This document shows, one piece after another, positions 1-64,000 of a stretch of 64,000 bases of DNA (positions are counted from its first letter, which is position 1; each line of letters opens with the position of its first letter). The stretch is from Lachnospiraceae bacterium (GTDB lineage: Bacteria > Bacillota > Clostridia > Lachnospirales > Lachnospiraceae). The position numbers and the translations under genes were made by a program. A model generated the notes under the pieces. It was not told where the DNA came from and made no database searches. It saw nothing but the letters and a program-made list of their open reading frames with translations. Location: NCBI GenBank assembly GCA_017940415.1, contig JAGAYR010000042.1:1-64000 (forward strand). The letters are read 5' to 3'.

Positions 1-250
1 GGCAGTCAACGTGTGCATAGTGTCTGTTCTCGGTCTGATACTCAACGTGAGCGGTAGAGATGGTGATTCCTCTCTCTCTCTCTTCGGGAGCCTTATCGAT
101 GTTGCTGAAATCGGTAGCAGTATTTCCTGAAACTCTCTCTGCAAGAACCTTGGTGATTGCAGCGGTCAGAGTGGTCTTACCATGGTCAACGTGGCCGATG
201 GTACCAATGTTACAATGGGGTTTTGTTCTTTCAAACTTTTCTTTAGCCAT
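1..250 (-). CDS. tuf: Elongation factor Tu, N-terminal part (runs off window start)
   Basis: Translation elongation factor Tu delivers aminoacyl-tRNA to the ribosome as a GTP complex. Only the first 83 residues or so are in the window. They begin [12 protein letters not shown] and hold the P-loop [10 protein letters not shown] and the switch I stretch with RGITIS-like sequence (here [15 protein letters not shown]). The ATG at 248-250 is preceded by AGGAGGAAAG at good spacing. It is the last gene of the rpsL-rpsG-fusA-tuf block, 129 bp downstream of fusA. Switch I reads EREREITIS where most EF-Tu proteins have RGITI, which should be checked against the read data. Identity is certain; the 3' part lies outside. 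Confidence 0.97.
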
Positions 251-284
251 TTCAACTTTCCTCCTGAAATGAAGTGTTTATACT

Positions 285-310
285 GCGCCGTACGCTTGCG
301 CCTACGGCGC
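285..310 (-). other. Hairpin in the fusA-tuf intergenic region
   Basis: An 8-bp perfect inverted repeat (GCGCCGTA and TACGGCGC, 10-nt loop) lies between the fusA stop and the tuf start. It has no T-run on the minus strand, so it is not a good terminator. A processing site or mRNA-stabilising stem is possible, but this is inference. A related TACGGCGCAGTA string also occurs in the rpsL 5' leader. Confidence 0.4.
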
Positions 311-379
311 CTGATTTTCGTTACACGGCTAACCACTATTATATTAAATGATTATCCGTAATTCAAGCGTTTTAGGGCT

Positions 380-2542
380 TTATTTGTCCTTGCCTGCAAG
401 AACCTTCTCCTGAACATTCTTGGGAACGGGCTCGTACTTTTCGAAGAACATTGAGTAGTTACCACGGCCCTGGGTTCTGGAACGAAGGTCTGTTGAATAT
501 CCGAACATCTCTGCAAGAGGAACGAAAGCTTTTACGAGCTTACCTCCGCCGATGTCTTCCATACCTTCAACACGTCCTCTTCTGGAGTTAAGGTCGCCGA
601 TAACGTCTCCCATGTACTCCTCAGGCATTGTTACCTCAACCTTCATGATGGGCTCAAGGAGAACGGGAGCAGCTTTCTGCATTGCTTCCTTGAATGCCAT
701 TGATCCGGCAATGTGGAATGCCATTTCGGAAGAGTCTACTTCGTGGTAGGATCCGTCGTATACGTTAGCGTGAACGCCGAGTACGGGGAATCCGCCGAGA
801 GTACCTGCCTGCATAGCTTCCTTGATACCGTCTCCGACTGCAGGTACGTACTCCTTAGGAATAGCACCGCCGACGATGGTGGACTCGAAGAGAAGCTGAG
901 GGGGCTCGTTGAGAAGGATGTTAGCCTTGGGATCAAATTCGAAATGGTCACAGTTAGCTTCCATGGGCTCGAACTTAACCTTACAGTGTCCGTACTGACC
1001 ACGTCCGCCGGACTGCTTAGCATACTTCATATCAACGTCGCAAGGCTTGGTGATAGCTTCCTTGTATGCAACCTGAGGTGCACCAACGTTAGCCTCAACC
1101 TTGTACTCACGAAGAAGTCTGTCTACGATAATCTCGAGGTGAAGCTCACCCATACCTGCGATGATGGTCTGGCCGGTCTCGGTGTTGGTATGAGCTCTGA
1201 AAGTAGGATCTTCCTCAGCAAGCTTTGCAAGAGCGTCTGCCATCTTGTCCTGACCTGCTTTGGTCTTGGGCTCGATAGCAAGCTCGATAACGGGCTCGGG
1301 GAACTCCATGGACTCAAGGATGATAGGATGCTGCTCATCGCAGATGGTATCACCGGTTGAGGTGGACTTGAAGCCTACTGCAGCAGCGATATCGCCGGAG
1401 AAAACTTCATCGAGCTCGGATCTCTTGTTAGCATGCATCTGAAGGATACGTCCGACTCTCTCTTTCTTACCCTTAGATGAGTTATATACATATGAACCGG
1501 ATTTAAGAGTTCCGGAATAAACTCTGAAGAACGCAAGTCTTCCTACGAAGGGATCGGAAATGATCTTGAATGCAAGAGCTGAGAAAGGCTCATCATCGGA
1601 TGACTTTCTGGAAAGCTCATTTCCTTCTTCGTCGGTACCGGTAGCGTCAGCAATATCGGTAGGAGCGGGCATGAAGTCGATGACTGCGTCGAGGAGCTTC
1701 TGAATACCCTTGTTCTGGTGAGCGGATCCGCAACATACGGGAACACCGGTGTTCTCGATGGTAGCCTTACGAAGTGCTGCCTTCATCTCAGGGATGGTAG
1801 GCTCTTCACCTTCGAGGTACTTCATCATGAGATCGTCGTCGAACTCACAGATCTGCTCAACGAGCTTGGTGTGCCACTCATCAGCCTCAGCCTGCATATC
1901 CTCGGGGATATCGGTGATGGAGATGTCCTCACCCTTGCTGTCGTTATAGATATAAGCCTTCATCTCGAAGAGGTCGATGATTCCCTTGAAGTAATCTTCC
2001 TTACCGATGGGGAGCTCGATAACAACGGGGTTCTTGCCCAGCTTGGTACGGATCTCCTTAACGGTGTTCATGAAGTTTGCTCCGAGGATGTCCATCTTGT
2101 TGACAAAAGCCATTCTCGGTACGTGATAGGTGTCAGCCTGTCTCCATACGTTCTCGGACTGGGGCTCAACACCGCCCTTTGCGTCAAATACACCAACTGC
2201 TCCGTCGAGGACTCTGAGTGATCTCTCAACCTCTACGGTGAAGTCAACGTGACCCGGGGTATCAATGATGTTGATACGATGCTCAAGGGCACCGGGCTGG
2301 GTCTTGCAGTTCTCCTGATGAGTCCAGTGACAGGTGGTAGCTGCGGAGGTAATGGTTATACCTCTCTCCTGCTCCTGCTCCATGTAGTCCATGGTAGCGG
2401 TTCCTTCATAAGTCTCACCGATCTTGTAGTTAACGCCGGTATAATAAAGAATTCTCTCGGTAAGAGTAGTCTTACCTGCATCGATATGCGCCATGATACC
2501 GATGTTTCTTGTTCTCTCGAGGGGATATTGTCTCTCTGCCAT
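380..2542 (-). CDS. fusA: Elongation factor G
   Basis: EF-G is the ribosomal translocase GTPase, cytosolic. The 720-residue protein shows the P-loop [10 protein letters not shown] near residue 18, DTPGHVDF, and the NKMD guanine-specificity motif. Domains II to V follow, with [14 protein letters not shown] in domain V. It is slightly longer than the usual 690-705 residues because of short insertions, one before [11 protein letters not shown] (around residues 53-64) and one of about 15 residues before [14 protein letters not shown] in domain IV. The ATG has an AAGGAGGGAATATAA leader. It lies 13 bp after rpsG and 129 bp before tuf, as in the classical str operon. Long open frames on the other strand here are codon-bias shadows. 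Confidence 0.98.
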
Positions 2543-2555
2543 TTATATTCCCTCC

Positions 2556-3026
2556 TTAAAAACGATAATGCGCAAACGCCTTGTTTGCCTCGGCCATCTT
2601 GTGCATATCTTCCTTACGCTTTACAGCACCTCCGGTATTGTTTGAAGCATCGAGGATCTCGTTAGCGAGTCTCTCGACCATGGTCTTCTCTCCACGCTTG
2701 CGAGCAAACATGGTAAGCCATCTTAAGCCGAGGGTCTGTCTTCTCTCGGGCTTAACTTCAAGAGGAACCTGGTAGGTTGCTCCGCCGACTCTTCTAGCCT
2801 TACACTCCAAAGTAGGCATGATGTTGTTCATAGCTGCCTGGAATACTTCAAGTGCGGGCTTGCCGGACTTTTCTTCAACTTCTGCAAATGCTCCGTAAAC
2901 GATCTTCTGGGCTACGCCCTTTTTACCGTCGATCATGACATTGTTTACAAGCTTGGTAACAATCTTGTCATTGTACAAAGGATCTGCAAGAACGTCTCTT
3001 TTTGCAATATGTCCTTTTCTTGGCAC
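2556..3026 (-). CDS. rpsG: 30S ribosomal protein S7
   Basis: S7 nucleates assembly of the 3' domain of 16S rRNA. The 156-residue product starts [13 protein letters not shown] and keeps the family's [11 protein letters not shown] and AYQVP-like (here TYQVPLEV) blocks and the WL..ARKR..K.M..RLA.E stretch. The start codon is GTG at 3024-3026, supported by a strong AAGGAGGGAAG ribosome site. It sits between rpsL and fusA as expected. The 173-bp gap to rpsL contains a small palindrome (ATCTTT/AAAGAT, 3111-3127) that may be part of a translational control leader, since S7 is the usual str operon repressor; that link is inference. Confidence 0.98.
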
Positions 3027-3199
3027 GTTACTTCCCTCCTTAACAAATTAAGTTAACTCATCGGTACTCACATGTGTTTCCCCAAGTGTTCGTGCGGACG
3101 TTTGGTTCGTATCTTTATATAAAAGATGAACTACTTACATTCCAACACTAATTCTCAGTTACGTTTTTGTATTTACCGAAAACCCGGCCTCATAAGAAA

Positions 3200-3622
3200 T
3201 TATTTCTTATCAGCCTTAGGTCTCTTGGCACCGTACTTGGAACGGGCCTGTCTGCGGTTTGCCACGCCTGCGGTATCAAGGGTTCCACGGATGATGTGAT
3301 ATCTGGTACCGGGAAGATCCTTAACACGTCCGCCACGGATAAGCACTACAGAGTGCTCCTGGAGATTATGTCCTTCACCGGGAATGTAGCTGGTAACTTC
3401 AATTCCGTTGGAGAGACGTACTCTCGCGATCTTACGAAGTGCGGAGTTAGGCTTCTTAGGGGTTGCAGTCTTAACAGCGGTACATACGCCACGCTTCTGG
3501 GGAGATGAGTTCTCAACAGCCTTCTTGTGAAGAGAGTTGAAGCTTCTCTGAAGAGCGGGAGCGGTAGACTTCTTAACGCTGGTCTGACGGCCCTTTCTTA
3601 CTAACTGGTTAAATGTGGGCAT
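3200..3622 (-). CDS. rpsL: 30S ribosomal protein S12
   Basis: S12 sits in the decoding centre and is the classical streptomycin-resistance protein. The 140-residue product has the invariant [11 protein letters not shown] and the [13 protein letters not shown] loop, with wild-type lysines at the two sites where resistance mutations usually arise. The frame is open upstream, but the start is placed at 3622 ([12 protein letters not shown]) because GGAAAGGTG lies just before it and homologues start there. It is the first gene of the rpsL-rpsG-fusA-tuf unit and has its own promoter about 90 bp upstream. Confidence 0.98.
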
Positions 3623-3712
3623 TTCGTTCACCTTTCCTTTCTTAATATTTACGTTTATCAAAGGTTACTGCGCCGTAAGGGCATAGTAAGTCCTTTGTAC
3701 GCACGCTAAAAT

Positions 3713-3741
3713 AGTATATGTGCTTGTAAAGCCTTTGTCAA
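3713..3741 (-). promoter_or_regulatory. Sigma-A-type promoter for rpsL
   Basis: On the minus strand a perfect TTGACA (3736-3741) is followed 17 bp later by TATACT (3713-3718). The position, about 90 bp upstream of rpsL, fits a promoter for rpsL-rpsG-fusA-tuf that is independent of rpoBC. It lies back to back with the promoter of the divergent gene, with only 16 bp between the two -35 boxes. Confidence 0.85.
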
Positions 3742-3757
3742 ACATTATTTTCGCGAA

Positions 3758-3786
3758 TTGATAACAGGTACTATATATGGTATAAT
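3758..3786 (+). promoter_or_regulatory. Sigma-A-type promoter for the divergent small membrane protein gene
   Basis: TTGATA (3758-3763) and TATAAT (3781-3786) are separated by exactly 17 bp on the plus strand. The gene at 3833 starts about 45 bp downstream. The -35 box is 16 bp from that of the rpsL promoter, so the two promoters could compete for polymerase. Confidence 0.8.
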
Positions 3787-3832
3787 CTCCTTCGTTGGCT
3801 TAGATATCTAGATCCTGAAAGGAGATCATTTT

Positions 3833-4090
3833 ATGAGTTTATTTGGCGGATTGGTTAATCTGATCGTTTCTCTCGTAGTAGGCGGTTTATGCGGATTCCT
3901 CGCAGGCATCATCATGAAGAGCAAGAACGGAATCCTTGTAAACATCATTCTCGGTATCGTAGGAGGAGCGGTTGCAGGCGCTCTTTTCGGAGTTATCGGT
4001 ATCAGTTTCGGAGGTCCCATCGGTTCGATCATCTGCGGAACCGTCGGTGCTTGTCTCCTTATATTCCTTTACAGACTCATCAAGAGATAA
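3833..4090 (+). CDS. GlsB/YeaQ/YmgE-like small membrane protein
   Basis: This 85-residue protein is very hydrophobic, with three Gly-rich helices (about residues 5-26, 31-55 and 57-80) and a C-terminal RLIKR. The pattern GLxxGFLAG near the start and GIVGGAVAGALFG in the middle matches the transglycosylase-associated/GlsB family, which is linked to stress responses but has no known reaction. A good AAAGGAGATC ribosome site precedes the ATG. It is one of only two plus-strand genes in the window, with its own promoter and a strong terminator, and it is wedged between rfbD and rpsL. Family assignment is fairly sure; the function is unknown. Confidence 0.85.
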   Translation: MSLFGGLVNLIVSLVVGGLCGFLAGIIMKSKNGILVNIILGIVGGAVAGALFGVIGISFGGPIGSIICGTVGACLLIFLYRLIKR

Positions 4091-4111
4091 TCATCAGCTT
4101 ACGCAAAATAA

Positions 4112-4146
4112 AACGCTTCGCCGTATATGTGCGAAGCGTTTTTTTA
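4112..4146. terminator. Bidirectional Rho-independent terminator
   Basis: A perfect 9-bp stem (AACGCTTCG / CGAAGCGTT) with an 11-nt loop is followed by T6 on the plus strand and by TTTATTTT on the minus strand. It ends both the plus-strand GlsB-like gene and the minus-strand rfbD gene, which converge on it. Confidence 0.9.
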
Positions 4147-4164
4147 TGCTTTGAAACAACAGGT

Positions 4165-5079
4165 TTATTTCTCTATCTCTTTGAGATATCTTCTGAGCGC
4201 GTCTCTCCAGTCCGGAAGAGGCTCAAATCCGTTCTTTACGAGCTTACTCTTATCAAGTCTCGAGTTAAAAGGTCTTGCCGCCTTGCTGAGGCCGTATTCG
4301 GCCGTGGTGACCCTCTTGATAACCGTGTTCTTGCCGGCTTCCTGCATAATCGCTTCCGCAAAATCAGCCCATGAGATATATCCGCCTTCGTTGGTGGCAT
4401 GATATGTTCCGTATTTGTCCGTAAGTATCATGTCCACAAGAAGTCTGGAAAGATCATATGTGTATGTGGGCGTTCCAATCTGGTCACATACAACCGAAAG
4501 TTCATCATGGGTCTCTGAAAGTCTGAGCATGGTGGCAATGAAATTCTTGCCGTTAAGTCCGAATACCCATGCGATACGTACTATAAAATATTTCTCCAGC
4601 TTTTCTCTTACCGCAAGCTCTCCGCCCAGTTTGGACTTGCCGTATACGGAAAGAGGAGCATAGTCGGTGCAATCGGGATCCCAGGGAGTTTCGCCCTGTC
4701 CGTCAAATACATAATCGGTGCTGAGGTATAACATCTTGGCACCGGTCTTTGCACATGCATCCGCAATGTTTGCGGTTCCCTTTACATTAACTGCTTCAAC
4801 GATATCCTTCTTATCTTCGTCCTCTGCAGCATCGACGGCTGTCCATGCAGCGCAGTGAATTACAGCATCAGGTGCATAATCTCCTACGACCTTAAGTACG
4901 GCATCAGCATCGGTAATATCAAGTGATACATAAGGAGCGGTAGTTGCCGCGCTTCCGTCCTGTACACCACTGTATGCAGGCTGGATGTCGGATCCCATAC
5001 ACTCTATATTTCTCTTTGAAAGTTCATTTATCAGATCGTGGCCCAGCTGTCCGCTTGCGCCTGTTACAAATACTTTCAT
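4165..5079 (-). CDS. rfbD: dTDP-4-dehydrorhamnose reductase (RmlD)
   Basis: This enzyme makes the last step of dTDP-L-rhamnose synthesis, an NAD(P)H-dependent reduction of the 4-keto sugar. The 304-residue protein is a short-chain dehydrogenase/reductase of the extended type: GASGQLGHD binds the cofactor at residues 7-15, STDYVFDG carries the Ser/Thr of the active site, and YGKSK is the YxxxK catalytic pair. No other rhamnose gene (rfbA, B, C) is in the window, so it stands alone downstream of rpoC. The gap to rpoC is 123 bp with a long hairpin, so it probably has its own promoter, though none is clear. Confidence 0.92.
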   Translation of the reverse strand: MKVFVTGASGQLGHDLINELSKRNIECMGSDIQPAYSGVQDGSAATTAPYVSLDITDADAVLKVVGDYAPDAVIHCAAWTAVDAAEDEDKKDIVEAVNVKGTANIADACAKTGAKMLYLSTDYVFDGQGETPWDPDCTDYAPLSVYGKSKLGGELAVREKLEKYFIVRIAWVFGLNGKNFIATMLRLSETHDELSVVCDQIGTPTYTYDLSRLLVDMILTDKYGTYHATNEGGYISWADFAEAIMQEAGKNTVIKRVTTAEYGLSKAARPFNSRLDKSKLVKNGFEPLPDWRDALRRYLKEIEK

Positions 5080-5146
5080 CGCGTTCTCCCGAATAGTTAT
5101 TTGTCTGAGACTTATATATTATATAAAAAATCTTCCGTAAATGCAC

Positions 5147-5180
5147 GTTCCCGGCGCAGGTTTTTACCTGTGCCGGGAAC
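5147..5180 (-). terminator. Hairpin after rpoC
   Basis: A 14-bp stem (GTTCCCGGCGCAGG against CCTGTGCCGGGAAC, one G-T pair) with a 6-nt loop lies 23 bp past the rpoC stop. The minus strand lacks a uniform T-run straight after it (GTGCATTTACGG), so it may be a processing or RNA-stability hairpin instead of an efficient terminator. Confidence 0.6.
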
Positions 5181-5202
5181 GATTGGTTTAATTATTTTCA
5201 GA

Positions 5203-8200
5203 TCATTCTGCGTCAGTGTCCTGGGCAGCCTCTGCCTCAGCATGAGCGCTTTCGAATACTTCTTCTGCGTTCTGAGCTTCGTTAACGGAGTTCTTGTTGT
5301 TAAGATCGGTCGAAAGAGAAATGGTTCTGTATCTCTTAAGTCCGGTACCTGCAGGAATGAGCTTACCGATGATGACGTTCTCCTTAAGTCCGATAAGAGG
5401 ATCGGTCTTTCCTTTGATTGCTGCATCGGTGAGAACCTTGGTGGTCTCCTGGAATGATGCTGCAGACATGAAGGAATCGGTTGCAAGTGCTGCCTTGGTA
5501 ATACCGAGGATGATGGGAGTAGCTTCGATCTGCTTCTTACCCTCTGCTGCAAGCTGCTCGTTGATCTCATCAAAGTCGAGCTTGTCGATCTGGGTTCCAG
5601 CAAGAAGCTCGGTGTCTCCGGGATCATCGATGCGGACCTTGCGGAGCATCTGACGAACGAGGACTTCGATATGCTTATCTGCGATATCAACACCCTGCAG
5701 ACGGTATACTCTCTGTACCTCTTTGAGGAGGTAATCCTGTACGGATCTGATTCCCTTGATCTTGAGAAGATCGTGGGGATCGATACTACCTTCGGTAAGA
5801 TAATCACCGGCCTCAACGTGCTGGCCCTCTTCTACCTTAAGGCTTGAACCGAACTTGGCAAGATAATCTCTCTTCTCGCCGGTCTCGGTATTTTCAACGT
5901 AGATCTTTCTGGATCTCTTAATATCTTCAATCTTGGTGATAACACCGTCGATCTCGGAGATGATCGCAAGTCCCTTGGGCTTTCTTGCTTCGAAGAGCTC
6001 TTCGACTCTGGGAAGACCCTGTGTAATATCGCTACCTGCGACACCACCGGTGTGGAATGTTCTCATGGTAAGCTGTGTACCGGGCTCACCGATGGACTGT
6101 GCAGCGATGATACCTACTGCCTCACCGATCTGAACCTTCTCGCCGGTTGCCATGTTAGCGCCGTAGCACTTAGCACAGATACCGTTCTTGCAACGGCAGG
6201 TGAGAATGGTACGGATTCTTACCTTATCGAGGGGCTTTCCGTCTCCGCCTACGCCGCTCTCCATGATCTTCTCTGCTCTTGCGGGGGTGATCATGTGGTT
6301 AGCCTTAACAATGATGTTGCCATCCTTGTCCTTGATATCAACGCAGGTGGTACGTCCTACAAGTCTGTCCTTAAGCTTCTCGATGGTTTCTTTTCCATCC
6401 ATGAATGCTTTAACACTCATTCCGGGGATCTCGGCTCTGCCTACAGAGCAATCCTCCTGCTGAATGACAAGCTGCTGTGATACGTCAACCATTCGTCTGG
6501 TGAGGTATCCGGAGTCAGCGGTACGAAGTGCGGTATCGGAGAGACCTTTACGAGCACCGTGTGCTGACATGAAGTATTCCAGAACGTCAAGTCCTTCACG
6601 GAAGTTTGACTTAATGGGAAGCTCAATGGTGTGTCCTGATGTATCAGCCATGAGTCCACGCATTCCGGCAAGCTGCTTGATCTGCTGATTGGAACCACGG
6701 GCTCCGGAGTCAGCCATCATGTAGATGTTGTTGTATTTATCAAGTCCCTTGAGAAGTGCATTGGTCAGCTCTTTATCGGTCTTGTTCCAGACTTCGATAA
6801 CTGATCTGTATCTCTCGGGCTCGGTGATAAGTCCGCGGTGATAGTTGAGAGCAAGCTTATCAACGGTCTCCTGAGCCTTAGCAAGAAGCTCGGTCTTCTC
6901 AGCGGGAACGGTCATATCCGAAATGGATACGGTCATAGCCGCTCTGGTGGAGAACTTATATCCGATGGCCTTAACATCGTCAAGAACCTCAGCGGTCTTG
7001 AAGATTCCGTGTGTGTTAATAACCTTTTCAAGGATCTGCTTAAGCTGCTTCTTTCCTACGAGGAAATCAATCTCGGGCTTAAGGAAATCTTCGGGATTGG
7101 TTCTGTCAACATAACCAAGATCCTGAGGAAGGATCTCGTTGAAGAAGAGTCTTCCGAGAGTGGTCTCAACCATTCCACAGACTTCCTCACCCTTAGAATT
7201 CTTCTTGGTTATTCTTACATTAATCCTGCTGTGGAGAGTAATGATTCCGTTCTCGTAAGCAAGGATTGCTTCGTTCATATCCTTGTATGAATTGCCTTCT
7301 CCCTTCTCACCGGGTCTTTCCTGAGTCAGGTAATAAATACCAAGGACCATATCCTGTGAAGGAACGGCAACGGGGCCGCCGTCCGAAGGCTTAAGAAGGT
7401 TGTTGGGAGAGAGCAGTAAGAATCTGCACTCTGCCTGAGCCTCTGCGGAGAGAGGAAGGTGTACTGCCATCTGGTCTCCGTCGAAGTCTGCGTTGAACGC
7501 GGTACATACGAGGGGATGAAGCTTAATAGCCTTACCTTCTACGAGAATGGGCTCAAATGCCTGAATTCCGAGTCTGTGAAGGGTAGGAGCACGGTTGAGC
7601 ATAACGGGATGCTCTCTGATGACGTCCTCAAGAACGTCCCATACCTTGTCGTCCCAACGCTCGACAAGCTTCTTGGCATTTTTGATATTCTGGCTTATTC
7701 CACGGCCTACAAGCTCTTTCATAACGAAGGGCTTGAAGAGCTCAAGTGCCATCTCCTTGGGAAGACCGCACTGGTAAATCTTGAGTTCGGGTCCTACGAC
7801 GATAACGGAACGTCCTGAATAGTCAACACGCTTTCCGAGAAGGTTCTGACGGAAACGTCCTGCCTTACCCTTGAGCATATCGGAAAGAGACTTAAGGGGT
7901 CTGTTTCCGGGGCCGGTTACGGGGCGTCCTCTTCTGCCGTTATCGATAAGGGCATCAACTGCCTCCTGGAGCATTCTCTTCTCGTTTCTGACAATGATGT
8001 CAGGTGCGCCGAGCTCGATGAGTCTCTTGAGACGGTTGTTTCTGTTGATGATACGACGATACAGATCGTTGAGATCTGAGGTTGCAAATCTTCCGCCGTC
8101 GAGCTGAACCATTGCACGGAGTTCAGGGGGAATAACGGGAAGTGCATCCATGATCATCCACTCGGGCTTGTTGCCTGACTCACAGAAAGCTTCGACAACT

Positions 8201-8853
8201 TCGAGTCTCTTGATGATATGAGCACGCTTCTGTCCGCTGGACTCGGCAAGATCTGCTCTTAAAGTGGTTCTCTCCTCTTCGAGGTTAACCTCGGCAAGGA
8301 GCTCTTTAACTGCCTCTGCACCCATTCCGACGCGGAAGTTCTGACCGAACTCCTCTCTTGCGTCCTGATACTCCTTCTCGGAAAGAAGCTGCTTCTTCTC
8401 GAGGGTGGTCTCACCGGGATCGAGGACAATATATGATGCAAAATATATAACTTTCTCAAGCTGTCTGGGTGACATGTCAAGGATAAGTCCCATACGGCTG
8501 GGAATACCCTTGAAATACCAGATGTGAGATACGGGAGCTGCAAGTTCGATATGACCCATGCGCTCACGTCTTACGCTTGACTTAGTAACTTCGACTCCGC
8601 ACTTATCGCAGACGATTCCTTTGAAACGGATCTTCTTGTACTTACCGCAGTGGCACTCCCAGTCCTTGCTGGGTCCGAAGATTCTTTCGCAGAAGAGACC
8701 GTCTCTTTCGGGCTTGAGGGTTCTGTAGTTGATGGTCTCAGGCTTGGTAACTTCGCCGTGTGACCACTCCCTGATCTTCTCGGGAGAAGCAAGTCCGATC
8801 TTGATCGAATCAAATGTTACAGGCTGATATGACTCATTTATTGATTCAGGCAT
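5203..8853 (-). CDS. rpoC: DNA-directed RNA polymerase subunit beta'
   Basis: The catalytic beta' subunit of RNA polymerase, 1216 residues. The Mg2+-binding NADFDGDQM motif is present in the first half, the N-terminal zinc site has CHCGKYKK followed by CDKCG, and the second zinc site has [13 protein letters not shown]. No large insertion is seen, and the length matches clostridial RpoC. The ATG follows AAAGGAGTATCATCAG. It is 58 bp downstream of rpoB and is surely cotranscribed. Downstream, rfbD replaces the usual rpsL neighbour. Confidence 0.99.
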
Positions 8854-8911
8854 CTGATGATACTCCTTTTTTAAGCATTGACAGATTTACGGTAACAGCC
8901 GTTTATACGGA

Positions 8912-11900
8912 TCAGATCTCATCGTCCGAAAAATCATCTTCGTCGAATGAATCATCTAAGTCATCAACGGTCTCGAGTTCTTCGTTCTCGTTAAATTCCT
9001 GTGTCTGATATCCGTTAGCTGCAAACTTATCGCCTTCCCTGTCGGAAGTTGAAGTTCTGTCACCTTCCATTACAGAGCGATAATCGGTCTCGCCGTAGTC
9101 AACGTTCTCTTTGAGTTCAACCTCGCTTCCGTTCTCATCAAGAACCTTCATATCGAGTCCGAGTGACTGGAGCTCCTTGAGAAGGACTTTGAATGATTCG
9201 GGAATACCTGCAGCAGGTACGTTCTGGCCTTTGATGATGGCTTCGTAAGTCTTAACACGTCCGAGAATATCGTCGGACTTGACTGTCAGGATCTCCTGGA
9301 GAGTATAGGATGCACCGTATGCCTCCAGAGCCCAAACTTCCATTTCTCCGAAACGCTGTCCGCCGAACTGTGCCTTACCGCCGAGAGGCTGCTGAGTAAC
9401 AAGGCTGTACGGGCCGGTTGAACGAGCGTGGATCTTATCATCAACCAGATGGTGAAGCTTAAGGTAATGCATGTGTCCGATGGTTACGGGGCCGTCGAAG
9501 TACTCACCGGTACGTCCGTCACGGAGACGAACCTTACCGTCCGCATTGATGGGAACTCCTTCCCAAAGCTTACGGTGATCTCTGTGCTCGGAGAGATAGT
9601 CGTATACGCCCTTGTCGAGATCGGCCTTGTGGAGTGATGAGAAATCACCCTTTCCGTTCTCTACCCATGTAGCGTACTTCTTGCCGTACTTATCGGGATC
9701 TTCACACTTCTTCTCCCAATCCTTAACTTCTTTCTCATCGAAAGGAAGATTTACATAGTCATTGGCGAGCTTAAGAGTAGCGGTGATATCGGCCTCGGTA
9801 GCTCCGTCGAAAATAGGAGTTGCAACATTGAATCCGAGTGCCTTCGCTGCAAGGGACAGATGAATCTCAAGGACCTGTCCGATGTTCATACGGGAAGGAA
9901 CGCCCAGAGGATTGAGTACGATATCAAGAGGTCTTCCGTTGGGAAGGAAAGGCATATCCTCTACGGGAAGAACGCGGGAAACGACACCCTTGTTTCCGTG
10001 ACGACCTGCCATCTTATCACCGACGGAGATCTTTCTCTTCTGTGCAATATAAACTCTAACCGACATATTTACTCCGGGTGAAAGCTCATCGCTGTTCTCC
10101 TTGGTAAATACCTTGGTATCGATAACTGTTCCGTATTCTCCGTGAGGAACCTTAAGGGAAGTATCTCTTACTTCTCTTGCCTTCTCACCGAAGATTGCGC
10201 GGAGGAGTCTCTCCTCTGCGGTAAGCTCGGTTTCTCCCTTGGGAGTAACACGTCCTACAAGAATGTCACCCGCTCTTACCTGAGCACCGATACGGATGAT
10301 TCCGCGCTCGTCGAGATCCTTGAGAGCTTCCTCACCGACACCGTGAACGTCACGGGTGATCTCTTCGGGTCCGAGTTTGGTGTCACGAGCTTCTGCTTCA
10401 TACTCCTCGATATGGATGGAAGTATATACATCTTCACGAACAAGACGCTCTGAGATGAGAACAGCGTCCTCGTAGTTGTAGCCTTCCCAGGTCATGAATC
10501 CGATAAGAGGATTCTTACCGAGTCCGAGTTCTCCGTGATAAGTGGAAGGACCGTCGGCAATAACTTCGCCCTTGAAGATCTTCTCACCCTTATCAACGAT
10601 GGGTCTCTGGTTGTAGCAGTTGCCCTGGTTGGAACGTGCAAACTTGCTTACTTTATATTCAACGTCGGTTCCGTCATCGTTCTTAACTTTGATGACAGTG
10701 GAATCAACATATGTAACGGTTCCGTTCTCTTTAGCGACTACGCAGACACCGGAGTCTACTGCGGTCTTAACTTCCATGCCGGTTCCTACTGCGGGAGCAT
10801 CGGTGGTCATGAGAGGCACTGCCTGTCTCTGCATGTTCGATCCCATCAGCGCACGGTTAGCGTCGTCGTTCTGAAGGAAAGGAATAAGTGCGGTAGCAAC
10901 AGAGAAGACCATCTTAGGCGAAACGTCCATGTAATCGAAACGTGCCTTGGGATATTCCTGAGTCTCATCTCTGTGACGACCGGAAACGTACTTCTTAACG
11001 AAGTGGCCTTCCTCGTCAAGCTGCTCGTTAGCCTGGGCAACATAGTAGTTGTCCTCTTCGTCTGCAGTCATATATACAACGGTATCGGTAACCTTGGGAT
11101 TCTCGGGATCGGTCTTGTCAACCTTTCTGTAAGGAGCCTCAACGAATCCGTACTCGTTGATACGTGCATAGCTTGCAAGGGAGTTGATGAGTCCGATGTT
11201 GGGACCTTCGGGGGTCTCAATGGGACACATTCTTCCGTAGTGTGAATAATGTACGTCTCGAACTTCGAATCCTGCACGATCTCTTGAAAGACCGCCGGGG
11301 CCGAGTGCAGAAAGACGTCTCTTGTGAGTAAGCTCACCGAGAGGGTTATTCTGGTCCATGAACTGAGACAGCTGTGAAGATCCGAAGAACTCCTTAACTG
11401 CTGCGGTTACGGGCTTGATATTGATAAGGCTCTGAGGAGTAACATCCTCAGCGTCATGTGTGCTCATTCTCTCTCTTACCACACGCTCAAGTCTGGAGAG
11501 ACCGATACGATACTGGTTCTGGAGAAGTTCACCTACGGCTCTGATACGACGGTTTCCGAGATGGTCGATATCATCATCGTGTCCAATGCCGTACTCAAGG
11601 TGCATGTTGTAGTTGATGGATGCGAAGATATCATCCTTGGTGATGTGCTTGGGAACAAGTCTCTGAACATTGCCTCTGATAGCACGAGAAAGCTCCTCGG
11701 GATCATCTCCGTAAGTATCGAGAATCTCTCTGAGGACAGGATAATATACTCTCTCCTTGATTCCGAAATCCTTGGGATTGCAATCAACGAAGTGAGACAG
11801 ATCAACCATCATGTTGGAGAGAACTCTCTCGTTCTTCTCCTCGGTCTGGATAACAACATACTCAACAGCGGAATCCTGAATGGTATCTGCAAGTTCTGCG

Positions 11901-12865
11901 GTTACTGTGGTTCCTGCTGCTGCGATTACTTCACCGGTAAGAGGATCGATTACATCCTCTGCAAGGATGTGATCTCTGATACGGTTCTTGAGAGCCATCT
12001 TCTTGTTGAACTTGTAACGGCCTACTCTTGCAAGGTCGTATCTCTTGGGCTCAAAGAAAAGTCTTCTCAGATCGTTCTCGGCGTTCTCTTTATTAATGAT
12101 GTCGCCGGGGCTGATCTTCTTATATAATTCGTGAAGTCCGCCTTCATAACTTCCCTCGGGGTTCTCGGGAGTGATGGATGCGTCCTTCTTAAAGGTCTCT
12201 TCAAGTTTGATCTCTTCGCCGAATTTCTCGATGATCTCGGTGTTTGTTCCGAGTCCGAGAGCACGCAAAAGAATGGTCACAGGAACCTTACGGGTCCTGT
12301 CGACACGCACATAGAATACATCGTTGGCATCGGTCTCATACTCAAGCCATGCACCACGGTTAGGGATAACCTGGCATGAGAAGAGTTCCTTACCTACTTT
12401 ATCATTTGAAATTCCGTAATACATTCCGGGAGAACGTACAAGCTGAGAAACGATGACACGCTCCGCACCGTTTATAACAAACGTGCCGGTATCAGTCATA
12501 ATGGGAAGATCTCCCATGAATATCTCATACTCCTGAATGTTCTTGTCTTCATTACTGTGAAGACGTACGGTCACGAACAAAGGAGCCGAATAAGTCGTAT
12601 CCCTCTCCTTGCACTCTTCTATTGTATACTTTGCTTCTTTGGTCTTGAGTTCATGTCTTACAAACTCAAGGCTGAGTGCACCCGAGAAGTCCTCGATGGG
12701 AGATATATCATCGAAAGCTTCCTTGAGGCCTTCCTCAAGAAACCATTTATAGGAGTTCGTCTGAACTTCTATAAGATTGGGCATTTCAAGCACCTCGCCA
12801 CGTCTCGCGTAGCTCATACGCATGGCTTTGGCACTCTGCTCCGGGCGGATCCTGTTCTTACTCAT
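8912..12865 (-). CDS. rpoB: DNA-directed RNA polymerase subunit beta
   Basis: The beta subunit of RNA polymerase, 1317 residues, with the rifampicin-region sequence [20 protein letters not shown] showing wild-type residues and the C-terminal [23 protein letters not shown]. The frame stays open upstream to a TTG at 12934, but I place the start at the ATG at 12863-12865 ([10 protein letters not shown]). GGGGTG lies 9 bp before it, and homologues begin with a similar NRIRP sequence. The C-terminus ends in an acidic tail ([16 protein letters not shown]). It has its own promoter because a three-gene ABC cluster separates it from rplL. Confidence 0.98.
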
Positions 12866-12917
12866 TGACACTTTCACCCCGTTCTTTCTGTTGACTTTTT
12901 CCGGTTTATGCGCAACC

Positions 12918-12940
12918 CTTTTTTTGCCGTGCAAAAAAAG
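12918..12940 (-). other. A/T-stem hairpin in the rpoB leader
   Basis: CTTTTTTTGC and GCAAAAAAAG form a perfect 10-bp stem with a 3-nt loop in the 5' untranslated leader of rpoB, 53 bp before the chosen start. It could be a pausing or attenuation element. This stem also creates the misleading upstream TTG codon. Confidence 0.5.
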
Positions 12941-12967
12941 AGCTCGTCGCAGAAACGTGCATCATCC

Positions 12968-12996
12968 ATAGTATCATTATGAATTCAAGCGGTCAA
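12968..12996 (-). promoter_or_regulatory. Promoter for rpoBC
   Basis: TTGACC (12991-12996) and TACTAT (12968-12973) are 17 bp apart on the minus strand. The predicted start of transcription is about 95 bp before the rpoB ATG. This promoter is needed because rpoB is cut off from rplJL by the ABC operon. Confidence 0.7.
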
Positions 12997-13029
12997 GTGG
13001 ATTTTTGAAAAAGAATTGAAAAATTTTGA

Positions 13030-14394
13030 TCACTCTGCTCTGATGGCGGCAAGAGGCGAGAGCCTCATAGCCCTTATGGAGGGCAGGAATCCCGCAAGCA
13101 TAGCTATCAAGGCCGCAAAAGTTATAGCCACCAGCGCAAGCCAGGGAGGAATGACTGAAATATTGACTCCATCCTCGTACATCATAGAGCCCAGTCCCAG
13201 AACATTATTCATTACATAAGATATGCCATATGAGAGACCAATTCCTACTGCTCCGCCGATAAAGCCGATATAACCCGCCTCAATAAGGAAGAGAAGCTGG
13301 ATATCCTTGATGCGACATCCTATAACCTTCATAATACCGATCTCTTTGGTTCTCTCATAGATGGACATCATCATTGTATTGGTAATTCCGATGGCAGCAA
13401 CGAACAAAGAGATACCTCCGATACCTCCCAGTACTGCCTGGATAATATTCATGATCTGCATGTCAGACTCGATCCATTCCGCATTGGAATATGCACTGTA
13501 TCCCATATCGGATATGATCTGCTGAACCTGTGTAACATTATCCATTTCATCCACATTAACGGTAAGACTTGAATAGAATAACTGCTTGTAGGGCTTACCG
13601 TTTTTTCTGGTGGGCTGTCCGGGAATGACCCTTCCCTTAAACTCTCTCTGAAGAACTTCCCTGAGTGCATCTATATCACAATAGATATTGTAGGAATCCG
13701 TAGTCCATTCACCGGGCTCACCCGCAAATATGCCCGCAGTCTCTATGATGTATTTTTTGGGAGCTGCTACAGGCGCGGAATCTCCCGAAGGATTTTTGGA
13801 ACTGTAGTACTTTTCGGTATCAAAAATAACAAATATCTGATCATTCATCAGATCCATCTTGGGAAGCTCTCCGGTCTCCCAATATTCATACTGGTTGGTC
13901 TTGGTATTCATAAAATCTGCGGGAATCATATTACCATATATGAGCTGAAGTTCTCCGCCGGGAGCGGGAATGCTTCCCTGTCCGAGAGATTCAGCTTTCT
14001 CTTCAAGGACGGATCTGCTTACTCCCTGAAGTGTAAAATTGCCCTCGTAGATTCCGCACTTGATAATGACCTGAGCCTGAAGGCAGGGATTGACACCGGT
14101 TACATGTTCCATAGCCTCGAACTCAGCGACCTTTGCATCCGTAAGCAGTGTATCTTCGGGATCTTTATCCTTGGCACTGTCATCATATCTTCCGGGACTG
14201 TTTACCTCGATGCTCTTAAGTCCTCCGTAAGATTCAAGTTCGGACAAAAGCGCACTCTTCATACCAATACCGAGGGAAAGCATGACAACTATGGAAGTTG
14301 TTCCGATAACAACTCCCATAATGGTCAGTATGGTACGCACTTTTCTTTTGAACAGGCTCTCCAGGCTCATCCGGAGAAGGTCGATAATACTCAT
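13030..14394 (-). CDS. MacB-like ABC transporter permease
   Basis: A 454-residue FtsX/MacB-type permease. One membrane helix lies near residues 16-45 (KRKVRTILTIMGVVIGTTS, typical of the family). A large extracytoplasmic MacB_PCD-type domain runs to about residue 315, and three C-terminal helices follow (around residues 325-350, 375-400 and 418-445), with the family's MMSIYERTKEIGIMK motif. It is the third gene of an operon with a Lol/MacB-type ATPase and a secreted CARDB-like protein. Such systems export or transmit mechanical work to envelope proteins, substrates of which cannot be told here. The ATG has AAAGGT 13 bp upstream. It ends just 34 bp before the rpoB promoter. Confidence 0.9.
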   Translation of the reverse strand: MSIIDLLRMSLESLFKRKVRTILTIMGVVIGTTSIVVMLSLGIGMKSALLSELESYGGLKSIEVNSPGRYDDSAKDKDPEDTLLTDAKVAEFEAMEHVTGVNPCLQAQVIIKCGIYEGNFTLQGVSRSVLEEKAESLGQGSIPAPGGELQLIYGNMIPADFMNTKTNQYEYWETGELPKMDLMNDQIFVIFDTEKYYSSKNPSGDSAPVAAPKKYIIETAGIFAGEPGEWTTDSYNIYCDIDALREVLQREFKGRVIPGQPTRKNGKPYKQLFYSSLTVNVDEMDNVTQVQQIISDMGYSAYSNAEWIESDMQIMNIIQAVLGGIGGISLFVAAIGITNTMMMSIYERTKEIGIMKVIGCRIKDIQLLFLIEAGYIGFIGGAVGIGLSYGISYVMNNVLGLGSMMYEDGVNISVIPPWLALVAITFAALIAMLAGFLPSIRAMRLSPLAAIRAE

Positions 14395-14415
14395 TTATTC
14401 GTTAACCTTTTCTCA

Positions 14416-16200
14416 TCATTCAAAATCATCGTCACTGAATGATTCGAGCATTCTCTTAGCTTTACGTTTCTTTGCAACAAGGCGCCATACTACGATTCCA
14501 ACGATCACAAGGATAATGATGGTGATCACTATAGCCTTAACATTTACTCCGCCCTGCTCTTCTTCATACATTCCATCGTCATAGGATTCGTCATCATATC
14601 CCCACTCTTCCTCGGGATTAAACGCTTCCATGACGTACAGGCTGATCTCTTTTTCGATATAAGAAACATGTCCTGCTTCATCTTCATAAGAGATTCTGGC
14701 AATGATAATGCCTTCATCCGTGGTAGGTGCTATACCGGTTACCATGGCATCTACATTTCCGGTTGCTCCGGGCTCAAGCTTTCCGAGGAAAGTAGAACCA
14801 CCTTCAACGGTATCCCCGATGAAATCAACCTGAACATTGTACAGAGTGGTCTTTCCCTTGTTATAAACAGGGAACATTATATTAGCCTGATTTCCGACTT
14901 CGATGGATTCGGGGAGAATCTCAGCTTCACCCGAATCGATTCTCGCTTCCTGCTTAACGGGAATTGAGATATTTGAAGACATGGTATAAGGATTTCTGTC
15001 ACTGTCTTCATATGCCGCATTCAGAGTGATGACATAGGGCTTCTGCATCAGATCGCTTCTTGCGGTCATCTCAATGGAGATGTTTGTGGTAGCTCCCGGC
15101 GAGATCGCAGGAACAAATATTGTTGCAGAACCCGATGTGGGCAGGAACGCCTCGTATGTGGTCTCGTTATTGTTTCCTTCTTTTGCCGCAGCAAGATCAA
15201 ACTGAATGTTTGAAACAGTTGTTGCAAGTGAAGTGTTCTGAATAGAGATGGTAAGTTTAAAAGTATCTCCCGCATATACAACTTCGGGATCGGTCTTAAA
15301 TCCGGTTACGATAATTCTGGGAGTTGAAACCTTATCATTCTTGTCATTGCTTTCGGAAAGACTTCCGGCACCGGGCGCACCGTTAATGTGAATATATGTG
15401 GTGATGGTGGTCTTCTCGGCAGCTCCTCCGCGATAATAGAGAACATCGAAAGTCAGAGGATATGTTCCGGTCTTGGCATCTTTGGAAACAAGGAATACCC
15501 ATGTTGCATTCTGTGCAAGAGTGTGTGCGGTGTGAATATCGCTTGATGCCTGGATCTTGGGAATAACAAGAGCGTTGGATGCGGTTGTTATCTCGAAGGG
15601 CCACTTATTGATGTCGGTGCTCTCCTGAGGAGTAAGAACAACATCGGTAACATCGGTTTTTCCGAGGTTGATAAGTGAAAGGGTAAGATATGTATATTCT
15701 CCGTAGTTAGCGGAAGTAACTATGGAGTTGTTGTTGATGAAAAGGAAGTCCTGAGTGTTTGAATATGAAGTGGGCTTCTGAGAAGCAATGCTGTCCATTC
15801 TTCCCGCAATCTCATTGACATAAGAAACGAGTCTTGCAATGGTCAGGGAATTATTTGCGATATAAACATTAGCTTCATACCAGGTATCTTCCAGCTTCTG
15901 ATTGATCTCGGGAGCAAGTCCCTGAACGCTGGACTTCTTAAGATTCTCCTTGTATGTGATCAGGTAGCTGTATGCATCCTGTCTGTCGGCGTCGGTTATG
16001 ATCTCATTACCGTCCGCATGGACAGTGGTAAGATATGCGGTTCCGAATCCGGATCCGCCGGCAGTATAATGTCCGGGATCATTGCCGGATACATCATTTG
16101 CAGCTTTTACAGGCATTGCTCCGACAAGGATGACAAACATCATTGCAGAGATCATTGTGATCAAACGAATACTTATTGATTTCATGTTATTGATTTTCAT
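14416..16200 (-). CDS. Secreted, membrane-anchored CARDB/S-layer-like protein of an ABC exporter
   Basis: A 594-residue protein with a signal peptide (about residues 6-34, ending PVKAA). Its body is all-beta in look, with repeated phrases such as VTGFKTDPEVVYAGDTFKL and ESIEVGNQANIMFPVYNKG that are typical of CARDB/COG1361 domains. One C-terminal helix (about residues 562-580) and a KKRKAKRML stop-transfer tail follow. An acidic EEEWGYDDESYDDG stretch precedes the helix. The ATG at 16198-16200 is chosen because GGAGA lies 9 bp upstream. It overlaps the end of the ATPase gene by 14 bp, suggesting translational coupling. It probably plays the MacA-like partner role; that is inferred only from position. 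Confidence 0.75.
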   Translation of the reverse strand: MKINNMKSISIRLITMISAMMFVILVGAMPVKAANDVSGNDPGHYTAGGSGFGTAYLTTVHADGNEIITDADRQDAYSYLITYKENLKKSSVQGLAPEINQKLEDTWYEANVYIANNSLTIARLVSYVNEIAGRMDSIASQKPTSYSNTQDFLFINNNSIVTSANYGEYTYLTLSLINLGKTDVTDVVLTPQESTDINKWPFEITTASNALVIPKIQASSDIHTAHTLAQNATWVFLVSKDAKTGTYPLTFDVLYYRGGAAEKTTITTYIHINGAPGAGSLSESNDKNDKVSTPRIIVTGFKTDPEVVYAGDTFKLTISIQNTSLATTVSNIQFDLAAAKEGNNNETTYEAFLPTSGSATIFVPAISPGATTNISIEMTARSDLMQKPYVITLNAAYEDSDRNPYTMSSNISIPVKQEARIDSGEAEILPESIEVGNQANIMFPVYNKGKTTLYNVQVDFIGDTVEGGSTFLGKLEPGATGNVDAMVTGIAPTTDEGIIIARISYEDEAGHVSYIEKEISLYVMEAFNPEEEWGYDDESYDDGMYEEEQGGVNVKAIVITIIILVIVGIVVWRLVAKKRKAKRMLESFSDDDFE

Positions 16201-16978
16201 ATGGATTAATCTCCTCACCGGGTACTGCCAATGTTCCGCCCGGATAATAACCGGCTTCAGCTTCTACCTCATTAATCTGCGCGCCGCCGGGATGTTCATC
16301 GATTCCGATTATCTTGCCGTCGCGTATATGTATTACTTTATCTCCGAAAGATGCCAGATAATTATCATGAGTAACCATTACCATTGTCTGGCCCTTTTCA
16401 TGGACGATCTTCTGCATCAGCTTGAGTACTTCAAGCGTTGTGTTGGAGTCCAGGTTTCCCGTGGGCTCGTCCGCGAATACGATCTCCGGATCCACAACCA
16501 GCGCTCTTGCTATACCGACTCTTTGCTGCTGACCTCCGGACATCTGGCCCGGTCTGTGATCCATGTACTTCCCAAGGCCTACCAGCTTAAGCATTCGTCT
16601 TGCTTTCTTTTCTCTGATCGCTTTGGGAACGCCCTGGAATGTCAGCGGCATCGCCACGTTTTCTATCGCTGTCAGATTCGGCATCAGATTATATGACTGA
16701 AAAATAAAACCGACATGCGCCTGTCTGAACAAAACCAGCTTAGCCTCGTTCTTTTTTTCGATATGCTCACCGGCTATGACTATCTCCCCTCTTGTGGGAG
16801 GTTCAAGTCCCGCCATCATATTCAAAAGAGTTGATTTACCCGAACCTGATGTTCCGACTATACAACAGAACTCGCCTTTCGAGATGGTGAAGTCAACGCC
16901 GTTAAGCGCTTTGACTTTGTTATCTCCTATGCGGTAGATCTTATATAGATTTTTAACCTGAATGACAGGCCTTTCCAT
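16187..16978 (-). CDS. MacB/LolD-type ABC transporter ATP-binding protein
   Basis: A 263-residue ATPase with Walker A GTSGSGKST at about residues 42-50, signature MSGGQQQRV and Walker B IVFADEPTGNLD. This is the standard form of the LolD/MacB branch, which works with FtsX-type permeases such as the one encoded two genes on. The C-terminus has an extra 30 residues or so (AEAGYYPGG...) beyond the common 225-235. The start ATG follows CGGAGAATTATTCT. It is the first gene of the three-gene unit, with a promoter 47 bp upstream. Confidence 0.92.
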   Translation of the reverse strand: MERPVIQVKNLYKIYRIGDNKVKALNGVDFTISKGEFCCIVGTSGSGKSTLLNMMAGLEPPTRGEIVIAGEHIEKKNEAKLVLFRQAHVGFIFQSYNLMPNLTAIENVAMPLTFQGVPKAIREKKARRMLKLVGLGKYMDHRPGQMSGGQQQRVGIARALVVDPEIVFADEPTGNLDSNTTLEVLKLMQKIVHEKGQTMVMVTHDNYLASFGDKVIHIRDGKIIGIDEHPGGAQINEVEAEAGYYPGGTLAVPGEEINPYENQ

Positions 16979-17007
16979 AGAATAATTCTCCGAACTGTAT
17001 TAATGAA

Positions 17008-17062
17008 TTTAACACACCTTGTTCATGATAGCACACAGGATGAAAAAGGCAATGGTGTTAAA
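17008..17062 (-). promoter_or_regulatory. Promoter with flanking inverted repeat for the ABC operon
   Basis: On the minus strand TTGCCT (17047-17052) and TATCAT (17025-17030) are 16 bp apart, 47 bp before the ATPase start. The core is bracketed by TTTAACACACC (17008-17018) and GGTGTTAAA (17054-17062), an inverted repeat with a 2-nt difference. Such bracketing suggests a repressor operator; no regulator gene is next to it. Confidence 0.55.
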
Positions 17063-17153
17063 CAAATCATAAAGAGTTTAAATCGTTCTTAATAATTTGA
17101 CCGGCGCAGGCTCCGATTAATAGACGCTTTCTCTTAGAATTAAGTCACATTTT

Positions 17154-17190
17154 TTACAATAAAATACAGGGACGCATAATGCGTCCCTGT
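17154..17190 (-). terminator. Terminator after rplL
   Basis: ACAGGGACGC and GCGTCCCTGT form a perfect 10-bp stem with a 5-nt loop, 20 bp after the rplL stop. The minus strand continues ATTTTATTGTAAAAAA. It separates the rplJL unit from the ABC operon. Confidence 0.85.
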
Positions 17191-17210
17191 GAGATATCAG
17201 AGATATCAGA

Positions 17211-17582
17211 TTATTTAAGGGTAACCTTAGCTCCAACTTCCTCGAGCTTCTTCTTGATATCCTCAGCCTCTGCCTTAGCAGCTGCCTCTTTGATAACCTT
17301 GGGAGCAGCCTCAACTGCGTCCTTAGCTTCCTTGAGTCCAAGTCCGGTGATCTCACGAACAACCTTGATAACCTTAACCTTCTCAGCGCCAGCCTCAGTA
17401 AGCTCAACGTCGAACTCGGTCTTCTCCTCTGCAGGGCCTGCTGCGGGGCCTGCTGCTACTACTACGCCTGCTGCTGCAGATACGCCGAACTCATCCTCAA
17501 CAGCCTTAACAAGATCATTGAGCTCAAGAACGCTGAGCTCCTTAATTGCATCAAGAATTTCCTGTGCAGATAATTTAGCCAT
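17211..17582 (-). CDS. rplL: 50S ribosomal protein L7/L12
   Basis: L7/L12 forms the flexible stalk that recruits GTPase factors. The 123-residue product begins [24 protein letters not shown], has an Ala/Gly hinge (about residues 37-52), and a C-terminal domain with [19 protein letters not shown]. The frame opens five codons earlier, but GGAGG overlaps that upstream ATG and serves the ATG at 17580-17582. It lies 56 bp after rplJ and ends at a strong terminator. Confidence 0.98.
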
Positions 17583-17638
17583 TTTATTTTCCTCCATAAA
17601 AGATTTAGATATTTACAAAATTTAAATTGCCGAAAGCA

Positions 17639-18157
17639 TTAAGCTTCAGCGGGAGCCTCAGCGGGAGCAACTTCGCCATCTTTTTCTGCAATCTGCTTGA
17701 TGCAGCGTGCGAAATTGGTGATGGGGCTCTGGATGCTTCCAAGGAACTTGGAAAGGAGCTCTTCTCTTGAAGGGATCTGAGAAATGCTCTGCATTCCGGT
17801 TGCATCATAGAATGTTCCCTCAACTACGCCTGCCTTGATCTCAAGTGCGGGTGCGGTCTTAGCGAACTTTGCAAGTACTCTTGCGGGAGCGGTTGCATCA
17901 TCCTTAGAGATAGCAACTGCGGTGGGTCCTTCGAGAACCTGATCGAGCTGTGCGAAATCGGTTCCTTCGAATGCTCTTGTAAGGAAAGTATTCTTGTAAA
18001 CCTTGTAGACAACTCCTGCTTCACGAAGGCTCTTACGAAGCTCGGTATCCTGGGCAACGGTAAGTCCGCGATAATCTACCGCAACAACTGACTGTGCGCC
18101 ATCGATGAACTCGCTGATCTCAGCGACTATCGGCTTCTTCTCTTCGATCTTTGCCAT
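17639..18157 (-). CDS. rplJ: 50S ribosomal protein L10
   Basis: L10 anchors L7/L12 to 23S rRNA. The 172-residue product starts MAKIEEKKPIVAEI and has the VVDYRG-like block (VAVDYRGLTV) and an Ala/Glu/Pro-rich tail. The start at 18157 is set by AGGAGGTAAGAAA right before it; the open frame further up is the leader RNA. It is preceded by an L10 leader with a terminator-like stem and an independent promoter. Confidence 0.98.
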   Translation of the reverse strand: MAKIEEKKPIVAEISEFIDGAQSVVAVDYRGLTVAQDTELRKSLREAGVVYKVYKNTFLTRAFEGTDFAQLDQVLEGPTAVAISKDDATAPARVLAKFAKTAPALEIKAGVVEGTFYDATGMQSISQIPSREELLSKFLGSIQSPITNFARCIKQIAEKDGEVAPAEAPAEA

Positions 18158-18164
18158 TTTCTTA

Positions 18165-18306
18165 CCTCCTGTTAGATTTTTAATACGAGGCCGAAAAAAA
18201 TCTCCCGCATCTGAAGACACGGGAGATGAAGATGATCATATATTCATCACCTCGGCTGGACTTACAACGTTTAACGTATGCCTGCTGTCTTCGGCTTATT
18301 TAGACC
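18165..18306 (-). promoter_or_regulatory. L10 leader RNA with terminator-type stem
   Basis: The 5' leader of rplJ shows the family's hallmark AAGACAGCAGGC segment and the complementary GCCGAGG block further on, which form the L10/L12-binding kink-turn region. An 8-bp stem ATCTCCCG/CGGGAGAT (18200-18207 with 18220-18227) followed by T7 on the minus strand is an intrinsic terminator 37 bp before the rplJ start. In this family free L10-L12 binds the leader and lowers rplJL expression. Sequence features are seen directly; the mechanism is known for the family. Confidence 0.85.
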
Positions 18307-18312
18307 TTGCAC

Positions 18313-18342
18313 AGAATATCACATTACTGCGATATACGTCAA
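18313..18342 (-). promoter_or_regulatory. Promoter for rplJL
   Basis: TTGACG (18337-18342) and TATTCT (18313-18318) are 18 bp apart on the minus strand, just after rplA and at the front of the L10 leader. The -35 box and the TGTGATA string ahead of the -10 match the rpmG promoter at 20640-20669. Confidence 0.7.
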
Positions 18343-18363
18343 GGACAAATACTTATTGATAAA

Positions 18364-19056
18364 TTATGAGTACTTAGCGGTAGTTACGTGAATGCCGGGG
18401 CCCATGGTAGTAGCAAGAGTAACGCTCTTGAGATACTGTCCCTTGATGGTGCTGGGCTTAGCCTTAAGGATGGCATCGATAACTGCATTGTAGTTAGCCT
18501 GAAGCTGATCCTCGGTGAAAGAAACCTTTCCAACGGGAACGTGTACAATGTTTGCCTTGTCAAGTCTGTACTCAATCTTACCTGCTTTGATGTCTGAAAT
18601 AGCCTTTGCAACATCCATGGTAACAGTTCCTGCCTTAGGGTTAGGCATGAGACCCTTAGGTCCGAGAACCTTACCGAGACGTCCTACAACACCCATCATG
18701 TCGGGAGTTGCAACAACAACGTCGAATTCAAACCATCCCTCGTTCTGAATCTTGGGGATGAGCTCTTCTCCACCTACGAAATCAGCTCCAGCGTTCTGAG
18801 CCTCGGTCAGCTTATCGCCCTTTGCGAATACCAGTACTCTTACGTCCTTACCGGTACCACTGGGGAGAACTACTGCACCACGGATCTGCTGATCAGCGTG
18901 TCTTCCGTCACATCCTGTGCGAATGTGGAGTTCTACAGTTTCATCAAACTTAGCGGAAGCGGTCTTCTTAACGAGTGCTACAGCTTCAGCGGGATCATAA
19001 AATGCTCCGCGCTCAACGAGCTTAGCAGCTTCCGAATATTTCTTGCCATGCTTCAT
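18364..19056 (-). CDS. rplA: 50S ribosomal protein L1
   Basis: L1 binds 23S rRNA at the E-site stalk and represses its own operon. The 230-residue product begins [10 protein letters not shown] and has the signature KVGTVT-like block ([12 protein letters not shown]) and the GKIEYRLDK segment. GACAGGAGG precedes the ATG. It lies 22 bp after rplK, clearly in one transcript. Confidence 0.98.
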
Positions 19057-19078
19057 TATATTTTCCTCCTGTCAAAGA

Positions 19079-19504
19079 TTATTCGCTGATTGTAATACCC
19101 ATGCTGCGTGCGGTTCCTTCGATCATGCTCATAGCTGCCTCGATGGATGCTGCGTTAAGATCGGGCATCTTGGTCTCAGCGATTTCTTTAACCTGAGCCT
19201 TGGTGATGCTTCCTACCTTATTCTTGTTGGGTACACCTGAAGCCTTCTGAACCTTTGCTGCCTTCTTGATAAGAACGGCTGCAGGGGGAGTCTTGGTGAC
19301 GAAGCTGAAAGATCTGTCTGCATAAACTGTGATGACAACGGGGATAATGGTATCTCCCTTGTCAGCGGTTCTTGCGTTGAACTGCTTGGTGAACTCTACG
19401 ATGTTAACACCATGCTGTCCAAGTGCAGGACCTACCGGGGGCGCGGGTGTAGCCTTGCCGGCCGGAATCTGTAACTTGATATAGCCTTCTACTTTTTTTG
19501 CCAT
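19079..19504 (-). CDS. rplK: 50S ribosomal protein L11
   Basis: L11 forms part of the GTPase-associated centre. The 141-residue product has the N-terminal [20 protein letters not shown], the Lys-rich middle, and the C-terminal [21 protein letters not shown] precedes the ATG. A 117-bp gap to nusG includes a 13-bp GC palindrome (19598-19610). Confidence 0.98.
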
Positions 19505-19621
19505 AACGGCACCTCCTGTTATTATTCCGTATGTTCTACGGATCCGTGGTGATCGTGCCGGAGCACACTCCCACTGTTAAAAAATTGTATATATTAACGG
19601 GCTGAGCCCGAAAATACCTTA

Positions 19622-20182
19622 TTAACCCATTCTTCTGACGTTATCGAGAGGAACTTCGAGAGGAGTCTCTCTTCCGAACATCTCAACGTTGATGGTAACG
19701 GTCTGCTTGTTATCATCGATCTTAAGAGCTTTTCCTTCGGTATCTTTCCAGGTACCGTCAACAACTGCGATAAGATCTCCGACCTTGATACCGTAATCTC
19801 TCTTGGGAGCTTTCTCTTCGGTTCCTGCACCGGGTGCGGGCTTGCCGATCTTAAGGTTTACAAGCTCCTGCTCGGTAAGAGGAACAGGGCTGCTTCCGGG
19901 TCCTACAAATCCGGTAACGCCTCTGGTGTTTCTGACCACGTACCAGGTCTTGTCATTGAGTTCCATATGAACGATGACGTAACCGGGGCACATCTTACGG
20001 TCAACGACCTTCTTCTTGCCGTCCTTAACTTCCATAACACTCTCGGTGGGAACTTCCACTTCGAGAATCTTCTCAGCTAATTCCTTGTTATTGGCAATGG
20101 TCTTCTCGAGATCCAGCTTGACTTTATTCTCATAGCCGGAATAGGTGTGGACCACGTACCATTTTGCTTCTGCTTCTGCCAC
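19622..20182 (-). CDS. nusG: Transcription termination/antitermination protein NusG
   Basis: NusG binds RNA polymerase and modulates pausing and Rho action. The 186-residue protein has the NGN domain start KWYVVHTYSGYE, a MCPGYVIV-type core and a C-terminal KOW domain (GDLIAVVDGTWKDTEG). It starts with GTG at 20180-20182, supported by AAGGAGGACC. It is 12 bp after secE. Confidence 0.97.
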   Translation of the reverse strand: MAEAEAKWYVVHTYSGYENKVKLDLEKTIANNKELAEKILEVEVPTESVMEVKDGKKKVVDRKMCPGYVIVHMELNDKTWYVVRNTRGVTGFVGPGSSPVPLTEQELVNLKIGKPAPGAGTEEKAPKRDYGIKVGDLIAVVDGTWKDTEGKALKIDDNKQTVTINVEMFGRETPLEVPLDNVRRMG

Positions 20183-20194
20183 GAATGGTCCTCC

Positions 20195-20395
20195 TTATAA
20201 AGATGTAAGCCAATTAACACCACTCTTAGCGCAAAAGTCGATAAGAGCGATAATAAGGCCTGCAACAACCGAAATGACGATAACAGCAACAGACTGTCTG
20301 AAAGCACCTTTTCCGTTCGGCCATACGATCTTTCCGAACTCTGCTTTCACACCGTCAAAGAAGCTGATCTTGTTTTCCTTATTAGAATCTGCCAT
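20195..20395 (-). CDS. secE: Preprotein translocase subunit SecE
   Basis: A 66-residue single-span membrane protein of the SecYEG translocon. The amphipathic segment FFDGVKAEFGKIVWP leads into one helix (about residues 35-58). Length and motif are typical of Gram-positive SecE. It lies between rpmG and nusG, the standard order. Confidence 0.95.
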   Translation of the reverse strand: MADSNKENKISFFDGVKAEFGKIVWPNGKGAFRQSVAVIVISVVAGLIIALIDFCAKSGVNWLTSL

Positions 20396-20422
20396 CAGCC
20401 GATCTCCTTCTATAGGATATGA

Positions 20423-20572
20423 TTACTTTGTTTCCTTATGAAGTGTATGCTTCTTGCAAAATCTGCAATACTTCTTGATCTCCATGCGGTCAGGCATGGT
20501 CTTCTTATCCTTGGTAGTATTGTAGTTGCGCTGTTTGCACTCGGTGCAAGCAAGTGTAATCTTTGTACGCAT
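20423..20572 (-). CDS. rpmG: 50S ribosomal protein L33, zinc-ribbon form
   Basis: A 49-residue L33 that starts [17 protein letters not shown]. It keeps both cysteine pairs of the zinc ribbon (Cys9 and Cys12, then YCRFC near residues 36-39), so it is the zinc-containing C+ form. AGGAGGAACAATT precedes the ATG. It heads the rpmG-secE-nusG-rplK-rplA unit. A second L33 lacking one of these cysteines is encoded at 54442-54603. Confidence 0.95.
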
Positions 20573-20639
20573 AATTGTTCCTCCTGCCCATTTAAAAACT
20601 TAGAGCGAAAAAAATAGGCCTATAATCAGCCGCTAAAGT

Positions 20640-20669
20640 AATGTATCACACCCCCGCTCATATCGTCAA
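20640..20669 (-). promoter_or_regulatory. Promoter for the rpmG-secE-nusG-rplK-rplA unit
   Basis: TTGACG (20664-20669) and a weaker TACATT (20640-20645) are 18 bp apart on the minus strand, about 68 bp before rpmG. The TGTGATA string ahead of and over the -10 region is shared with the rplJL promoter. Confidence 0.55.
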
Positions 20670-20755
20670 GCACTTTTTTCCGAGCCGCTCCCACCTTGGG
20701 CTTCAGCCCAAGACCACGCATGCTCCAGCCTTTCATTCACAGTTCCTGAAGTCAC

Positions 20756-20911
20756 GGACGTCTTTCGCTTTTAATATTCAACACGCACGCGCCTCTCGGC
20801 TCCGCATTTTCACGTAGCGGTACTAAATTCGAACTTCGCACAGCTCGTTCTCATTAAGTACCGACGCGAAAATAAGGGTGCGCTTTTGAATATTAAAAGT
20901 GAAAACCGTCC
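20756..20911. repeat. Long stem-loop repeat, copy 1
   Basis: Two 26-bp arms (20756-20781 and 20886-20911) pair at 23 of 26 positions; the inner part TTTTAATATTCAA is perfect. The 104-bp interior carries a GC-rich core (20786-20824) that is found again, inverted and at 35 of 39 positions, in copy 2 at 21094-21132. A separate short hairpin (CTTGGGCT/AGCCCAAG, 20695-20712) lies just outside. The 604-bp gap between rpmG and the acyl-CoA ligase gene holds no convincing gene. Confidence 0.8.
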
Positions 20912-21007
20912 TGTTTGCAGCAATGAAAGAAAGTACAGATATTTCCGTGCCCTTGTTGCATACGAGGAGGTAAAGGAAACGGAACGTCAAATTGGAATAA
21001 TCAAGGG

Positions 21008-21160
21008 CCGGCCTTTGCTTTATATGTTTATAAGCACACCCTTGTTTTGCCGTCAGTACTTAGCGAATGCAAGCGTCAGCGTGGCATGAGCTTAGTACTG
21101 CTACGGCAAAACGCGGAGCCGAGAGGCGCGTGTGCGGTAAACATATAAAGTGAAGACCGG
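21008..21160. repeat. Long stem-loop repeat, copy 2 (inverted relative to copy 1)
   Basis: Outer arms 21008-21030 and 21138-21160 pair at 20 of 23 positions, and an inner pair (21044-21064 with 21090-21112, GTTTTGCCGT core) pairs apart from a 2-nt bulge and one mismatch. It shares the GC-rich core of copy 1 in the opposite orientation, but its outer stem sequence is different (TTTATATGTTTA). The acyl-CoA ligase stop is only 17 bp away, so the element may act as its 3' end. Confidence 0.8.
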
Positions 21161-21176
21161 CCCGTAAGCATTTCTA

Positions 21177-22808
21177 TTACAGTTCGTTTTCTTTACCGAC
21201 GAGTCCCTCTACGCTGTAACGCTTGCGAAGGAGAGGCTTTTCAATCTTGCCGGTAGGATTGCGGGGCACATCATCGAAAATGATCTTGCGGGGACGCTTG
21301 TAACGGGGCAGTCCGTTGCAGAACTCTTCGATCTCGGCTTCGGTGCAGGTCATGCCGTCCTTGATGGAAATAATGGCACCTGCAATCTCTCCCAGTCTGG
21401 GATCCGGAAGTCCGATAACCGCAACATCCTTGATCTTGTCATGCTTTCTGAGGAAGTCCTCGATCTGAACGGGATAAAGGTTCTCTCCGCCGGATACAAT
21501 GACATCCTTTTTACGGTCTACCAGGTATATAAATCCGTCCTCGTCGCGCATCGCAACGTCTCCGGTGTAAAGCCAGCCGTTCTTAAGTACTTCTGCGGTA
21601 GCTTCGGGATTTCTGTAGTAGCAGGTCATTACGCCGTCGCCCTTAACGCAGAGCTCGCCGGCTTCACCCTGTTTTACTTCATTGTCATTCTCATCAACGA
21701 TCTTGCACTCCCATCCGTATCCGGGAACGCCGATGGCACCTACCTTGTGGATGTTTTCCATGCCCAGGTGTACGCAGCCGGGTCCGATGGATTCGCTGAG
21801 GCCGTAGTTGGTGTCATACTTGTGGTTAGGGAAATATGCCATCCATCTGCGGATCAGTGAAGGGGGCACGGGCTGAGCGCCGATGTGCATAAGTCTCCAC
21901 TGCGAAAGCTCATAGTCAGAGAGCTTGAGATCTCCGTTGTCCAGTGAATCAAGAATATCCTGAGCCCAGGGAACAAGGAGCCATACAATGGTACATTTCT
22001 CTCTTGATACAGCATCGAATATATAGGAAGGTTTTGTTCCTTTAAGAAGTACCGCACGTGAGCAGCTTACAAGGCTTCCCATCCAGTGCATCTTGGCTCC
22101 GGTGTGATAAAGGGGAGGGATGCAGAGGAAACAGTCATCACGTCCTGTCTGATGGTGATTCTGCTCAACCTTGGCTGCGGTCATAAGGCTTAAATGCTTA
22201 TGAAGAATAGCTTTGGGGAATCCTGTGGTTCCCGATGAAAAATAGATAGCCGCATCATCGTCATCTTTTAATTCGATGCCGGGATTTACGCTGGAGCAGT
22301 CCGCAACAAGTTCGCGATAGCTCTCTGCGAATGTGGGACAAGTCTCTCCAACGAATATAAGTACTTTATTTGCAAGCTTGTCGAGAGAAGATTCAATTCT
22401 TCCTATGAATTCAGGTCCGAAAAGGAGAACGTCAACCTCCGCAAGATCGGCGCAATAAACGATCTCATCTGCGGAATAACGGAAATTGAAAGGGACGGCA
22501 AGGGCTCCGCTCTTGAGGATACCCATATAGATGGGAAGCCATTCGAGGCAGTTCATCATAAGGATTGCAACCTTATCACCTCTTCCCACGCCTCTGCTCA
22601 GGAGCATGTTGGCGACGCGATTTGCTTTTTCATCAAATACGTGCCATGTGATCTCTCTTCTGTAAGGCTGAGCTTCGGTCTGCTCGATGAGTGAATACTC
22701 TTTCCAGCTCACTCTTCTGGTTTCTTTCTGCTCGGGATTAAGCTCGATAAGAGCAACTTCGTCCCCGTGTTCCCGTGCATTCTTCTCCAAATAGCTTGTA
22801 ATAGGCAT
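21177..22808 (-). CDS. Acyl-CoA synthetase (AMP-forming ligase)
   Basis: A 543-residue member of the ANL superfamily, which activates a carboxylic acid as acyl-AMP and passes it to CoA. The P-loop-like YFSSGTTGFPKA, the YGLSE adenine motif, the YTGDVAMRDEDGF hinge region and GGENLYPVQIE are all intact, as is the C-terminal NPTGKIEK lysine. Length suits medium/long-chain acyl-CoA ligases. The acid cannot be named from sequence alone. It follows the M23 peptidase gene by 27 bp in the same direction, so it may share its transcript. AAGGGAG precedes the ATG. Confidence 0.88.
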   Translation of the reverse strand: MPITSYLEKNAREHGDEVALIELNPEQKETRRVSWKEYSLIEQTEAQPYRREITWHVFDEKANRVANMLLSRGVGRGDKVAILMMNCLEWLPIYMGILKSGALAVPFNFRYSADEIVYCADLAEVDVLLFGPEFIGRIESSLDKLANKVLIFVGETCPTFAESYRELVADCSSVNPGIELKDDDDAAIYFSSGTTGFPKAILHKHLSLMTAAKVEQNHHQTGRDDCFLCIPPLYHTGAKMHWMGSLVSCSRAVLLKGTKPSYIFDAVSREKCTIVWLLVPWAQDILDSLDNGDLKLSDYELSQWRLMHIGAQPVPPSLIRRWMAYFPNHKYDTNYGLSESIGPGCVHLGMENIHKVGAIGVPGYGWECKIVDENDNEVKQGEAGELCVKGDGVMTCYYRNPEATAEVLKNGWLYTGDVAMRDEDGFIYLVDRKKDVIVSGGENLYPVQIEDFLRKHDKIKDVAVIGLPDPRLGEIAGAIISIKDGMTCTEAEIEEFCNGLPRYKRPRKIIFDDVPRNPTGKIEKPLLRKRYSVEGLVGKENEL

Positions 22809-22835
22809 TTTCTTGTACTCCCTTATTTTGTCCGG

Positions 22836-24416
22836 TTATGTAATATAGTTCAGCGGATTAACCGGCGATCCGCCCATTATGATCTCGAAATGCAAGTGTG
22901 GTCCTGTGGATCTTCCCGAGTTACCGCTTCGTCCGATGACCTGCCCCTGAGTTACGGACTGTCCCACAGATACGCCTATGCTGGACAGATGCGCATATCT
23001 GGTCTGGGTTCCGCCGGGATGGGTGATAAGGATCATATATCCGTAGCTTCCCGACCATCCTGCCTGTGTAACAGTACCGCCGCAGGAAGCCATGACAGAT
23101 GTTCCGGTAGGTGTAGCCCAGTCGATTCCTCTGTGATACGTGGTTGCGCCTGCAGTGGGTGCATTTCTGTATCCGAAGTAGGAACTGATCCTTCCGCCGT
23201 AAATAGGCTTGATATAAGTGGGAGGAATCTTGGTGCCGCGCTCCATGATCTTGGGAACGGCTTCGATGTCAACCTCCTCGATCAGCACTTCTCTTTCGGC
23301 TTCGGTATCATTGATGAAATGCTGATCCACGATCGCTCTGTGATGTCCCGCGGAAGGCTGTTGGATTACATTGGTCTCTGTCGTATACCAGTCATCTCTG
23401 GGAATGATGATGATTTCCGCATCATAATCTTCATCAACATAATTTCGCTCAACATGCTCGATGGAAAGCTCAGGCTCCGTCTGGGTAATGATAAGAGTAT
23501 CATTTAAGTGAAGCGTTGCATTCGCATTCGGAAGCTTGTCCGGATTATTTTCCATGATCTCATCGATGGGCTTGTCGTACAAAAGAGAGATGCCGCTCAA
23601 TGTATCACCCGCCTGGATGACATGTTCGAAAGGCTTGTCGTTTTCTTTGGTCACCTGTTCGATTGCATCCTCAAGAGAAGTAAGCTGGGACGCAGGAACA
23701 TATCCTTCGGCTATGACTATATTCTCCACAAAAGAGATCGATATAAGTCCGGTCTCATAATCCTGGAAATTGATTTCTTCATTGGTCTCTATCTCCAGGT
23801 TGGTCTGTTCATCCAGATATGTCTGCATGCCGCCCGAAGGAAGCGTGGGCCCGTTCGAAATTTCTCTGTCTTTCTGTGTGTCCACAACAACCGCGGTAAG
23901 CACACCGAAATTTCTGTTTGTATCTCTTACGAGCCTGACTTCAAATCTTCCGCCGGGATTATATCTGTCTATCGCTTCATTAAGAAGAGTTTCGACCTCG
24001 GTCTCTCCCGCAAGGGTAACCATGTAGTCTCCCATCTTGACGGTGTACGAAGGCGAAAGTGTCTCTTTGAGGGATGCGATCATGAGCTCCTCTGCGGCAG
24101 CCAAAGCTTCGCTCCTGGGAGTGACATCGCCCGTAAGAACATTCTCGGACTCTATACGATAATCAAAATCCATGAAGGCGGTTCCCGCATATCTTGAGGC
24201 AACATTTCTGCGCGCTTCAAGAAGGAGGTCTAAAGCCTCCTCTTCATCGGAAAAATCTCCGACCTTCACATCATTAATATACATGTGGAAATAATCATCG
24301 GTTCCTTCGGAAAAAGGAGAATAACCGCGTACGAAAATAAAACATGCAAAAATAGTGATGGCTGTAGAGATGATAAAGATCAGTTCTCTTTTTTTGGAAT
24401 CAAATAAGTTCTTCAC
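22836..24416 (-). CDS. LysM-G5-M23 cell-wall endopeptidase
   Basis: A 526-residue membrane-anchored peptidoglycan hydrolase. An N-terminal helix (about residues 12-30) is followed by an extracellular region, a LysM domain (IQAGDTLSGISLLYDKPIDEI, near residues 266-310), a G5-like domain (near 340-405) and a C-terminal M23/LytM domain. The zinc ligands are present in HRGIDW and HLHFE. The start is GTG with a weak ribosome site (ACGGATTACT), so translational coupling to the coiled-coil gene 12 bp upstream is plausible. Proteins of this type cleave cross-links in the wall. Confidence 0.9.
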   Translation of the reverse strand: MKNLFDSKKRELIFIISTAITIFACFIFVRGYSPFSEGTDDYFHMYINDVKVGDFSDEEEALDLLLEARRNVASRYAGTAFMDFDYRIESENVLTGDVTPRSEALAAAEELMIASLKETLSPSYTVKMGDYMVTLAGETEVETLLNEAIDRYNPGGRFEVRLVRDTNRNFGVLTAVVVDTQKDREISNGPTLPSGGMQTYLDEQTNLEIETNEEINFQDYETGLISISFVENIVIAEGYVPASQLTSLEDAIEQVTKENDKPFEHVIQAGDTLSGISLLYDKPIDEIMENNPDKLPNANATLHLNDTLIITQTEPELSIEHVERNYVDEDYDAEIIIIPRDDWYTTETNVIQQPSAGHHRAIVDQHFINDTEAEREVLIEEVDIEAVPKIMERGTKIPPTYIKPIYGGRISSYFGYRNAPTAGATTYHRGIDWATPTGTSVMASCGGTVTQAGWSGSYGYMILITHPGGTQTRYAHLSSIGVSVGQSVTQGQVIGRSGNSGRSTGPHLHFEIIMGGSPVNPLNYIT

Positions 24417-24428
24417 AGTAATCCGTTA

Positions 24429-26024
24429 TCAGAACAAGATAGCCGCAACAAAGGGAGCCGCTACTGCCAATATCGAAACAATGACAGCAAATACAGCTAC
24501 CTTCTTGACGCTCTTGACTTCTTCTTCAAGTCTGGAAGTTTCGCTCTTGATACCCACAAGGATCTTGGCATTCTCTTCACGGAGGTTTTCAACCTGTTTT
24601 CCGTTATCATTTCTGAGACTGCCGAGAAGTTTGGCACTCTCCTCCCTGATAGCGGTCAGGTTTCTGCTGCCCTCGTGCTTAATGCTCTCAAGCTGGGTTG
24701 CATTTTCCTGCTTGATGGCTTCAAGCTGCTTGGCATTCTCATCCTGAACAGATGCCTGAACATTACGATACACACGAACACATTCTTTATGAATATCAGT
24801 ATTTCCGAATGTCTGAGTCAGAGTGTTGGTACTCTGGATCATCTGCTCCTGACCTCTTCTGAGGTTGCTCTGCATTGTCTGGAGATACTGGTCGCTGCTC
24901 TTGCTGGTGTTCTCCATCTGAAGTTTGATAGCCGATACTTCATCACGAAGAACTTCAACGAGTTCTACTACCTGATCGCTCTTGGAGTCTTTGGAAAGAG
25001 CTCCTTCCATTTTGTTTATGAGTTGCTCGTTCGAAGACTTGACAGCACCCATCTGAAGATCGACGCCCTGCTGCATATCTCCGAATTTTGCATCAATACC
25101 GGACTCAAGCTCACCGAATCTGGTTCCGAGACCGTTCTCGATATCGCCGAGTCTGGTCCCCAATCCGCTTTCGATATCGCCAAGTCTTGTTCCCAGGTCA
25201 CTCTCAATATTTCCGAGTCTTGATCCGAGACCGCTCTCAATGTTTCCGAGCTTTGTTCCGAGTCCGCTTTCGATGTCACCGAGCTTTGCATCGAGTCCGT
25301 TTTCGATATCGCCGAGTCTGGTTCCGAGTCCGTTTTCAAGATCGCCGAATTTAGCACCCAGTCCGGATTCGAGTGAATCTATTCTGGCTGCAAGTTCGTC
25401 GTTTTTATTCTCCGCGATCTCCATGCGGACTCTCTCGAGCTGCTCGTTATAATAAACCTTGATCTCTTCTATCTTAGCTTCGATCTGGAGAGCAAGATTA
25501 TCAAATCTTGTTGCAAGTTCATCTCCGCCGTTTCCGCTTCCTTCGATATCGCTGCGGAGTCTTTCGAGATGCTCTTCGTTGGATACTTTAATTGCTTCGA
25601 TCTGCTCTCTGAGCTCATTGCTGCGGCTCTCGAGCATTTCGCTCTGTCTGCTCATGAGATCATTCTGGCTCTGAGCAAGATCCTGCTGACGGGAAATGAA
25701 ATCATTCTGGCTGGCGAGGAGATCCCCCTGCATCTTCTGCAGATATTCCTCGTTGACCTTGTTCATATTTTCCATCTGAGCCTTGAGGTCTTCAAGTGCT
25801 CTGTCGTCTATTCCGATGCCGCTGCTGAGGTCGGGAAGAGCGGCGATGGTCTGCTGAAGTCCTCCGAGTTCGTCGGCAACATTCTTCATGCGATCAAGGC
25901 AGTCCTGATACTCGCGTACCTGTGCCCTCATCACTCCCATGGCCTCGGATTCTGCCTCGCCGTTTGCTCTGATGATCTGCTGTGCATTCAGCTTCTGTGA
26001 TAACTGATCCATGAATGTATCCAT
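24429..26024 (-). CDS. Coiled-coil protein with eleven-residue repeats and C-terminal membrane anchor
   Basis: A 531-residue protein not recognised as a named family. It is almost all helical coiled coil. Residues 211-320 hold ten near-identical 11-residue units of the form LGxRLGDIESG, which suit a hendecad (right-handed) coiled coil. Other parts contain heptad-like LERLRSDI and QSQNDLMSRQ repeats. One hydrophobic helix (about residues 507-531) at the C-terminus anchors it in the membrane with the coil inside the cell. The start at 26024 has CGGAGG six bases upstream. It heads a group with an M23 peptidase and acyl-CoA ligase. A role in envelope organisation is only inferred. Confidence 0.8.
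   Translation of the reverse strand: MDTFMDQLSQKLNAQQIIRANGEAESEAMGVMRAQVREYQDCLDRMKNVADELGGLQQTIAALPDLSSGIGIDDRALEDLKAQMENMNKVNEEYLQKMQGDLLASQNDFISRQQDLAQSQNDLMSRQSEMLESRSNELREQIEAIKVSNEEHLERLRSDIEGSGNGGDELATRFDNLALQIEAKIEEIKVYYNEQLERVRMEIAENKNDELAARIDSLESGLGAKFGDLENGLGTRLGDIENGLDAKLGDIESGLGTKLGNIESGLGSRLGNIESDLGTRLGDIESGLGTRLGDIENGLGTRFGELESGIDAKFGDMQQGVDLQMGAVKSSNEQLINKMEGALSKDSKSDQVVELVEVLRDEVSAIKLQMENTSKSSDQYLQTMQSNLRRGQEQMIQSTNTLTQTFGNTDIHKECVRVYRNVQASVQDENAKQLEAIKQENATQLESIKHEGSRNLTAIREESAKLLGSLRNDNGKQVENLREENAKILVGIKSETSRLEEEVKSVKKVAVFAVIVSILAVAAPFVAAILF
25065..25394 (-). repeat. Ten tandem 33-bp units encoding 11-residue repeats
   Basis: The DNA repeats in 33-bp steps inside the coiled-coil gene, ten units with an eleventh degenerate one after them. 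The unit encodes L-G-[TAS]-[RK]-[LF]-G-[DN]-[IL]-E-[SN]-G with a few changes. Units differ by silent and conservative changes, so copy number could change by recombination. Confidence 0.85.
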
Positions 26025-26089
26025 AAATTGCCTCCGAAAAAACTTCGTGTCCCGGGAAAGTTTCGACCAAGCAATCCCGCATCCCTATG

Positions 26090-26118
26090 ATTATACTTCA
26101 TAAGGCCGTTTTTTGAAA
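26090..26118 (-). promoter_or_regulatory. Probable promoter of the coiled-coil/M23/ligase group
   Basis: A perfect TATAAT (26090-26095, minus strand) is preceded 17 bp upstream by a poor -35 box TTTCAA (26113-26118). It lies 65 bp before the coiled-coil start codon. Confidence 0.5.
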
Positions 26119-26173
26119 GTTAAGACCGTACAAAGATGATCATTTTTTGTGTGATTTGACTATATAAATGTCT

Positions 26174-26213
26174 GTAAAAACTCAGTATCTGTAAACATTT
26201 ACTGATTCTTTAC
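26174..26213. other. Imperfect inverted repeat in the 26.0-26.35 kb gap
   Basis: GTAAAAACTCAGTA (26174-26187) and TACTGATTCTTTAC (26200-26213) pair at 12 of 14 positions with a 12-nt loop. It lies between the minus-strand promoter at 26090 and the plus-strand RNA candidate, so it could be an operator for either. The rest of this 327-bp gap holds no gene. Confidence 0.4.
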
Positions 26214-26257
26214 AGCACGTTCATATTTTATTCATAAAGCATTACTATAATGTTTTT

Positions 26258-26347
26258 GTAAGCAGAAGAAAGAAATCGATCATTTTTTCATAATAGCCCG
26301 GAGGCCGAAAGGTTTCCGGGCACTCCTCATTTTATGGGGAGTTTTTT
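26258..26347 (+). ncRNA. Candidate structured small RNA with terminator
   Basis: A TATAAT at 26246-26251 could start a transcript near 26258, although no clear -35 box is seen. The transcript would hold an 11-bp stem closed by a GAAA tetraloop (GCCCGGAGGCC at 26296-26306 with GGTTTCCGGGC at 26311-26321), then a 7-bp terminator stem (26322-26328 with 26336-26342) and T6. The G-U pairs in both stems (26303-26304 with 26313-26314, and 26327 with 26337) are pairs only in plus-strand RNA and would be mismatches in minus-strand RNA. This argues for plus-strand transcription. No known RNA family was recognised, and no plus-strand gene follows. Confidence 0.5.
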
Positions 26348-26351
26348 ATTC

Positions 26352-27020
26352 TCAGAACCTGTCTTCGGGAAGTCCGTCTATACCGCTGAGCTTAATGATC
26401 TCATCATTCAGGCTGAGCATCTTCTCATCAAGATCCGATACCAGATGTGCGCACTCAACAAGCTCGTCCTTGATATGCTGGGGAGCATCTCCTTCGAACT
26501 TGTAGTGGATCTTATGCTCAAGGCTTGCCCAGAAATCCATCGCAACGGTACGGATCTGGATCTCCACCTTGGTATCCACGACCCTGTTGGACAGATATAC
26601 GGGTACCGTAACTATCATGTGATAGCTCTTGTATCCGCTGGCCTTGGGGAAAGTGATATAGTCTTTAACCGTCAGGATCTTAATATCCTGCTGGTGCTCT
26701 ATCATGTCCGCGATTCGATATATGTCGGATGAGAAGGAGCATATGATCCTGACTCCGGCAATATCATTAACATTATTGACCATATTCTCTATGGTCGAAT
26801 CCAGATTGTGACGCTTAAGCTTTTTAACTATGCTCTCGGGCGTCTTCATTCTGCATTTGATATGCTCAATGGGGTTGTACTGATGGATATGCTGGAACTC
26901 CTCATTGAGGATCTCAATCTTAGTCTGAACCTGTCTCATTGCGGCATTATAAACGAGCATGACTTCCTGCCATGTCTCAATGCCGTCTCCCTGTGCTATT
27001 TCGTTGATATCATTATCCAT
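26352..27020 (-). CDS. Small (p)ppGpp synthetase (RelA/SpoT synthetase domain only)
   Basis: A 222-residue GTP pyrophosphokinase of the YjbM/RelQ type. It has the synthetase core: RVICSFSSDIYRIADMI, YKSYHMIV and VEIQIRTVAMDFWASLEHK, which bind ATP/GTP and carry the catalytic Glu. The HD hydrolase and the regulatory TGS/ACT domains of full-length Rel are absent. Such enzymes make (p)ppGpp in response to envelope stress or growth state. The ATG has only a weak ribosome site (CGGAAATAAGCA). It stands alone, with a divergent small gene upstream. Confidence 0.92.
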   Translation of the reverse strand: MDNDINEIAQGDGIETWQEVMLVYNAAMRQVQTKIEILNEEFQHIHQYNPIEHIKCRMKTPESIVKKLKRHNLDSTIENMVNNVNDIAGVRIICSFSSDIYRIADMIEHQQDIKILTVKDYITFPKASGYKSYHMIVTVPVYLSNRVVDTKVEIQIRTVAMDFWASLEHKIHYKFEGDAPQHIKDELVECAHLVSDLDEKMLSLNDEIIKLSGIDGLPEDRF

Positions 27021-27150
27021 TGCTTATTTCCGGTCTTTCAAATATAATCACCAGTGTGCAGTTTCTTCATTTGCGCATACGTAGTTATTTTAGCATACTA
27101 AAGCATGTCTGTGTAGCAAATTACCATTTCGGTCATTTCAAGGGAAAAAG

Positions 27151-27426
27151 ATGTTCAGACTCTGGGTCAGAGAATTCAAAGAAACTCATATGATAAAAGA
27201 CATCGTCATAGAAGACGATTCCGACGATACACGCACCCATAAAATAATGAATGCATTGGAAAAAGCCTGTACCGCCTTCGATCTTGCGGTTCCCATATGG
27301 CTTGATAACAATATCAGTGATTTCAAACGGACCGCCAAGACTCGTTTCAGGAAAGGATCCTTCATAGAAGATATCCCCTTTGACTATCTGGAGATCCAGA
27401 TCATAGAGGAAGACGCAAATTATTAA
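27151..27426 (+). CDS. Conserved-looking hypothetical protein, 91 residues
   Basis: A soluble, charged protein (MFRLWVREFKETHMIKD...) not recognised. It has no signal peptide, membrane helix or metal motif; the end is acidic (EIQIIEEDANY). AAGGGAAAAAG lies ahead of the ATG. The gene is divergent from the (p)ppGpp synthetase with 130 bp between starts and ends at a strong palindrome shared with the converging DUF1294 gene. The normal codon use and gene-like spacing suggest it is real. No function is proposed. Confidence 0.7.
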   Translation: MFRLWVREFKETHMIKDIVIEDDSDDTRTHKIMNALEKACTAFDLAVPIWLDNNISDFKRTAKTRFRKGSFIEDIPFDYLEIQIIEEDANY

Positions 27427-27427
27427 A

Positions 27428-27458
27428 AGAAAGCCGGATGATGATCATCCGGCTTTCT
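27428..27458. terminator. Terminator between converging genes
   Basis: A perfect 15-bp inverted repeat (AGAAAGCCGGATGAT) around a central base lies 1 bp past the plus-strand stop and covers the DUF1294 stop. The minus strand ends GGCTTTCTTTTAATAATTT, a good T-rich tail; the plus strand has a poorer tail. It ends the galE-DUF1294 transcript and perhaps both. Confidence 0.8.
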
Positions 27459-27726
27459 TCGTGAATATAAATATGGCAAGCGCCGCTTCGGCAATAAGAA
27501 TAACAGGAACACCGATATAAAACTTGGGTTTTCTGATCTTATGCCTGAAAACAAACATTGCGATAAGCGCTCCGGGTGCTCCGAATAACGCCGCTGTCAT
27601 CAGGCTTTTCTCGGATATTCTCCACTCGTTTCTTACGGCTTTTGCTTTATCTATACCGTAAAAGGCAAAGACGGCGAGATTGATCAGAACATAAGCTATC
27701 AGAAAAGCCTTTATGCCTGTACTCAT
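27445..27726 (-). CDS. DUF1294 family membrane protein
   Basis: A 93-residue protein with three hydrophobic stretches and the family pattern FYGIDKAKA followed by RISEKSL and [24 protein letters not shown]1294 has no known activity. Its ATG overlaps the galE stop by four bases (ATGA), so it is translated with galE. There is no evident link to sugar metabolism apart from this coupling. Confidence 0.88.
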
Positions 27727-28742
27727 TCGTCATACCCGTTGGGATTATTCTTCTGCCATCTCCAGGAATCCTCACACATCTCACGGATTCCGTACTTTGC
27801 GGTCCATCCCAGTTCTTTTTTAGCAAGAGATGCATCGGCATAGCACTCTGCGATATCGCCGGGTCTTCTTTCCTTGATGGAATAAGGAATCTTAAGTCCG
27901 TTTGCTTCTTCGAAATTCTTAACTATGTCAAGAACACTGTATCCCTGACCGGTTCCGAGATTGTAGATCTTAAGTCCGCAGTTTTCCTCGATCTTATCGA
28001 TAGCCTTAACATGTCCGAGAGCAAGGTCAACTACATGGATATAATCTCTTACTCCGGTTCCGTCATGGGTATCGTAATCATTGCCGAATACGCCCAGTTC
28101 TTTAAGCTTTCCTACCGCAACCTGAGTGATGTAAGGCATGAGGTTGTTAGGGATTCCGTTGGGATTCTCACCCATGGTTCCCGACTTGTGTGCTCCGATG
28201 GGATTGAAATATCTGAGAAGGATCACGTTCCATTCATTATCCGCTTTCTGGATATCGGAAAGGATCTGCTCAAGCATGGACTTGGTCCAGCCGTAGGGAT
28301 TGGTGCACTGTCCCTTGGGGCACTCTTCGGTAATGGGAACAAATGCGGGATTTCCGTATACGGTAGCACTTGATGAGAAGATGATGTTCTTGCATCCGTG
28401 CTTTCTCATTACATCAACGAGGGTAAGGGTTCCTGTGATGTTGTTATCGTAATACTCCCAGGGCTTTGCAACGGACTCTCCTACTGCCTTAAGTCCCGCA
28501 AAGTGGATGACGCAGCTGATGTCTTCTTTTGAAAAGATATCGTCAAGCGCCGCTCTGTCCCTGATATCTGCCTTGTAAAAAACTGGCTTCTTGCCGGTAA
28601 TGGCCTCGATCCTTCCGAGAACCTTCTCGCTTGCATTGGAAAGATTATCAAGAATGACAACTTCCCTTCCGCTGTTCTGAAGTTCAACAACCGTGTGGCT
28701 TCCGATAAATCCGGCACCGCCGGTAACAAGTATCTTACTCAT
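27723..28742 (-). CDS. galE: UDP-glucose 4-epimerase
   Basis: GalE interconverts UDP-galactose and UDP-glucose (Leloir pathway and polysaccharide precursors). The 339-residue protein has the NAD-binding [10 protein letters not shown] at residues 7-16, SSSATVYG with the catalytic Ser/Thr region, and YGWTK as YxxxK. Length is standard. An upstream gap of 77 bp separates it from the pyrophosphorylase gene, which gives a related nucleotide sugar. Galactose released by the galactosidases near 56-64 kb could pass through this step. Confidence 0.95.
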
Positions 28743-28819
28743 AAAACCTCCTATAGATAATTAATCTTTACTCCGATCCTACAGTCTTCCCCTGGGGCAG
28801 AGTCAATGATCATTATCTT

Positions 28820-30046
28820 TTAAAGAACAACCCCGTTCTTCTCAAGCAGAGCCTGTGCACTCTCAACAGAGTCAACACCGGTCTTGTTTTTGATGGGAGC
28901 AAATTCCTTCTCTCTTTCAACTTCGAAAGGAAGACAGCTGTCACACTGATGGATCATGTCGAGAACAAGATTCTCATACTTGTATCCGTTGGGCGACTCG
29001 GGCTTGAAAAGATTTCCGTTCTCATCGAGGCAGGGAATCTTCTTCTCAACGATATGAAGAGGAAGCGCTCCGTTTAAGATTCTCTCAAGCTGCTCAGTGG
29101 TGAACAGATAGTTAAGGATGACGCCGAAGTTATAAGCGGGATCACCCTTGTCATTCTTGGCATTCATAAGATCTTCGGTAAGATCGTAATACTCTACGAT
29201 GGAAGGTCTTCCGTCCTCAAGGCAGATAACGCCCACCTTCTCATCGGGAGCAGCCTTTCTTACAACCTTGGCGCCTACGGTGCACTTCTTTGCAATGGTA
29301 GCACCTACGAATACGGGATCTGCTATTCTCTGAAGAACATTATCAACGGCAAATACATTGAACCACTCGATGCCGTTAGCATGAACGTGATCAAGAAGTC
29401 CTGCGTTTACAAGGCTTACGAACCATCCGCCGTTACCGTTGGGAGATGTTGCCATGCGTCCCTTTTCTTCAAGATAGATCTTGCCGTCATAATCGGTTGC
29501 GGCAGCCATTGCCTGCATAAAGAAGTGAATGTGATCCTCGGGATATCCGAAGAAATTCTTCTCCTTGAAGAATGCAATGGTGGTGTCGTTGTTTTTCTCG
29601 GAAGTCATTACATAGATGTGCACGAATGCTCCGGCTTTGTCGGTAACTTCCTTAAGATTGTTGATAAGGCACTCGAAAATAAAGAGTTCTCTGGTCTTAC
29701 CCACATTGTACATTCCCTTGGGATTGTCGCTGCCGAGTCTGGTTCCCATTCCTCCCGCAAGAAGGAGTGCGGCAACCTTACCCTGCTTGACGGCATCAAG
29801 ACCGATGGCCTCATATTCTTTCTCGTGTTCTTTGATCTCAGGAAGCTCCATGCAATCAAGAGGAGTGATCACGCCTCTCTTCTCAAGTTCTTCTTTATTC
29901 TTGCAGGACGCAAGAATACTCATGTCGGTGCCTTCGATCTGGGCAAGAAGTGATTCTTTGCCGGCATCATCCAGCTCATCATAATATTTGAGAACCTGCA
30001 TCTGTCCGAATTTCTCGAGCTTAGCTTTTGCTTCTTCAATATTCAT
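28820..30046 (-). CDS. UTP-glucose-1-phosphate uridylyltransferase, eukaryote-type (UDPGP family)
   Basis: A 408-residue nucleotide-sugar pyrophosphorylase. The loop LLLAGGMGTRLGSDNPKGMY near residues 92-111 is the UDPGP-family nucleotide-binding signature, followed by FEcLINNL, YVMTS and NGNGG motifs (sugar and uridine binding). This family differs from the bacterial GalU fold class and acts on glucose-1-P, galactose-1-P or GlcNAc-1-P depending on member; the substrate is not settled here. CTAGGAGAAAAAAT precedes the ATG. Confidence 0.9.
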   Translation of the reverse strand: MNIEEAKAKLEKFGQMQVLKYYDELDDAGKESLLAQIEGTDMSILASCKNKEELEKRGVITPLDCMELPEIKEHEKEYEAIGLDAVKQGKVAALLLAGGMGTRLGSDNPKGMYNVGKTRELFIFECLINNLKEVTDKAGAFVHIYVMTSEKNNDTTIAFFKEKNFFGYPEDHIHFFMQAMAAATDYDGKIYLEEKGRMATSPNGNGGWFVSLVNAGLLDHVHANGIEWFNVFAVDNVLQRIADPVFVGATIAKKCTVGAKVVRKAAPDEKVGVICLEDGRPSIVEYYDLTEDLMNAKNDKGDPAYNFGVILNYLFTTEQLERILNGALPLHIVEKKIPCLDENGNLFKPESPNGYKYENLVLDMIHQCDSCLPFEVEREKEFAPIKNKTGVDSVESAQALLEKNGVVL

Positions 30047-30128
30047 ATTTTTTCTCCTAGTTTAAGTGCTGATAATCACTATAAAATAATATCACAAAAA
30101 AGGCCGTAATATATCTTAAAAAAATTGA

Positions 30129-30160
30129 AAACACCCGGGCAATCCCATACCCGGGTGTTT
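30129..30160 (-). terminator. Terminator after the prepilin-like gene
   Basis: AAACACCCGGG and CCCGGGTGTTT form a perfect 11-bp stem with a 10-nt loop, 26 bp past the stop. On the minus strand the tail is TTTTCAATTTTTTT. Confidence 0.88.
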
Positions 30161-30185
30161 CCATATAGGGTTTTCTTCCAAGATA

Positions 30186-30584
30186 TTAAGCCGCTTTGTA
30201 AGCGGAAATACCAGCTTCGGTGATAAGATTGTAAGTCGTTCCGGTAGGATACACCTGCACCTCATTGGTTGCGGCATCATAAGAAACCGTGAACGTATTA
30301 CCCGGGGTACCGGGCTCTCCCTCTACATAGGGAATATCATTAAGAGCGCTGGGAAGATTAGGTGTAGTATTCATGATGACTACGGTACTTGCATCCTGAA
30401 TCTTTCCCTCAGCTATATCTGTCAGAAAAGTCTCTCTGAGTTCCTGAGCATTCTGGATATCCTTGGAGCGTCTTGACTGCTCGACATATTTAATAAACTG
30501 CGGAGCCAGTATACCGACAAGGACAGCCATTATCGCTATGGTTATTATTAGTTCTACCAGTGAAAATCCTTTATTCTTTTCCAT
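30186..30584 (-). CDS. Type IV prepilin-like protein
   Basis: A 132-residue protein with a class III signal: short charged leader MEKNKG, cleavage site G/F, then FSLVELIITIAIMAVLVGILAPQF, with the invariant Glu at mature position 5. The C-terminal globular part (about residues 50-132) is Asn/Thr-rich and has no disulfide pair. No pilus motor, peptidase or assembly-platform gene is nearby, so this is an orphan pilin or pseudopilin. It has its own promoter and terminator, a single-gene unit. Confidence 0.88.
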   Translation of the reverse strand: MEKNKGFSLVELIITIAIMAVLVGILAPQFIKYVEQSRRSKDIQNAQELRETFLTDIAEGKIQDASTVVIMNTTPNLPSALNDIPYVEGEPGTPGNTFTVSYDAATNEVQVYPTGTTYNLITEAGISAYKAA

Positions 30585-30637
30585 AACATCTTCCTCTCCC
30601 CATAAACCAACAACCGGTCTACAACCCCTTCATTAAT

Positions 30638-30666
30638 AATATACTTTGTGAAATGCAAAAGAACAA
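30638..30666 (-). promoter_or_regulatory. Promoter for the prepilin-like gene
   Basis: TTGTTC (30661-30666) and TATATT (30638-30643) are 17 bp apart on the minus strand. Upstream lies an AT-rich dyad with two TCTTAAGA sites (30694-30701 and 30718-30725) that may bind a regulator. Confidence 0.6.
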
Positions 30667-30683
30667 TAGTTATTTTAAAAAAT

Positions 30684-30735
30684 ATTAATCAAATCTTAAG
30701 ATTTCGTTTTGTGCAATTCTTAAGAAATTATTAAT
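30684..30735. promoter_or_regulatory. AT-rich dyad upstream of the prepilin promoter
   Basis: Arms 30684-30704 and 30715-30735 pair at 17 of 21 positions. Each arm contains the perfect palindrome TCTTAAGA, centres 24 bp apart. It sits 18 bp upstream of the -35 box. It could be a protein binding site or the 3' end structure of the LRR gene. Confidence 0.4.
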
Positions 30736-30768
30736 ATTTTTGTCCTCATAAGGATTTTTTTTACTTTT

Positions 30769-31644
30769 TCAGAGCTCCAAAGCGGAGAAAAACCTGTCCG
30801 AAGCCTCCTCACCGGAACTTTTTACCAAAAGACTTTTAAGTTCCTGCTTGTCATCTCCCAATTGTCTTATCATTGCATCTCTGTTTGTATCATCAATGCA
30901 GTTAAGATCCGCAAGAAGATCAAAATGTTTCTTATCGGGATAAAGATCTCTTACGGCTATCCAGCTTTCATTTCCCGCAGTAGCGCCCATTCTGTGATCG
31001 TATACGTAGTTCTTGAATATATCGGAAGCCTTATCTGTAAGTGCTTCGGGATTAAGGAGTCTAAGCATTGAAAGAGAAGCCTTTAAAACTCTCCTGGAGC
31101 TTTCATACGCTCCTTTATCCGAGCTTCCGTAATCTTCTTCGCCGCACAGTATCTGATTTAAGAATCCTTCATCATCGGGAGCCTGCAAAACAGATATGGC
31201 CCAGGCATCCCATTTGCTCAGGAAATCATCCTCTATCTTTTCTATATCGGATAAATGAGCCGGTGCTCCGTTTCTCACTGCCCCCGCCAGAAGAACCTTT
31301 TTATCCTCCGATAATCCCGGAAGAGAAATCTTCTGCAAAGACCTGCAGCCCGTAAATATTCCTTCGCCCGCATTACATGAAGGCAAAACAACCTCACTTA
31401 AGTTAATACAGTGGGCAAAACAAAAATCTCCGATGCTCCTCACGTAATCCGGAAGTATTATTTTCTTAAGGGTGCGTTTACCGAGGAATGCTTTTTTCAA
31501 TACCGTTGTCACCGGCTTGCCGTCATCCGATGCATCCGGAACCGTAAGAACGGAGAAGCTTCCGGTAACTCTGGACAGAGCCAGCTCTCCGTCTTTTTCA
31601 TCAAATACGAGGCTTCCCTCGGGATAAACAATCTCTTTTTCCAA
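30769..31644 (-). CDS. LRR_5 (BspA-like) protein with helical C-terminal domain
   Basis: A 291-residue cytosolic protein. Residues about 45-125 hold three BspA/TpLRR-type units (LKKIILPDYVRSIGDFCFAHC, LSEVVLPS..., LQKISLPGL). Residues about 135-291 are helical and acidic with no recognised family. There is no signal peptide, unlike most BspA-like surface proteins. It is 15 bp after the MoxR-type ATPase gene, third in the operon. It may be an adaptor or substrate-binding part of the MoxR/VWA pair; that is inferred from position only. Confidence 0.75.
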   Translation of the reverse strand: MEKEIVYPEGSLVFDEKDGELALSRVTGSFSVLTVPDASDDGKPVTTVLKKAFLGKRTLKKIILPDYVRSIGDFCFAHCINLSEVVLPSCNAGEGIFTGCRSLQKISLPGLSEDKKVLLAGAVRNGAPAHLSDIEKIEDDFLSKWDAWAISVLQAPDDEGFLNQILCGEEDYGSSDKGAYESSRRVLKASLSMLRLLNPEALTDKASDIFKNYVYDHRMGATAGNESWIAVRDLYPDKKHFDLLADLNCIDDTNRDAMIRQLGDDKQELKSLLVKSSGEEASDRFFSALEL

Positions 31645-31659
31645 ATCAGTCTCCTATGA

Positions 31660-33177
31660 TCAAAGATCCAGTTTTAAGATCTCCTGCTTCAGATCATTAC
31701 CTCTTTCCGACAGTTCCATATCCTTGGAAAGAGTTTCGTAATCTCCGCTTCCGAAGGTTCCGATAAATCTCGATGACCAGGGATCCGAAGTGAGTCTCGC
31801 GGCGAGAATAACAGGTTCGTTTCCTCCGTCATAAGCTTCGCGCACGAATGCGATCATGTTGGAAAGTTTAGATCCTGTATTTTCCGATTCAGCCTTAAGT
31901 GCATGAACCTTCTTTTCATATATTCCTGATACCACGGTAAATACCGCGTTTCCGTCCGCACAGGACGCCGCATTTGCGGCGCGGATCATATCCTCATATA
32001 AAGCTGCGCATCCTTTTAATTTCTTTCTGTCTCCGTCACTCAGTGCGCCTGCTGCCTTAAGATCATGAAGCCTCTTGGATGCAGCATCCGATGCACTCTT
32101 AAGGATTCCCACGGTTTCATCAAAGCCTGCGCCATCACCTGCTTTGTTTTTGACAGCTCTGAGTACCGGCGTGATCTGCGATATCATGTCGGCCTTTTCC
32201 ATGACACTTCTCATGTCCGCATTTACCGCATCAAGAAGCATACCAAGCACGGAAAGTTTCTCATCAAATCCAGCCTCTGATGCTCTTGCAAAAATCTGCG
32301 GAGGAGGATTGCCCGCAAGAATATCCGCTATGCGGTAATCCTTCTTGTACTTCTTATACATATCCAGATATGCGGCAAAATCCTTGGCAACCCTGTCACA
32401 TCTCAGATACTGACATATCAGAGTCTCATCCGTAGCGATGTCTTCTTCGTCGCATAAAAGCAGCATATCCGAAAGATCTTCCCAGCCTCTTGCGGTAACA
32501 TAACTTCTTCCCTCGGGTGACATTTCCATTACATAGAAATCATCCTTCTTAACTTCCAGATATCCCATTACCGCACCGTGGATATTTCTGCCGGAAGCAT
32601 ATTCACGCCACACTTTGAGATCGGGCTCAACGGATATTACCTTAAGTCTGTCCAAAGTCGCAACGTCGAATTCCCTTACGGATCTGTTGTACTCGGGAGG
32701 ATTACCGGCAGTCACGATTATCCATCCTTCCGGAACCGCATGACGTCCGAAGGTTTTATACTGCAGGAACTGAAGCATGGATGGTCCCAATGTCTCAGAC
32801 ACGCAGTTTATCTCATCCAGAAAAAGAATACCTTCACTGATACCGCTCTCTTCAATGGCATCATAAACGGATGCGATGATCTCACTCATGGTATATTCGG
32901 TTACGGAGTATTCTTTTCCGCCGAATTCTTTTTTCGTGATGTAGGGAAGTCCCAGTGCGGACTGCCTTGTGTGATGGGTCATGGAATATGACACAAGAGC
33001 AATTCCCAGTTCGGATGCTATCTGCTCCATGATCGCGGTCTTACCTATACCCGGTGCTCCCACCATAAATATGGGACGCTGTCTTGATACCGGGATATGA
33101 TATTCACCGTCGTCGTCTTTCTTGAGATATAAAGAAACAGTATCTTTGATGACCTGTTTAGCACGTGATATGTTCAT
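31660..33177 (-). CDS. MoxR-type AAA+ ATPase
   Basis: A 505-residue ATPase. The AAA+ core (about residues 35-245) has Walker A GAPGIGKTA, Walker B GILFLDEIN and sensor 1 VTAGNPPEYN, and an arginine-finger region at LDRLKVI. The C-terminal 260 residues are helical and carry no known motif. MoxR ATPases work with VWA proteins in metal insertion or complex assembly. Here the VWA gene overlaps it by four bases (ATGA), so the pair is translationally coupled. The partner assembly target is unknown. Confidence 0.88.
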   Translation of the reverse strand: MNISRAKQVIKDTVSLYLKKDDDGEYHIPVSRQRPIFMVGAPGIGKTAIMEQIASELGIALVSYSMTHHTRQSALGLPYITKKEFGGKEYSVTEYTMSEIIASVYDAIEESGISEGILFLDEINCVSETLGPSMLQFLQYKTFGRHAVPEGWIIVTAGNPPEYNRSVREFDVATLDRLKVISVEPDLKVWREYASGRNIHGAVMGYLEVKKDDFYVMEMSPEGRSYVTARGWEDLSDMLLLCDEEDIATDETLICQYLRCDRVAKDFAAYLDMYKKYKKDYRIADILAGNPPPQIFARASEAGFDEKLSVLGMLLDAVNADMRSVMEKADMISQITPVLRAVKNKAGDGAGFDETVGILKSASDAASKRLHDLKAAGALSDGDRKKLKGCAALYEDMIRAANAASCADGNAVFTVVSGIYEKKVHALKAESENTGSKLSNMIAFVREAYDGGNEPVILAARLTSDPWSSRFIGTFGSGDYETLSKDMELSERGNDLKQEILKLDL

Positions 33178-34481
33178 CCGAGTTCATCCTCCTCTATTAT
33201 CACTTTGGTACTCCATGCGGGACACGCAGGTCTTGCCACATCATTGTTCAGGAAAGCAAAAATGACATCTTCGTCAGGTTTCTTTTCCGGATATATTCCG
33301 TACCCGTCGGTAAAATATATAATACCCTTGAGGTCGTCGAATTCATGCTTTTCTTTGAGTTCTTCAACATATGAAAAGACCGGTCTGAAATCGGTGGCGC
33401 CTCCGCCCACAATCTTCATGTCCTTCAGATATTCATCCAACGCTTCCGAATCCGTTATCTTATCATCGGTTTTAACTTCGCTGTCGCATTGAATTATATG
33501 AACGTTGATCTTCCTGAAGAAACTTTCGGAATTCTTGAGCAGGTCGAAGGTCTGTCTGATAAATTTCTTAACGATCTCTCCGCTTGTGGATGCCGAGGTA
33601 TCTATTGCTATGACAAAGTCCCTTATCCTCTTTTCGTCCCTGTATTCGAGAGGCTCTATAAAGGGCATTCCGTCATATTCTTCAAGGCCGTATACATAGT
33701 AGATATAATCAAATTCTTCATCGCTGAGGCGGTTCGTTTCGCCCGATACCAGGAAATGTTCCAGCACTTTTGAATAATCGAATTTGACCGCAGCACCTTC
33801 CGCAAGATTCCGTTCCAGTGCCTCTCCGGTGGTTTTACTTTCCGAGAAATTCTTGATCTCCGCAAGAACCTGCCTTGATATCTTCTTCCATTCCTCTTCC
33901 GAGATGACCATTTCGGTCTCGGATGATGATGCATGCCACAGTTCGTGGGAGTCTTTCTTAAATGCTCTTTCGTATTCCAGCACTCTCGAAGTGGTCATGG
34001 GATTTTTCCTGAAATACTTATATATCTTCTCGGCGGAAAGAGGGCCTATGTCTTCTCTGAGAACCTTGAGCATACCGGCGGACGACAGATCCGAATCCAA
34101 TCTGATGCAGGGTTCGTCCAGCTCTGCTATGACATTCTCAACCGCTATGTCACATGCCAGATCCCACAGCACCATATCCGTTTTATTGCCTGCAAAAGGA
34201 TGTGCGAATATATGATGCAGGAGAACATGGAACAGCATTCTTGCGGGATATTTAAAATCGTGAGAAGAAGCTTTAAGCATAACTACGGGATCGTAGTACA
34301 TCCGCCCCATATCGGACTTAACATCCCCAATCCCCGGTCTTGCCTCCCATTTCAGCTCCATGAGGCTTCTTGAGAGGAATCTGAAGGACATAAGTATCTC
34401 ATCTCTCGCAAGCGCAAGAACCCGCTCCGCCAGAGATTTTATCTTTTCCGTGTTTTCTTTTTCGGATAGTCTGTTTTCCAT
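33174..34481 (-). CDS. VWA-domain protein (DUF2201-like), partner of the MoxR ATPase
   Basis: A 435-residue protein. The C-terminal VWA-like domain (about residues 290-430) has an intact MIDAS start DTSASTSG, the later GGGATDFRP threonine and FTDGYG aspartate. The N-terminal half has LHHIFAHPF, a degenerate version of the metallopeptidase-like helix seen in DUF2201 proteins; the usual HExxH glutamate is absent. No clear ribosome site precedes the ATG at 34481, and a terminator stem for the upstream gene ends 6 bp before it. A TATAAT with extended TG (34520-34525) overlaps the end of the upstream gene and may drive this operon. Confidence 0.85.
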   Translation of the reverse strand: MENRLSEKENTEKIKSLAERVLALARDEILMSFRFLSRSLMELKWEARPGIGDVKSDMGRMYYDPVVMLKASSHDFKYPARMLFHVLLHHIFAHPFAGNKTDMVLWDLACDIAVENVIAELDEPCIRLDSDLSSAGMLKVLREDIGPLSAEKIYKYFRKNPMTTSRVLEYERAFKKDSHELWHASSSETEMVISEEEWKKISRQVLAEIKNFSESKTTGEALERNLAEGAAVKFDYSKVLEHFLVSGETNRLSDEEFDYIYYVYGLEEYDGMPFIEPLEYRDEKRIRDFVIAIDTSASTSGEIVKKFIRQTFDLLKNSESFFRKINVHIIQCDSEVKTDDKITDSEALDEYLKDMKIVGGGATDFRPVFSYVEELKEKHEFDDLKGIIYFTDGYGIYPEKKPDEDVIFAFLNNDVARPACPAWSTKVIIEEDELG

Positions 34482-34487
34482 AAATGC

Positions 34488-34517
34488 AAAAAAGGGAGCA
34501 CCGCTTTTGTACTCCCT
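34488..34517 (-). terminator. Short terminator after the EAL-domain gene
   Basis: AGGGAG and CTCCCT (34493-34498 with 34512-34517) form a 6-bp stem followed by T6 on the minus strand, 9 bp past the EAL gene stop. The stem is short, so read-through into the VWA operon is likely. Confidence 0.6.
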
Positions 34518-34525
34518 AAATTATA

Positions 34526-36877
34526 TCATGGTTTTTTACCCATAAACTTATCTTCGAACTCCTCAACAGGTATCGGCTTGGAGAAATAGTATCCCTGGAA
34601 AGCGCGGCATCCGCATTCCTCAAGGAAATTCTTCTGCTCCTGCGTCTCCACGCCTTCCGTTATGACCGTAAGTCCCATCTCAAGTCCCATGTTGATGACG
34701 TTGGAAAGGATTATTGTGGATTTAAGATAGGTGTCCGCATCGGGGATATTTCTAAGGAACATCATATCCACCTTGATCACATCAACCGGCAGATTCTTGA
34801 GGGTATTAAGTGAAGAATATCCGCTTCCGAAGTCATCCATCTCCACTATGAATCCGTCTCTTCTCAGCGCCTTGATGGTATCCTGCACAGAACCTTCGTT
34901 ATTAAGCATTGCGGTCTCGGTGATCTCAAGCCTGAGCTGTTCCGGTCTGATACCGTATTTGCCCACATAACCGGTTATGTCGCCGTACACATCCGTGAAA
35001 AAGAAATCCTTGGGAGAGATATTGACCGACAGATACATGTCGTCCCGGCCTTCATTGTTCCACTTTCCGAGTATCTTACAGGAAGTTTCCCAGATATATC
35101 TGTCCGCGTCCACTATAAGTCCCGTCTTTTCGAGAACGCCCAGGAATTTTCCGGGAGGAAGGAGTCCTTCCTTTTTATGATTCCATCTTATCAGAACTTC
35201 TCCGCCCTTAACTTCGTCAGATGCAACCTGAGCCTGAATATAAGGAATTATCTCGCCGTCCCTGATGGCATCATGAATGCTTCCGGTTATCATCTGTTCC
35301 CATACAATGGAATCGCGAACGGATCTGTCGTAATATGCCATAACACGCTGCATGTCATTTTTGATACCGTCAATTGCAAAGAACGCTCTGTCAAAAACAG
35401 TCTGGGAAGTCAATTTGCTTTCACCCGTCACGCATACTCCGACATGCATTGAAACGGGATATTTATTGTCTCCTCCGTCTATATGAACAGACTTGCAAAG
35501 TGCGGTAAACTTCGAAGGATCAAAGTCCTCTTTTTCCATAAACAGACCGAATCTGTCTGCAGTAACGCGTCCCACGATATCCTTGGGGCCCGTCACCTCC
35601 GTAAGTTTATCAGCTATCTGCTTAAGAAGATCGTCCGCACGTTCGGTTCCGAACACGTCGTTGATTACCTTAAAACCGCTGATATTTGTGACAACCGCAA
35701 CGTATTCTCTGTCTCCGCCGGCTGCCAGTTTCTCATCAGTCAGTCTGTAGAGAGCCGATAGGTTATAAAGCCCCGTGAGAGAATCATGGCTTGCCAGGAA
35801 TCTTTCTTTTTCAAGTTCTACTTCTTCATCCGTCCTGTCATTTACATTGACGTAGAAGCCGCAATACTCATGTCTGCTATCATATACATCAGACACTTCC
35901 GTCTCGTATATGACATCATTGCCGGTTTTCTCATCGGTGATACGTCTTACAAATCTGCAGGAACCGTTCGGTATCTTTTCACCACCCACAAGATCACGGA
36001 ATATACGTGCAGCGCCTTTGAAATCATCATCCGCTATTCCAAACATATCCGCAAAACTATGGTTCAGGAAAACAACCTTTTTGGAGTTGTCGAAAAGGAC
36101 TATACCGTTATCCGAAGACCTTAGAGATGCGGATAACAGGTTGTTTATGAGTGTTGCGGGTTTGTAATAGAAAGTGAAAAATACTATGAGAAGTCCCGTT
36201 ATGGCATATCCGATAAGTGACAGATCCACAGGACTTGTGGAGATCATTACGCTAACGGTCCAGATGGCGGATACCAAAAGCGATAATGCGATCAGGAAAT
36301 ATCTGATCCAGTAAATTGCCGCATTCCTGCTGGCTTTCCACAAAAGCATGGCGATACCGGAAACAACGGCAACTATGACCAGGAATCCGTGCACATAATA
36401 ATACGTTCCGCCCATGACGCCGTAATAGACTCTGTCCGAAAACCATTTGCTTCCGGCGGTCATGGCATCAACGCTTTTTCCGGCCTGTGTCTCGGGGACT
36501 ATGGCGATGACAGTATATACATGCTTGAATTTGAAATTATTCAGAATTGAGATTACATCCAAAGCGGTAAGGATGCGGAACACCCACACATACCACTTAT
36601 ACCTGTGAGAGATTCCACAATAGACCATTACGAACCTCAGAAGGAAAAACAGCATGAGATCCATGCCGATATAAAGAACCGCATAACCGATCTCCGCAAC
36701 TTTCTCATACCTGGTCATGGTCACCACGCCGTCTGCCGTAAAAGGTATAAAACTGCTCACGAGAAGACACAGGATAAAACCTCTATAAGGATTATCCTTA
36801 CGTCTGACCATGTATATACTTGCCAGGTACAGTATCATGAAGATACTGAGCAGGATCATGAAAGTATATGAGATCAT
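34526..36877 (-). CDS. 7TM-PAS-GGDEF-EAL cyclic-di-GMP phosphodiesterase, GGDEF degenerate
   Basis: A 783-residue membrane protein. Seven helices (about residues 1-240) of the histidine-kinase N-terminal 7TM type are followed by a PAS domain (near 250-355), a GGDEF domain (near 365-520) and an EAL domain (near 530-775). The cyclase signature is replaced by TADRF, so diguanylate cyclase activity should be lost. The EAL part keeps EVLIRW, NISPKDF, the Glu of EITETA, DDFGSGYSS, KVD and EGVET, so it is probably an active c-di-GMP phosphodiesterase. It starts 14 bp after the chemoreceptor gene, suggesting shared expression and a motility link. Confidence 0.92.
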   Translation of the reverse strand: MISYTFMILLSIFMILYLASIYMVRRKDNPYRGFILCLLVSSFIPFTADGVVTMTRYEKVAEIGYAVLYIGMDLMLFFLLRFVMVYCGISHRYKWYVWVFRILTALDVISILNNFKFKHVYTVIAIVPETQAGKSVDAMTAGSKWFSDRVYYGVMGGTYYYVHGFLVIVAVVSGIAMLLWKASRNAAIYWIRYFLIALSLLVSAIWTVSVMISTSPVDLSLIGYAITGLLIVFFTFYYKPATLINNLLSASLRSSDNGIVLFDNSKKVVFLNHSFADMFGIADDDFKGAARIFRDLVGGEKIPNGSCRFVRRITDEKTGNDVIYETEVSDVYDSRHEYCGFYVNVNDRTDEEVELEKERFLASHDSLTGLYNLSALYRLTDEKLAAGGDREYVAVVTNISGFKVINDVFGTERADDLLKQIADKLTEVTGPKDIVGRVTADRFGLFMEKEDFDPSKFTALCKSVHIDGGDNKYPVSMHVGVCVTGESKLTSQTVFDRAFFAIDGIKNDMQRVMAYYDRSVRDSIVWEQMITGSIHDAIRDGEIIPYIQAQVASDEVKGGEVLIRWNHKKEGLLPPGKFLGVLEKTGLIVDADRYIWETSCKILGKWNNEGRDDMYLSVNISPKDFFFTDVYGDITGYVGKYGIRPEQLRLEITETAMLNNEGSVQDTIKALRRDGFIVEMDDFGSGYSSLNTLKNLPVDVIKVDMMFLRNIPDADTYLKSTIILSNVINMGLEMGLTVITEGVETQEQKNFLEECGCRAFQGYYFSKPIPVEEFEDKFMGKKP

Positions 36878-36891
36878 AATGCCGAACTTTC

Positions 36892-38673
36892 TTAATCAAG
36901 GACAAACTTCTTAACAACTTCCTCCAGTTTACCCACACATTCGTGACACTGAGTGACCATAATGCCCGTGTCGCTCATGCCCTGTACGATATCCGTGGTC
37001 TTGCCTGCAATATCGGAAACATCGCTTGCGGATTCTCCGATGGCTGTGTTAATGGATCCGATGGCTCCCACAATATTAGCAAGGATTTCCATAAGCTCAT
37101 CAACACTGTTCTTGATGCTGGACATGCTGTCTTTGAAGATATCGGCATCATCCTGATACTGATCGCCCACCTTCTGGAATTCATCATAGTCCGCAAGAAC
37201 GGTATCTTCTATAAATTCACCCATCTCCTCAAGGCATCCCTGCATCTGAGTGATGGCCGAATTAACTTCCTCCACTATACCGTTGATATTGGTAACGGCA
37301 TGTGATGTCTGATCTGCGAGATTACCGATCTCGGTAGCGACAACCGCAAATCCCCTTCCCGCTTCGCCAGCTCTTGCTGCCTCGATGGAAGCATTAAGAG
37401 CAAGAAGAGAGGTCTGGGAGGATATCGCCATAATGGTATTTGTAAGTTCACCGATCTTCTCAGCAGCTCTTGAACTTTCGATGGCATGATCGGATTTAGC
37501 CTTGACGTCGTTATACTTCTGTCTGGTATTTCTGGAAGCAGCTTCCGTTGTCCTCTTGAGATCTGTTGCTCTTTCCATGATCTCATCGGATACGGTGAAT
37601 CCGTCATTGGTCTGCATCTCAATCTGATGAGCCGTATTATGGATTCCTCCGATGTCAGTATTGATGCTCTCGGAAGAAGCCGAGCACTCCTGCATTGAAG
37701 CAGCCAGCTGCTCTGTGGTTGCGGAATTATCCGTACACATTGTATTAACTACATTTGAAGTCTCGTTGAGCACGCTCATGTTGCTCTCAATCTCACCGGA
37801 TGCACTTTCTATCTTTCCGACGATCTCTCTGAGACTGCTTCTCATATCACGGACGGAATTTGCTATAAGTCCGAACTCGTCTTTTCTGCCGCATACGGCT
37901 CCGGATTTGGGGTTATGTCTGAGGTCGAATTTTGCCGTATCATCAAGTATCTCAACAAGTGTATTAACCGGCTTAAGCATCCATGAAATGATCAGGTAGA
38001 AAGCCGTAAGGGTCACTATCAAAAGGATGGTCGCGGTTATGGTAAGCAGAATTCTGAGGGATTTAATAGGTGCCATTACAAGATCGTAATCACCTGTTAC
38101 AACTACGATGTTTCCGCCGCTTGTGAAAGCATATCCCGCAAACTTATCCGAGCCTTTGTATTCATAGACAACGGAACCGTCGCCGATGGCAGAAGGTTTT
38201 TCACCGGAAGAAAGTCTTGAGGTAAGGCTCTTTACAGCTTCATTCTCAACGGAATTTCCTATTTTATCCGCGCTTGAATGATAAGCCATAGTGCCGTGTG
38301 CGCTTACAAAATAAGCGTACGATCCGTCAACGCCCGTAAGCTCTATGTCACCCAGTACTCCGCCGAAATATTCCTTGAGCATTTCCCTGTTGCCTTCGGG
38401 ATCCGCTTCAAGCATCTCAATCATTGAATTTTCCTTATCAATGCCGTACTGAGCATCACCGGTACCTTCCCTGCAGAGCGCATCGATACCGTCCGCAGCA
38501 GCCTGTGCCACGTTCATGGTGTACTTCTTGTACGCCTCCACCATGGTATCTTCGGCGTTTTCGATAGCCATCGCCGAAAGGATCAGTCCCGATATGACAA
38601 ATGTAAGAAAAACTGCCGCAACGGTCCTGGTAATGCTTGAGTTCAAAAACTTGACTTTGGTATTCTTTTCCAA
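36892..38673 (-). CDS. Methyl-accepting chemotaxis protein
   Basis: A chemoreceptor of about 593 residues. An N-terminal helix (about residues 14-35) is followed by a Cache-like extracellular sensor domain (to about 200), a second helix (about 205-235), a HAMP-type linker with [20 protein letters not shown], and a cytoplasmic signalling tip with the conserved [25 protein letters not shown] pattern. The start is set to TTG at 38671-38673 because AGAGGTG lies 6 bp before it; an ATG at 38689-38691 is in frame but has no ribosome site. No C-terminal CheR-binding pentapeptide. It precedes a c-di-GMP phosphodiesterase gene. Confidence 0.93.
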
Positions 38674-38697
38674 CTTAAGCACCTCTTTCATCCGGAT

Positions 38698-38734
38698 AAA
38701 AAAGGGTAAGAAATTTGCAATTTTTCTTACCCTT
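38698..38734 (-). terminator. Terminator between lactate dehydrogenase and chemoreceptor genes
   Basis: AAGGGTAAGAAA and TTTCTTACCCTT form a perfect 12-bp stem with a 9-nt loop, followed by T6 on the minus strand. It ends the DegV-C39-ldh transcript. It also lies within the 5' leader of the chemoreceptor gene if the promoter at 38755 is used. Confidence 0.85.
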
Positions 38735-38754
38735 AATTATAACGCTGTGTATAC

Positions 38755-38783
38755 AGTATAAAGTTAATAATTTGAATTCTCAA
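38755..38783 (-). promoter_or_regulatory. Probable promoter of the chemoreceptor gene
   Basis: TTGAGA (38778-38783) and TATACT (38755-38760) are 17 bp apart on the minus strand. Transcription would begin about 75 bp before the TTG start and run first through the terminator stem. Confidence 0.55.
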
Positions 38784-38806
38784 GTGCCGAATTTGTCAAT
38801 TCCGTG

Positions 38807-39751
38807 TCAAAGATTCTCGTCCAGAATGGCCTTAAGAGTCTCTCCGGATTTTCTCAGAGCAGCAAGTTCCTCATCGGAAAGCTTTGCGGGAACGGGAGCC
38901 TCAACACCGCCCTTTCCTACTATGGCGGGAAGTGAAAGAGCCATTCCGTCCAGTCCGTACTCACCGTGAAGCATACGTGAAACGGGAAGGATGGATTTCT
39001 CATCTCTGATAACAGCCTCGCATATTCTGCGCACGCTCATTGCGATGCCGTAATATGTAGCCTGCTTTTTCTGAATTATCTCGTAAGCCGCATTCTTAAC
39101 ATTGTCGGCTATCTCTTTCATTGCTTTCTCATGCTCGTAGTGACCCTTGAGCTCGCAGAATTCGTTTACGGGAATACCGGAGATATTTGCCGAAGACCAT
39201 ACTGCGATCTCACTGTCTCCGTGCTCGCCGAGAATGAATGCGTGAACGTTTCTGGCATCGACATCCAGATGCTCACCCAGGAGATATTTAAATCTGGCGG
39301 TATCCAGAACGGTACCCGATCCGAATACCCTGTTTTCGGGGAGTCCTGACAGCTTCTGCGCAGCAGCGGTGAGAATATCAACGGGATTTGCGACTATAAG
39401 AAGGATTCCCTCAACCTTTACTCTGTTAAGTTCACCCATAATGGATCTGAAAATAGAGATGTTCTTCTTAACAAGATCGAGTCTAGTCTCACCGGGCTTC
39501 TGATTTGCTCCCGCTGAAATAACAATGATGGCCGCGTCAGCGATGTCCTCGTATTTGCCCGCATAGATCTGCATGGGCTTTGCATATGATAGTCCGTGAG
39601 CTATGTCCAGAGCTTCTCCTTCTGCCTTGTCGGTATTGGCATCGATAAGAACCATCTCGCTGAAAAGACCACTCTGCATAAGCGCAAATGCAGAAGCACT
39701 TCCTACGAATCCGCAACCTATAAGAGCAACTTTTCTGATATCAACAGCCAT
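38807..39751 (-). CDS. ldh: L-lactate dehydrogenase
   Basis: This NAD-dependent enzyme reduces pyruvate to L-lactate, a main fermentation step. The 314-residue protein has the Rossmann loop GCGFVGSASAF, the substrate Arg in PGETRLDL, the NPVDI loop with its Asn, and the catalytic His in GEHGDSE. The start is taken at MAVDIRKVALIG (39751) since GGGAGGAAATAAA lies before it. It begins one base after the stop of the C39-like gene. PGETR with Gln in GANQKP at the specificity loop suits lactate over malate. Confidence 0.93.
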   Translation of the reverse strand: MAVDIRKVALIGCGFVGSASAFALMQSGLFSEMVLIDANTDKAEGEALDIAHGLSYAKPMQIYAGKYEDIADAAIIVISAGANQKPGETRLDLVKKNISIFRSIMGELNRVKVEGILLIVANPVDILTAAAQKLSGLPENRVFGSGTVLDTARFKYLLGEHLDVDARNVHAFILGEHGDSEIAVWSSANISGIPVNEFCELKGHYEHEKAMKEIADNVKNAAYEIIQKKQATYYGIAMSVRRICEAVIRDEKSILPVSRMLHGEYGLDGMALSLPAIVGKGGVEAPVPAKLSDEELAALRKSGETLKAILDENL

Positions 39752-39752
39752 T

Positions 39753-40409
39753 TTATTTCCTCCCTTTTTTCTCATAGATTTTGTAGAATCTTGTAGTTAA
39801 AGGATATGTGTACTTTGAGTAAGAGACGATATCCTTAAGTTTCATACAGTAGATATATCCCCAGGAAGCGGCTTTGATCCATATCTCGTCGCCCTCCTCT
39901 ATAACGGCAATGGCCGTCATGTAATGGGATTTGACCGTCTGCTTCATGGGCTTTAAGTCTTCCGTATACATGGGGATCACCTTATCCTTAAACAGGAAAG
40001 GAATACGGGGGCCGGCAGCGAAGATAACGGGATAATCCTGCTCAAGCAGAGCCTTGATGTCCGCCGCTTTCTTCTTCAGCTGGTTTCTTGCACTGTGTCC
40101 CCAGCCCACTCTTAAATTAACACCGTGTCTGATCAGATACTGATCGCATAAAAGTGGATAATAATATGGAGCGATTCCAAGCCTTGGGACGATGTACATG
40201 CCTCCCCTTTTCATCTTGCGAACCTGCTCCATATAATCGTCACGTTCTTTGGGTTGTTTAATATATCCTTTATACTGTGCAAGATCATGCAAAGCAATTA
40301 CTCCGCATCCACTTCTGCGGAGATTCTTGTCAAAAGTGTTTTCCTCGGAAAACCACATCTGCGATCCTGCACTGTACTTTTTTTTCAAGGAATATGATTC
40401 TTTATGCAA
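39753..40409 (-). CDS. C39-like cysteine peptidase-fold protein
   Basis: A 218-residue protein with no signal peptide. The motif RRSGCGVIALHDLAQY (about residues 30-45) puts a Cys at the head of a helix, SHYMTAIAVI (about 160-170) supplies a His, and IKAASWGY lies after it, the arrangement of papain-fold C39-like proteins. Whether it is an active peptidase is open. It starts with TTG at 40407-40409, supported by CGGGAG seven bases upstream. It sits between a DegV gene (16 bp upstream) and ldh (1 bp downstream). Confidence 0.7.
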   Translation of the reverse strand: MHKESYSLKKKYSAGSQMWFSEENTFDKNLRRSGCGVIALHDLAQYKGYIKQPKERDDYMEQVRKMKRGGMYIVPRLGIAPYYYPLLCDQYLIRHGVNLRVGWGHSARNQLKKKAADIKALLEQDYPVIFAAGPRIPFLFKDKVIPMYTEDLKPMKQTVKSHYMTAIAVIEEGDEIWIKAASWGYIYCMKLKDIVSYSKYTYPLTTRFYKIYEKKGRK

Positions 40410-40425
40410 TGCCTTACTCCCGAGA

Positions 40426-41313
40426 TTATCTTACTCTCTCATCGCCCCAGAAAAACAGTGCTACGGTACCGGGGCCTGTATGGCTTCCGATGGTGGCTCC
40501 GATGCTGTAGATCTGCACCTTGCCGTTCATCTTGGTGAACTTCTCTTCGATAAGATCGGCAACGGCTCTTGCATCCTCGTAGCAATCGGAATTGCTTATG
40601 AATACCTTGCCGGAGTAGTCGAGCCCGCCCTCTGCGTGCTCTTCCATCATCTCAACGATCCGCTTAATGACTCTCTTCTTGCCTCTTACCTTCTCTCGTG
40701 CGATAAGCTTTCCTTCATCGTTAACATTCAGAAGAGGGCAGATACCCAAAACGGTTCCGATGGCACCTGCGGTCTTGCTGACTCTTCCGCCTCTGATAAA
40801 GAAGGTAAGATCCGATGAGAAGAACCAGTGATGTGCTCTGTTCTTGTTGGCTTCTATCCAGTCTCTTACTTCGTCGATGCTCTTTCCCTCGTCCCTGAGA
40901 TCCGCAGCCTTATCAACCACAAGTCCGTGTCCCGTGGATGCCGCAAGGGAATCGACGATATAAAGCTTTCTGTCCGGATATTTTGCGGAAAGGTCTTCCG
41001 CTGCAAGTCTTGCAGAGTTATACGAACCCGAAAGTCCGCTGGAAAAAGCAATATGGAGAATGTCCTTGCCTTCTTTTAACAAAGGCTCAAAAAACTCGGT
41101 GTACTCGCCCACTGTAACCTGGCTGGTCTTGGTATCCTCACCTTCCAGCATTCTTCTGAAAAGATCCTTGGGAGGAACTGTGGTGCCCATGTCGTCGGCA
41201 TAATCGGTTCCGCCCAGCTCGAAGTGAAAATAGATAACTCCGATATTTCTCTCTTTGAAATATTCATGTGAAAGGTCACATGTGGAACAACATGTTAATT
41301 CAAAATTGCCCAA
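40426..41313 (-). CDS. DegV family fatty-acid-binding protein
   Basis: A 295-residue DegV protein. It has the family's STCDLS start, the SSGLSGSYNSARLA motif that holds the fatty acid carboxylate, and RGGRVSKTAG. In Gram-positives such proteins (FakB) bind fatty acids for phosphorylation by FakA; no FakA is in the window. It starts with TTG at 41311-41313 with GGAGG nine bases upstream. It heads the DegV-C39-ldh unit. Confidence 0.92.
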   Translation of the reverse strand: MGNFELTCCSTCDLSHEYFKERNIGVIYFHFELGGTDYADDMGTTVPPKDLFRRMLEGEDTKTSQVTVGEYTEFFEPLLKEGKDILHIAFSSGLSGSYNSARLAAEDLSAKYPDRKLYIVDSLAASTGHGLVVDKAADLRDEGKSIDEVRDWIEANKNRAHHWFFSSDLTFFIRGGRVSKTAGAIGTVLGICPLLNVNDEGKLIAREKVRGKKRVIKRIVEMMEEHAEGGLDYSGKVFISNSDCYEDARAVADLIEEKFTKMNGKVQIYSIGATIGSHTGPGTVALFFWGDERVR

Positions 41314-41400
41314 CTTACCAATCCTCCGGTTGATTAATCAAGTAAAGAAAGTTTATCACATTTACGCCGTACTGAACAAGAAAAGCAGATTCCCGTGCCC

Positions 41401-43839
41401 TTATTCGGGAACAACTTCAGTCCAGTATTCTCCGCCGTATATATCTGTGAATTTGTATAATGCAAGATAATCTCCGCCTACATATGTATAGCTGATCTTG
41501 ATATTATCGGGATCTTCAACAACCAGCTGATCCCCAATGAAATAGCTGTCCTCATACTCACCTGCATAAGTATAGTAATCACAGATAAAGTCGATCTTAT
41601 CGCCGGCCTGAAGCTCTATAAGGCCTCTTGCCTCGGTCTCATTATCCGTGCCTTCATAATCGATACGTGCGCCTGCGATAAATCCGTCGGGATGCTTATC
41701 ATCAAAGATTATCTCAAGCTTTACCTGCTCTCCGTTTAACAAAGCAGGGACATATCCGGTAGTCAACATCCAACCGTCATGCATATATGAATCCGTATGA
41801 TAAAAGGCTACCGGCTGGTCTTCAATGGAAAGCCATGATCCGTCCACATCCGCATAAAGAGTACCGTCATCTTCTATCCTGAATATATTGTCCAGACCCA
41901 GATCGATATATCCGGATCCGTCATCATAATACATGGCAAGATCCAGAAGGCTTACATAATCCCACTGTTTGAAGGGTATATGAATATATGCTCCCTTGTC
42001 ATTTGTCTGCCAGGTAAGGATCGAAGCATCAAAAGAGTGCTCTGCGATATAATCCGCGGTTTCCTGCTCCGACATGGATCTTCCGCTTGCAAGTTCCGAT
42101 GAGGAAAATGCATTGATGAGTGAAAGGATATCGTTCATTCCGAGGGAACCGTATGTGGATGATGCGGATCCTCCGGACAGAAGGGAAAGAGGATTTGGAG
42201 ATGCATTTCCCTGATTTCCCACAGCCTGGCCCGAAGCCTCAAGAGATGCAAACTCTCTTATACAATCCGAATACTCATCACCTATTCCCAGTCTGTCAAA
42301 GGTATTTATCGCCTGAGATACTTTGCCGGGTTTACTGTTATAAGGGAAATATAATGATATTCCGTATGCGTTGCTTATTGAATCGGATGTATTGTTATAT
42401 TTGACTGCAGACAGTATCGCCTGAGCAAGTGCATTTCCTTCTTCGGTTCCCAATGCCTTGGCAAAATCCACAAGATCGATCTGATCTATTCTGGAAGAGG
42501 TAGCAAATTCTCTGGAGCCTGTTCTTGCCGACGCAACGACTCTGTATTCACCACCGGCGATCATTTCCTGAGTTCCTGCGCAGAATGCCTTAAACTCATC
42601 CGGAATTGTCTCCTGGAGTTCTGCAAGATCTACGATGGAAAGAGTGGTCTTCTGACCACGGCACTGCTTGTCACAGGTATTTACGAAATCATCTATGATA
42701 GTCTTTCCGATCAAAATGGTATCCATGGAAGGATTTTTGGAAAGAGCAGTGAGCCAGTTTGTGTAATACCATCCGATACCGGGCTCTGTCTCTTCGGATC
42801 CGATGAGGTAATCCGCATATTCGCACGCCATAAGATCGGTTTCCAATGTAGCCATCAGACATGCATCAAAACCGATGAAATCGTATTTAATTCCTGCCTT
42901 TGCAAGGGCGGAATCGATCTCCGCAAGATCCATGGAACCTGCGGTGGGATTCTTCTCATCATAACCGTATCCGGATACGGATCCGCCGCCATGATCCCAG
43001 AAGATAAGCATGTTTCTGTTTGCGGGGTAATTCTTGTGAGCATAGTCAATGAACTCGGTAAGAGTCTTAGGATCGGTCATTGCACCTGTTCCCATATTGT
43101 CTTCAAGACACTCTATCTTACCGCCGCCGACTATTCTGTAAATCTGGTTTACGGAAGATGAAACGATGCTGTTCTTCCAGTTCTTGCATCCGCCGGTGTA
43201 TACGATGACATTGACATTATCTGAAAGAGTAGCGTTAGCCATCTCCATCAGATCGTTTGATGCCATTCCTCCCCTTGATTCTAGGTCGGTACCGCACATG
43301 TAGACCATGATGGTAACAACGTCCTTGCCGTCCCCAAGGATGGTGGTATATCTGTCTCTGGCATCGGGAGAAACAGATTTGTCCAGTATTCTTATGTTCT
43401 GATCGGGTCCCCACACAGTTGATGCTGCGGAAACACTTGAGTTTGAAGGAAATACAAAACTTCCTAAGGTATTCGATACGGAAGGGGTAGTTAACGAGCT
43501 TACATCCGGGAGGTTGGTGGGAGCAGTATATCCGCCGCTCGACTGTCCGGCCTTCATCTTGATTATGGCAATGAGGATCGCAGCAATAACGGTTACGACA
43601 AGTCTTAATCCGCCGCCTCTGAATCTCACGGGACCTCCGCCCGAAAATGATCCGCCGGGATATGATCCGCCTGATGAAGAATGACTTGAACTATGAAACT
43701 GAGTTCCGCCGCCCGAAGGCTTTCTTCCTCCTCCGAAGCTTCCGCTTCCCACGGGGCCCGTTCCGAGTCCCGATCCTCTTCTTGATACTCCTCTTCCGGA
43801 GCCTGATGAATTCCTCGATCTTCCGGTTGGTGTAGGCAT
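41401..43839 (-). CDS. Membrane-anchored clostripain-like (C11) cysteine peptidase
   Basis: An 812-residue protein. The first 75 residues are Gly/Ser/Arg-rich and low in complexity, then a single helix (about 78-96) anchors it. The C11 domain (near residues 175-520) starts VTIMVYMCGTDLES and has the catalytic His in WDHGGG and the Cys in GFDACLM. The remaining 250 residues are a beta-rich extension. No signal peptidase site; orientation inferred as cytoplasmic N-terminus, extracellular peptidase. AGAGGAGAATAG precedes the ATG. It is a single-gene unit with gaps of 24 bp (upstream YolD-like gene) and 87 bp. Confidence 0.88.
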   Translation of the reverse strand: MPTPTGRSRNSSGSGRGVSRRGSGLGTGPVGSGSFGGGRKPSGGGTQFHSSSHSSSGGSYPGGSFSGGGPVRFRGGGLRLVVTVIAAILIAIIKMKAGQSSGGYTAPTNLPDVSSLTTPSVSNTLGSFVFPSNSSVSAASTVWGPDQNIRILDKSVSPDARDRYTTILGDGKDVVTIMVYMCGTDLESRGGMASNDLMEMANATLSDNVNVIVYTGGCKNWKNSIVSSSVNQIYRIVGGGKIECLEDNMGTGAMTDPKTLTEFIDYAHKNYPANRNMLIFWDHGGGSVSGYGYDEKNPTAGSMDLAEIDSALAKAGIKYDFIGFDACLMATLETDLMACEYADYLIGSEETEPGIGWYYTNWLTALSKNPSMDTILIGKTIIDDFVNTCDKQCRGQKTTLSIVDLAELQETIPDEFKAFCAGTQEMIAGGEYRVVASARTGSREFATSSRIDQIDLVDFAKALGTEEGNALAQAILSAVKYNNTSDSISNAYGISLYFPYNSKPGKVSQAINTFDRLGIGDEYSDCIREFASLEASGQAVGNQGNASPNPLSLLSGGSASSTYGSLGMNDILSLINAFSSSELASGRSMSEQETADYIAEHSFDASILTWQTNDKGAYIHIPFKQWDYVSLLDLAMYYDDGSGYIDLGLDNIFRIEDDGTLYADVDGSWLSIEDQPVAFYHTDSYMHDGWMLTTGYVPALLNGEQVKLEIIFDDKHPDGFIAGARIDYEGTDNETEARGLIELQAGDKIDFICDYYTYAGEYEDSYFIGDQLVVEDPDNIKISYTYVGGDYLALYKFTDIYGGEYWTEVVPE

Positions 43840-43863
43840 GACACTATTCTCCTCTCAATAAAT

Positions 43864-44073
43864 TCAGATGTCTTCGATATCTTCGAAAACCGTCTCGTTG
43901 ATCACTTTATTCATAACATCTTCGGCGGCGTCATCCACCACCTGTTCGAATCCCGTGAGTGCGGCAAAAGGTGCAAACTGCGCCGCCCTGGCCTCCCTGC
44001 TCATCCTCGGATGCTTTATGGGATCAGGTTCATGGACGGGCAGATCGATTATATCACTATAGTCGTTTTTCAT
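43864..44073 (-). CDS. YolD-like protein, short
   Basis: A 69-residue protein with the family sequence DIIDLPVHEPDPIKHPRMS followed by RAAQFAPFAALTGFE. YolD-like proteins are found next to Y-family polymerases in Firmicutes and are of uncertain role. Its ATG overlaps the polymerase stop by four bases. It lacks the C-terminal half of longer YolD-like proteins, ending soon after the helix with DAAEDVMNKV; no frameshift remnant is seen in the 24 bp before the next gene. Confidence 0.85.
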   Translation of the reverse strand: MKNDYSDIIDLPVHEPDPIKHPRMSREARAAQFAPFAALTGFEQVVDDAAEDVMNKVINETVFEDIEDI

Positions 44074-45650
44074 GCTTTGTGACCTCCGACCTGGCCGTTT
44101 CTCTCGGCAGTCATTGCGCCTTCCTCGAGATTCATGCCCTTAAGTATAGCATTTTTCCCATATTTTTGCTGAATATTAAGAACCGCCTCCTGAAGCCTGC
44201 GATCCTTTTCCTCATCCTCTTTGTTCTCTTCACGGATCCTCGCCTGCTCTTCGTAATCGGTAAAAAGATCAAGCTGGACATATTCCACGGCTTTTTCGTT
44301 TTCCTTTTTACCTTCTTCCTCGGGAAGAGTGTGGTTTGCGACGATATTTACGCGCCTTATGAGAAGGTTCATGTCGATGATCTCCTCATAGAGCTGCGCA
44401 GCAGTAGAGACCAGAGTCCTGGTGGATGAGGTGTAGTGCCCCAGGTTCATGCTTCCGCCTGCGGGTGCGGGAACAAGTCTTCCATAATAATCCCTAACGA
44501 TCTCGCCTTTGTAATCCTTCATCCGCTCCTTATCGGCAAAATTATCGATGTCATAACCCACATAAATAACAAGTTGGTCCGTCACCAGACCTTTTTTAAC
44601 CAGATCAAGTGATAACAGTTCGGTCATCTCCTTGACTATGAGCAGTCCCTTTTCGGCGGTGTATGGGCATTTCAGAACCTGTCCTGTCGAAAGCGAAGTA
44701 CTCTTGGGAACATATCCCTTAACATCCGCAATCTCGCAGGGCTCATACCCCCAGGCATGGTCTATGAGAAGCTCCGCATTTATACCAAAGAGCTTATAAA
44801 GAAGGTCTTCGCTGTAATGATTTCCTTTTGCTCCCACGGAGCATCTGGCCACGTCACCGAGGGTGTACATTCCGTTTTTCTCGAGCTTCCTTGCAGTACC
44901 TGCGCCTATCCTCCAGAAATCGGTGAGAGGCCTGTGATCCCAGAGTATCTCGCGGAATTTTCTCTCATCCAGCTCCGCAACTCTTACGCCGTCTTTATCC
45001 GCAGGCATATGCTTAGCAACTATATCCATTGCGATCTTGCACAGGAACATGTTGGTTCCGATACCGGCGGTTGCGGTTATGCCGGTTTCCGCAAGAACTT
45101 CACGTACCATCTTCATGGCAAGTTCATGTGCGGTCATCTTATAATTCTTCAGATAGTGAGTAACATCCATGAAGACCTCATCGATGGAATAAACATGCAT
45201 GTCTTCCGGCGCAACGTATCTTAAATATATGCTGACAATCCTCGCACTGTATTCCATGTAATAACGCATGCGGGGAGGCGCAACTTCATAATCAAGTTCA
45301 AGGGTGGGATCATTTTTGATATCCGGATCATAAGAGCTTTTTCCCGAGAATTCTTTTCCGCCGAGGGCTCTTTTCCTTGCAGAGTTTATCTCCCTCACTC
45401 TCTGTACCACTTCAAAAAGCCTTGCTCTTCCGGATACACCGTAGGATTTAAGAGAAGGAGATACAGCAAGGCATATGGTTTTCTCGGTACGGGTGGGATC
45501 TGCAACAACAAGATTGGTCTTGAGAGGATCGAAGCCTCTTTCGACACATTCCACGGAAGCATAGAAAGATTTTAAATCTATGGCAATAAAGGTCCTTCTG
45601 TCAGGACCCTCATCGGAACATATGCGATTGTTCTCATACTTCTCTGCCAT
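44070..45650 (-). CDS. Y-family DNA polymerase (UmuC/DinB-like)
   Basis: A 526-residue translesion polymerase. The palm has FIAIDLKSFYASVE (first catalytic Asp) and YSIDEVFMD (Asp-Glu pair), and a helix-hairpin-helix region DFWRIGAGTARKLEK follows. A beta-clamp-binding QLDLF lies near residue 464. It is longer than DinB (about 350-410) and fits the Firmicute UvrX/UmuC-like group that goes with YolD. The ATG has no good ribosome site, and no LexA box was found near it. The last residues (AERNGQVGGHKA) overlap the YolD-like gene. Confidence 0.92.
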   Translation of the reverse strand: MAEKYENNRICSDEGPDRRTFIAIDLKSFYASVECVERGFDPLKTNLVVADPTRTEKTICLAVSPSLKSYGVSGRARLFEVVQRVREINSARKRALGGKEFSGKSSYDPDIKNDPTLELDYEVAPPRMRYYMEYSARIVSIYLRYVAPEDMHVYSIDEVFMDVTHYLKNYKMTAHELAMKMVREVLAETGITATAGIGTNMFLCKIAMDIVAKHMPADKDGVRVAELDERKFREILWDHRPLTDFWRIGAGTARKLEKNGMYTLGDVARCSVGAKGNHYSEDLLYKLFGINAELLIDHAWGYEPCEIADVKGYVPKSTSLSTGQVLKCPYTAEKGLLIVKEMTELLSLDLVKKGLVTDQLVIYVGYDIDNFADKERMKDYKGEIVRDYYGRLVPAPAGGSMNLGHYTSSTRTLVSTAAQLYEEIIDMNLLIRRVNIVANHTLPEEEGKKENEKAVEYVQLDLFTDYEEQARIREENKEDEEKDRRLQEAVLNIQQKYGKNAILKGMNLEEGAMTAERNGQVGGHKA

Positions 45651-45666
45651 GGGATTATTCTAACAT

Positions 45667-45697
45667 AAAAGGTCCGGGGATTATCCCCGAACCTTTT
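45667..45697. terminator. Terminator between D-2-hydroxyacid dehydrogenase and polymerase genes
   Basis: AAAAGGTCCGGGG and CCCCGAACCTTTT pair over 13 positions with one mismatch and a 5-nt loop. The T-rich arm ends in TTTT on either strand. It lies 23 bp past the dehydrogenase stop. Confidence 0.75.
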
Positions 45698-45720
45698 CTT
45701 AAGATTATATTCGTTTTATG

Positions 45721-46707
45721 TCAGTCTTTGATCTCAAAGGGATTTTCCAACCCCTCATCCATCTCGAGAATTCCTTCGACGCAATGCTCTACCATCTCTC
45801 TTACGGCAACATCCGTATAGAAAGCCATGTGAGATGTGAGAAGAACATTGGGATAAGATTTAAGAATAGCCATATCATGGTTATCCAGGATATCACCTTT
45901 TCTGTCCAGATAATAAAGACCTGCTTCATGCTCAATGGTATCAAGGCCCGCAAATCCTATCTTGCCGGATTCGATGCCTTCTATCATAGCCTGAGTATCA
46001 ATGAGCATTCCTCTTGCGCAGTTTATGATCATGACGCCGTCTTTCATCTTCGCGATCTGCTCCTTACCTATCATATGATAGTTTTCTTCAAGGCCGGGAA
46101 CGTGAAGTGAGATGATGTCACAGTTTTTATATATGGTTTCAAGATCCGTGTACTCAGCGTATTTTGCTGCGGAGACATTCTGTCTGATGTCATAGCAGAG
46201 CATCTTACATCCGAAGCCGGAAAGGTGCTCTATTACCTTGGTTCCGATCCTTCCTGTTCCGATGATTCCTACGATGCAGTCCTGGATATGTCTTCCCAGC
46301 TTTCCTTTTAACGAATAATCCTGGATATTTCCTCTTTCGATGATGGGCATGATCTTACGGAGTCCCATGAGCATCATCATGATGGAATAATCCGCAACTC
46401 CTGTGGGATCGTAGGAAATGGATGCGGTACGGATGCCGATCTTATGTGCATATGTATTATCTATATGATCGTAGCCTATGGTACGCGTGGAGATATATCT
46501 GATACCGAGACTCTTAAACTTATCGAGAAGTGCGGGATCCATGGTGTTGGTAAGAATGCTTAAGGCATCATATCCTTCGCACAGATGCGCATTTTCAAGA
46601 GAAGGATATTCGGATGTAAATCCGTATTCTATTCCTTTTCTCCTGCAGATATCTTCAAAAAATCCCTGCTCGTCATAAGGTCTTAATGAATATGCAAATA
46701 TTTTCAT
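45721..46707 (-). CDS. D-2-hydroxyacid dehydrogenase (D-lactate dehydrogenase type)
   Basis: A 328-residue NAD-dependent enzyme that reduces 2-keto acids to D-hydroxy acids. It has the Rossmann GIIGTGRIGTKV, the substrate-binding Arg in NCARGML, a Glu in the DTIEHE region and the catalytic His in LTSHMAFYT. The SHMAFYT form is typical of D-lactate/VanH-type members, so D-lactate is the likely product; the exact substrate is not certain. It follows the GH13 gene by 38 bp. Together with ldh at 38.8 kb the strain could make both lactate isomers. Confidence 0.88.
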   Translation of the reverse strand: MKIFAYSLRPYDEQGFFEDICRRKGIEYGFTSEYPSLENAHLCEGYDALSILTNTMDPALLDKFKSLGIRYISTRTIGYDHIDNTYAHKIGIRTASISYDPTGVADYSIMMMLMGLRKIMPIIERGNIQDYSLKGKLGRHIQDCIVGIIGTGRIGTKVIEHLSGFGCKMLCYDIRQNVSAAKYAEYTDLETIYKNCDIISLHVPGLEENYHMIGKEQIAKMKDGVMIINCARGMLIDTQAMIEGIESGKIGFAGLDTIEHEAGLYYLDRKGDILDNHDMAILKSYPNVLLTSHMAFYTDVAVREMVEHCVEGILEMDEGLENPFEIKD

Positions 46708-46745
46708 GTCCCAGATTCTCCTTTGTTAGGCCCCGAGTGTTGTCA

Positions 46746-48353
46746 TCAGCCCTGGGTTATGACAGCTATGTCATATGCGGGAAGAGTTATTTTCCCTCCT
46801 CCAAGTTTTATCTTGTCCTTGGAAGTGGTAAGTACACCGCCAAGTACGGAATAAGACGAATAATTACTTGGAATCTCTATCACTGTTTTCTCATTCGAGA
46901 AATTGATTGCGATAAGAACAGGCTCGTATCCTTCCGCTTCTTTCAGATATAGTACGTAATTATCGGAGGATGCTATAATCCCTGTGATCCGGCCTCTTGA
47001 TATGGCCGGGAAGATCCTTCTGAGTCTTATCGCCTGTCTGTAGTAATTATATATGGACAATTCGTCCTTAACCTGCTCTTCGTAGGTTCCGTATTTCATT
47101 GCAAAAGAATCCATATCCACAGGCCCGGTACACATACCTTCCGCACCGGAATCTGTGCTCCACTGCATGGGGGCACGCTTATTCTCATCCTTACCTGAGC
47201 CCTTCATTCCAAGCTCTTCACCGTAATAAACAAAGGCGCTTCCGCTCATGAGAAGATTTAATCCGCCTGCAAACTTTACTTTGCTGTCCGCATTTTCTCC
47301 GGTGTAATAACCCGCGCTTCTTCCCATGTCATGATTGGTATAGAAAGGAGCGTTGATGTAATCCGGATTGTAATCCGCATACAGATCTTCTTCCGCCATC
47401 TGCAGCATTACGAATCTTTCGGGTGATACCGTTCCTCTTACGGCATTGGCTATGGTTCCGTCGGAATCAGCAAAGGCAAAATCAAACATACTGTCCGCAC
47501 CGCTCTCATAATACCTGCAGTAATCATTCTGGGAAGCCCAGCCTTCACATACTATATACGCATCGGGATCTATACTCTTAACATCTTCCACAAATCTTCC
47601 GAGTGCGGCAGTGCTGCCTGCCGTATCATTTGTATAATAACTTGTTACCGCATCCATTCTGAAACCGTCGCAGCCTTCATTCAGCCAGAATGCCGCAATG
47701 TCTTTGAACTCCGCACGAACTTCTTCGGAGTCCAGATTAAAGTCCGGCATTCCGCTCCAGAATCTTGCTTCATAGAACCAGTCTGTTCCCGGAACCCTGC
47801 TGTATCCACCGGATTCCTTGTCCGTGAAATTATAATAATCCAAATATCTGCACTCATTCGCATCGGGCTCTTCACCGGGAGCAAGAGACTTCAGATAATC
47901 GCAGGCTTCCTTAAACCAGGGATGCTCGTTTGATGAGTGGTTCATTACCATATCATTGTAGACATTGATGTTCCTTGAATGGCATTCCGCTATAAGTGCT
48001 TCATAATCTGCCAGAGTTCCATACTCCGGATCAATATCCATATAATCCGTCACATCATATTTATGATATGTGGGAGAAGGACATATGGGGCTCAGCCATA
48101 TGGCATCAAATCCCATGTCCTCTATGTAGTTCAGTTTCGAGATAACTCCCTGCAGATCTCCTATTCCGTCTCCGTTGCTGTCGCAGTAAGAATACACGAA
48201 GACTTCGTAGACCGTCCTGTAATTGTCATCCGATGAATAAAGGTCATGTGCGTCATTAACCTTGCTCATCTGAGGAGAGCAGGCACTTAAAATGACGGAC
48301 ATGACCGTTGCAGTTAAAGCTGTTACTATTTTGTTTGATCTTAAATTACGCAT
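46746..48353 (-). CDS. Secreted GH13 alpha-amylase-family lipoprotein
   Basis: A 535-residue protein with a lipoprotein signal (lipobox LSAC at about residues 22-25). The GH13 barrel keeps GFRMDAV (nucleophile Asp), CEGWA (acid/base Glu) and the final Asp in TNHD. A short C-terminal beta domain ends it. Length and motif fit amylases and oligo-glucosidases that act on starch-type glucans outside the cell. It starts 19 bp after the ABC ATPase gene of the metal operon without a clear terminator between, but has only a poor ribosome site. Confidence 0.87.
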   Translation of the reverse strand: MRNLRSNKIVTALTATVMSVILSACSPQMSKVNDAHDLYSSDDNYRTVYEVFVYSYCDSNGDGIGDLQGVISKLNYIEDMGFDAIWLSPICPSPTYHKYDVTDYMDIDPEYGTLADYEALIAECHSRNINVYNDMVMNHSSNEHPWFKEACDYLKSLAPGEEPDANECRYLDYYNFTDKESGGYSRVPGTDWFYEARFWSGMPDFNLDSEEVRAEFKDIAAFWLNEGCDGFRMDAVTSYYTNDTAGSTAALGRFVEDVKSIDPDAYIVCEGWASQNDYCRYYESGADSMFDFAFADSDGTIANAVRGTVSPERFVMLQMAEEDLYADYNPDYINAPFYTNHDMGRSAGYYTGENADSKVKFAGGLNLLMSGSAFVYYGEELGMKGSGKDENKRAPMQWSTDSGAEGMCTGPVDMDSFAMKYGTYEEQVKDELSIYNYYRQAIRLRRIFPAISRGRITGIIASSDNYVLYLKEAEGYEPVLIAINFSNEKTVIEIPSNYSSYSVLGGVLTTSKDKIKLGGGKITLPAYDIAVITQG

Positions 48354-48372
48354 GTGGATATTTTACCACAAA

Positions 48373-49821
48373 TCACGCCCTGCAAGTAAGTTTCTCCAGA
48401 TCTACTATCCGGTCGCATAATTTATCCGCAAGCGCCATATTGTGGGTGATGACCAGAAGTCCGAGGTTCCTTCTTTTTACCTCCTCCATGAGCACTTTCC
48501 ATATCTGCGCCTGGGTTATGGCATCCAACATGGTACTCATCTCATCGGCAATGATAAGTTCAGTCCGGGGTCCCAGCACTCTCGCCACACAGAATCTCTG
48601 CAGTTCCCCGCCGGACAGTTCGTTAGGCCACCTGTCAAACCAGAGATCTTTTTTGATATATAGTCTTTCCAAAAGGCCGTCATCCGGCATATAACCTTCC
48701 GCAAGAGAATCCGATATCTTCATTCCGGGATCAAGCGCCTTTTCGGGATGCTGATATATCATCTGTATCGGGCAATATCCTTTAAGAGGAAGTTTACCGC
48801 CTTTCCAGGTCACCTCGCCCTCATCCGGCCTTTCATATCCGGAGATTATCTTGGCAAGTGTGCTCTTACCAAGTCCCGACGGCCCCACAAGACCTACAAC
48901 CTCTCCGCGTCCGATTTTAAAATTCAGTCCGCTTAATATATTCTTTCCCTTTACATACCCGAAAGAAACATCCTTGCATTCGATCAGCACATCCTGCTTT
49001 GCCTGCCGTTCCGTTCCGAAAACCTTATGATATGCATCCGCAAATCCGTTCTGCGGAAGTGCCTCCCAAAGTGCCCTCGTATATGGATGTTTAATATGGT
49101 CTCTGCCCTTTGCAAAATCTTCACTGCTCAGGATGTCCACAATCTCACCTTCGTAAAATACCGCTATGGTATCAGCATACTTTGCGGCAAGATCTATGTC
49201 GTGGGTGATCATAAGAACTGCCCTGCCCTCTTCAGTCAGAGCTTTGAAATTGTCCATGGTCTCACGGGCCAGATCTTCACTGAGCCCCGGAGTAGGTTCA
49301 TCAGCCAGAATCACCCCCGCGTCAGATGTCACGGCCGTGGCGATCAGTATCCTTCTTGCCATTCCGCCGGAAAGCTCAAACGGATACAGATTTGCAGTTT
49401 CGGGTTTAAGACCGTATCTTTCAAAAACCTCTTCCTGCTTTTCCCTGCTTCCGCGTACTCCTCTTACCTGTTTTCCCACTTTCATCAAAGGATCCAGATA
49501 AGTAAGGGACTGCGGTATCATGATAAGATCCTTACCCAGTTTTTCCCTGCGGAGCTTTTTATCCAGCACCTCTCCGTTTAACAGAATCTCTCCGCCAACT
49601 ACCGCATTTTTCGGAAGAAGCCCCAGAGCTGCGTGGGCCAGAATACTCTTTCCGCTTCCGCTTGCTCCGACGATTGCAAGCATCTCTCCTTCATGAAGAG
49701 AGATATTCATCTTTTTTATTACATCAAGTCTGACCTGCTTAAGTCCGCGGCGGTACATGTTAAAGCTTACGGACAGGTCTTTTACTTCAAGAACTGTTTT
49801 TTTCTTTTCATTCATTTCCAT
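48373..49821 (-). CDS. Fused double ABC ATPase of a Nik/Opp-type importer
   Basis: A 482-residue protein with two complete ATPase halves. The first has Walker A GASGSGKS, signature LSGGMARR and Walker B VILADEPT; the second has GPSGLGKST, LSGGELQRF and LIIADEMST. It thus replaces the separate DppD and DppF subunits. At about 240 residues per half it is compact and lacks the C-terminal oligopeptide-type extension, which is also small or missing in metal-chelate importers. A start at 49815 (third codon) is possible. It is the last gene of the transporter, after both permeases. Confidence 0.9.
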   Translation of the reverse strand: MEMNEKKKTVLEVKDLSVSFNMYRRGLKQVRLDVIKKMNISLHEGEMLAIVGASGSGKSILAHAALGLLPKNAVVGGEILLNGEVLDKKLRREKLGKDLIMIPQSLTYLDPLMKVGKQVRGVRGSREKQEEVFERYGLKPETANLYPFELSGGMARRILIATAVTSDAGVILADEPTPGLSEDLARETMDNFKALTEEGRAVLMITHDIDLAAKYADTIAVFYEGEIVDILSSEDFAKGRDHIKHPYTRALWEALPQNGFADAYHKVFGTERQAKQDVLIECKDVSFGYVKGKNILSGLNFKIGRGEVVGLVGPSGLGKSTLAKIISGYERPDEGEVTWKGGKLPLKGYCPIQMIYQHPEKALDPGMKISDSLAEGYMPDDGLLERLYIKKDLWFDRWPNELSGGELQRFCVARVLGPRTELIIADEMSTMLDAITQAQIWKVLMEEVKRRNLGLLVITHNMALADKLCDRIVDLEKLTCRA

Positions 49822-49842
49822 AACCTTAAATCCGTCACCTCT

Positions 49843-50664
49843 TTACATCTGGGCATTCACGGGATCAAGAAGCAGACGCAAGTTTTTACCCAATGCTTCA
49901 AAAAGCACAACGATAAAAAGAAGACACACCCCCGGAAACACCGCAAGCCACCACATACCGGTAGTCAGATACTGCATGGATTCCGACAAAATAATACCGA
50001 CTGCAGGCTGCTCCGCGGGAAGTCCGAATCCAAGGAATGTTATGGATGCTTCATGCATGATGGCATGAGGGAACATAAGCACAAGTCCCACCACAAACTG
50101 CGGAAATACATTGGGGATGATGTGATGTATTGCAACCCATCTTACACTGTGCCCGAATCTGTATGATGCGTGAACAAAATGAGATTCCTTGAGAGATAAG
50201 ATCTCCGCCTGAACGATACGCCCCAGACTGCACCAATGTGTCAGGATAACTCCAATAGCTACACCCCTTGCACCTTTCCCCAGAAGTATGGATATAAGTA
50301 TCAGCAGGATCAGATGAGGTATTCCCATGAACAGATCCACCATCCAGTTAAACAGTGCCATGGCTTTTCCACCGATCATTCCGGCAAAAGTTCCCAGAAA
50401 CAATCCGATAACCGACGAAAAGATCGATGCTAGGAGTCCGATATAGATACTTACCGAAAGACCTTTGACGGTTCTGCAAAACATATCGCGTCCCATCCAG
50501 TCGGTTCCGAAAAAATGCGAAACGGAGGGTCCCAGATTTTTATCCGCAAATTTCGGTGCATAGCTTTCGGGATCCATCACGCTTCCGGCTATGGTGATAA
50601 GTGCGATCAAAAAGACGGTTACGCATATGATGATAAAAGTCCTTGTTCTTCGGTTTCCTTTCAT
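49843..50664 (-). CDS. Nik/Dpp-type ABC permease, C subunit
   Basis: A 273-residue inner-membrane permease with about six helices and the family EAA-type loop EILSLKESHFVHASYRFG. An early HFFGTDWMGRDMF matches the conserved FGTDxxGRD of DppC/NikC/OppC. It overlaps the preceding permease by four bases (ATGA) and is followed 21 bp later by the ATPase gene. Confidence 0.92.
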   Translation of the reverse strand: MKGNRRTRTFIIICVTVFLIALITIAGSVMDPESYAPKFADKNLGPSVSHFFGTDWMGRDMFCRTVKGLSVSIYIGLLASIFSSVIGLFLGTFAGMIGGKAMALFNWMVDLFMGIPHLILLILISILLGKGARGVAIGVILTHWCSLGRIVQAEILSLKESHFVHASYRFGHSVRWVAIHHIIPNVFPQFVVGLVLMFPHAIMHEASITFLGFGLPAEQPAVGIILSESMQYLTTGMWWLAVFPGVCLLFIVVLFEALGKNLRLLLDPVNAQM

Positions 50665-51632
50665 CTGACCGCCCCCTCTCTGATACGGGGATCCGCCACC
50701 GTATACAATATATTTGCGATGAGATTTCCTCCGAATACGAAAAGGGATGAAAACAGTGCAATACCAAGAAACAGCGGTATATCACCTTTAAGCGCGGACT
50801 GAACCGTTGCATTACCCAAACCCGGATATGTAAATACCGTCTCAGCCAAAACAGAACCTCCGAACAGTTCGCTTATGGCTCCGAACTGAAGAGTGATAAA
50901 GGGCAGCATGATATTTCTGAGACCGTGCCTGATCACAAAAGTCCACTTTCCCTCTCCTCGGGAAGTTGCAAAAAGAGCATAGTCACTGTCCAGTGCCTGT
51001 CTCATTTTTTCTGCTGTCTGTAGTGTGATTTTGGATACACCGGTAAGTCCCAGAGTAAGTGCGGGAAGTATCATATGATGTATCCGCTGCGCAAGCGTTG
51101 CCTCATCAAAAGGGACACCTACAGGAGATGCAAGCCCCATGGGAAGAAGTCTGAACTTAACAGAAAACAGGAGAAGCAAAAGCATTCCCACCCAGAATGC
51201 GGGTGAAGATTCAAGTGCAAGACAATATGTTCTGATCACCTTATCTGCAAAAGTGTCCCTGTAAACGGCCATGACAATCCCGAGAAGAAGCCCCATCACT
51301 CCGCTTATGATCCAGGAGGCGGTCATAAGAGCGAGTGATAATCTGAACCTCTCTCCGATAACCTGCGTAACAGGTTTTCTGTAGATCATGGACGTTCCCA
51401 TATCGCCGCGCAGGAAATTGGTGATCCATTTAAAATATCTGGTAACGGGGGGCTCATTAAGTCCCCAGTATTCTTCGATCCTTTCTCTTTGATCGTTCGT
51501 CACACCGGCTTCACCGACATAGCTTTCTACGGCATCTATCGGTGAAACCTCAACCATTGCGAATGTAACGATGCTGACTGTGATAAGAAGAAGGATCGCT
51601 TTTAAAATACTAGCGATTATTTTCTTATACAT
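50661..51632 (-). CDS. Nik/Dpp-type ABC permease, B subunit
   Basis: A 323-residue permease with a first helix near residues 10-30, the family GLNEPPVTRY..W motif before the second, and the DYALFATSRGEGKWTFVIRHGLRN loop that contacts the ATPase. It starts 6 bp after the binding-protein gene. NikB-type and peptide-type members cannot be told apart by eye. Confidence 0.92.
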   Translation of the reverse strand: MYKKIIASILKAILLLITVSIVTFAMVEVSPIDAVESYVGEAGVTNDQRERIEEYWGLNEPPVTRYFKWITNFLRGDMGTSMIYRKPVTQVIGERFRLSLALMTASWIISGVMGLLLGIVMAVYRDTFADKVIRTYCLALESSPAFWVGMLLLLLFSVKFRLLPMGLASPVGVPFDEATLAQRIHHMILPALTLGLTGVSKITLQTAEKMRQALDSDYALFATSRGEGKWTFVIRHGLRNIMLPFITLQFGAISELFGGSVLAETVFTYPGLGNATVQSALKGDIPLFLGIALFSSLFVFGGNLIANILYTVADPRIREGAVR

Positions 51633-51638
51633 AGGATC

Positions 51639-53306
51639 TTATTCCCACTTCCAGTCACAGATGTTACTGAGTACTACTTGTCCGTTTGCGCAGTGAGGCT
51701 GAACGGGCTGCTCACCGATGTTAAGTCCGTCACGTACAAAGTAGCAGTGATCCGCACGTACATACCACGCTGCGGGAACATCACCTATAAGACTTGCGCC
51801 GGATTCACCATCCCACTGTGCAAGCTTGTAGTATTTATAGACATCCTCCATGTTATCCGAAGCCATGGCAAGTGACATGTACTCATCCACAGAAGGATTT
51901 GAATAGAAACTTGAATTACTCCAGCCCGCACCTCTTGTGGCGGTTGAATTCATAAGATAAAACTCATTGGGTGTATAGTCCCCTCTTCCGAACATGTAAG
52001 GGGTAGAGAACATTCTGGGTGAGATATCGGAATTTGCGGCGCCTTCGGGAAGGATTGAAATTCCGAGAGCCTTTGCCTGTTCCGCAAGTGCCATAGCCAT
52101 AGACTGACGGTTTGCGTTATTGGAAGTATATAGAAGCGTAAACTCCGCTTTTACTCCGTTCTTCTCACGGATTCCGTCACCGTCTTCATCGATCCATCCG
52201 CCCTCTTCAAGCATATCTATTGCAACATCAAGTCCGGAATTGGAATCATCAAGCGCAGTCTCCTCATTGAACCAGGGCATAGTATCACACATGGAATAAG
52301 ACGCGATACCGTATCCGTTGAACACATCCCTGATAAGAGCTTCACGATCTATTCCCACAGCAAGAGCACGGCGGATAACCACATCACCGGTTACATTGTT
52401 TCCGATGGGGCGTCCGTCTTCGGATGTCTTTCCTTCATCATATGTAGTGGGGAAAATAATACCGTAATTATCTATGGATTCGATGGGAACCATACTGTAT
52501 CCGTCGATGGTCTGAGTAGCAAGATTCTGATTTGTATAGATGATATCTACATCACCACGCTGAGCAGCCATAAACGAAGCATCATCATCCATAAAGAGGA
52601 GAATGATCTTCTTGATCTGAGGCTCCTTGCCATAGTAGTATTCGTTGTACTCCCAGACGCACTGCTGGCCTTTCTCCCATTCGGTCATCTTAAAAGGGCC
52701 TGAACCTATGGGGTTCTCACCATAGTTATCATCGTAGTATTTTTCGGGAACGATACCGACCTTATAGGTCATATAGAGAAATGTATAATCAGGCTCGGAG
52801 AGATGGAAAACGACAGTAGTGTCATCAATAGTCTCCGCATCTTTGATATTGCTGAGATCAAGACTGGTTCCTCCATCACGGACAGCCTCATAAGTAAATT
52901 CAACATCGCTGGCAAGAACCTTTTCTCCGTTGCTGTAATAAGCATCGTCACGTATCACAAAAGTCCAGTCAAGTCCGTCTTCGCTTACATGATAATCCGT
53001 TGTCAGATCGTTAGTGATCTCGCCGCCGTAAGCTTTGGTAAGAGTGCTCTGAAGAATGGGATCGAATCTCTGACCGTATCCGGTTATGGGATTCCAGCCT
53101 GAGCTTGATTCGGAATTAACGGCTACAACCACAGTATCCTTAACCGCACCGGATTCTGCAGGGGCAGCTCCTTCTCCGAAAACCACAACATCACTTACGC
53201 TTCCGTCTGCGCCTGCTCCCGCATTCGAAGCAGTATTTCCGCAACCTGAAAGCGCACTTAAACAAAGCGCCATCACTGCCGCCATGATCTTCTTATTCAA
53301 TTTCAT
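51639..53306 (-). CDS. Family 5 extracellular solute-binding lipoprotein (Nik/Opp-type)
   Basis: A 555-residue lipoprotein (lipobox LSGC at about residue 20) of the SBP_bac_5 family, with the typical DWTFVIRDDAYYSNGEKVLASDVEFTYEA region and PIGSGPFKMTEW. The start is the ATG at 53304-53306 (MKLNKKIMAAVM), preceded by ACGGAGATAG; it lies 11 bp after the COG0523 gene stop. The family binds peptides, nickel or metallophore complexes. Its place after ZnuA, L33 and COG0523 genes suggests a metal or metal-chelate ligand; this is inference. Confidence 0.88.
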   Translation of the reverse strand: MKLNKKIMAAVMALCLSALSGCGNTASNAGAGADGSVSDVVVFGEGAAPAESGAVKDTVVVAVNSESSSGWNPITGYGQRFDPILQSTLTKAYGGEITNDLTTDYHVSEDGLDWTFVIRDDAYYSNGEKVLASDVEFTYEAVRDGGTSLDLSNIKDAETIDDTTVVFHLSEPDYTFLYMTYKVGIVPEKYYDDNYGENPIGSGPFKMTEWEKGQQCVWEYNEYYYGKEPQIKKIILLFMDDDASFMAAQRGDVDIIYTNQNLATQTIDGYSMVPIESIDNYGIIFPTTYDEGKTSEDGRPIGNNVTGDVVIRRALAVGIDREALIRDVFNGYGIASYSMCDTMPWFNEETALDDSNSGLDVAIDMLEEGGWIDEDGDGIREKNGVKAEFTLLYTSNNANRQSMAMALAEQAKALGISILPEGAANSDISPRMFSTPYMFGRGDYTPNEFYLMNSTATRGAGWSNSSFYSNPSVDEYMSLAMASDNMEDVYKYYKLAQWDGESGASLIGDVPAAWYVRADHCYFVRDGLNIGEQPVQPHCANGQVVLSNICDWKWE

Positions 53307-53317
53307 TTCTATCTCCG

Positions 53318-54433
53318 TTACGCGCCTAAGCACGCATTAAGTGTTTTTATTATATGTTCTTTGTCGTGACCTTTTCCGATGAAAACGATCTGGTTCATTC
53401 TGTCTCCGTACTTTTCATCCCACTCTTCCAAAACCTCGGGATAATACTCAAAGACTTCCTGTTTATCCTTTTCCTCGAAAGCGTCAACCCAGTTTGAGAA
53501 TTCCGAAACGGAAGCGTTTCTTCCTGCCTGCTCGAAGAGTTGAACGTGCACGGAATCATCGGAAAACCATACGTAACCCTTGGCACGGATAAGTTCACCG
53601 GGATAATCCTTCTCCAGAAACCCCATGAACCTTTCCCTGTCAAAAGGTCTTCTCTCCTCATATACAAATGAAGAGATACCGTATTCTTCCTCACATTCTT
53701 CACCGTCTTCTTTTCTCTTAAGAGCTTTCTGGATGGTAGAAGAATTCATTGCTTTATCGTAATCGAATTTCTCACCGTTGAAGATGGCATCCTGACTCAC
53801 CCGGCCCTTGATACATCTGATGATATCTGCCTCAGGCTGAAAATGTCTGATGGTTTTCTCCACTTCATCGAGCTGCGCATCTTCCAGAAGATCGCACTTG
53901 TTCAGAAGTATTGTGTTACAGAATTCAATCTGATCAAGGACAAGGTTGATGATATCGGGATCCTCATCATCCTGTTCGCCGGCTTCCTTTATCTCTTCAA
54001 GGAACTCACGGTTAATGCGGTCCGCATCCACCACCGTAACTATTTTGGAGAGATAAAAGTCTGCCTTTTTATTCATTTCCTCATAAGAAAGAAATGCTTC
54101 AGCTATCGATCCGGGGTCACTGATACCGGAAGCCTCTACAAAGATAGCTTCGATACCTTTCGCACGGGAGATCTTTTCAACCTCCTGCATAAACTCATCG
54201 CGAAGCGTACAGCAGATACAGCCGTTTGTCATCTCAATGACTCCGGTATCCGCTGACATTATTTTTCCCTTTTTCACAAGCTGCGCATCGATATTGATGC
54301 TGCCCATATCATTGACGATAAGGGCTATCTTTCTTTGCTCCTGACGGAGCATCTCATTTAAAAACGTAGTCTTACCCGATCCGAGATAACCCGTAATGAG
54401 AAGCACGGGTATCTTTTTCTTACCAAGTGCCAT
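53318..54433 (-). CDS. COG0523 (CobW/ZigA-type) G3E GTPase, putative zinc chaperone
   Basis: A 371-residue GTPase of the G3E family that delivers metal to client proteins. Walker A GYLGSGKTT is at about residues 14-22, the metal-binding GCICC motif with CTLRDEF near 70, the SGISDPG switch, and NKCD for guanine recognition; a CobW_C domain covers about 255-365. The start is the ATG at 54431-54433, since GAGGAGGAGT lies just before it. It comes 8 bp after a cysteine-deficient L33 gene and downstream of a ZnuA-type gene, a context typical of zinc starvation. Confidence 0.92.
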   Translation of the reverse strand: MALGKKKIPVLLITGYLGSGKTTFLNEMLRQEQRKIALIVNDMGSINIDAQLVKKGKIMSADTGVIEMTNGCICCTLRDEFMQEVEKISRAKGIEAIFVEASGISDPGSIAEAFLSYEEMNKKADFYLSKIVTVVDADRINREFLEEIKEAGEQDDEDPDIINLVLDQIEFCNTILLNKCDLLEDAQLDEVEKTIRHFQPEADIIRCIKGRVSQDAIFNGEKFDYDKAMNSSTIQKALKRKEDGEECEEEYGISSFVYEERRPFDRERFMGFLEKDYPGELIRAKGYVWFSDDSVHVQLFEQAGRNASVSEFSNWVDAFEEKDKQEVFEYYPEVLEEWDEKYGDRMNQIVFIGKGHDKEHIIKTLNACLGA

Positions 54434-54441
54434 ACTCCTCC

Positions 54442-54603
54442 TCACTTAACTTCCTTGTGAAGGGTATGTCTTCTGAGTCTCGGGCAGTACTTTTTTATCT
54501 CAAGTCTCTCAGGGTGCGTCTTTTTATTCTTGGTGACGGTGTAATTTCTGTCACCGCACTCAGTGCACGCAAGAGTGACCGTAACTCTCTGACCTGTAGC
54601 CAT
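54442..54603 (-). CDS. rpmG: 50S ribosomal protein L33, zinc-ribbon-deficient form
   Basis: A 53-residue second L33 starting [16 protein letters not shown]. It has the first cysteine pair (Cys13 and Cys16) but the second is CPRL in place of CxxC, so a four-cysteine zinc site cannot form. Such C-minus L33 proteins replace the zinc form when zinc is short in several Firmicutes. It lies 20 bp after the ZnuA gene stop and 8 bp before the COG0523 gene, so it is in their transcript. The ribosome site is weak (GAGGTAAATATGG-like). Confidence 0.92.
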
Positions 54604-54623
54604 ATTTACCTCACAATAATCCG

Positions 54624-55667
54624 TCAGTTAAGAGCCTGCTTAAGAACCTCCAGGTTTGAAGTCATTACGGAAAGGTATGTGACTCCGTTCTTAACATCTG
54701 CGGATGTGGTTGCCTGCATTGAATCAAGTGCATAGATTTCCTGGTTCTTGTCCGCGGTATTATCACGGATGGTCTGCGCGATCTTGCCGTCACTGTTTTC
54801 GATGGTAAGGATTGCACCGAGTCCCAGCTCGTCTATCTTGTTTGCCAGGAAAACAACGGTCTCAAAGCTTGCTTCGGTCTCTGCAGAGCAGCCTACGAAT
54901 GCAGCATAATAATCTAAGTTGTAATCATCTGTAAGATATCTGAAAGGGAATCTGTCACCGAATAAAACGGTATCGAATGCAGCACCTGCGACAGCTTCTT
55001 TATACTGCTCATCAAGAGCGGAAAGCTGTGCTTTGTATGCATCGTTGTTAGCCTGATATACTGAAGCGTTATCGGGATCTGCCTTTGCGAGGCCGTCAGT
55101 TATCGCATCGCAAAGAACGGAAGCGTTTCTGAGGGAAAGCCATACATGCTCGTCGTACTCTACTTCCTCTTCTTCATGATCATGGTCATGATCTTCATCC
55201 TCGTCATGATCCCCGTCTTCATCGTGATGATCATGATCGTGCTCATCCTCTTCCTGCATACCCTCAACAACTTCTTCCTCTTTTACGTCGTCTCCGAGAA
55301 CCTCAAGAAGATTGATAACTATCATATCGGGATTAACAGACTCTTTAAGAGCATCATCTACCCAGCCGTCGGATTCACCGCCCACATATATAAAGATGTC
55401 GCAATCGGATATCTTGAGAATGTCGGAAGCAACAGGCTGGTAACTGTGGAGATCAACTCCGTTATCAAGGAGCATGGTAACTTCGGCATCCCCTGCTTTA
55501 TCTCCCAGGATCTGCATAACCCAGTCATACTCGGGGAAGATGGTGGTAACAATTGAAAGCTTATCGGAGCCCGAAGAAGGTGCGGAACCCGATCCCTGTC
55601 CCGCGCAGGCAGTAAGCATAACAGCGGCGCAAAGTACAGCCGCAATCTTTGTAAGCATTTTTTTCAT
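54624..55667 (-). CDS. znuA: ZnuA-type zinc-binding lipoprotein with His/Asp-rich loop
   Basis: A 347-residue cluster A-1 substrate-binding protein. The lipobox LTAC is at about residues 18-21, the metal-ligand motifs DLHSYQP (His) and DEHVWLS (His) are intact, and the loop between them (about residues 145-172) is a string of His, Asp and Glu. The third site reads [10 protein letters not shown], where many ZnuA have a His. Such loops occur in zinc, not manganese, binding proteins. No ZnuB or ZnuC gene is in the window, so it must use an unlinked permease or the adjacent Nik-type one. AGGAGGAATTTAAATT-like ribosome site before the ATG. Confidence 0.9.
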
Positions 55668-55719
55668 AATTTAAATTCCTCCATGGACACAAAACATTTA
55701 TAGTCTGACCCGGGCGGGA

Positions 55720-56031
55720 TCAATTATTCATCCGGATCTTTTCTTCAACAATTGAAAGCCCCGTGACACCGGTCATTCCAGTCTTCACGGATATGGCCAT
55801 AATTATATAAACTAACGAAGCCATGCACACAAAGGGCAGCACGCTTCCTATGCGGTTCAGAACTGCCTCACAAACCTCAAGGGTGGCACATACGGGACAA
55901 TCCTCTTCATGACATTCATGAGTGCTCTCAGCCGCAATATAATAAGCGGACATAAGAGTAAGGATCAGCAACAGTGCACTGACAGGGAGGGAAACAAGCG
56001 CTGTGAACTTATTTATTTTTTTATCAGTCAC
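55720..56031 (-). CDS. Small Cys/His-rich membrane protein of the zinc operon
   Basis: A 103-residue protein with two helices (about residues 11-34 and 68-90). Between them is a loop with HECHEEDCPVC, a likely metal site facing outside the cell. The start is GTG at 56029-56031, since CCGAGGAGG lies 8 bp before it. It is the first gene of the operon and is followed 52 bp later by znuA. The protein is not a recognised family; a zinc-sensing or zinc-passing role is only inferred. Confidence 0.7.
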   Translation of the reverse strand: MTDKKINKFTALVSLPVSALLLILTLMSAYYIAAESTHECHEEDCPVCATLEVCEAVLNRIGSVLPFVCMASLVYIIMAISVKTGMTGVTGLSIVEEKIRMNN

Positions 56032-56063
56032 TGTTACTGCCTCCTCGGTTAGTGATACAAAAC

Positions 56064-56078
56064 TGAAAACCATTCCCA
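56064..56078 (-). promoter_or_regulatory. Second Fur/Zur-like operator, downstream of the -10 box
   Basis: TGGGAATGGTTTTCA on the minus strand matches the upstream palindrome at 12 of 15 positions. It starts right after the -10 box, over the expected transcription start, where a bound repressor would block initiation. Confidence 0.45.
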
Positions 56079-56107
56079 ATTTTAACCGTGAGGTCCCGTT
56101 CTGTCAA
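56079..56107 (-). promoter_or_regulatory. Promoter of the zinc operon
   Basis: A perfect TTGACA (56102-56107) and TAAAAT (56079-56084) are exactly 17 bp apart on the minus strand, 48 bp before the GTG start of the first gene. Confidence 0.8.
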
Positions 56108-56113
56108 TAGAAA

Positions 56114-56128
56114 TGAAAATCATTTTCA
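56114..56128. promoter_or_regulatory. Fur-family (probably Zur) operator
   Basis: TGAAAATCATTTTCA is a perfect 7-1-7 inverted repeat, the layout of Fur, Zur and PerR boxes (compare TGATAATnATTATCA). It ends 6 bp upstream of the -35 box. Zinc-linked genes downstream make Zur the likeliest regulator, but the sequence alone does not separate Zur from Fur. Confidence 0.6.
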
Positions 56129-56153
56129 AATTTTCGTATAAAGCCTGTCAGGG

Positions 56154-56192
56154 CAAAAGAAATCCCCTCCAAGTCTTACACCGGAGGGGATT
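56154..56192 (-). terminator. Terminator of the galactoside operon
   Basis: AATCCCCTCC and GGAGGGGATT form a perfect 10-bp stem with a 12-nt loop, 6 bp past the GH36 stop. The minus-strand tail is TCTTTTGC. Confidence 0.85.
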
Positions 56193-56197
56193 CCAGC

Positions 56198-58594
56198 TTA
56201 TTCTTTTTCCATAAAATATATTCTGGATGCGAAATCGGGGAAGTGTCTGACTTCGGAATTAAATCCCGTGCCTCCGAAAGCGGCTTTCAGATGAACTCCC
56301 GAATACATAAGTGCGGAACCGGATGCGACCAGCTCCTCATTTTCCGTATCCATCTTAACGAACTTCGCGACTATATCGATCAGCATGCCGTCCTGTTTCA
56401 GATGAACCGGTGAAACCGTATTTACCAGGTCTCCGAATTCCCTGACATCGATCTTAAGGGACCTGTTGTAGAAGTGATACATCTCATCTTCCTTCAGTCC
56501 CTTTGCAAAATAGGTATGGAACTGAGAATTGGGAACCACCAGCTTCTGCATCAGGAAGCCCACAGCCTTATCGCGGTCTTCGGAAACAGCCGTCCACTCC
56601 GTAAGGTTACCCTCCGCATCGGGATTGGCCGACACTCCGTTAACGGGAAGCGAGCCCGCATTTCTGCCTCGGTAGAATTCTCCGAACTGTAGTGTAGGTC
56701 TCCACTTTTTGTAAAGTTCGATCTGCGCCTTTATGGCAGCCAGGTCTTCTTTTTTCATATCACAGAGATTAAGCTCATATCCGAATACGCCGAATGCCGC
56801 AACGTTGAATCTTGTCTCAAGAGATGTCTCACGCAGTGTCTGATGATTGGGACTTGCGGACACGTGAGCGGAAAGTGTGGACATGGGATATCCGTAGCTG
56901 TAACCCGTCTGGATAGCGGCCCTGCATACAGGATCCGTATCATCACTTGCCCAGATTTGGGGGAAGTAACTGAGTATTCCAAGATCGAATCTGTTTCCGC
57001 CGGATGCGCATCCTTCAAAAAGAATACGGGGAAACTTCTCCGTAAGCTTCTTCATTATGCCGTACAGTCCGCAGATATATCTGTGGAATACCTCTCCCTG
57101 TTTCTCCGCGGGAAGATACTGCGAATACACATCCGTAAAGGTTCTGTTCATATCCCACTTAACATAGGATATGTCTGCGGATGAAAATACTTCGCTCAGT
57201 TTATCGACTATATAGTCACACACTTCGGGATTGGTAAGATCCAGGATTCTCTGCCATCTTCCCTCGGAATGATCTCTTCCCGGAATTTGGATTGCCCAAT
57301 CGGGATGAGCTTCATAGAGTTTGGATTTCTCGGAGATCATCTCGGGTTCAACCCAGATACCGAATCCCATTCCCAGCGCGGTGATCTTATCCGCAAGGGA
57401 CTTAAGACCGCCGGGGAGTTTCTTGGAATTCACATCCCAGTCACCGAGACTCGTGTGATCATCATTTCTTTCTCCGAACCATCCGTCGTCCATGACAAGA
57501 AGTTCTATTCCAACTTCCTTACCGGCCTTAGCCAGCTTCACAAGCTTCTTTTCATCAATATCAAAATATGCGGCTTCCCAGCTGTTTAAGAGGACGGGAC
57601 GCTCTTTCTTCTTCCACGCGCCTCTTACGATATGCTCACGTACAAAACGGTGCATATGCCTGCTGAGTCCGTTAAATCCTTCCGCGGAATATGACATGAC
57701 CGCTTCGGGAGCTTCGAACTTTTCTCCCGGAGAAAGTCTGAATTCAAAACCGTCGGGATTGATACCCGAAATAAATCTTGTTTTTCCGAAGGTCGATACT
57801 TCTGCAGCCTCATAGTGATTGCCGCTGTAGATCAGGTTGAATCCGTATACTTCTCCCGCATCTTCGGATGTAGCCTGAGGATGAAGCATCACAAAAGGAT
57901 TTGCCCTGTGAGAGGATTCTCCGCTTCTTGAAGAGTTAACATACTTTCCTCTTGCAAGCATCACGGAAGATTTCTGCATCTCTCTTGCCCATGCTCCTCC
58001 GAAGGAAGTAAACATATATCCGGAGCGGTCAAAGTCAATCTGAGAGCTCATCAGCCTCTTAAGAACAATCTCTGAAGCGGAACCGTTCTCAAGAACAGAC
58101 ATCCTGCATATACAGTCGCAGTCTTCATACACATAATAGTGAAGATAAAGTTTAACATCATTTGATTTTTCCTTAAGAGTGATGCACAGATGCTCACACT
58201 TACCGCTCTCATCATAGGAAACGGGAAGAGTATCGGAGACAGGCTCCTTATCATCGATCACAAAACTTTCATACTGAAAATCACAGGTGGAAGAACCGTC
58301 CACAAAGGTAATCTCCGCAAAAGGATCTCTGAGATCTCCTTTTCCGTACGAGCTCATCTCCAGCCTGACATCCTCAAGAGAATATCCGCAGTGGTCGTTG
58401 TCATATACGCATGTATTGCCGGGAGCAAAGACATGCTTTTCAACAAGGGCATCAAGCGCTTTTTCTCCCTCACCTATGCGGATCCTTCTTCCGTAATACA
58501 CATGCTCGATCTGTCCGGTAGGAAGAAGAGCCATGGCATACGTAGTATTCGGAGTATCTAAAACCCATGCATGATCATATATATGACGAATCAT
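56198..58594 (-). CDS. GH36 alpha-galactosidase
   Basis: This enzyme removes terminal alpha-1,6-galactose from raffinose-family sugars or galactomannan fragments. The 798-residue protein has an N-terminal beta domain, then the barrel with VMDDGWFG, the nucleophile Asp in YVKWDMNR and the acid/base Asp in SDDTD, and a C-terminal beta domain. No signal peptide, so it acts in the cytoplasm on imported sugar. It is longer than the common 720-750. AAGGAGACAGAT precedes the ATG. It lies 19 bp after the GT-B-like gene and is last in its operon. Confidence 0.93.
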   Translation of the reverse strand: MIRHIYDHAWVLDTPNTTYAMALLPTGQIEHVYYGRRIRIGEGEKALDALVEKHVFAPGNTCVYDNDHCGYSLEDVRLEMSSYGKGDLRDPFAEITFVDGSSTCDFQYESFVIDDKEPVSDTLPVSYDESGKCEHLCITLKEKSNDVKLYLHYYVYEDCDCICRMSVLENGSASEIVLKRLMSSQIDFDRSGYMFTSFGGAWAREMQKSSVMLARGKYVNSSRSGESSHRANPFVMLHPQATSEDAGEVYGFNLIYSGNHYEAAEVSTFGKTRFISGINPDGFEFRLSPGEKFEAPEAVMSYSAEGFNGLSRHMHRFVREHIVRGAWKKKERPVLLNSWEAAYFDIDEKKLVKLAKAGKEVGIELLVMDDGWFGERNDDHTSLGDWDVNSKKLPGGLKSLADKITALGMGFGIWVEPEMISEKSKLYEAHPDWAIQIPGRDHSEGRWQRILDLTNPEVCDYIVDKLSEVFSSADISYVKWDMNRTFTDVYSQYLPAEKQGEVFHRYICGLYGIMKKLTEKFPRILFEGCASGGNRFDLGILSYFPQIWASDDTDPVCRAAIQTGYSYGYPMSTLSAHVSASPNHQTLRETSLETRFNVAAFGVFGYELNLCDMKKEDLAAIKAQIELYKKWRPTLQFGEFYRGRNAGSLPVNGVSANPDAEGNLTEWTAVSEDRDKAVGFLMQKLVVPNSQFHTYFAKGLKEDEMYHFYNRSLKIDVREFGDLVNTVSPVHLKQDGMLIDIVAKFVKMDTENEELVASGSALMYSGVHLKAAFGGTGFNSEVRHFPDFASRIYFMEKE

Positions 58595-58613
58595 ATCTGT
58601 CTCCTTACGGGAA

Positions 58614-60110
58614 TTATCTGTTCTTCATTCCCATCGCAATCTCAACAACTTTGTAAGCACCGTCATAGATTCCGGATTTCTTGTTGGCGATGATCTGTCT
58701 GCTCATATCATCAAGAAGCGATGTGCCCAGGAATCTGTCGATCATCTGAAGAGTGTGAGGAATATCCCTGCACTCAAGCGTTCCGTCTCCTATCTCTGCG
58801 GAGTGGATCGCACCCCACATTTCATGCTTTCCGACTCTTCTGATGAAGAGTTTGGGAACGGGATAGAATGCCAGCTCGGAAGGTTTTGTGACAAGAACGT
58901 CACTTCCTCTCATGAGAAGATTGGTGCAATAAACCGCTTCGAAAATATTCTTATGCCAGAAGCCGTGAATTCCCGCGATATCCTTGTCGGGATCAAGTAT
59001 CTTCTCAGCAAACTTTTCGGTATCTTCCCAATTGTTCATATGCTCCGTGCAGAGAGCTTCCATTCCGGGAATTTCCTTTTTCAGGTCGTCCCAGACATTC
59101 TTATAATCGCCCACATTTACAAAAAGAGTTGCTGCGCCTGATCTGATATGAGGGATCAGATAGTCGATTATGGCGGCAAAGATTTCCTTCTGAGCCCCCG
59201 CTCCTCCGATGGTAAGAAGGAAACGCATGGGCTTGCCCTGCTCTCTTCTTGCGATCCTCGCTTCGCAGTCAGCTTCAATATTGCTTACGAGTTCGTGATC
59301 GATGTAATGGCCGGTATACTCAAGTGAACCTTCGGGCATGGGCTCGCATACTTCATCTTTCTTCATTCCGTTTAAGATGCTGTATCCCATATATGCGTTA
59401 TGGCACTGCACGGTATGGATTGCACCCTCCGCAAAGTGAAGAGCCATGGGCCAGTTATCGGGAATGGCATTAACTACATATTTCATTCCCGCATGAAGAG
59501 CTGCCTGTGCGGGCCATACATGAGTTCCTACAACAGGGATCTCTTTGGGAACATTCTTATAAACGGGTGCCATAAGCTCCGCATTTTTCTGATCCGATGC
59601 ATTATAGGAGATTGCTCTGAATCCTTCATAGTTCAAAGGTTCCCACACAAATCTGTTGAATATGGGATTCTTGGACCATCTTGATCCCAGGGAATAGAGA
59701 TCGTTCTGGGCACCGATAACCTTGGTACAGGTTGTCTCGCCGTAGGAATTAAGATCCATCCAATAGGGAACATAACCCATGGACTTTGCAGCGGATGCGA
59801 TGGCCATGGATATGCGGTAATGTCCGAATCCCATACGGATATTTCCTACAATGATTCCTTTCTGCAGATCCCAGTCAAGAGCCTCGGCGTTTCTTTCGGG
59901 ATCATAGTGAGCGTTCTTTGACAGGTCACCAACCAGAATATTGTTTACTCCCAGGCTGTCTCCGATGTATTTATTCTTCTCGATTCTTACGGGATAATCC
60001 TTATCGGAATCGTCTCCGAATTTTTTGATAAATTTCTGTTTGGACTTAAGTGCTTTTTTATAATCACGGGAGCTTATCTTATTCCCGAATATCACTTTTG
60101 ATCTGTCCAT
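58614..60110 (-). CDS. GT-B-like (MGDG synthase/GT28-type) protein of unknown role
   Basis: A 498-residue cytosolic protein. GNIRMGFGHYRIS (about residues 85-97) resembles the Gly/His-rich opening of GT28-type glycosyltransferases such as MGDG synthase, and the second half has RFLLTIGGAGAQKE (about 295-308) and VTKPSELAFYP (about 415-425), which suit a GT-B nucleotide-sugar site. The donor and acceptor are unknown. The start is the ATG at 60108-60110 (MDRSKVIFGN) with AAGGAGGAAT ahead. It lies 25 bp after the GPH transporter gene and 19 bp before GH36, so it is clearly part of the galactoside operon. Confidence 0.7.
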   Translation of the reverse strand: MDRSKVIFGNKISSRDYKKALKSKQKFIKKFGDDSDKDYPVRIEKNKYIGDSLGVNNILVGDLSKNAHYDPERNAEALDWDLQKGIIVGNIRMGFGHYRISMAIASAAKSMGYVPYWMDLNSYGETTCTKVIGAQNDLYSLGSRWSKNPIFNRFVWEPLNYEGFRAISYNASDQKNAELMAPVYKNVPKEIPVVGTHVWPAQAALHAGMKYVVNAIPDNWPMALHFAEGAIHTVQCHNAYMGYSILNGMKKDEVCEPMPEGSLEYTGHYIDHELVSNIEADCEARIARREQGKPMRFLLTIGGAGAQKEIFAAIIDYLIPHIRSGAATLFVNVGDYKNVWDDLKKEIPGMEALCTEHMNNWEDTEKFAEKILDPDKDIAGIHGFWHKNIFEAVYCTNLLMRGSDVLVTKPSELAFYPVPKLFIRRVGKHEMWGAIHSAEIGDGTLECRDIPHTLQMIDRFLGTSLLDDMSRQIIANKKSGIYDGAYKVVEIAMGMKNR

Positions 60111-60135
60111 GATACATTCCTCCTTAGAAATCCGG

Positions 60136-61590
60136 TCATTCAAATTTTTCGGACCAGGGATCTTTTACCTTCTTGGATTCGAGCTGTCCCGAGATCTCGG
60201 AGATCTTGGCATCGTTAAGAATGTACTTTTTGTAGAAAACAATAAGTGCAACTATAAGACCGGCAACGGGAATGATGGCCATGGTCATACGAAGTCCCAG
60301 TTTGGATGATGCTGAAACCGCAAGTGAATAATCGATGGCTTCTTCCGTATCTTCTACATCTTTCTGAAGATTGTTGATCTGGAGGCAAAGAGATGCCGCA
60401 AATGCCGCAATACCGCTTGCAAGCTTTACAACGAATGTCTGCATTGAGAAAATGACACTCTCGTCACGTCTTCCGTTTTTCAGCTCACCGTAATCAACGG
60501 TATTAGCCAAAAAGACTGTGGTGATAACCTGAAGAACTCCGTTTGCCGCAAATATGAAGAATCCGGGAATGAAGAGAATGACTACGGAACTCATATTTGT
60601 AAATGCTATGGCAAAAAGAACTGCATATCCGGTAATCGCGCTTATGATACATACATAGAAGATCTTCACATTACTCAAAAACCTTCTGAGAAGAGGATAG
60701 AAAGCCATCATGGAGATGATCTGTACTCCGCCGCCGAACATATTGAAGAGTGTATAGCTGTCTCCCCAGGTTGTTCCTCCGAAATCATATTTAAAGAAAT
60801 AAATAACCAGATTCGAAGTCAGATAGATTGATGAATTAATAAGAACTATGGCGATAACAACAGTCATTGCCTGATCGTTTGTAACCAGCGCTTTGAACAT
60901 GTCACCGACGGATGCGGTCTTCATGTCAACAAGGCTCTGTTCCTTAACGGTCACACAGGTAATGGTTATGAATACAACAAACAGTATCGCAATGATAAGA
61001 GTGAAGTATTTAAAGCCCAGGATTTCTCTTACGGTATCGCTTGTTCCGCTTCCCGCGAAGGCGTTACCGAGAGTCTGCACCATCTTTACGGTAAAGATTG
61101 TTACAAGCGCACTTCCTACACCCGCGCAGCTTCTTGCAAGTGTGGTGAGTCCTTCTCTTTCTTTTCCACCCTTGGTAAAAGCAGGGATCATTGACCAGTA
61201 GGGAATATCCATCATGGTATATGTGACACCCCATAGGATATATGTGATGGCTGCGTATGCCACAAGTCCCTTTGCATCAAGGCTCGGAGGGCATGCAAAC
61301 ATTGCAAAGAGCACGACCGCATTGGTTATCGTTCCGATCATAAGCCAGGGACGGAATCTTCCCCATCTTGTATGAGTCTTTGCAACGACAACGCCCATGA
61401 TGGGATCGTTGAATGCATCAAACACTCTTGCAACGAGAAGTATAATTCCCATCGCAACGGAGTTTACTCCCAAAAGATCCTGAAAATAATACAATACATA
61501 GCTTGCGGAAAGCATGTAGACCATGTCTTTACCGACTGCCCCAATTCCATATGCGGCTTTTTCACCGAATGAAAGTCCCCTGTTATTCAT
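60136..61590 (-). CDS. GPH-family sugar cation symporter
   Basis: A 484-residue transporter with about 12 helices of the MelB/glycoside-pentoside-hexuronide family. It opens with LSFGEKAAYGIGAVGKD and has the family's RVFDAFNDPIMG with the cation-site Asp and TRWGRFRPWL. The sugar is probably a galactoside, given GH2 and GH36 neighbours. The start is the ATG at 61588-61590, with AAAGGAGG ahead. It starts 14 bp after the GH2 gene stop. Confidence 0.93.
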   Translation of the reverse strand: MNNRGLSFGEKAAYGIGAVGKDMVYMLSASYVLYYFQDLLGVNSVAMGIILLVARVFDAFNDPIMGVVVAKTHTRWGRFRPWLMIGTITNAVVLFAMFACPPSLDAKGLVAYAAITYILWGVTYTMMDIPYWSMIPAFTKGGKEREGLTTLARSCAGVGSALVTIFTVKMVQTLGNAFAGSGTSDTVREILGFKYFTLIIAILFVVFITITCVTVKEQSLVDMKTASVGDMFKALVTNDQAMTVVIAIVLINSSIYLTSNLVIYFFKYDFGGTTWGDSYTLFNMFGGGVQIISMMAFYPLLRRFLSNVKIFYVCIISAITGYAVLFAIAFTNMSSVVILFIPGFFIFAANGVLQVITTVFLANTVDYGELKNGRRDESVIFSMQTFVVKLASGIAAFAASLCLQINNLQKDVEDTEEAIDYSLAVSASSKLGLRMTMAIIPVAGLIVALIVFYKKYILNDAKISEISGQLESKKVKDPWSEKFE

Positions 61591-61604
61591 AATGCCTCCT
61601 TTGA

Positions 61605-64000
61605 TCAAATCTGAGGTGCTCTGTTCACCTTGATATTGAAACTGATCTTGATCTCCCCGGCCTGCATATTAACTATATGAAGCACTGCTTCCCCTTCTTC
61701 TCCGACGGTCTTGATATAGGTTCCGCCGGTTCCGCCCTTGAGTGAGATTGCGGAAGGTCCGATGAGCTGTGCGGGACCGTCTACCTTGAGAAGAACAGGT
61801 TCCTGGAAATAAGGAATATGATTTCCGTTCTGGTCTTCCGCAACGATCCTGATGGCAGCAACATCGTAAGTTTCATTCTCCACAAGCTCTGTCCTGTAAC
61901 AATGAGCGGCAAGTCTGATCTCTCTTACAACTTCTTTGGTAACGCTCTTCACCACTTCGCCGTCTTTGATAGCGTCAAATCTGTAGGTGATGGCATCACC
62001 GCCCCAGTTACCAACATATTTGCCGTAGAGCTGATTTGCCTGCTCCATGGTCATTCTGTATACGGTAAGGCACTTAGCCGCAATGGCTTTTGCCTTGGGA
62101 CTGAGATCTTCCATTCCGTAAAGCGCGTATTGATTGAGAAGGAATTTTACATCCTCTGCCTGAGCAGGGGTGAAATCTTCTCCCTTTCTGATGGCATCTC
62201 CCACATAATCGTCAATAAGGATGGGACCGTGTGAGAGATATTTATAAGGTGAATCGGAAGGGAAGTATTCTTTGAGAAGAATGTCGTTCTTATACATCTT
62301 CACGCTGTCGGCATTGGTATATATCCAGGATTCTCCGATCCTGCTCTCGGGATGTTCTCCGATATCCATGGATGATGAAACCTCGAGAACAGGTTCGTGT
62401 GCTCCAAGGGATGCATAAACATAAGCCGCAAGTTTGGGATTTCTGAACATATCGGTAACACCGTGATAGCAGATACGGTCACCGCTTCCGAAATCTTTGT
62501 GAGTGTTGTAATCGAACATGCACCATGCAAAAGATCCCGCGATATCGCCTTCTCCCGCAACAGCATCCAGGACGTTTGCATGTCTCAGAGCGTGCTCTCT
62601 TCTGTGCTCCTCATCATCGAAAGCCTTGGTGGGGAAGATATGTCCGCCATACTCGGTAACCAGATAAGGTTTATTAACATCAGAAGTTACCGCCTTCTTG
62701 GGATTACATCCACCGGTCTTTCCGCCGGTGTGTGAGAAATCATTGAAGGTATATACATCTTCAAGGAGCTCACTCTTCTTGAAGCATCTTACTCCGCCGG
62801 TCTGTCTTGAAGGATCAAGGCTTCTTGCACAGGCGTTTGTCTCCACATAAAAATCATGATCGTCCGGGGATTCATTTATTCTTACGCCCCAGAGGATTAT
62901 GGAAGGATGATTTCTGTACTGAAGTACCATATCCTTAGTGTTTTCAACAGCCTGCTTCTTCCAGGCCTCTCCTCCGATGTGCTGCCATCCGGGCATCTCG
63001 GTAAATACCAGAAGTCCTATTTTGTCACATTCGGATATAAATGCATGAGACTGGGGATAATGTGAAGTTCTTACGGCATTAACACCAAGCTCGTCCTTAA
63101 GGATTCTTGCATCTTCCCTCTGAACGGAGTCGGGCATTGCATATCCCACATATGCATAACACTGATGACGGTTAAGTCCTCTGATAAGATATTTCTCACC
63201 GTTCAGATAGAAGCCGTCTGTCTTCCATACCGCGCTTCTTATACCGGTGGTAACAACCTGCTCATCAAGTACCTTGCCGGATTTATCCAGGAGCTGAACC
63301 TTGATATCGTAGAGAACGGGAGCCTCGGGATACCACTTTTCAACTTCACCGGGATCGCATTCCAAAGAGATAGCGGAAGATCCTTCGGACAGATCTGCTG
63401 ATGCGATCTCTCTTTCCGCATCACTGCTTTCGTGTTTTTTGATGAACTCTTTTACTGATGCCCCGCCCTCAAGGCTTCCTTCCGCATAAGCGGTTGTGAT
63501 AAGTTTGACACCTGTGTCATTTATGTCGGAGTAAATGAAAAGTCCCTCCATATGAGGCGCATCGTATACATCCAGATATACGTTTCTGTACAGACCGCCG
63601 TAGGTCATGTAGTCGATTACATGTCCGAAAGGAGGCTGATCCAGATCTTCCCTGCTGTCGAGTTTGACGGATATCAGGTTTTCACATCCATATTTGAGAA
63701 GAGAAGAAATGTCTATGGTAAATGCGGTATATCCGCAATAATGCCTTCCGGCTCTGTCTCCGTTTACGTAAACATCAGCATAGTGAGCCGCACCATCGAA
63801 GGTAAGCTTTATGCATCTGCCTTCCCATTCCGCAGGAACATCGATATGCTTTCTGTAAAGAGACAGCATCTGGTATTCGGATTCATCGAAATAATTGAAG
63901 GGGGTTTCCTTAACGGTATGAGGAATTCTTATGGTCTCAAAAGTCGAATCGTCATACTCGGGAAAAAGCATTCTGTCTTCATAGGACGAGGTATATTTCC
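61605..64000 (-). CDS. GH2 beta-galactosidase-like enzyme (N-terminus beyond window)
   Basis: A GH2 enzyme, at least 797 residues. The frame remains open from the window end, and the ATG at 63969-63971 has no ribosome site, so the start is outside. It has the sugar-binding domain (GAAHYADVYVNG, GGLYRNVYL), the barrel with the acid/base Glu in WGVRINESPD, and the nucleophile Glu in LVTEYGG; a C-terminal Ig-like region follows. GH2 covers beta-galactosidases, glucuronidases and mannosidases; galactosidase is likely from context (GH36, GPH). It is probably cytoplasmic, but the N-terminus was not seen. Confidence 0.88.
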   Translation of the reverse strand, partial: KYTSSYEDRMLFPEYDDSTFETIRIPHTVKETPFNYFDESEYQMLSLYRKHIDVPAEWEGRCIKLTFDGAAHYADVYVNGDRAGRHYCGYTAFTIDISSLLKYGCENLISVKLDSREDLDQPPFGHVIDYMTYGGLYRNVYLDVYDAPHMEGLFIYSDINDTGVKLITTAYAEGSLEGGASVKEFIKKHESSDAEREIASADLSEGSSAISLECDPGEVEKWYPEAPVLYDIKVQLLDKSGKVLDEQVVTTGIRSAVWKTDGFYLNGEKYLIRGLNRHQCYAYVGYAMPDSVQREDARILKDELGVNAVRTSHYPQSHAFISECDKIGLLVFTEMPGWQHIGGEAWKKQAVENTKDMVLQYRNHPSIILWGVRINESPDDHDFYVETNACARSLDPSRQTGGVRCFKKSELLEDVYTFNDFSHTGGKTGGCNPKKAVTSDVNKPYLVTEYGGHIFPTKAFDDEEHRREHALRHANVLDAVAGEGDIAGSFAWCMFDYNTHKDFGSGDRICYHGVTDMFRNPKLAAYVYASLGAHEPVLEVSSSMDIGEHPESRIGESWIYTNADSVKMYKNDILLKEYFPSDSPYKYLSHGPILIDDYVGDAIRKGEDFTPAQAEDVKFLLNQYALYGMEDLSPKAKAIAAKCLTVYRMTMEQANQLYGKYVGNWGGDAITYRFDAIKDGEVVKSVTKEVVREIRLAAHCYRTELVENETYDVAAIRIVAEDQNGNHIPYFQEPVLLKVDGPAQLIGPSAISLKGGTGGTYIKTVGEEGEAVLHIVNMQAGEIKISFNIKVNRAPQI

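Follow-up and report, generated by a model that had tools for sequence, protein, structure and literature searches.

A run of eight open reading frames (ORFs), all on the minus strand (56031-48373), lies in the window, the 64-kb stretch of Lachnospiraceae DNA analysed here (Table 1). Successive intergenic gaps measure 52, 20, 8, 11, 6, -4 (an overlap) and 21 bp, and these coordinates, together with Pfam matches, bear out the first-pass annotation's description of eight co-directional genes with gaps of at most 52 bp.

Table 1. Genes, promoter and putative operators of the operon (positions in the window).
Feature	Position	Strand	Remarks
Zur-box-like operator 1, TGAAAATGATTTTCA	56114..56128	.	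just 5' of the -35; exact match to TGRRAAYNRTTYYCA
Sigma-70-type promoter, TTGACA-17-TAAAAT	56079..56107	-	11/12 consensus matches
Zur-box-like operator 2, TGGGAATGGTTTTCA	56064..56078	.	abuts the -10; exact match to TGRRAAYNRTTYYCA
sMP, small membrane protein	55720..56031	-	GTG start; two long helices, E35-H38-C40-C45-C48 loop
ZnuA-type zinc-binding lipoprotein	54624..55667	-	PF01297, 223 bits
Ribosomal protein L33, three ribbon Cys (CTEC...CPRL)	54442..54603	-	PF00471, 88.5 bits
COG0523 GTPase, ZigA-like, CICC motif	53318..54433	-	PF02492 and PF07683
YntA-type solute-binding lipoprotein (SBP)	51639..53306	-	SBP_bac_5, 232.8 bits
Permease 1, NikB/OppB type	50661..51632	-	PF00528 (BPD_transp_1)
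Permease 2, NikC/OppC type	49843..50664	-	PF00528 (BPD_transp_1)
Fused NikD+NikE-type ATPase, 482 aa	48373..49821	-	two ABC_tran stretches

Products of the First Four Genes

Fourteen sequences of the sMP were aligned; it matched nothing in Pfam or NCBIfam, and its structure model (mean pLDDT 76.8) predicts helices at residues 2-34 and 46-90. The ZnuA is the sole PF01297 match found in the genome, far above the cut-off of 29 bits. It carries a His/Asp/Glu-rich loop, and its closest solved chains are zinc AdcA (7jj8/7jj9) and YcdH (2o1e). The operon L33 had been described as cysteine-deficient. This is right in that one ribbon cysteine is lost, whereas the full set of four (CTEC...CRFC) is kept by another L33 encoded in the window at 20423-20572, and too strong in that three of the four remain. 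In relatives, the six further L33s seen next to znuA or zigA all have the CPRL form. The COG0523 GTPase (cobW, 166.8 bits; CobW_C, 83.2 bits) found its best NCBIfam model in ZigA (NF038288), at 324.9 bits against a cut-off of 600. We therefore regard it as ZigA-like, and not as ZigA by that model. Members encoded in zur operons form no single clade in the ZigA tree.

Promoter and Putative Zur Operators

The two candidate operators are 50 bp apart, on either side of the TTGACA-17-TAAAAT promoter. This promoter was the top of nine matches in the region, a total no greater than chance (13.3 in shuffles). The operators are the sole exact matches to TGRRAAYNRTTYYCA in the window. Markov simulation of the window, run 300 times, never yielded as many as two exact sites (simulated mean 0.037). 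Genome-wide, the exact motif occurs at six places, three just 5' of the window operon and zur and three intragenic; the exact site 5' of zur overlaps the final codons of the preceding ORF, and a one-mismatch place (C5:28031) falls within an aminotransferase-like ORF. As inspection by eye of the upstream regions that were scored supplied the pattern, the genome-wide count and the simulation are the more independent tests.

The layout of the operator pair is repeated in the znuA promoters of the close relatives G001 and G017, and the motif, with up to one mismatch, is present in 20 of the 22 zur upstream regions of the genus (16 exact). It was absent from the znuA promoters of two split loci (L097, L103) and from two zur promoters (L164, L165), while for L141 the scan covered the 150 upstream bases available. 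Exact copies lie within 6 kb of 3/29 ZigA-relative loci (L007, L075, L089). The palindromes are Fur-like by eye, and control by iron was considered. The motif, however, is common to the zur-znuCB and znuA promoters, and one FUR-family gene was found, which leaves iron only a small share of the probability. Operators of a Zur type common to both promoters support the earlier proposal of a zinc-starvation operon, and judged by its sequence the operon looks Zur-controlled; its response to zinc we infer.

A Split zur-znu Operon

That proposal also held that ZnuB and ZnuC were missing. This is true of the window locus and not of the genome. A genome-wide check, which had been suggested, found znuC and znuB on another contig (G000:C28:8583-10165), directly 3' of a FUR-family gene and in one operon with it; the ABC-3 permease match there scored 156.8 bits. 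A second, weaker ABC-3 match (C33, 43.3 bits) reads as a FecCD-type permease. The FUR-family gene heading this unlinked operon is the only one found in the genome. Its protein scored below every NCBIfam cut-off, nearer the Fur models (61 bits) than the Zur models (35 bits), and we call it Zur from its gene neighbours. With the assembly 84% complete, statements of absence from it are soft.

Relatives in the family carry zur-sMP-znuA-znuC-znuB, and one genome (G089) has zur-sMP-znuA-L33-zigA-znuC-znuB in a single run. Gene order thus indicates a family-wide single operon, zur-sMP-znuA-(L33)-(zigA)-znuC-znuB, that is split in the window genome. The zur, sMP, znuA, L33 and zigA families are the same in both, and the operator motif is common to the genus and G089; the arrangement differs in that the family operon is one run, whereas the window genome has it split, with the importer appended.

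This bears on the partner of ZnuA. Three close relatives (G001, G017, G026) have a syntenic znuA and an unlinked zur-znuC-znuB and are without the importer, whose SBP found no match in them at E values up to 1e-20. Because the znuA of the window is the only one found in the genome and these importer-less relatives keep the same lone znuA with an unlinked zur-znuCB, ZnuA most likely passes zinc to the unlinked ZnuBC, as the first-pass annotation had offered as one option. Its other suggestions lose their ground, namely a Nik/Opp-type importer standing in for ZnuBC and an A-1 binding protein (ZnuA) paired with Nik-type permeases. A chimeric A-1/cluster C importer of this kind might be read from the common operon and the lack of an adjacent znuBC. 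Yet znuBC is present with zur, the three relatives keep znuA without the importer, and the importer has a full SBP of its own. We reject the pairing as hardly credible.

A Nickel-Type Importer With Altered Residues

Judged by fold and gene neighbours, the importer is of a nickel-type family. Its SBP is a relative of YntA by sequence as well as by fold, the best fold being YntA with Ni(L-His)2, and its permeases are 45-55% identical to full-length permeases beside SBP relatives. The SBP had a match in 62 of 397 family genomes, the window's own included; within the genus, that genome was the only one of 31 with a match. Neighbourhoods were examined in 40 of the 61 other family genomes with a match, mostly the best-scoring; a search by gene order gave matches in 33 other genomes, of which 7 were already among the 40, 10 more were examined and 16 were left out. 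Both searches scored the best 3-5 candidates per genome, and some relative loci end near the importer at a contig end. Among these 50 relatives, 17 have lar (nickel-cofactor) genes nearby and none has znuA or zigA beside the importer; at the ten order-search loci, ORFs of at least 60 aa were compared, a length too great to show an L33. Three of eight plasmid relatives have nikR beside the importer. We did not find larB/C/E in the 64-kb window, and LarC had no match in the 84%-complete window genome. In the SBP tree the window sequence falls with L198/L205 (support 98/76) under a long-branch warning, and we do not use this grouping as a relationship.

YntABCDE of Yersinia offers a comparison. 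The relatives examined have ATPases encoded by separate genes, often nickel gene neighbours, and mostly Arg and Trp at SBP positions 281 and 425. The window copy shares the YntA-related SBP but has a fused ATPase, no lar link and a place in a Zur-type operon. Both nucleotide-binding motif sets are present in the fusion (Walker A at 52 and 313, LSGG at 150 and 402). Relative to most relatives, the window SBP shows R281Y, W425N and D426S, and keeps H520 and H538; L142/L144 also have Tyr at 281, and YntA, a binder of Ni(L-His)2, is likewise without counterparts of H536 and H541. The changed residues 281, 425 and 426 would line the SBP pocket.

A deletion scar in G001 joins the start of zigA to the last ten ATPase codons. 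This places the zigA-importer block in the operon of the common ancestor with G001; its deletion in G001 also marks the block as dispensable. Recent insertion or a chimera is ruled out by the scar, and GC3 values, too, are alike in the block (0.45-0.49) and its flanks (0.47-0.49).

Proposed Regulon and Importer Cargo

Our preferred reading, to which we give a probability of roughly 0.6, is that a zinc-starvation regulon under Zur control has been split and that the locus is its znuA half, in which the importer's second metal source is most likely a zinc chelate. In ample zinc, the Zur encoded alongside ZnuC and ZnuB on the other contig would occupy both operators and block transcription; as zinc falls, the operon would be transcribed. 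ZnuA would then capture zinc for the unlinked ZnuBC, and the Cys/His loop of the sMP may aid capture or delivery at the membrane. Replacement of the four-cysteine L33 by the zinc-poor form would free zinc, and the GTPase may serve metal allocation within the cell. These roles of sMP, L33 and GTPase in zinc economy are conjectural. The YntABCDE-derived importer would supply a second divalent metal source, probably zinc in chelated form.

As for the importer itself, its cargo is presumably zinc or a zinc substitute. The Zur-type operators and the changed residues keep a zinc chelate, the cargo first proposed, as the best guess despite the nickel-type family. More specifically, and just short of an even chance, a YntABCDE-type nickel importer may have been captured by the Zur operon and have undergone fusion of its ATPases and remodelling of its chelate pocket, so that it now imports a zinc chelate beside ZnuABC. 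It is unlikely, in our estimate, that the importer instead still carries nickel (or cobalt) under Zur, the metal replacing zinc during shortage and the COG0523 GTPase placing it. The YntA fold, the lar and nikR neighbours of relatives and the retained H520 and H538 would suit such a role, as would the uptake of cobalt by zinc-starved Pseudomonas aeruginosa via Zur-regulated operons, as described in the parts of the sources used here (PMC13083405; PMC11481552); the lack of a LarC match and the loss of R281, W425 and D426, which most relatives keep, speak against it. Less probable still is a passenger, that is, an ordinary importer of peptides or nickel that came to lie 3' of L33-zigA and is read through from the Zur promoter. 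SBP_bac_5 importers vary in cargo, and the dispensability of the block in G001 and the confinement of the SBP to one genus genome fit this idea, but the tight packing after zigA (11, 6, -4 and 21 bp), the motifs present in both ATPase halves and the parallel gene arrangement in Paracoccus denitrificans do not.

Known Parallels and Implications

In P. denitrificans, pden1338-1344 combines a COG0523 gene and a 'Ni/dipeptide' cluster C importer under Zur, with about 8-16-fold increases in the zinc-depleted column of the published table (PMC5387054). Like the window, it has a COG0523 gene, an SBP, two permeases, one listed ATPase gene and Zur motifs; in the portions of that account used here it differs in that the run is without znuA or L33, includes two additional hypothetical genes, has its own Zur motif ahead of the SBP and belongs to a proteobacterium, and the two importers are likened by gene content, not by sequence. 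Since this Zur-controlled arrangement is known, we consider the window operon a new version of it. Group B Streptococcus SAK_0252-0255 similarly comprises a peptide/opine/nickel-type SBP, two permeases and one listed ATPase gene (PMC7667036). Its mutants were under-represented under calprotectin, with the substrate given as unknown; the parts of that source drawn on report no zinc operon, and the likeness is one of description, not sequence. In the literature searched, judged by titles and abstract openings, we found no importer of this kind in a Zur operon of Lachnospiraceae.

The split explains an apparently incomplete ZnuABC, and attention falls on the sMP, a zinc-loop membrane protein without a name that is conserved across the family's zur operons. 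The cargo of the P. denitrificans importer is stated as unassigned in the part of the source consulted (PMC5387054). By joining nickel-type relatives, changed residues and Zur-type operators, the window case bears on whether such importers switched to zinc. If true, a cluster C importer would here have changed in nature from one metal cargo to another, a step that may be traced because the nickel version survives in relatives and the deletion scar in one close relative.

Operon content

The eight-gene operon described in the first-pass annotation was recovered as a tightly spaced minus-strand run, with intergenic gaps of 52, 20, 8, 11, 6, -4, and 21 bp in operon order. Family scans identified ZnuA, L33, cobW plus CobW_C (the COG0523 GTPase, ZigA), SBP_bac_5, two BPD_transp_1 permeases, and one protein with two ABC_tran stretches. 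This fused ATPase has lost the C-terminal Cys cluster seen in the NikD-type subunit of many relatives (30 of 40, as counted with a simple pattern). The operon L33 had been called cysteine-deficient, which holds for one lost ribbon cysteine, but three of the four remain (CTEC...CPRL). Just two L33 proteins in the whole genome exceeded the family cut-off, both within the window, one full and one deficient; the full copy adjoins ORFs that we read from their translations as secE, nusG, and rplK.

The first operon protein, a small membrane protein (sMP), had no family match in Pfam or NCBIfam. Residues E35, H38, C40, C45, C48, K98, and R100 are common to all 14 aligned sequences (the window's included); the protein has an invariant loop motif, E-x2-H-x-C ... 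C-x2-C, and a KVRLNN-like tail. The predicted model places the Cys/His loop between helices 2-34 and 46-90 (mean pLDDT 76.8, pTM 0.49). In relatives from the genus and the family its gene is flanked by zur and znuA, and this placement, together with the metal-type motif, suggests a membrane zinc-binding helper, a candidate for a new zinc-handling family.

Features of the operon, its control region, and the zur locus
Feature	Coordinates	Description
Operon	56031 to 48373	sMP-znuA-L33-zigA-SBP-permease 1-permease 2-fused ATPase
sMP	55720-56031	Two-helix protein; relatives include L075, L095, L104, L007, L234
Fused ATPase	48373-49821	
Second L33	20423-20572	CTEC...CRFC, all four ribbon cysteines
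Promoter	56107-56079	TTGACA-17-TAAAAT, 11/12
TGRRAAYNRTTYYCA copies	56128-56114; 56078-56064	Exact, flanking the promoter
TGTGRTARAATA-like element	~48346-48373	Directly before ATG of amylase-like lipoprotein gene
zur-znuC-znuB operon	C28:8583-10771	Contig of the same genome
Third exact TGRRAAYNRTTYYCA	C28:10689-10703	Before zur

ZnuBC, a probable Zur, and shared operator-like sites

The ZnuB/ZnuC pair, reported as missing, is absent from the operon locus but present elsewhere: a single operon on contig C28 carries the best ABC-3 permease of the genome (156.8 bits) together with its ATPase and a FUR-family gene. A weaker second ABC-3 match on contig C33 (43.3 bits) was read as a permease of the FecCD type, accompanied by a separate SBP and ATPase. 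The window ZnuA and the C28 regulator were the sole PF01297 and FUR-family matches found in the 84% complete assembly, in which no separate Fur or PerR was seen. NCBIfam scores for the regulator were 61 bits for Fur and 35 bits for Zur, both far below cut-off, and we call it Zur from its gene context.

One strong promoter separates sMP from an upstream alpha-galactosidase-like gene (a name by reading only); the total of promoter-like matches in this control region was not above chance (9 vs 13.3 in shuffles). The two flanking sites are the only exact copies of TGRRAAYNRTTYYCA in the window, and 300 first-order Markov simulations of it gave a mean of 0.037 copies, with two in none. Six exact places occur in the 2.69-Mb assembly, comprising the promoter pair, the site before zur, and three within ORFs read as an acetyltransferase, ribosomal protein L2, and a TrkA-type protein. 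The site before zur extends into the final codons of the ORF preceding that gene, and a one-mismatch copy lies 48 bp closer to zur. Allowing up to one mismatch, we found 53 forward places genome-wide vs 25 for a reversed control pattern.

The pattern was drawn by us from the same upstream regions, so that the fit there is partly by construction: among 22 genus zur upstream regions, 16 matched exactly and 20 when a single mismatch was tolerated, which leaves L164 and L165 as the two without a match. Five split-locus znuA/sMP promoters were compared; two exact sites occur in each of the window, G001, and G017, and none in L097 or L103. Across 29 loci with ZigA relatives, mostly from other genera, an exact copy lies within 6 kb of zigA only in L007, L075, and L089. 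At L038, L039, L040, and L041 (genomes G020, G021, G015, and G024), which are genus members, a second kind of pair occurs: a FUR-family gene directly precedes another ZigA-like COG0523 gene. The FUR-family proteins of these pairs are only 24-33% like Zur, and no exact motif copy occurs there. The TGTGRTARAATA-like element is common to G001 and G017 (L094, L102), and, by reading, the lipoprotein gene might be expressed from a promoter of its own with a very short leader.

Splitting and trimming of the locus

Genus and family relatives carry zur-sMP-znuA-znuC-znuB (e.g., L095, L096, L098, L104), and genome G089 has a single run, zur-sMP-znuA-L33-zigA-znuC-znuB (L075). Of the 31 genus genomes, seven have znuA and zur on separate contigs: G000 (that of the window), G001, G008, G017, G020, G026, and G028. 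The split is firm in G001 because that genome has only nine contigs. G015, where the two genes are likewise on separate contigs, was left out of this count, since a different znuC-znuB pair accompanies its znuA. ZigA relatives of at least 55% identity occur in five of the 31 genomes, the window's own counted; across the family, 28 of 397 genomes have a ZigA relative with an E value no higher than 1e-40.

Two pairings had been proposed for ZnuA, with an unlinked permease or with the Nik-type permeases. Because G001, G017, and G026 keep an importer-less znuA between the window's same two flanking genes, with zur-znuC-znuB elsewhere (L237, L236, L238), ZnuA likely works with ZnuBC; the same importer-less loci argue against the Nik-type pairing.

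Directly behind L33, G001 has the ribosome-binding site, ATG, and first codons of zigA; between the L33 end and the tenth zigA base, 22 of 23 bases agree with the window. This start runs directly into a 30-base end encoding DLEKLSRVS-stop, which matches the window's ATPase end (DLEKLTCRA-stop) at 21 of 30 positions, the top score among all 2,559 window 30-mers that end in TGA (17 for the runner-up). The junction indicates that a block from zigA through the ATPase stood in the ancestral G001 locus and was then deleted. The scar also argues against the window arrangement being an assembly chimera. In G017, the match to the window breaks off at 56053, within the promoter, and picks up one base later at 55746, within the last sMP codons, so sMP was deleted in this genome; no L33 match was found at its znuA locus. 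G026 retains sMP-znuA only. The operon is undergoing trimming in relatives.

Proposed importer cargo and function

The window SBP was compared in an alignment against 77 further rows, of which six duplicate loci present in the set. It retains H520 and H538 (each in 75 of the 77), with a Cys directly after H538. It departs at R281 to Y (R in 71), W425 to N (72), D426 to S (75), H536 to Q (68), H541 to N (67), and W493 to Y (W in all 77); Y281 recurs in L142 and L144. In the alignment, YntA too has no residue corresponding to H536 or H541, but its residues at positions 281 and 425 are R and W. We infer that the changed positions line the pocket, and they suggest an altered chelate pocket without naming its cargo. 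The end branch of the window SBP is long, 1.99 vs a median of 0.3. On Trichormus variabilis plasmids, Ynt-like importers adjoin TonB siderophore receptors (L220, L221), one also beside an NRPS; these neighbors suggest that some Ynt-like members import metallophores. The failure to find LarC in the 84% complete assembly weakens a plain nickel reading of the importer.

Among precedents, P. denitrificans pden1338-1344 is upregulated when zinc is low, carries Zur motifs, and binds Zur at the pden1341 promoter, and its importer's cargo is left unassigned (PMC5387054); GBS SAK_0252-0255 mutants are under-represented under calprotectin (PMC7667036); and Zur-regulated operons mediate cobalt uptake in P. 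aeruginosa (PMC13083405, PMC11481552). In the best reading, Zur would repress the operon and zur-znuCB jointly, and zinc shortage would bring zinc import by ZnuA-ZnuBC. sMP may hold zinc or hand it on at the membrane, the L33 exchange would save zinc, and the COG0523 GTPase would direct metal, while the Ynt-derived importer would add a second metal route, most likely for a zinc chelate.
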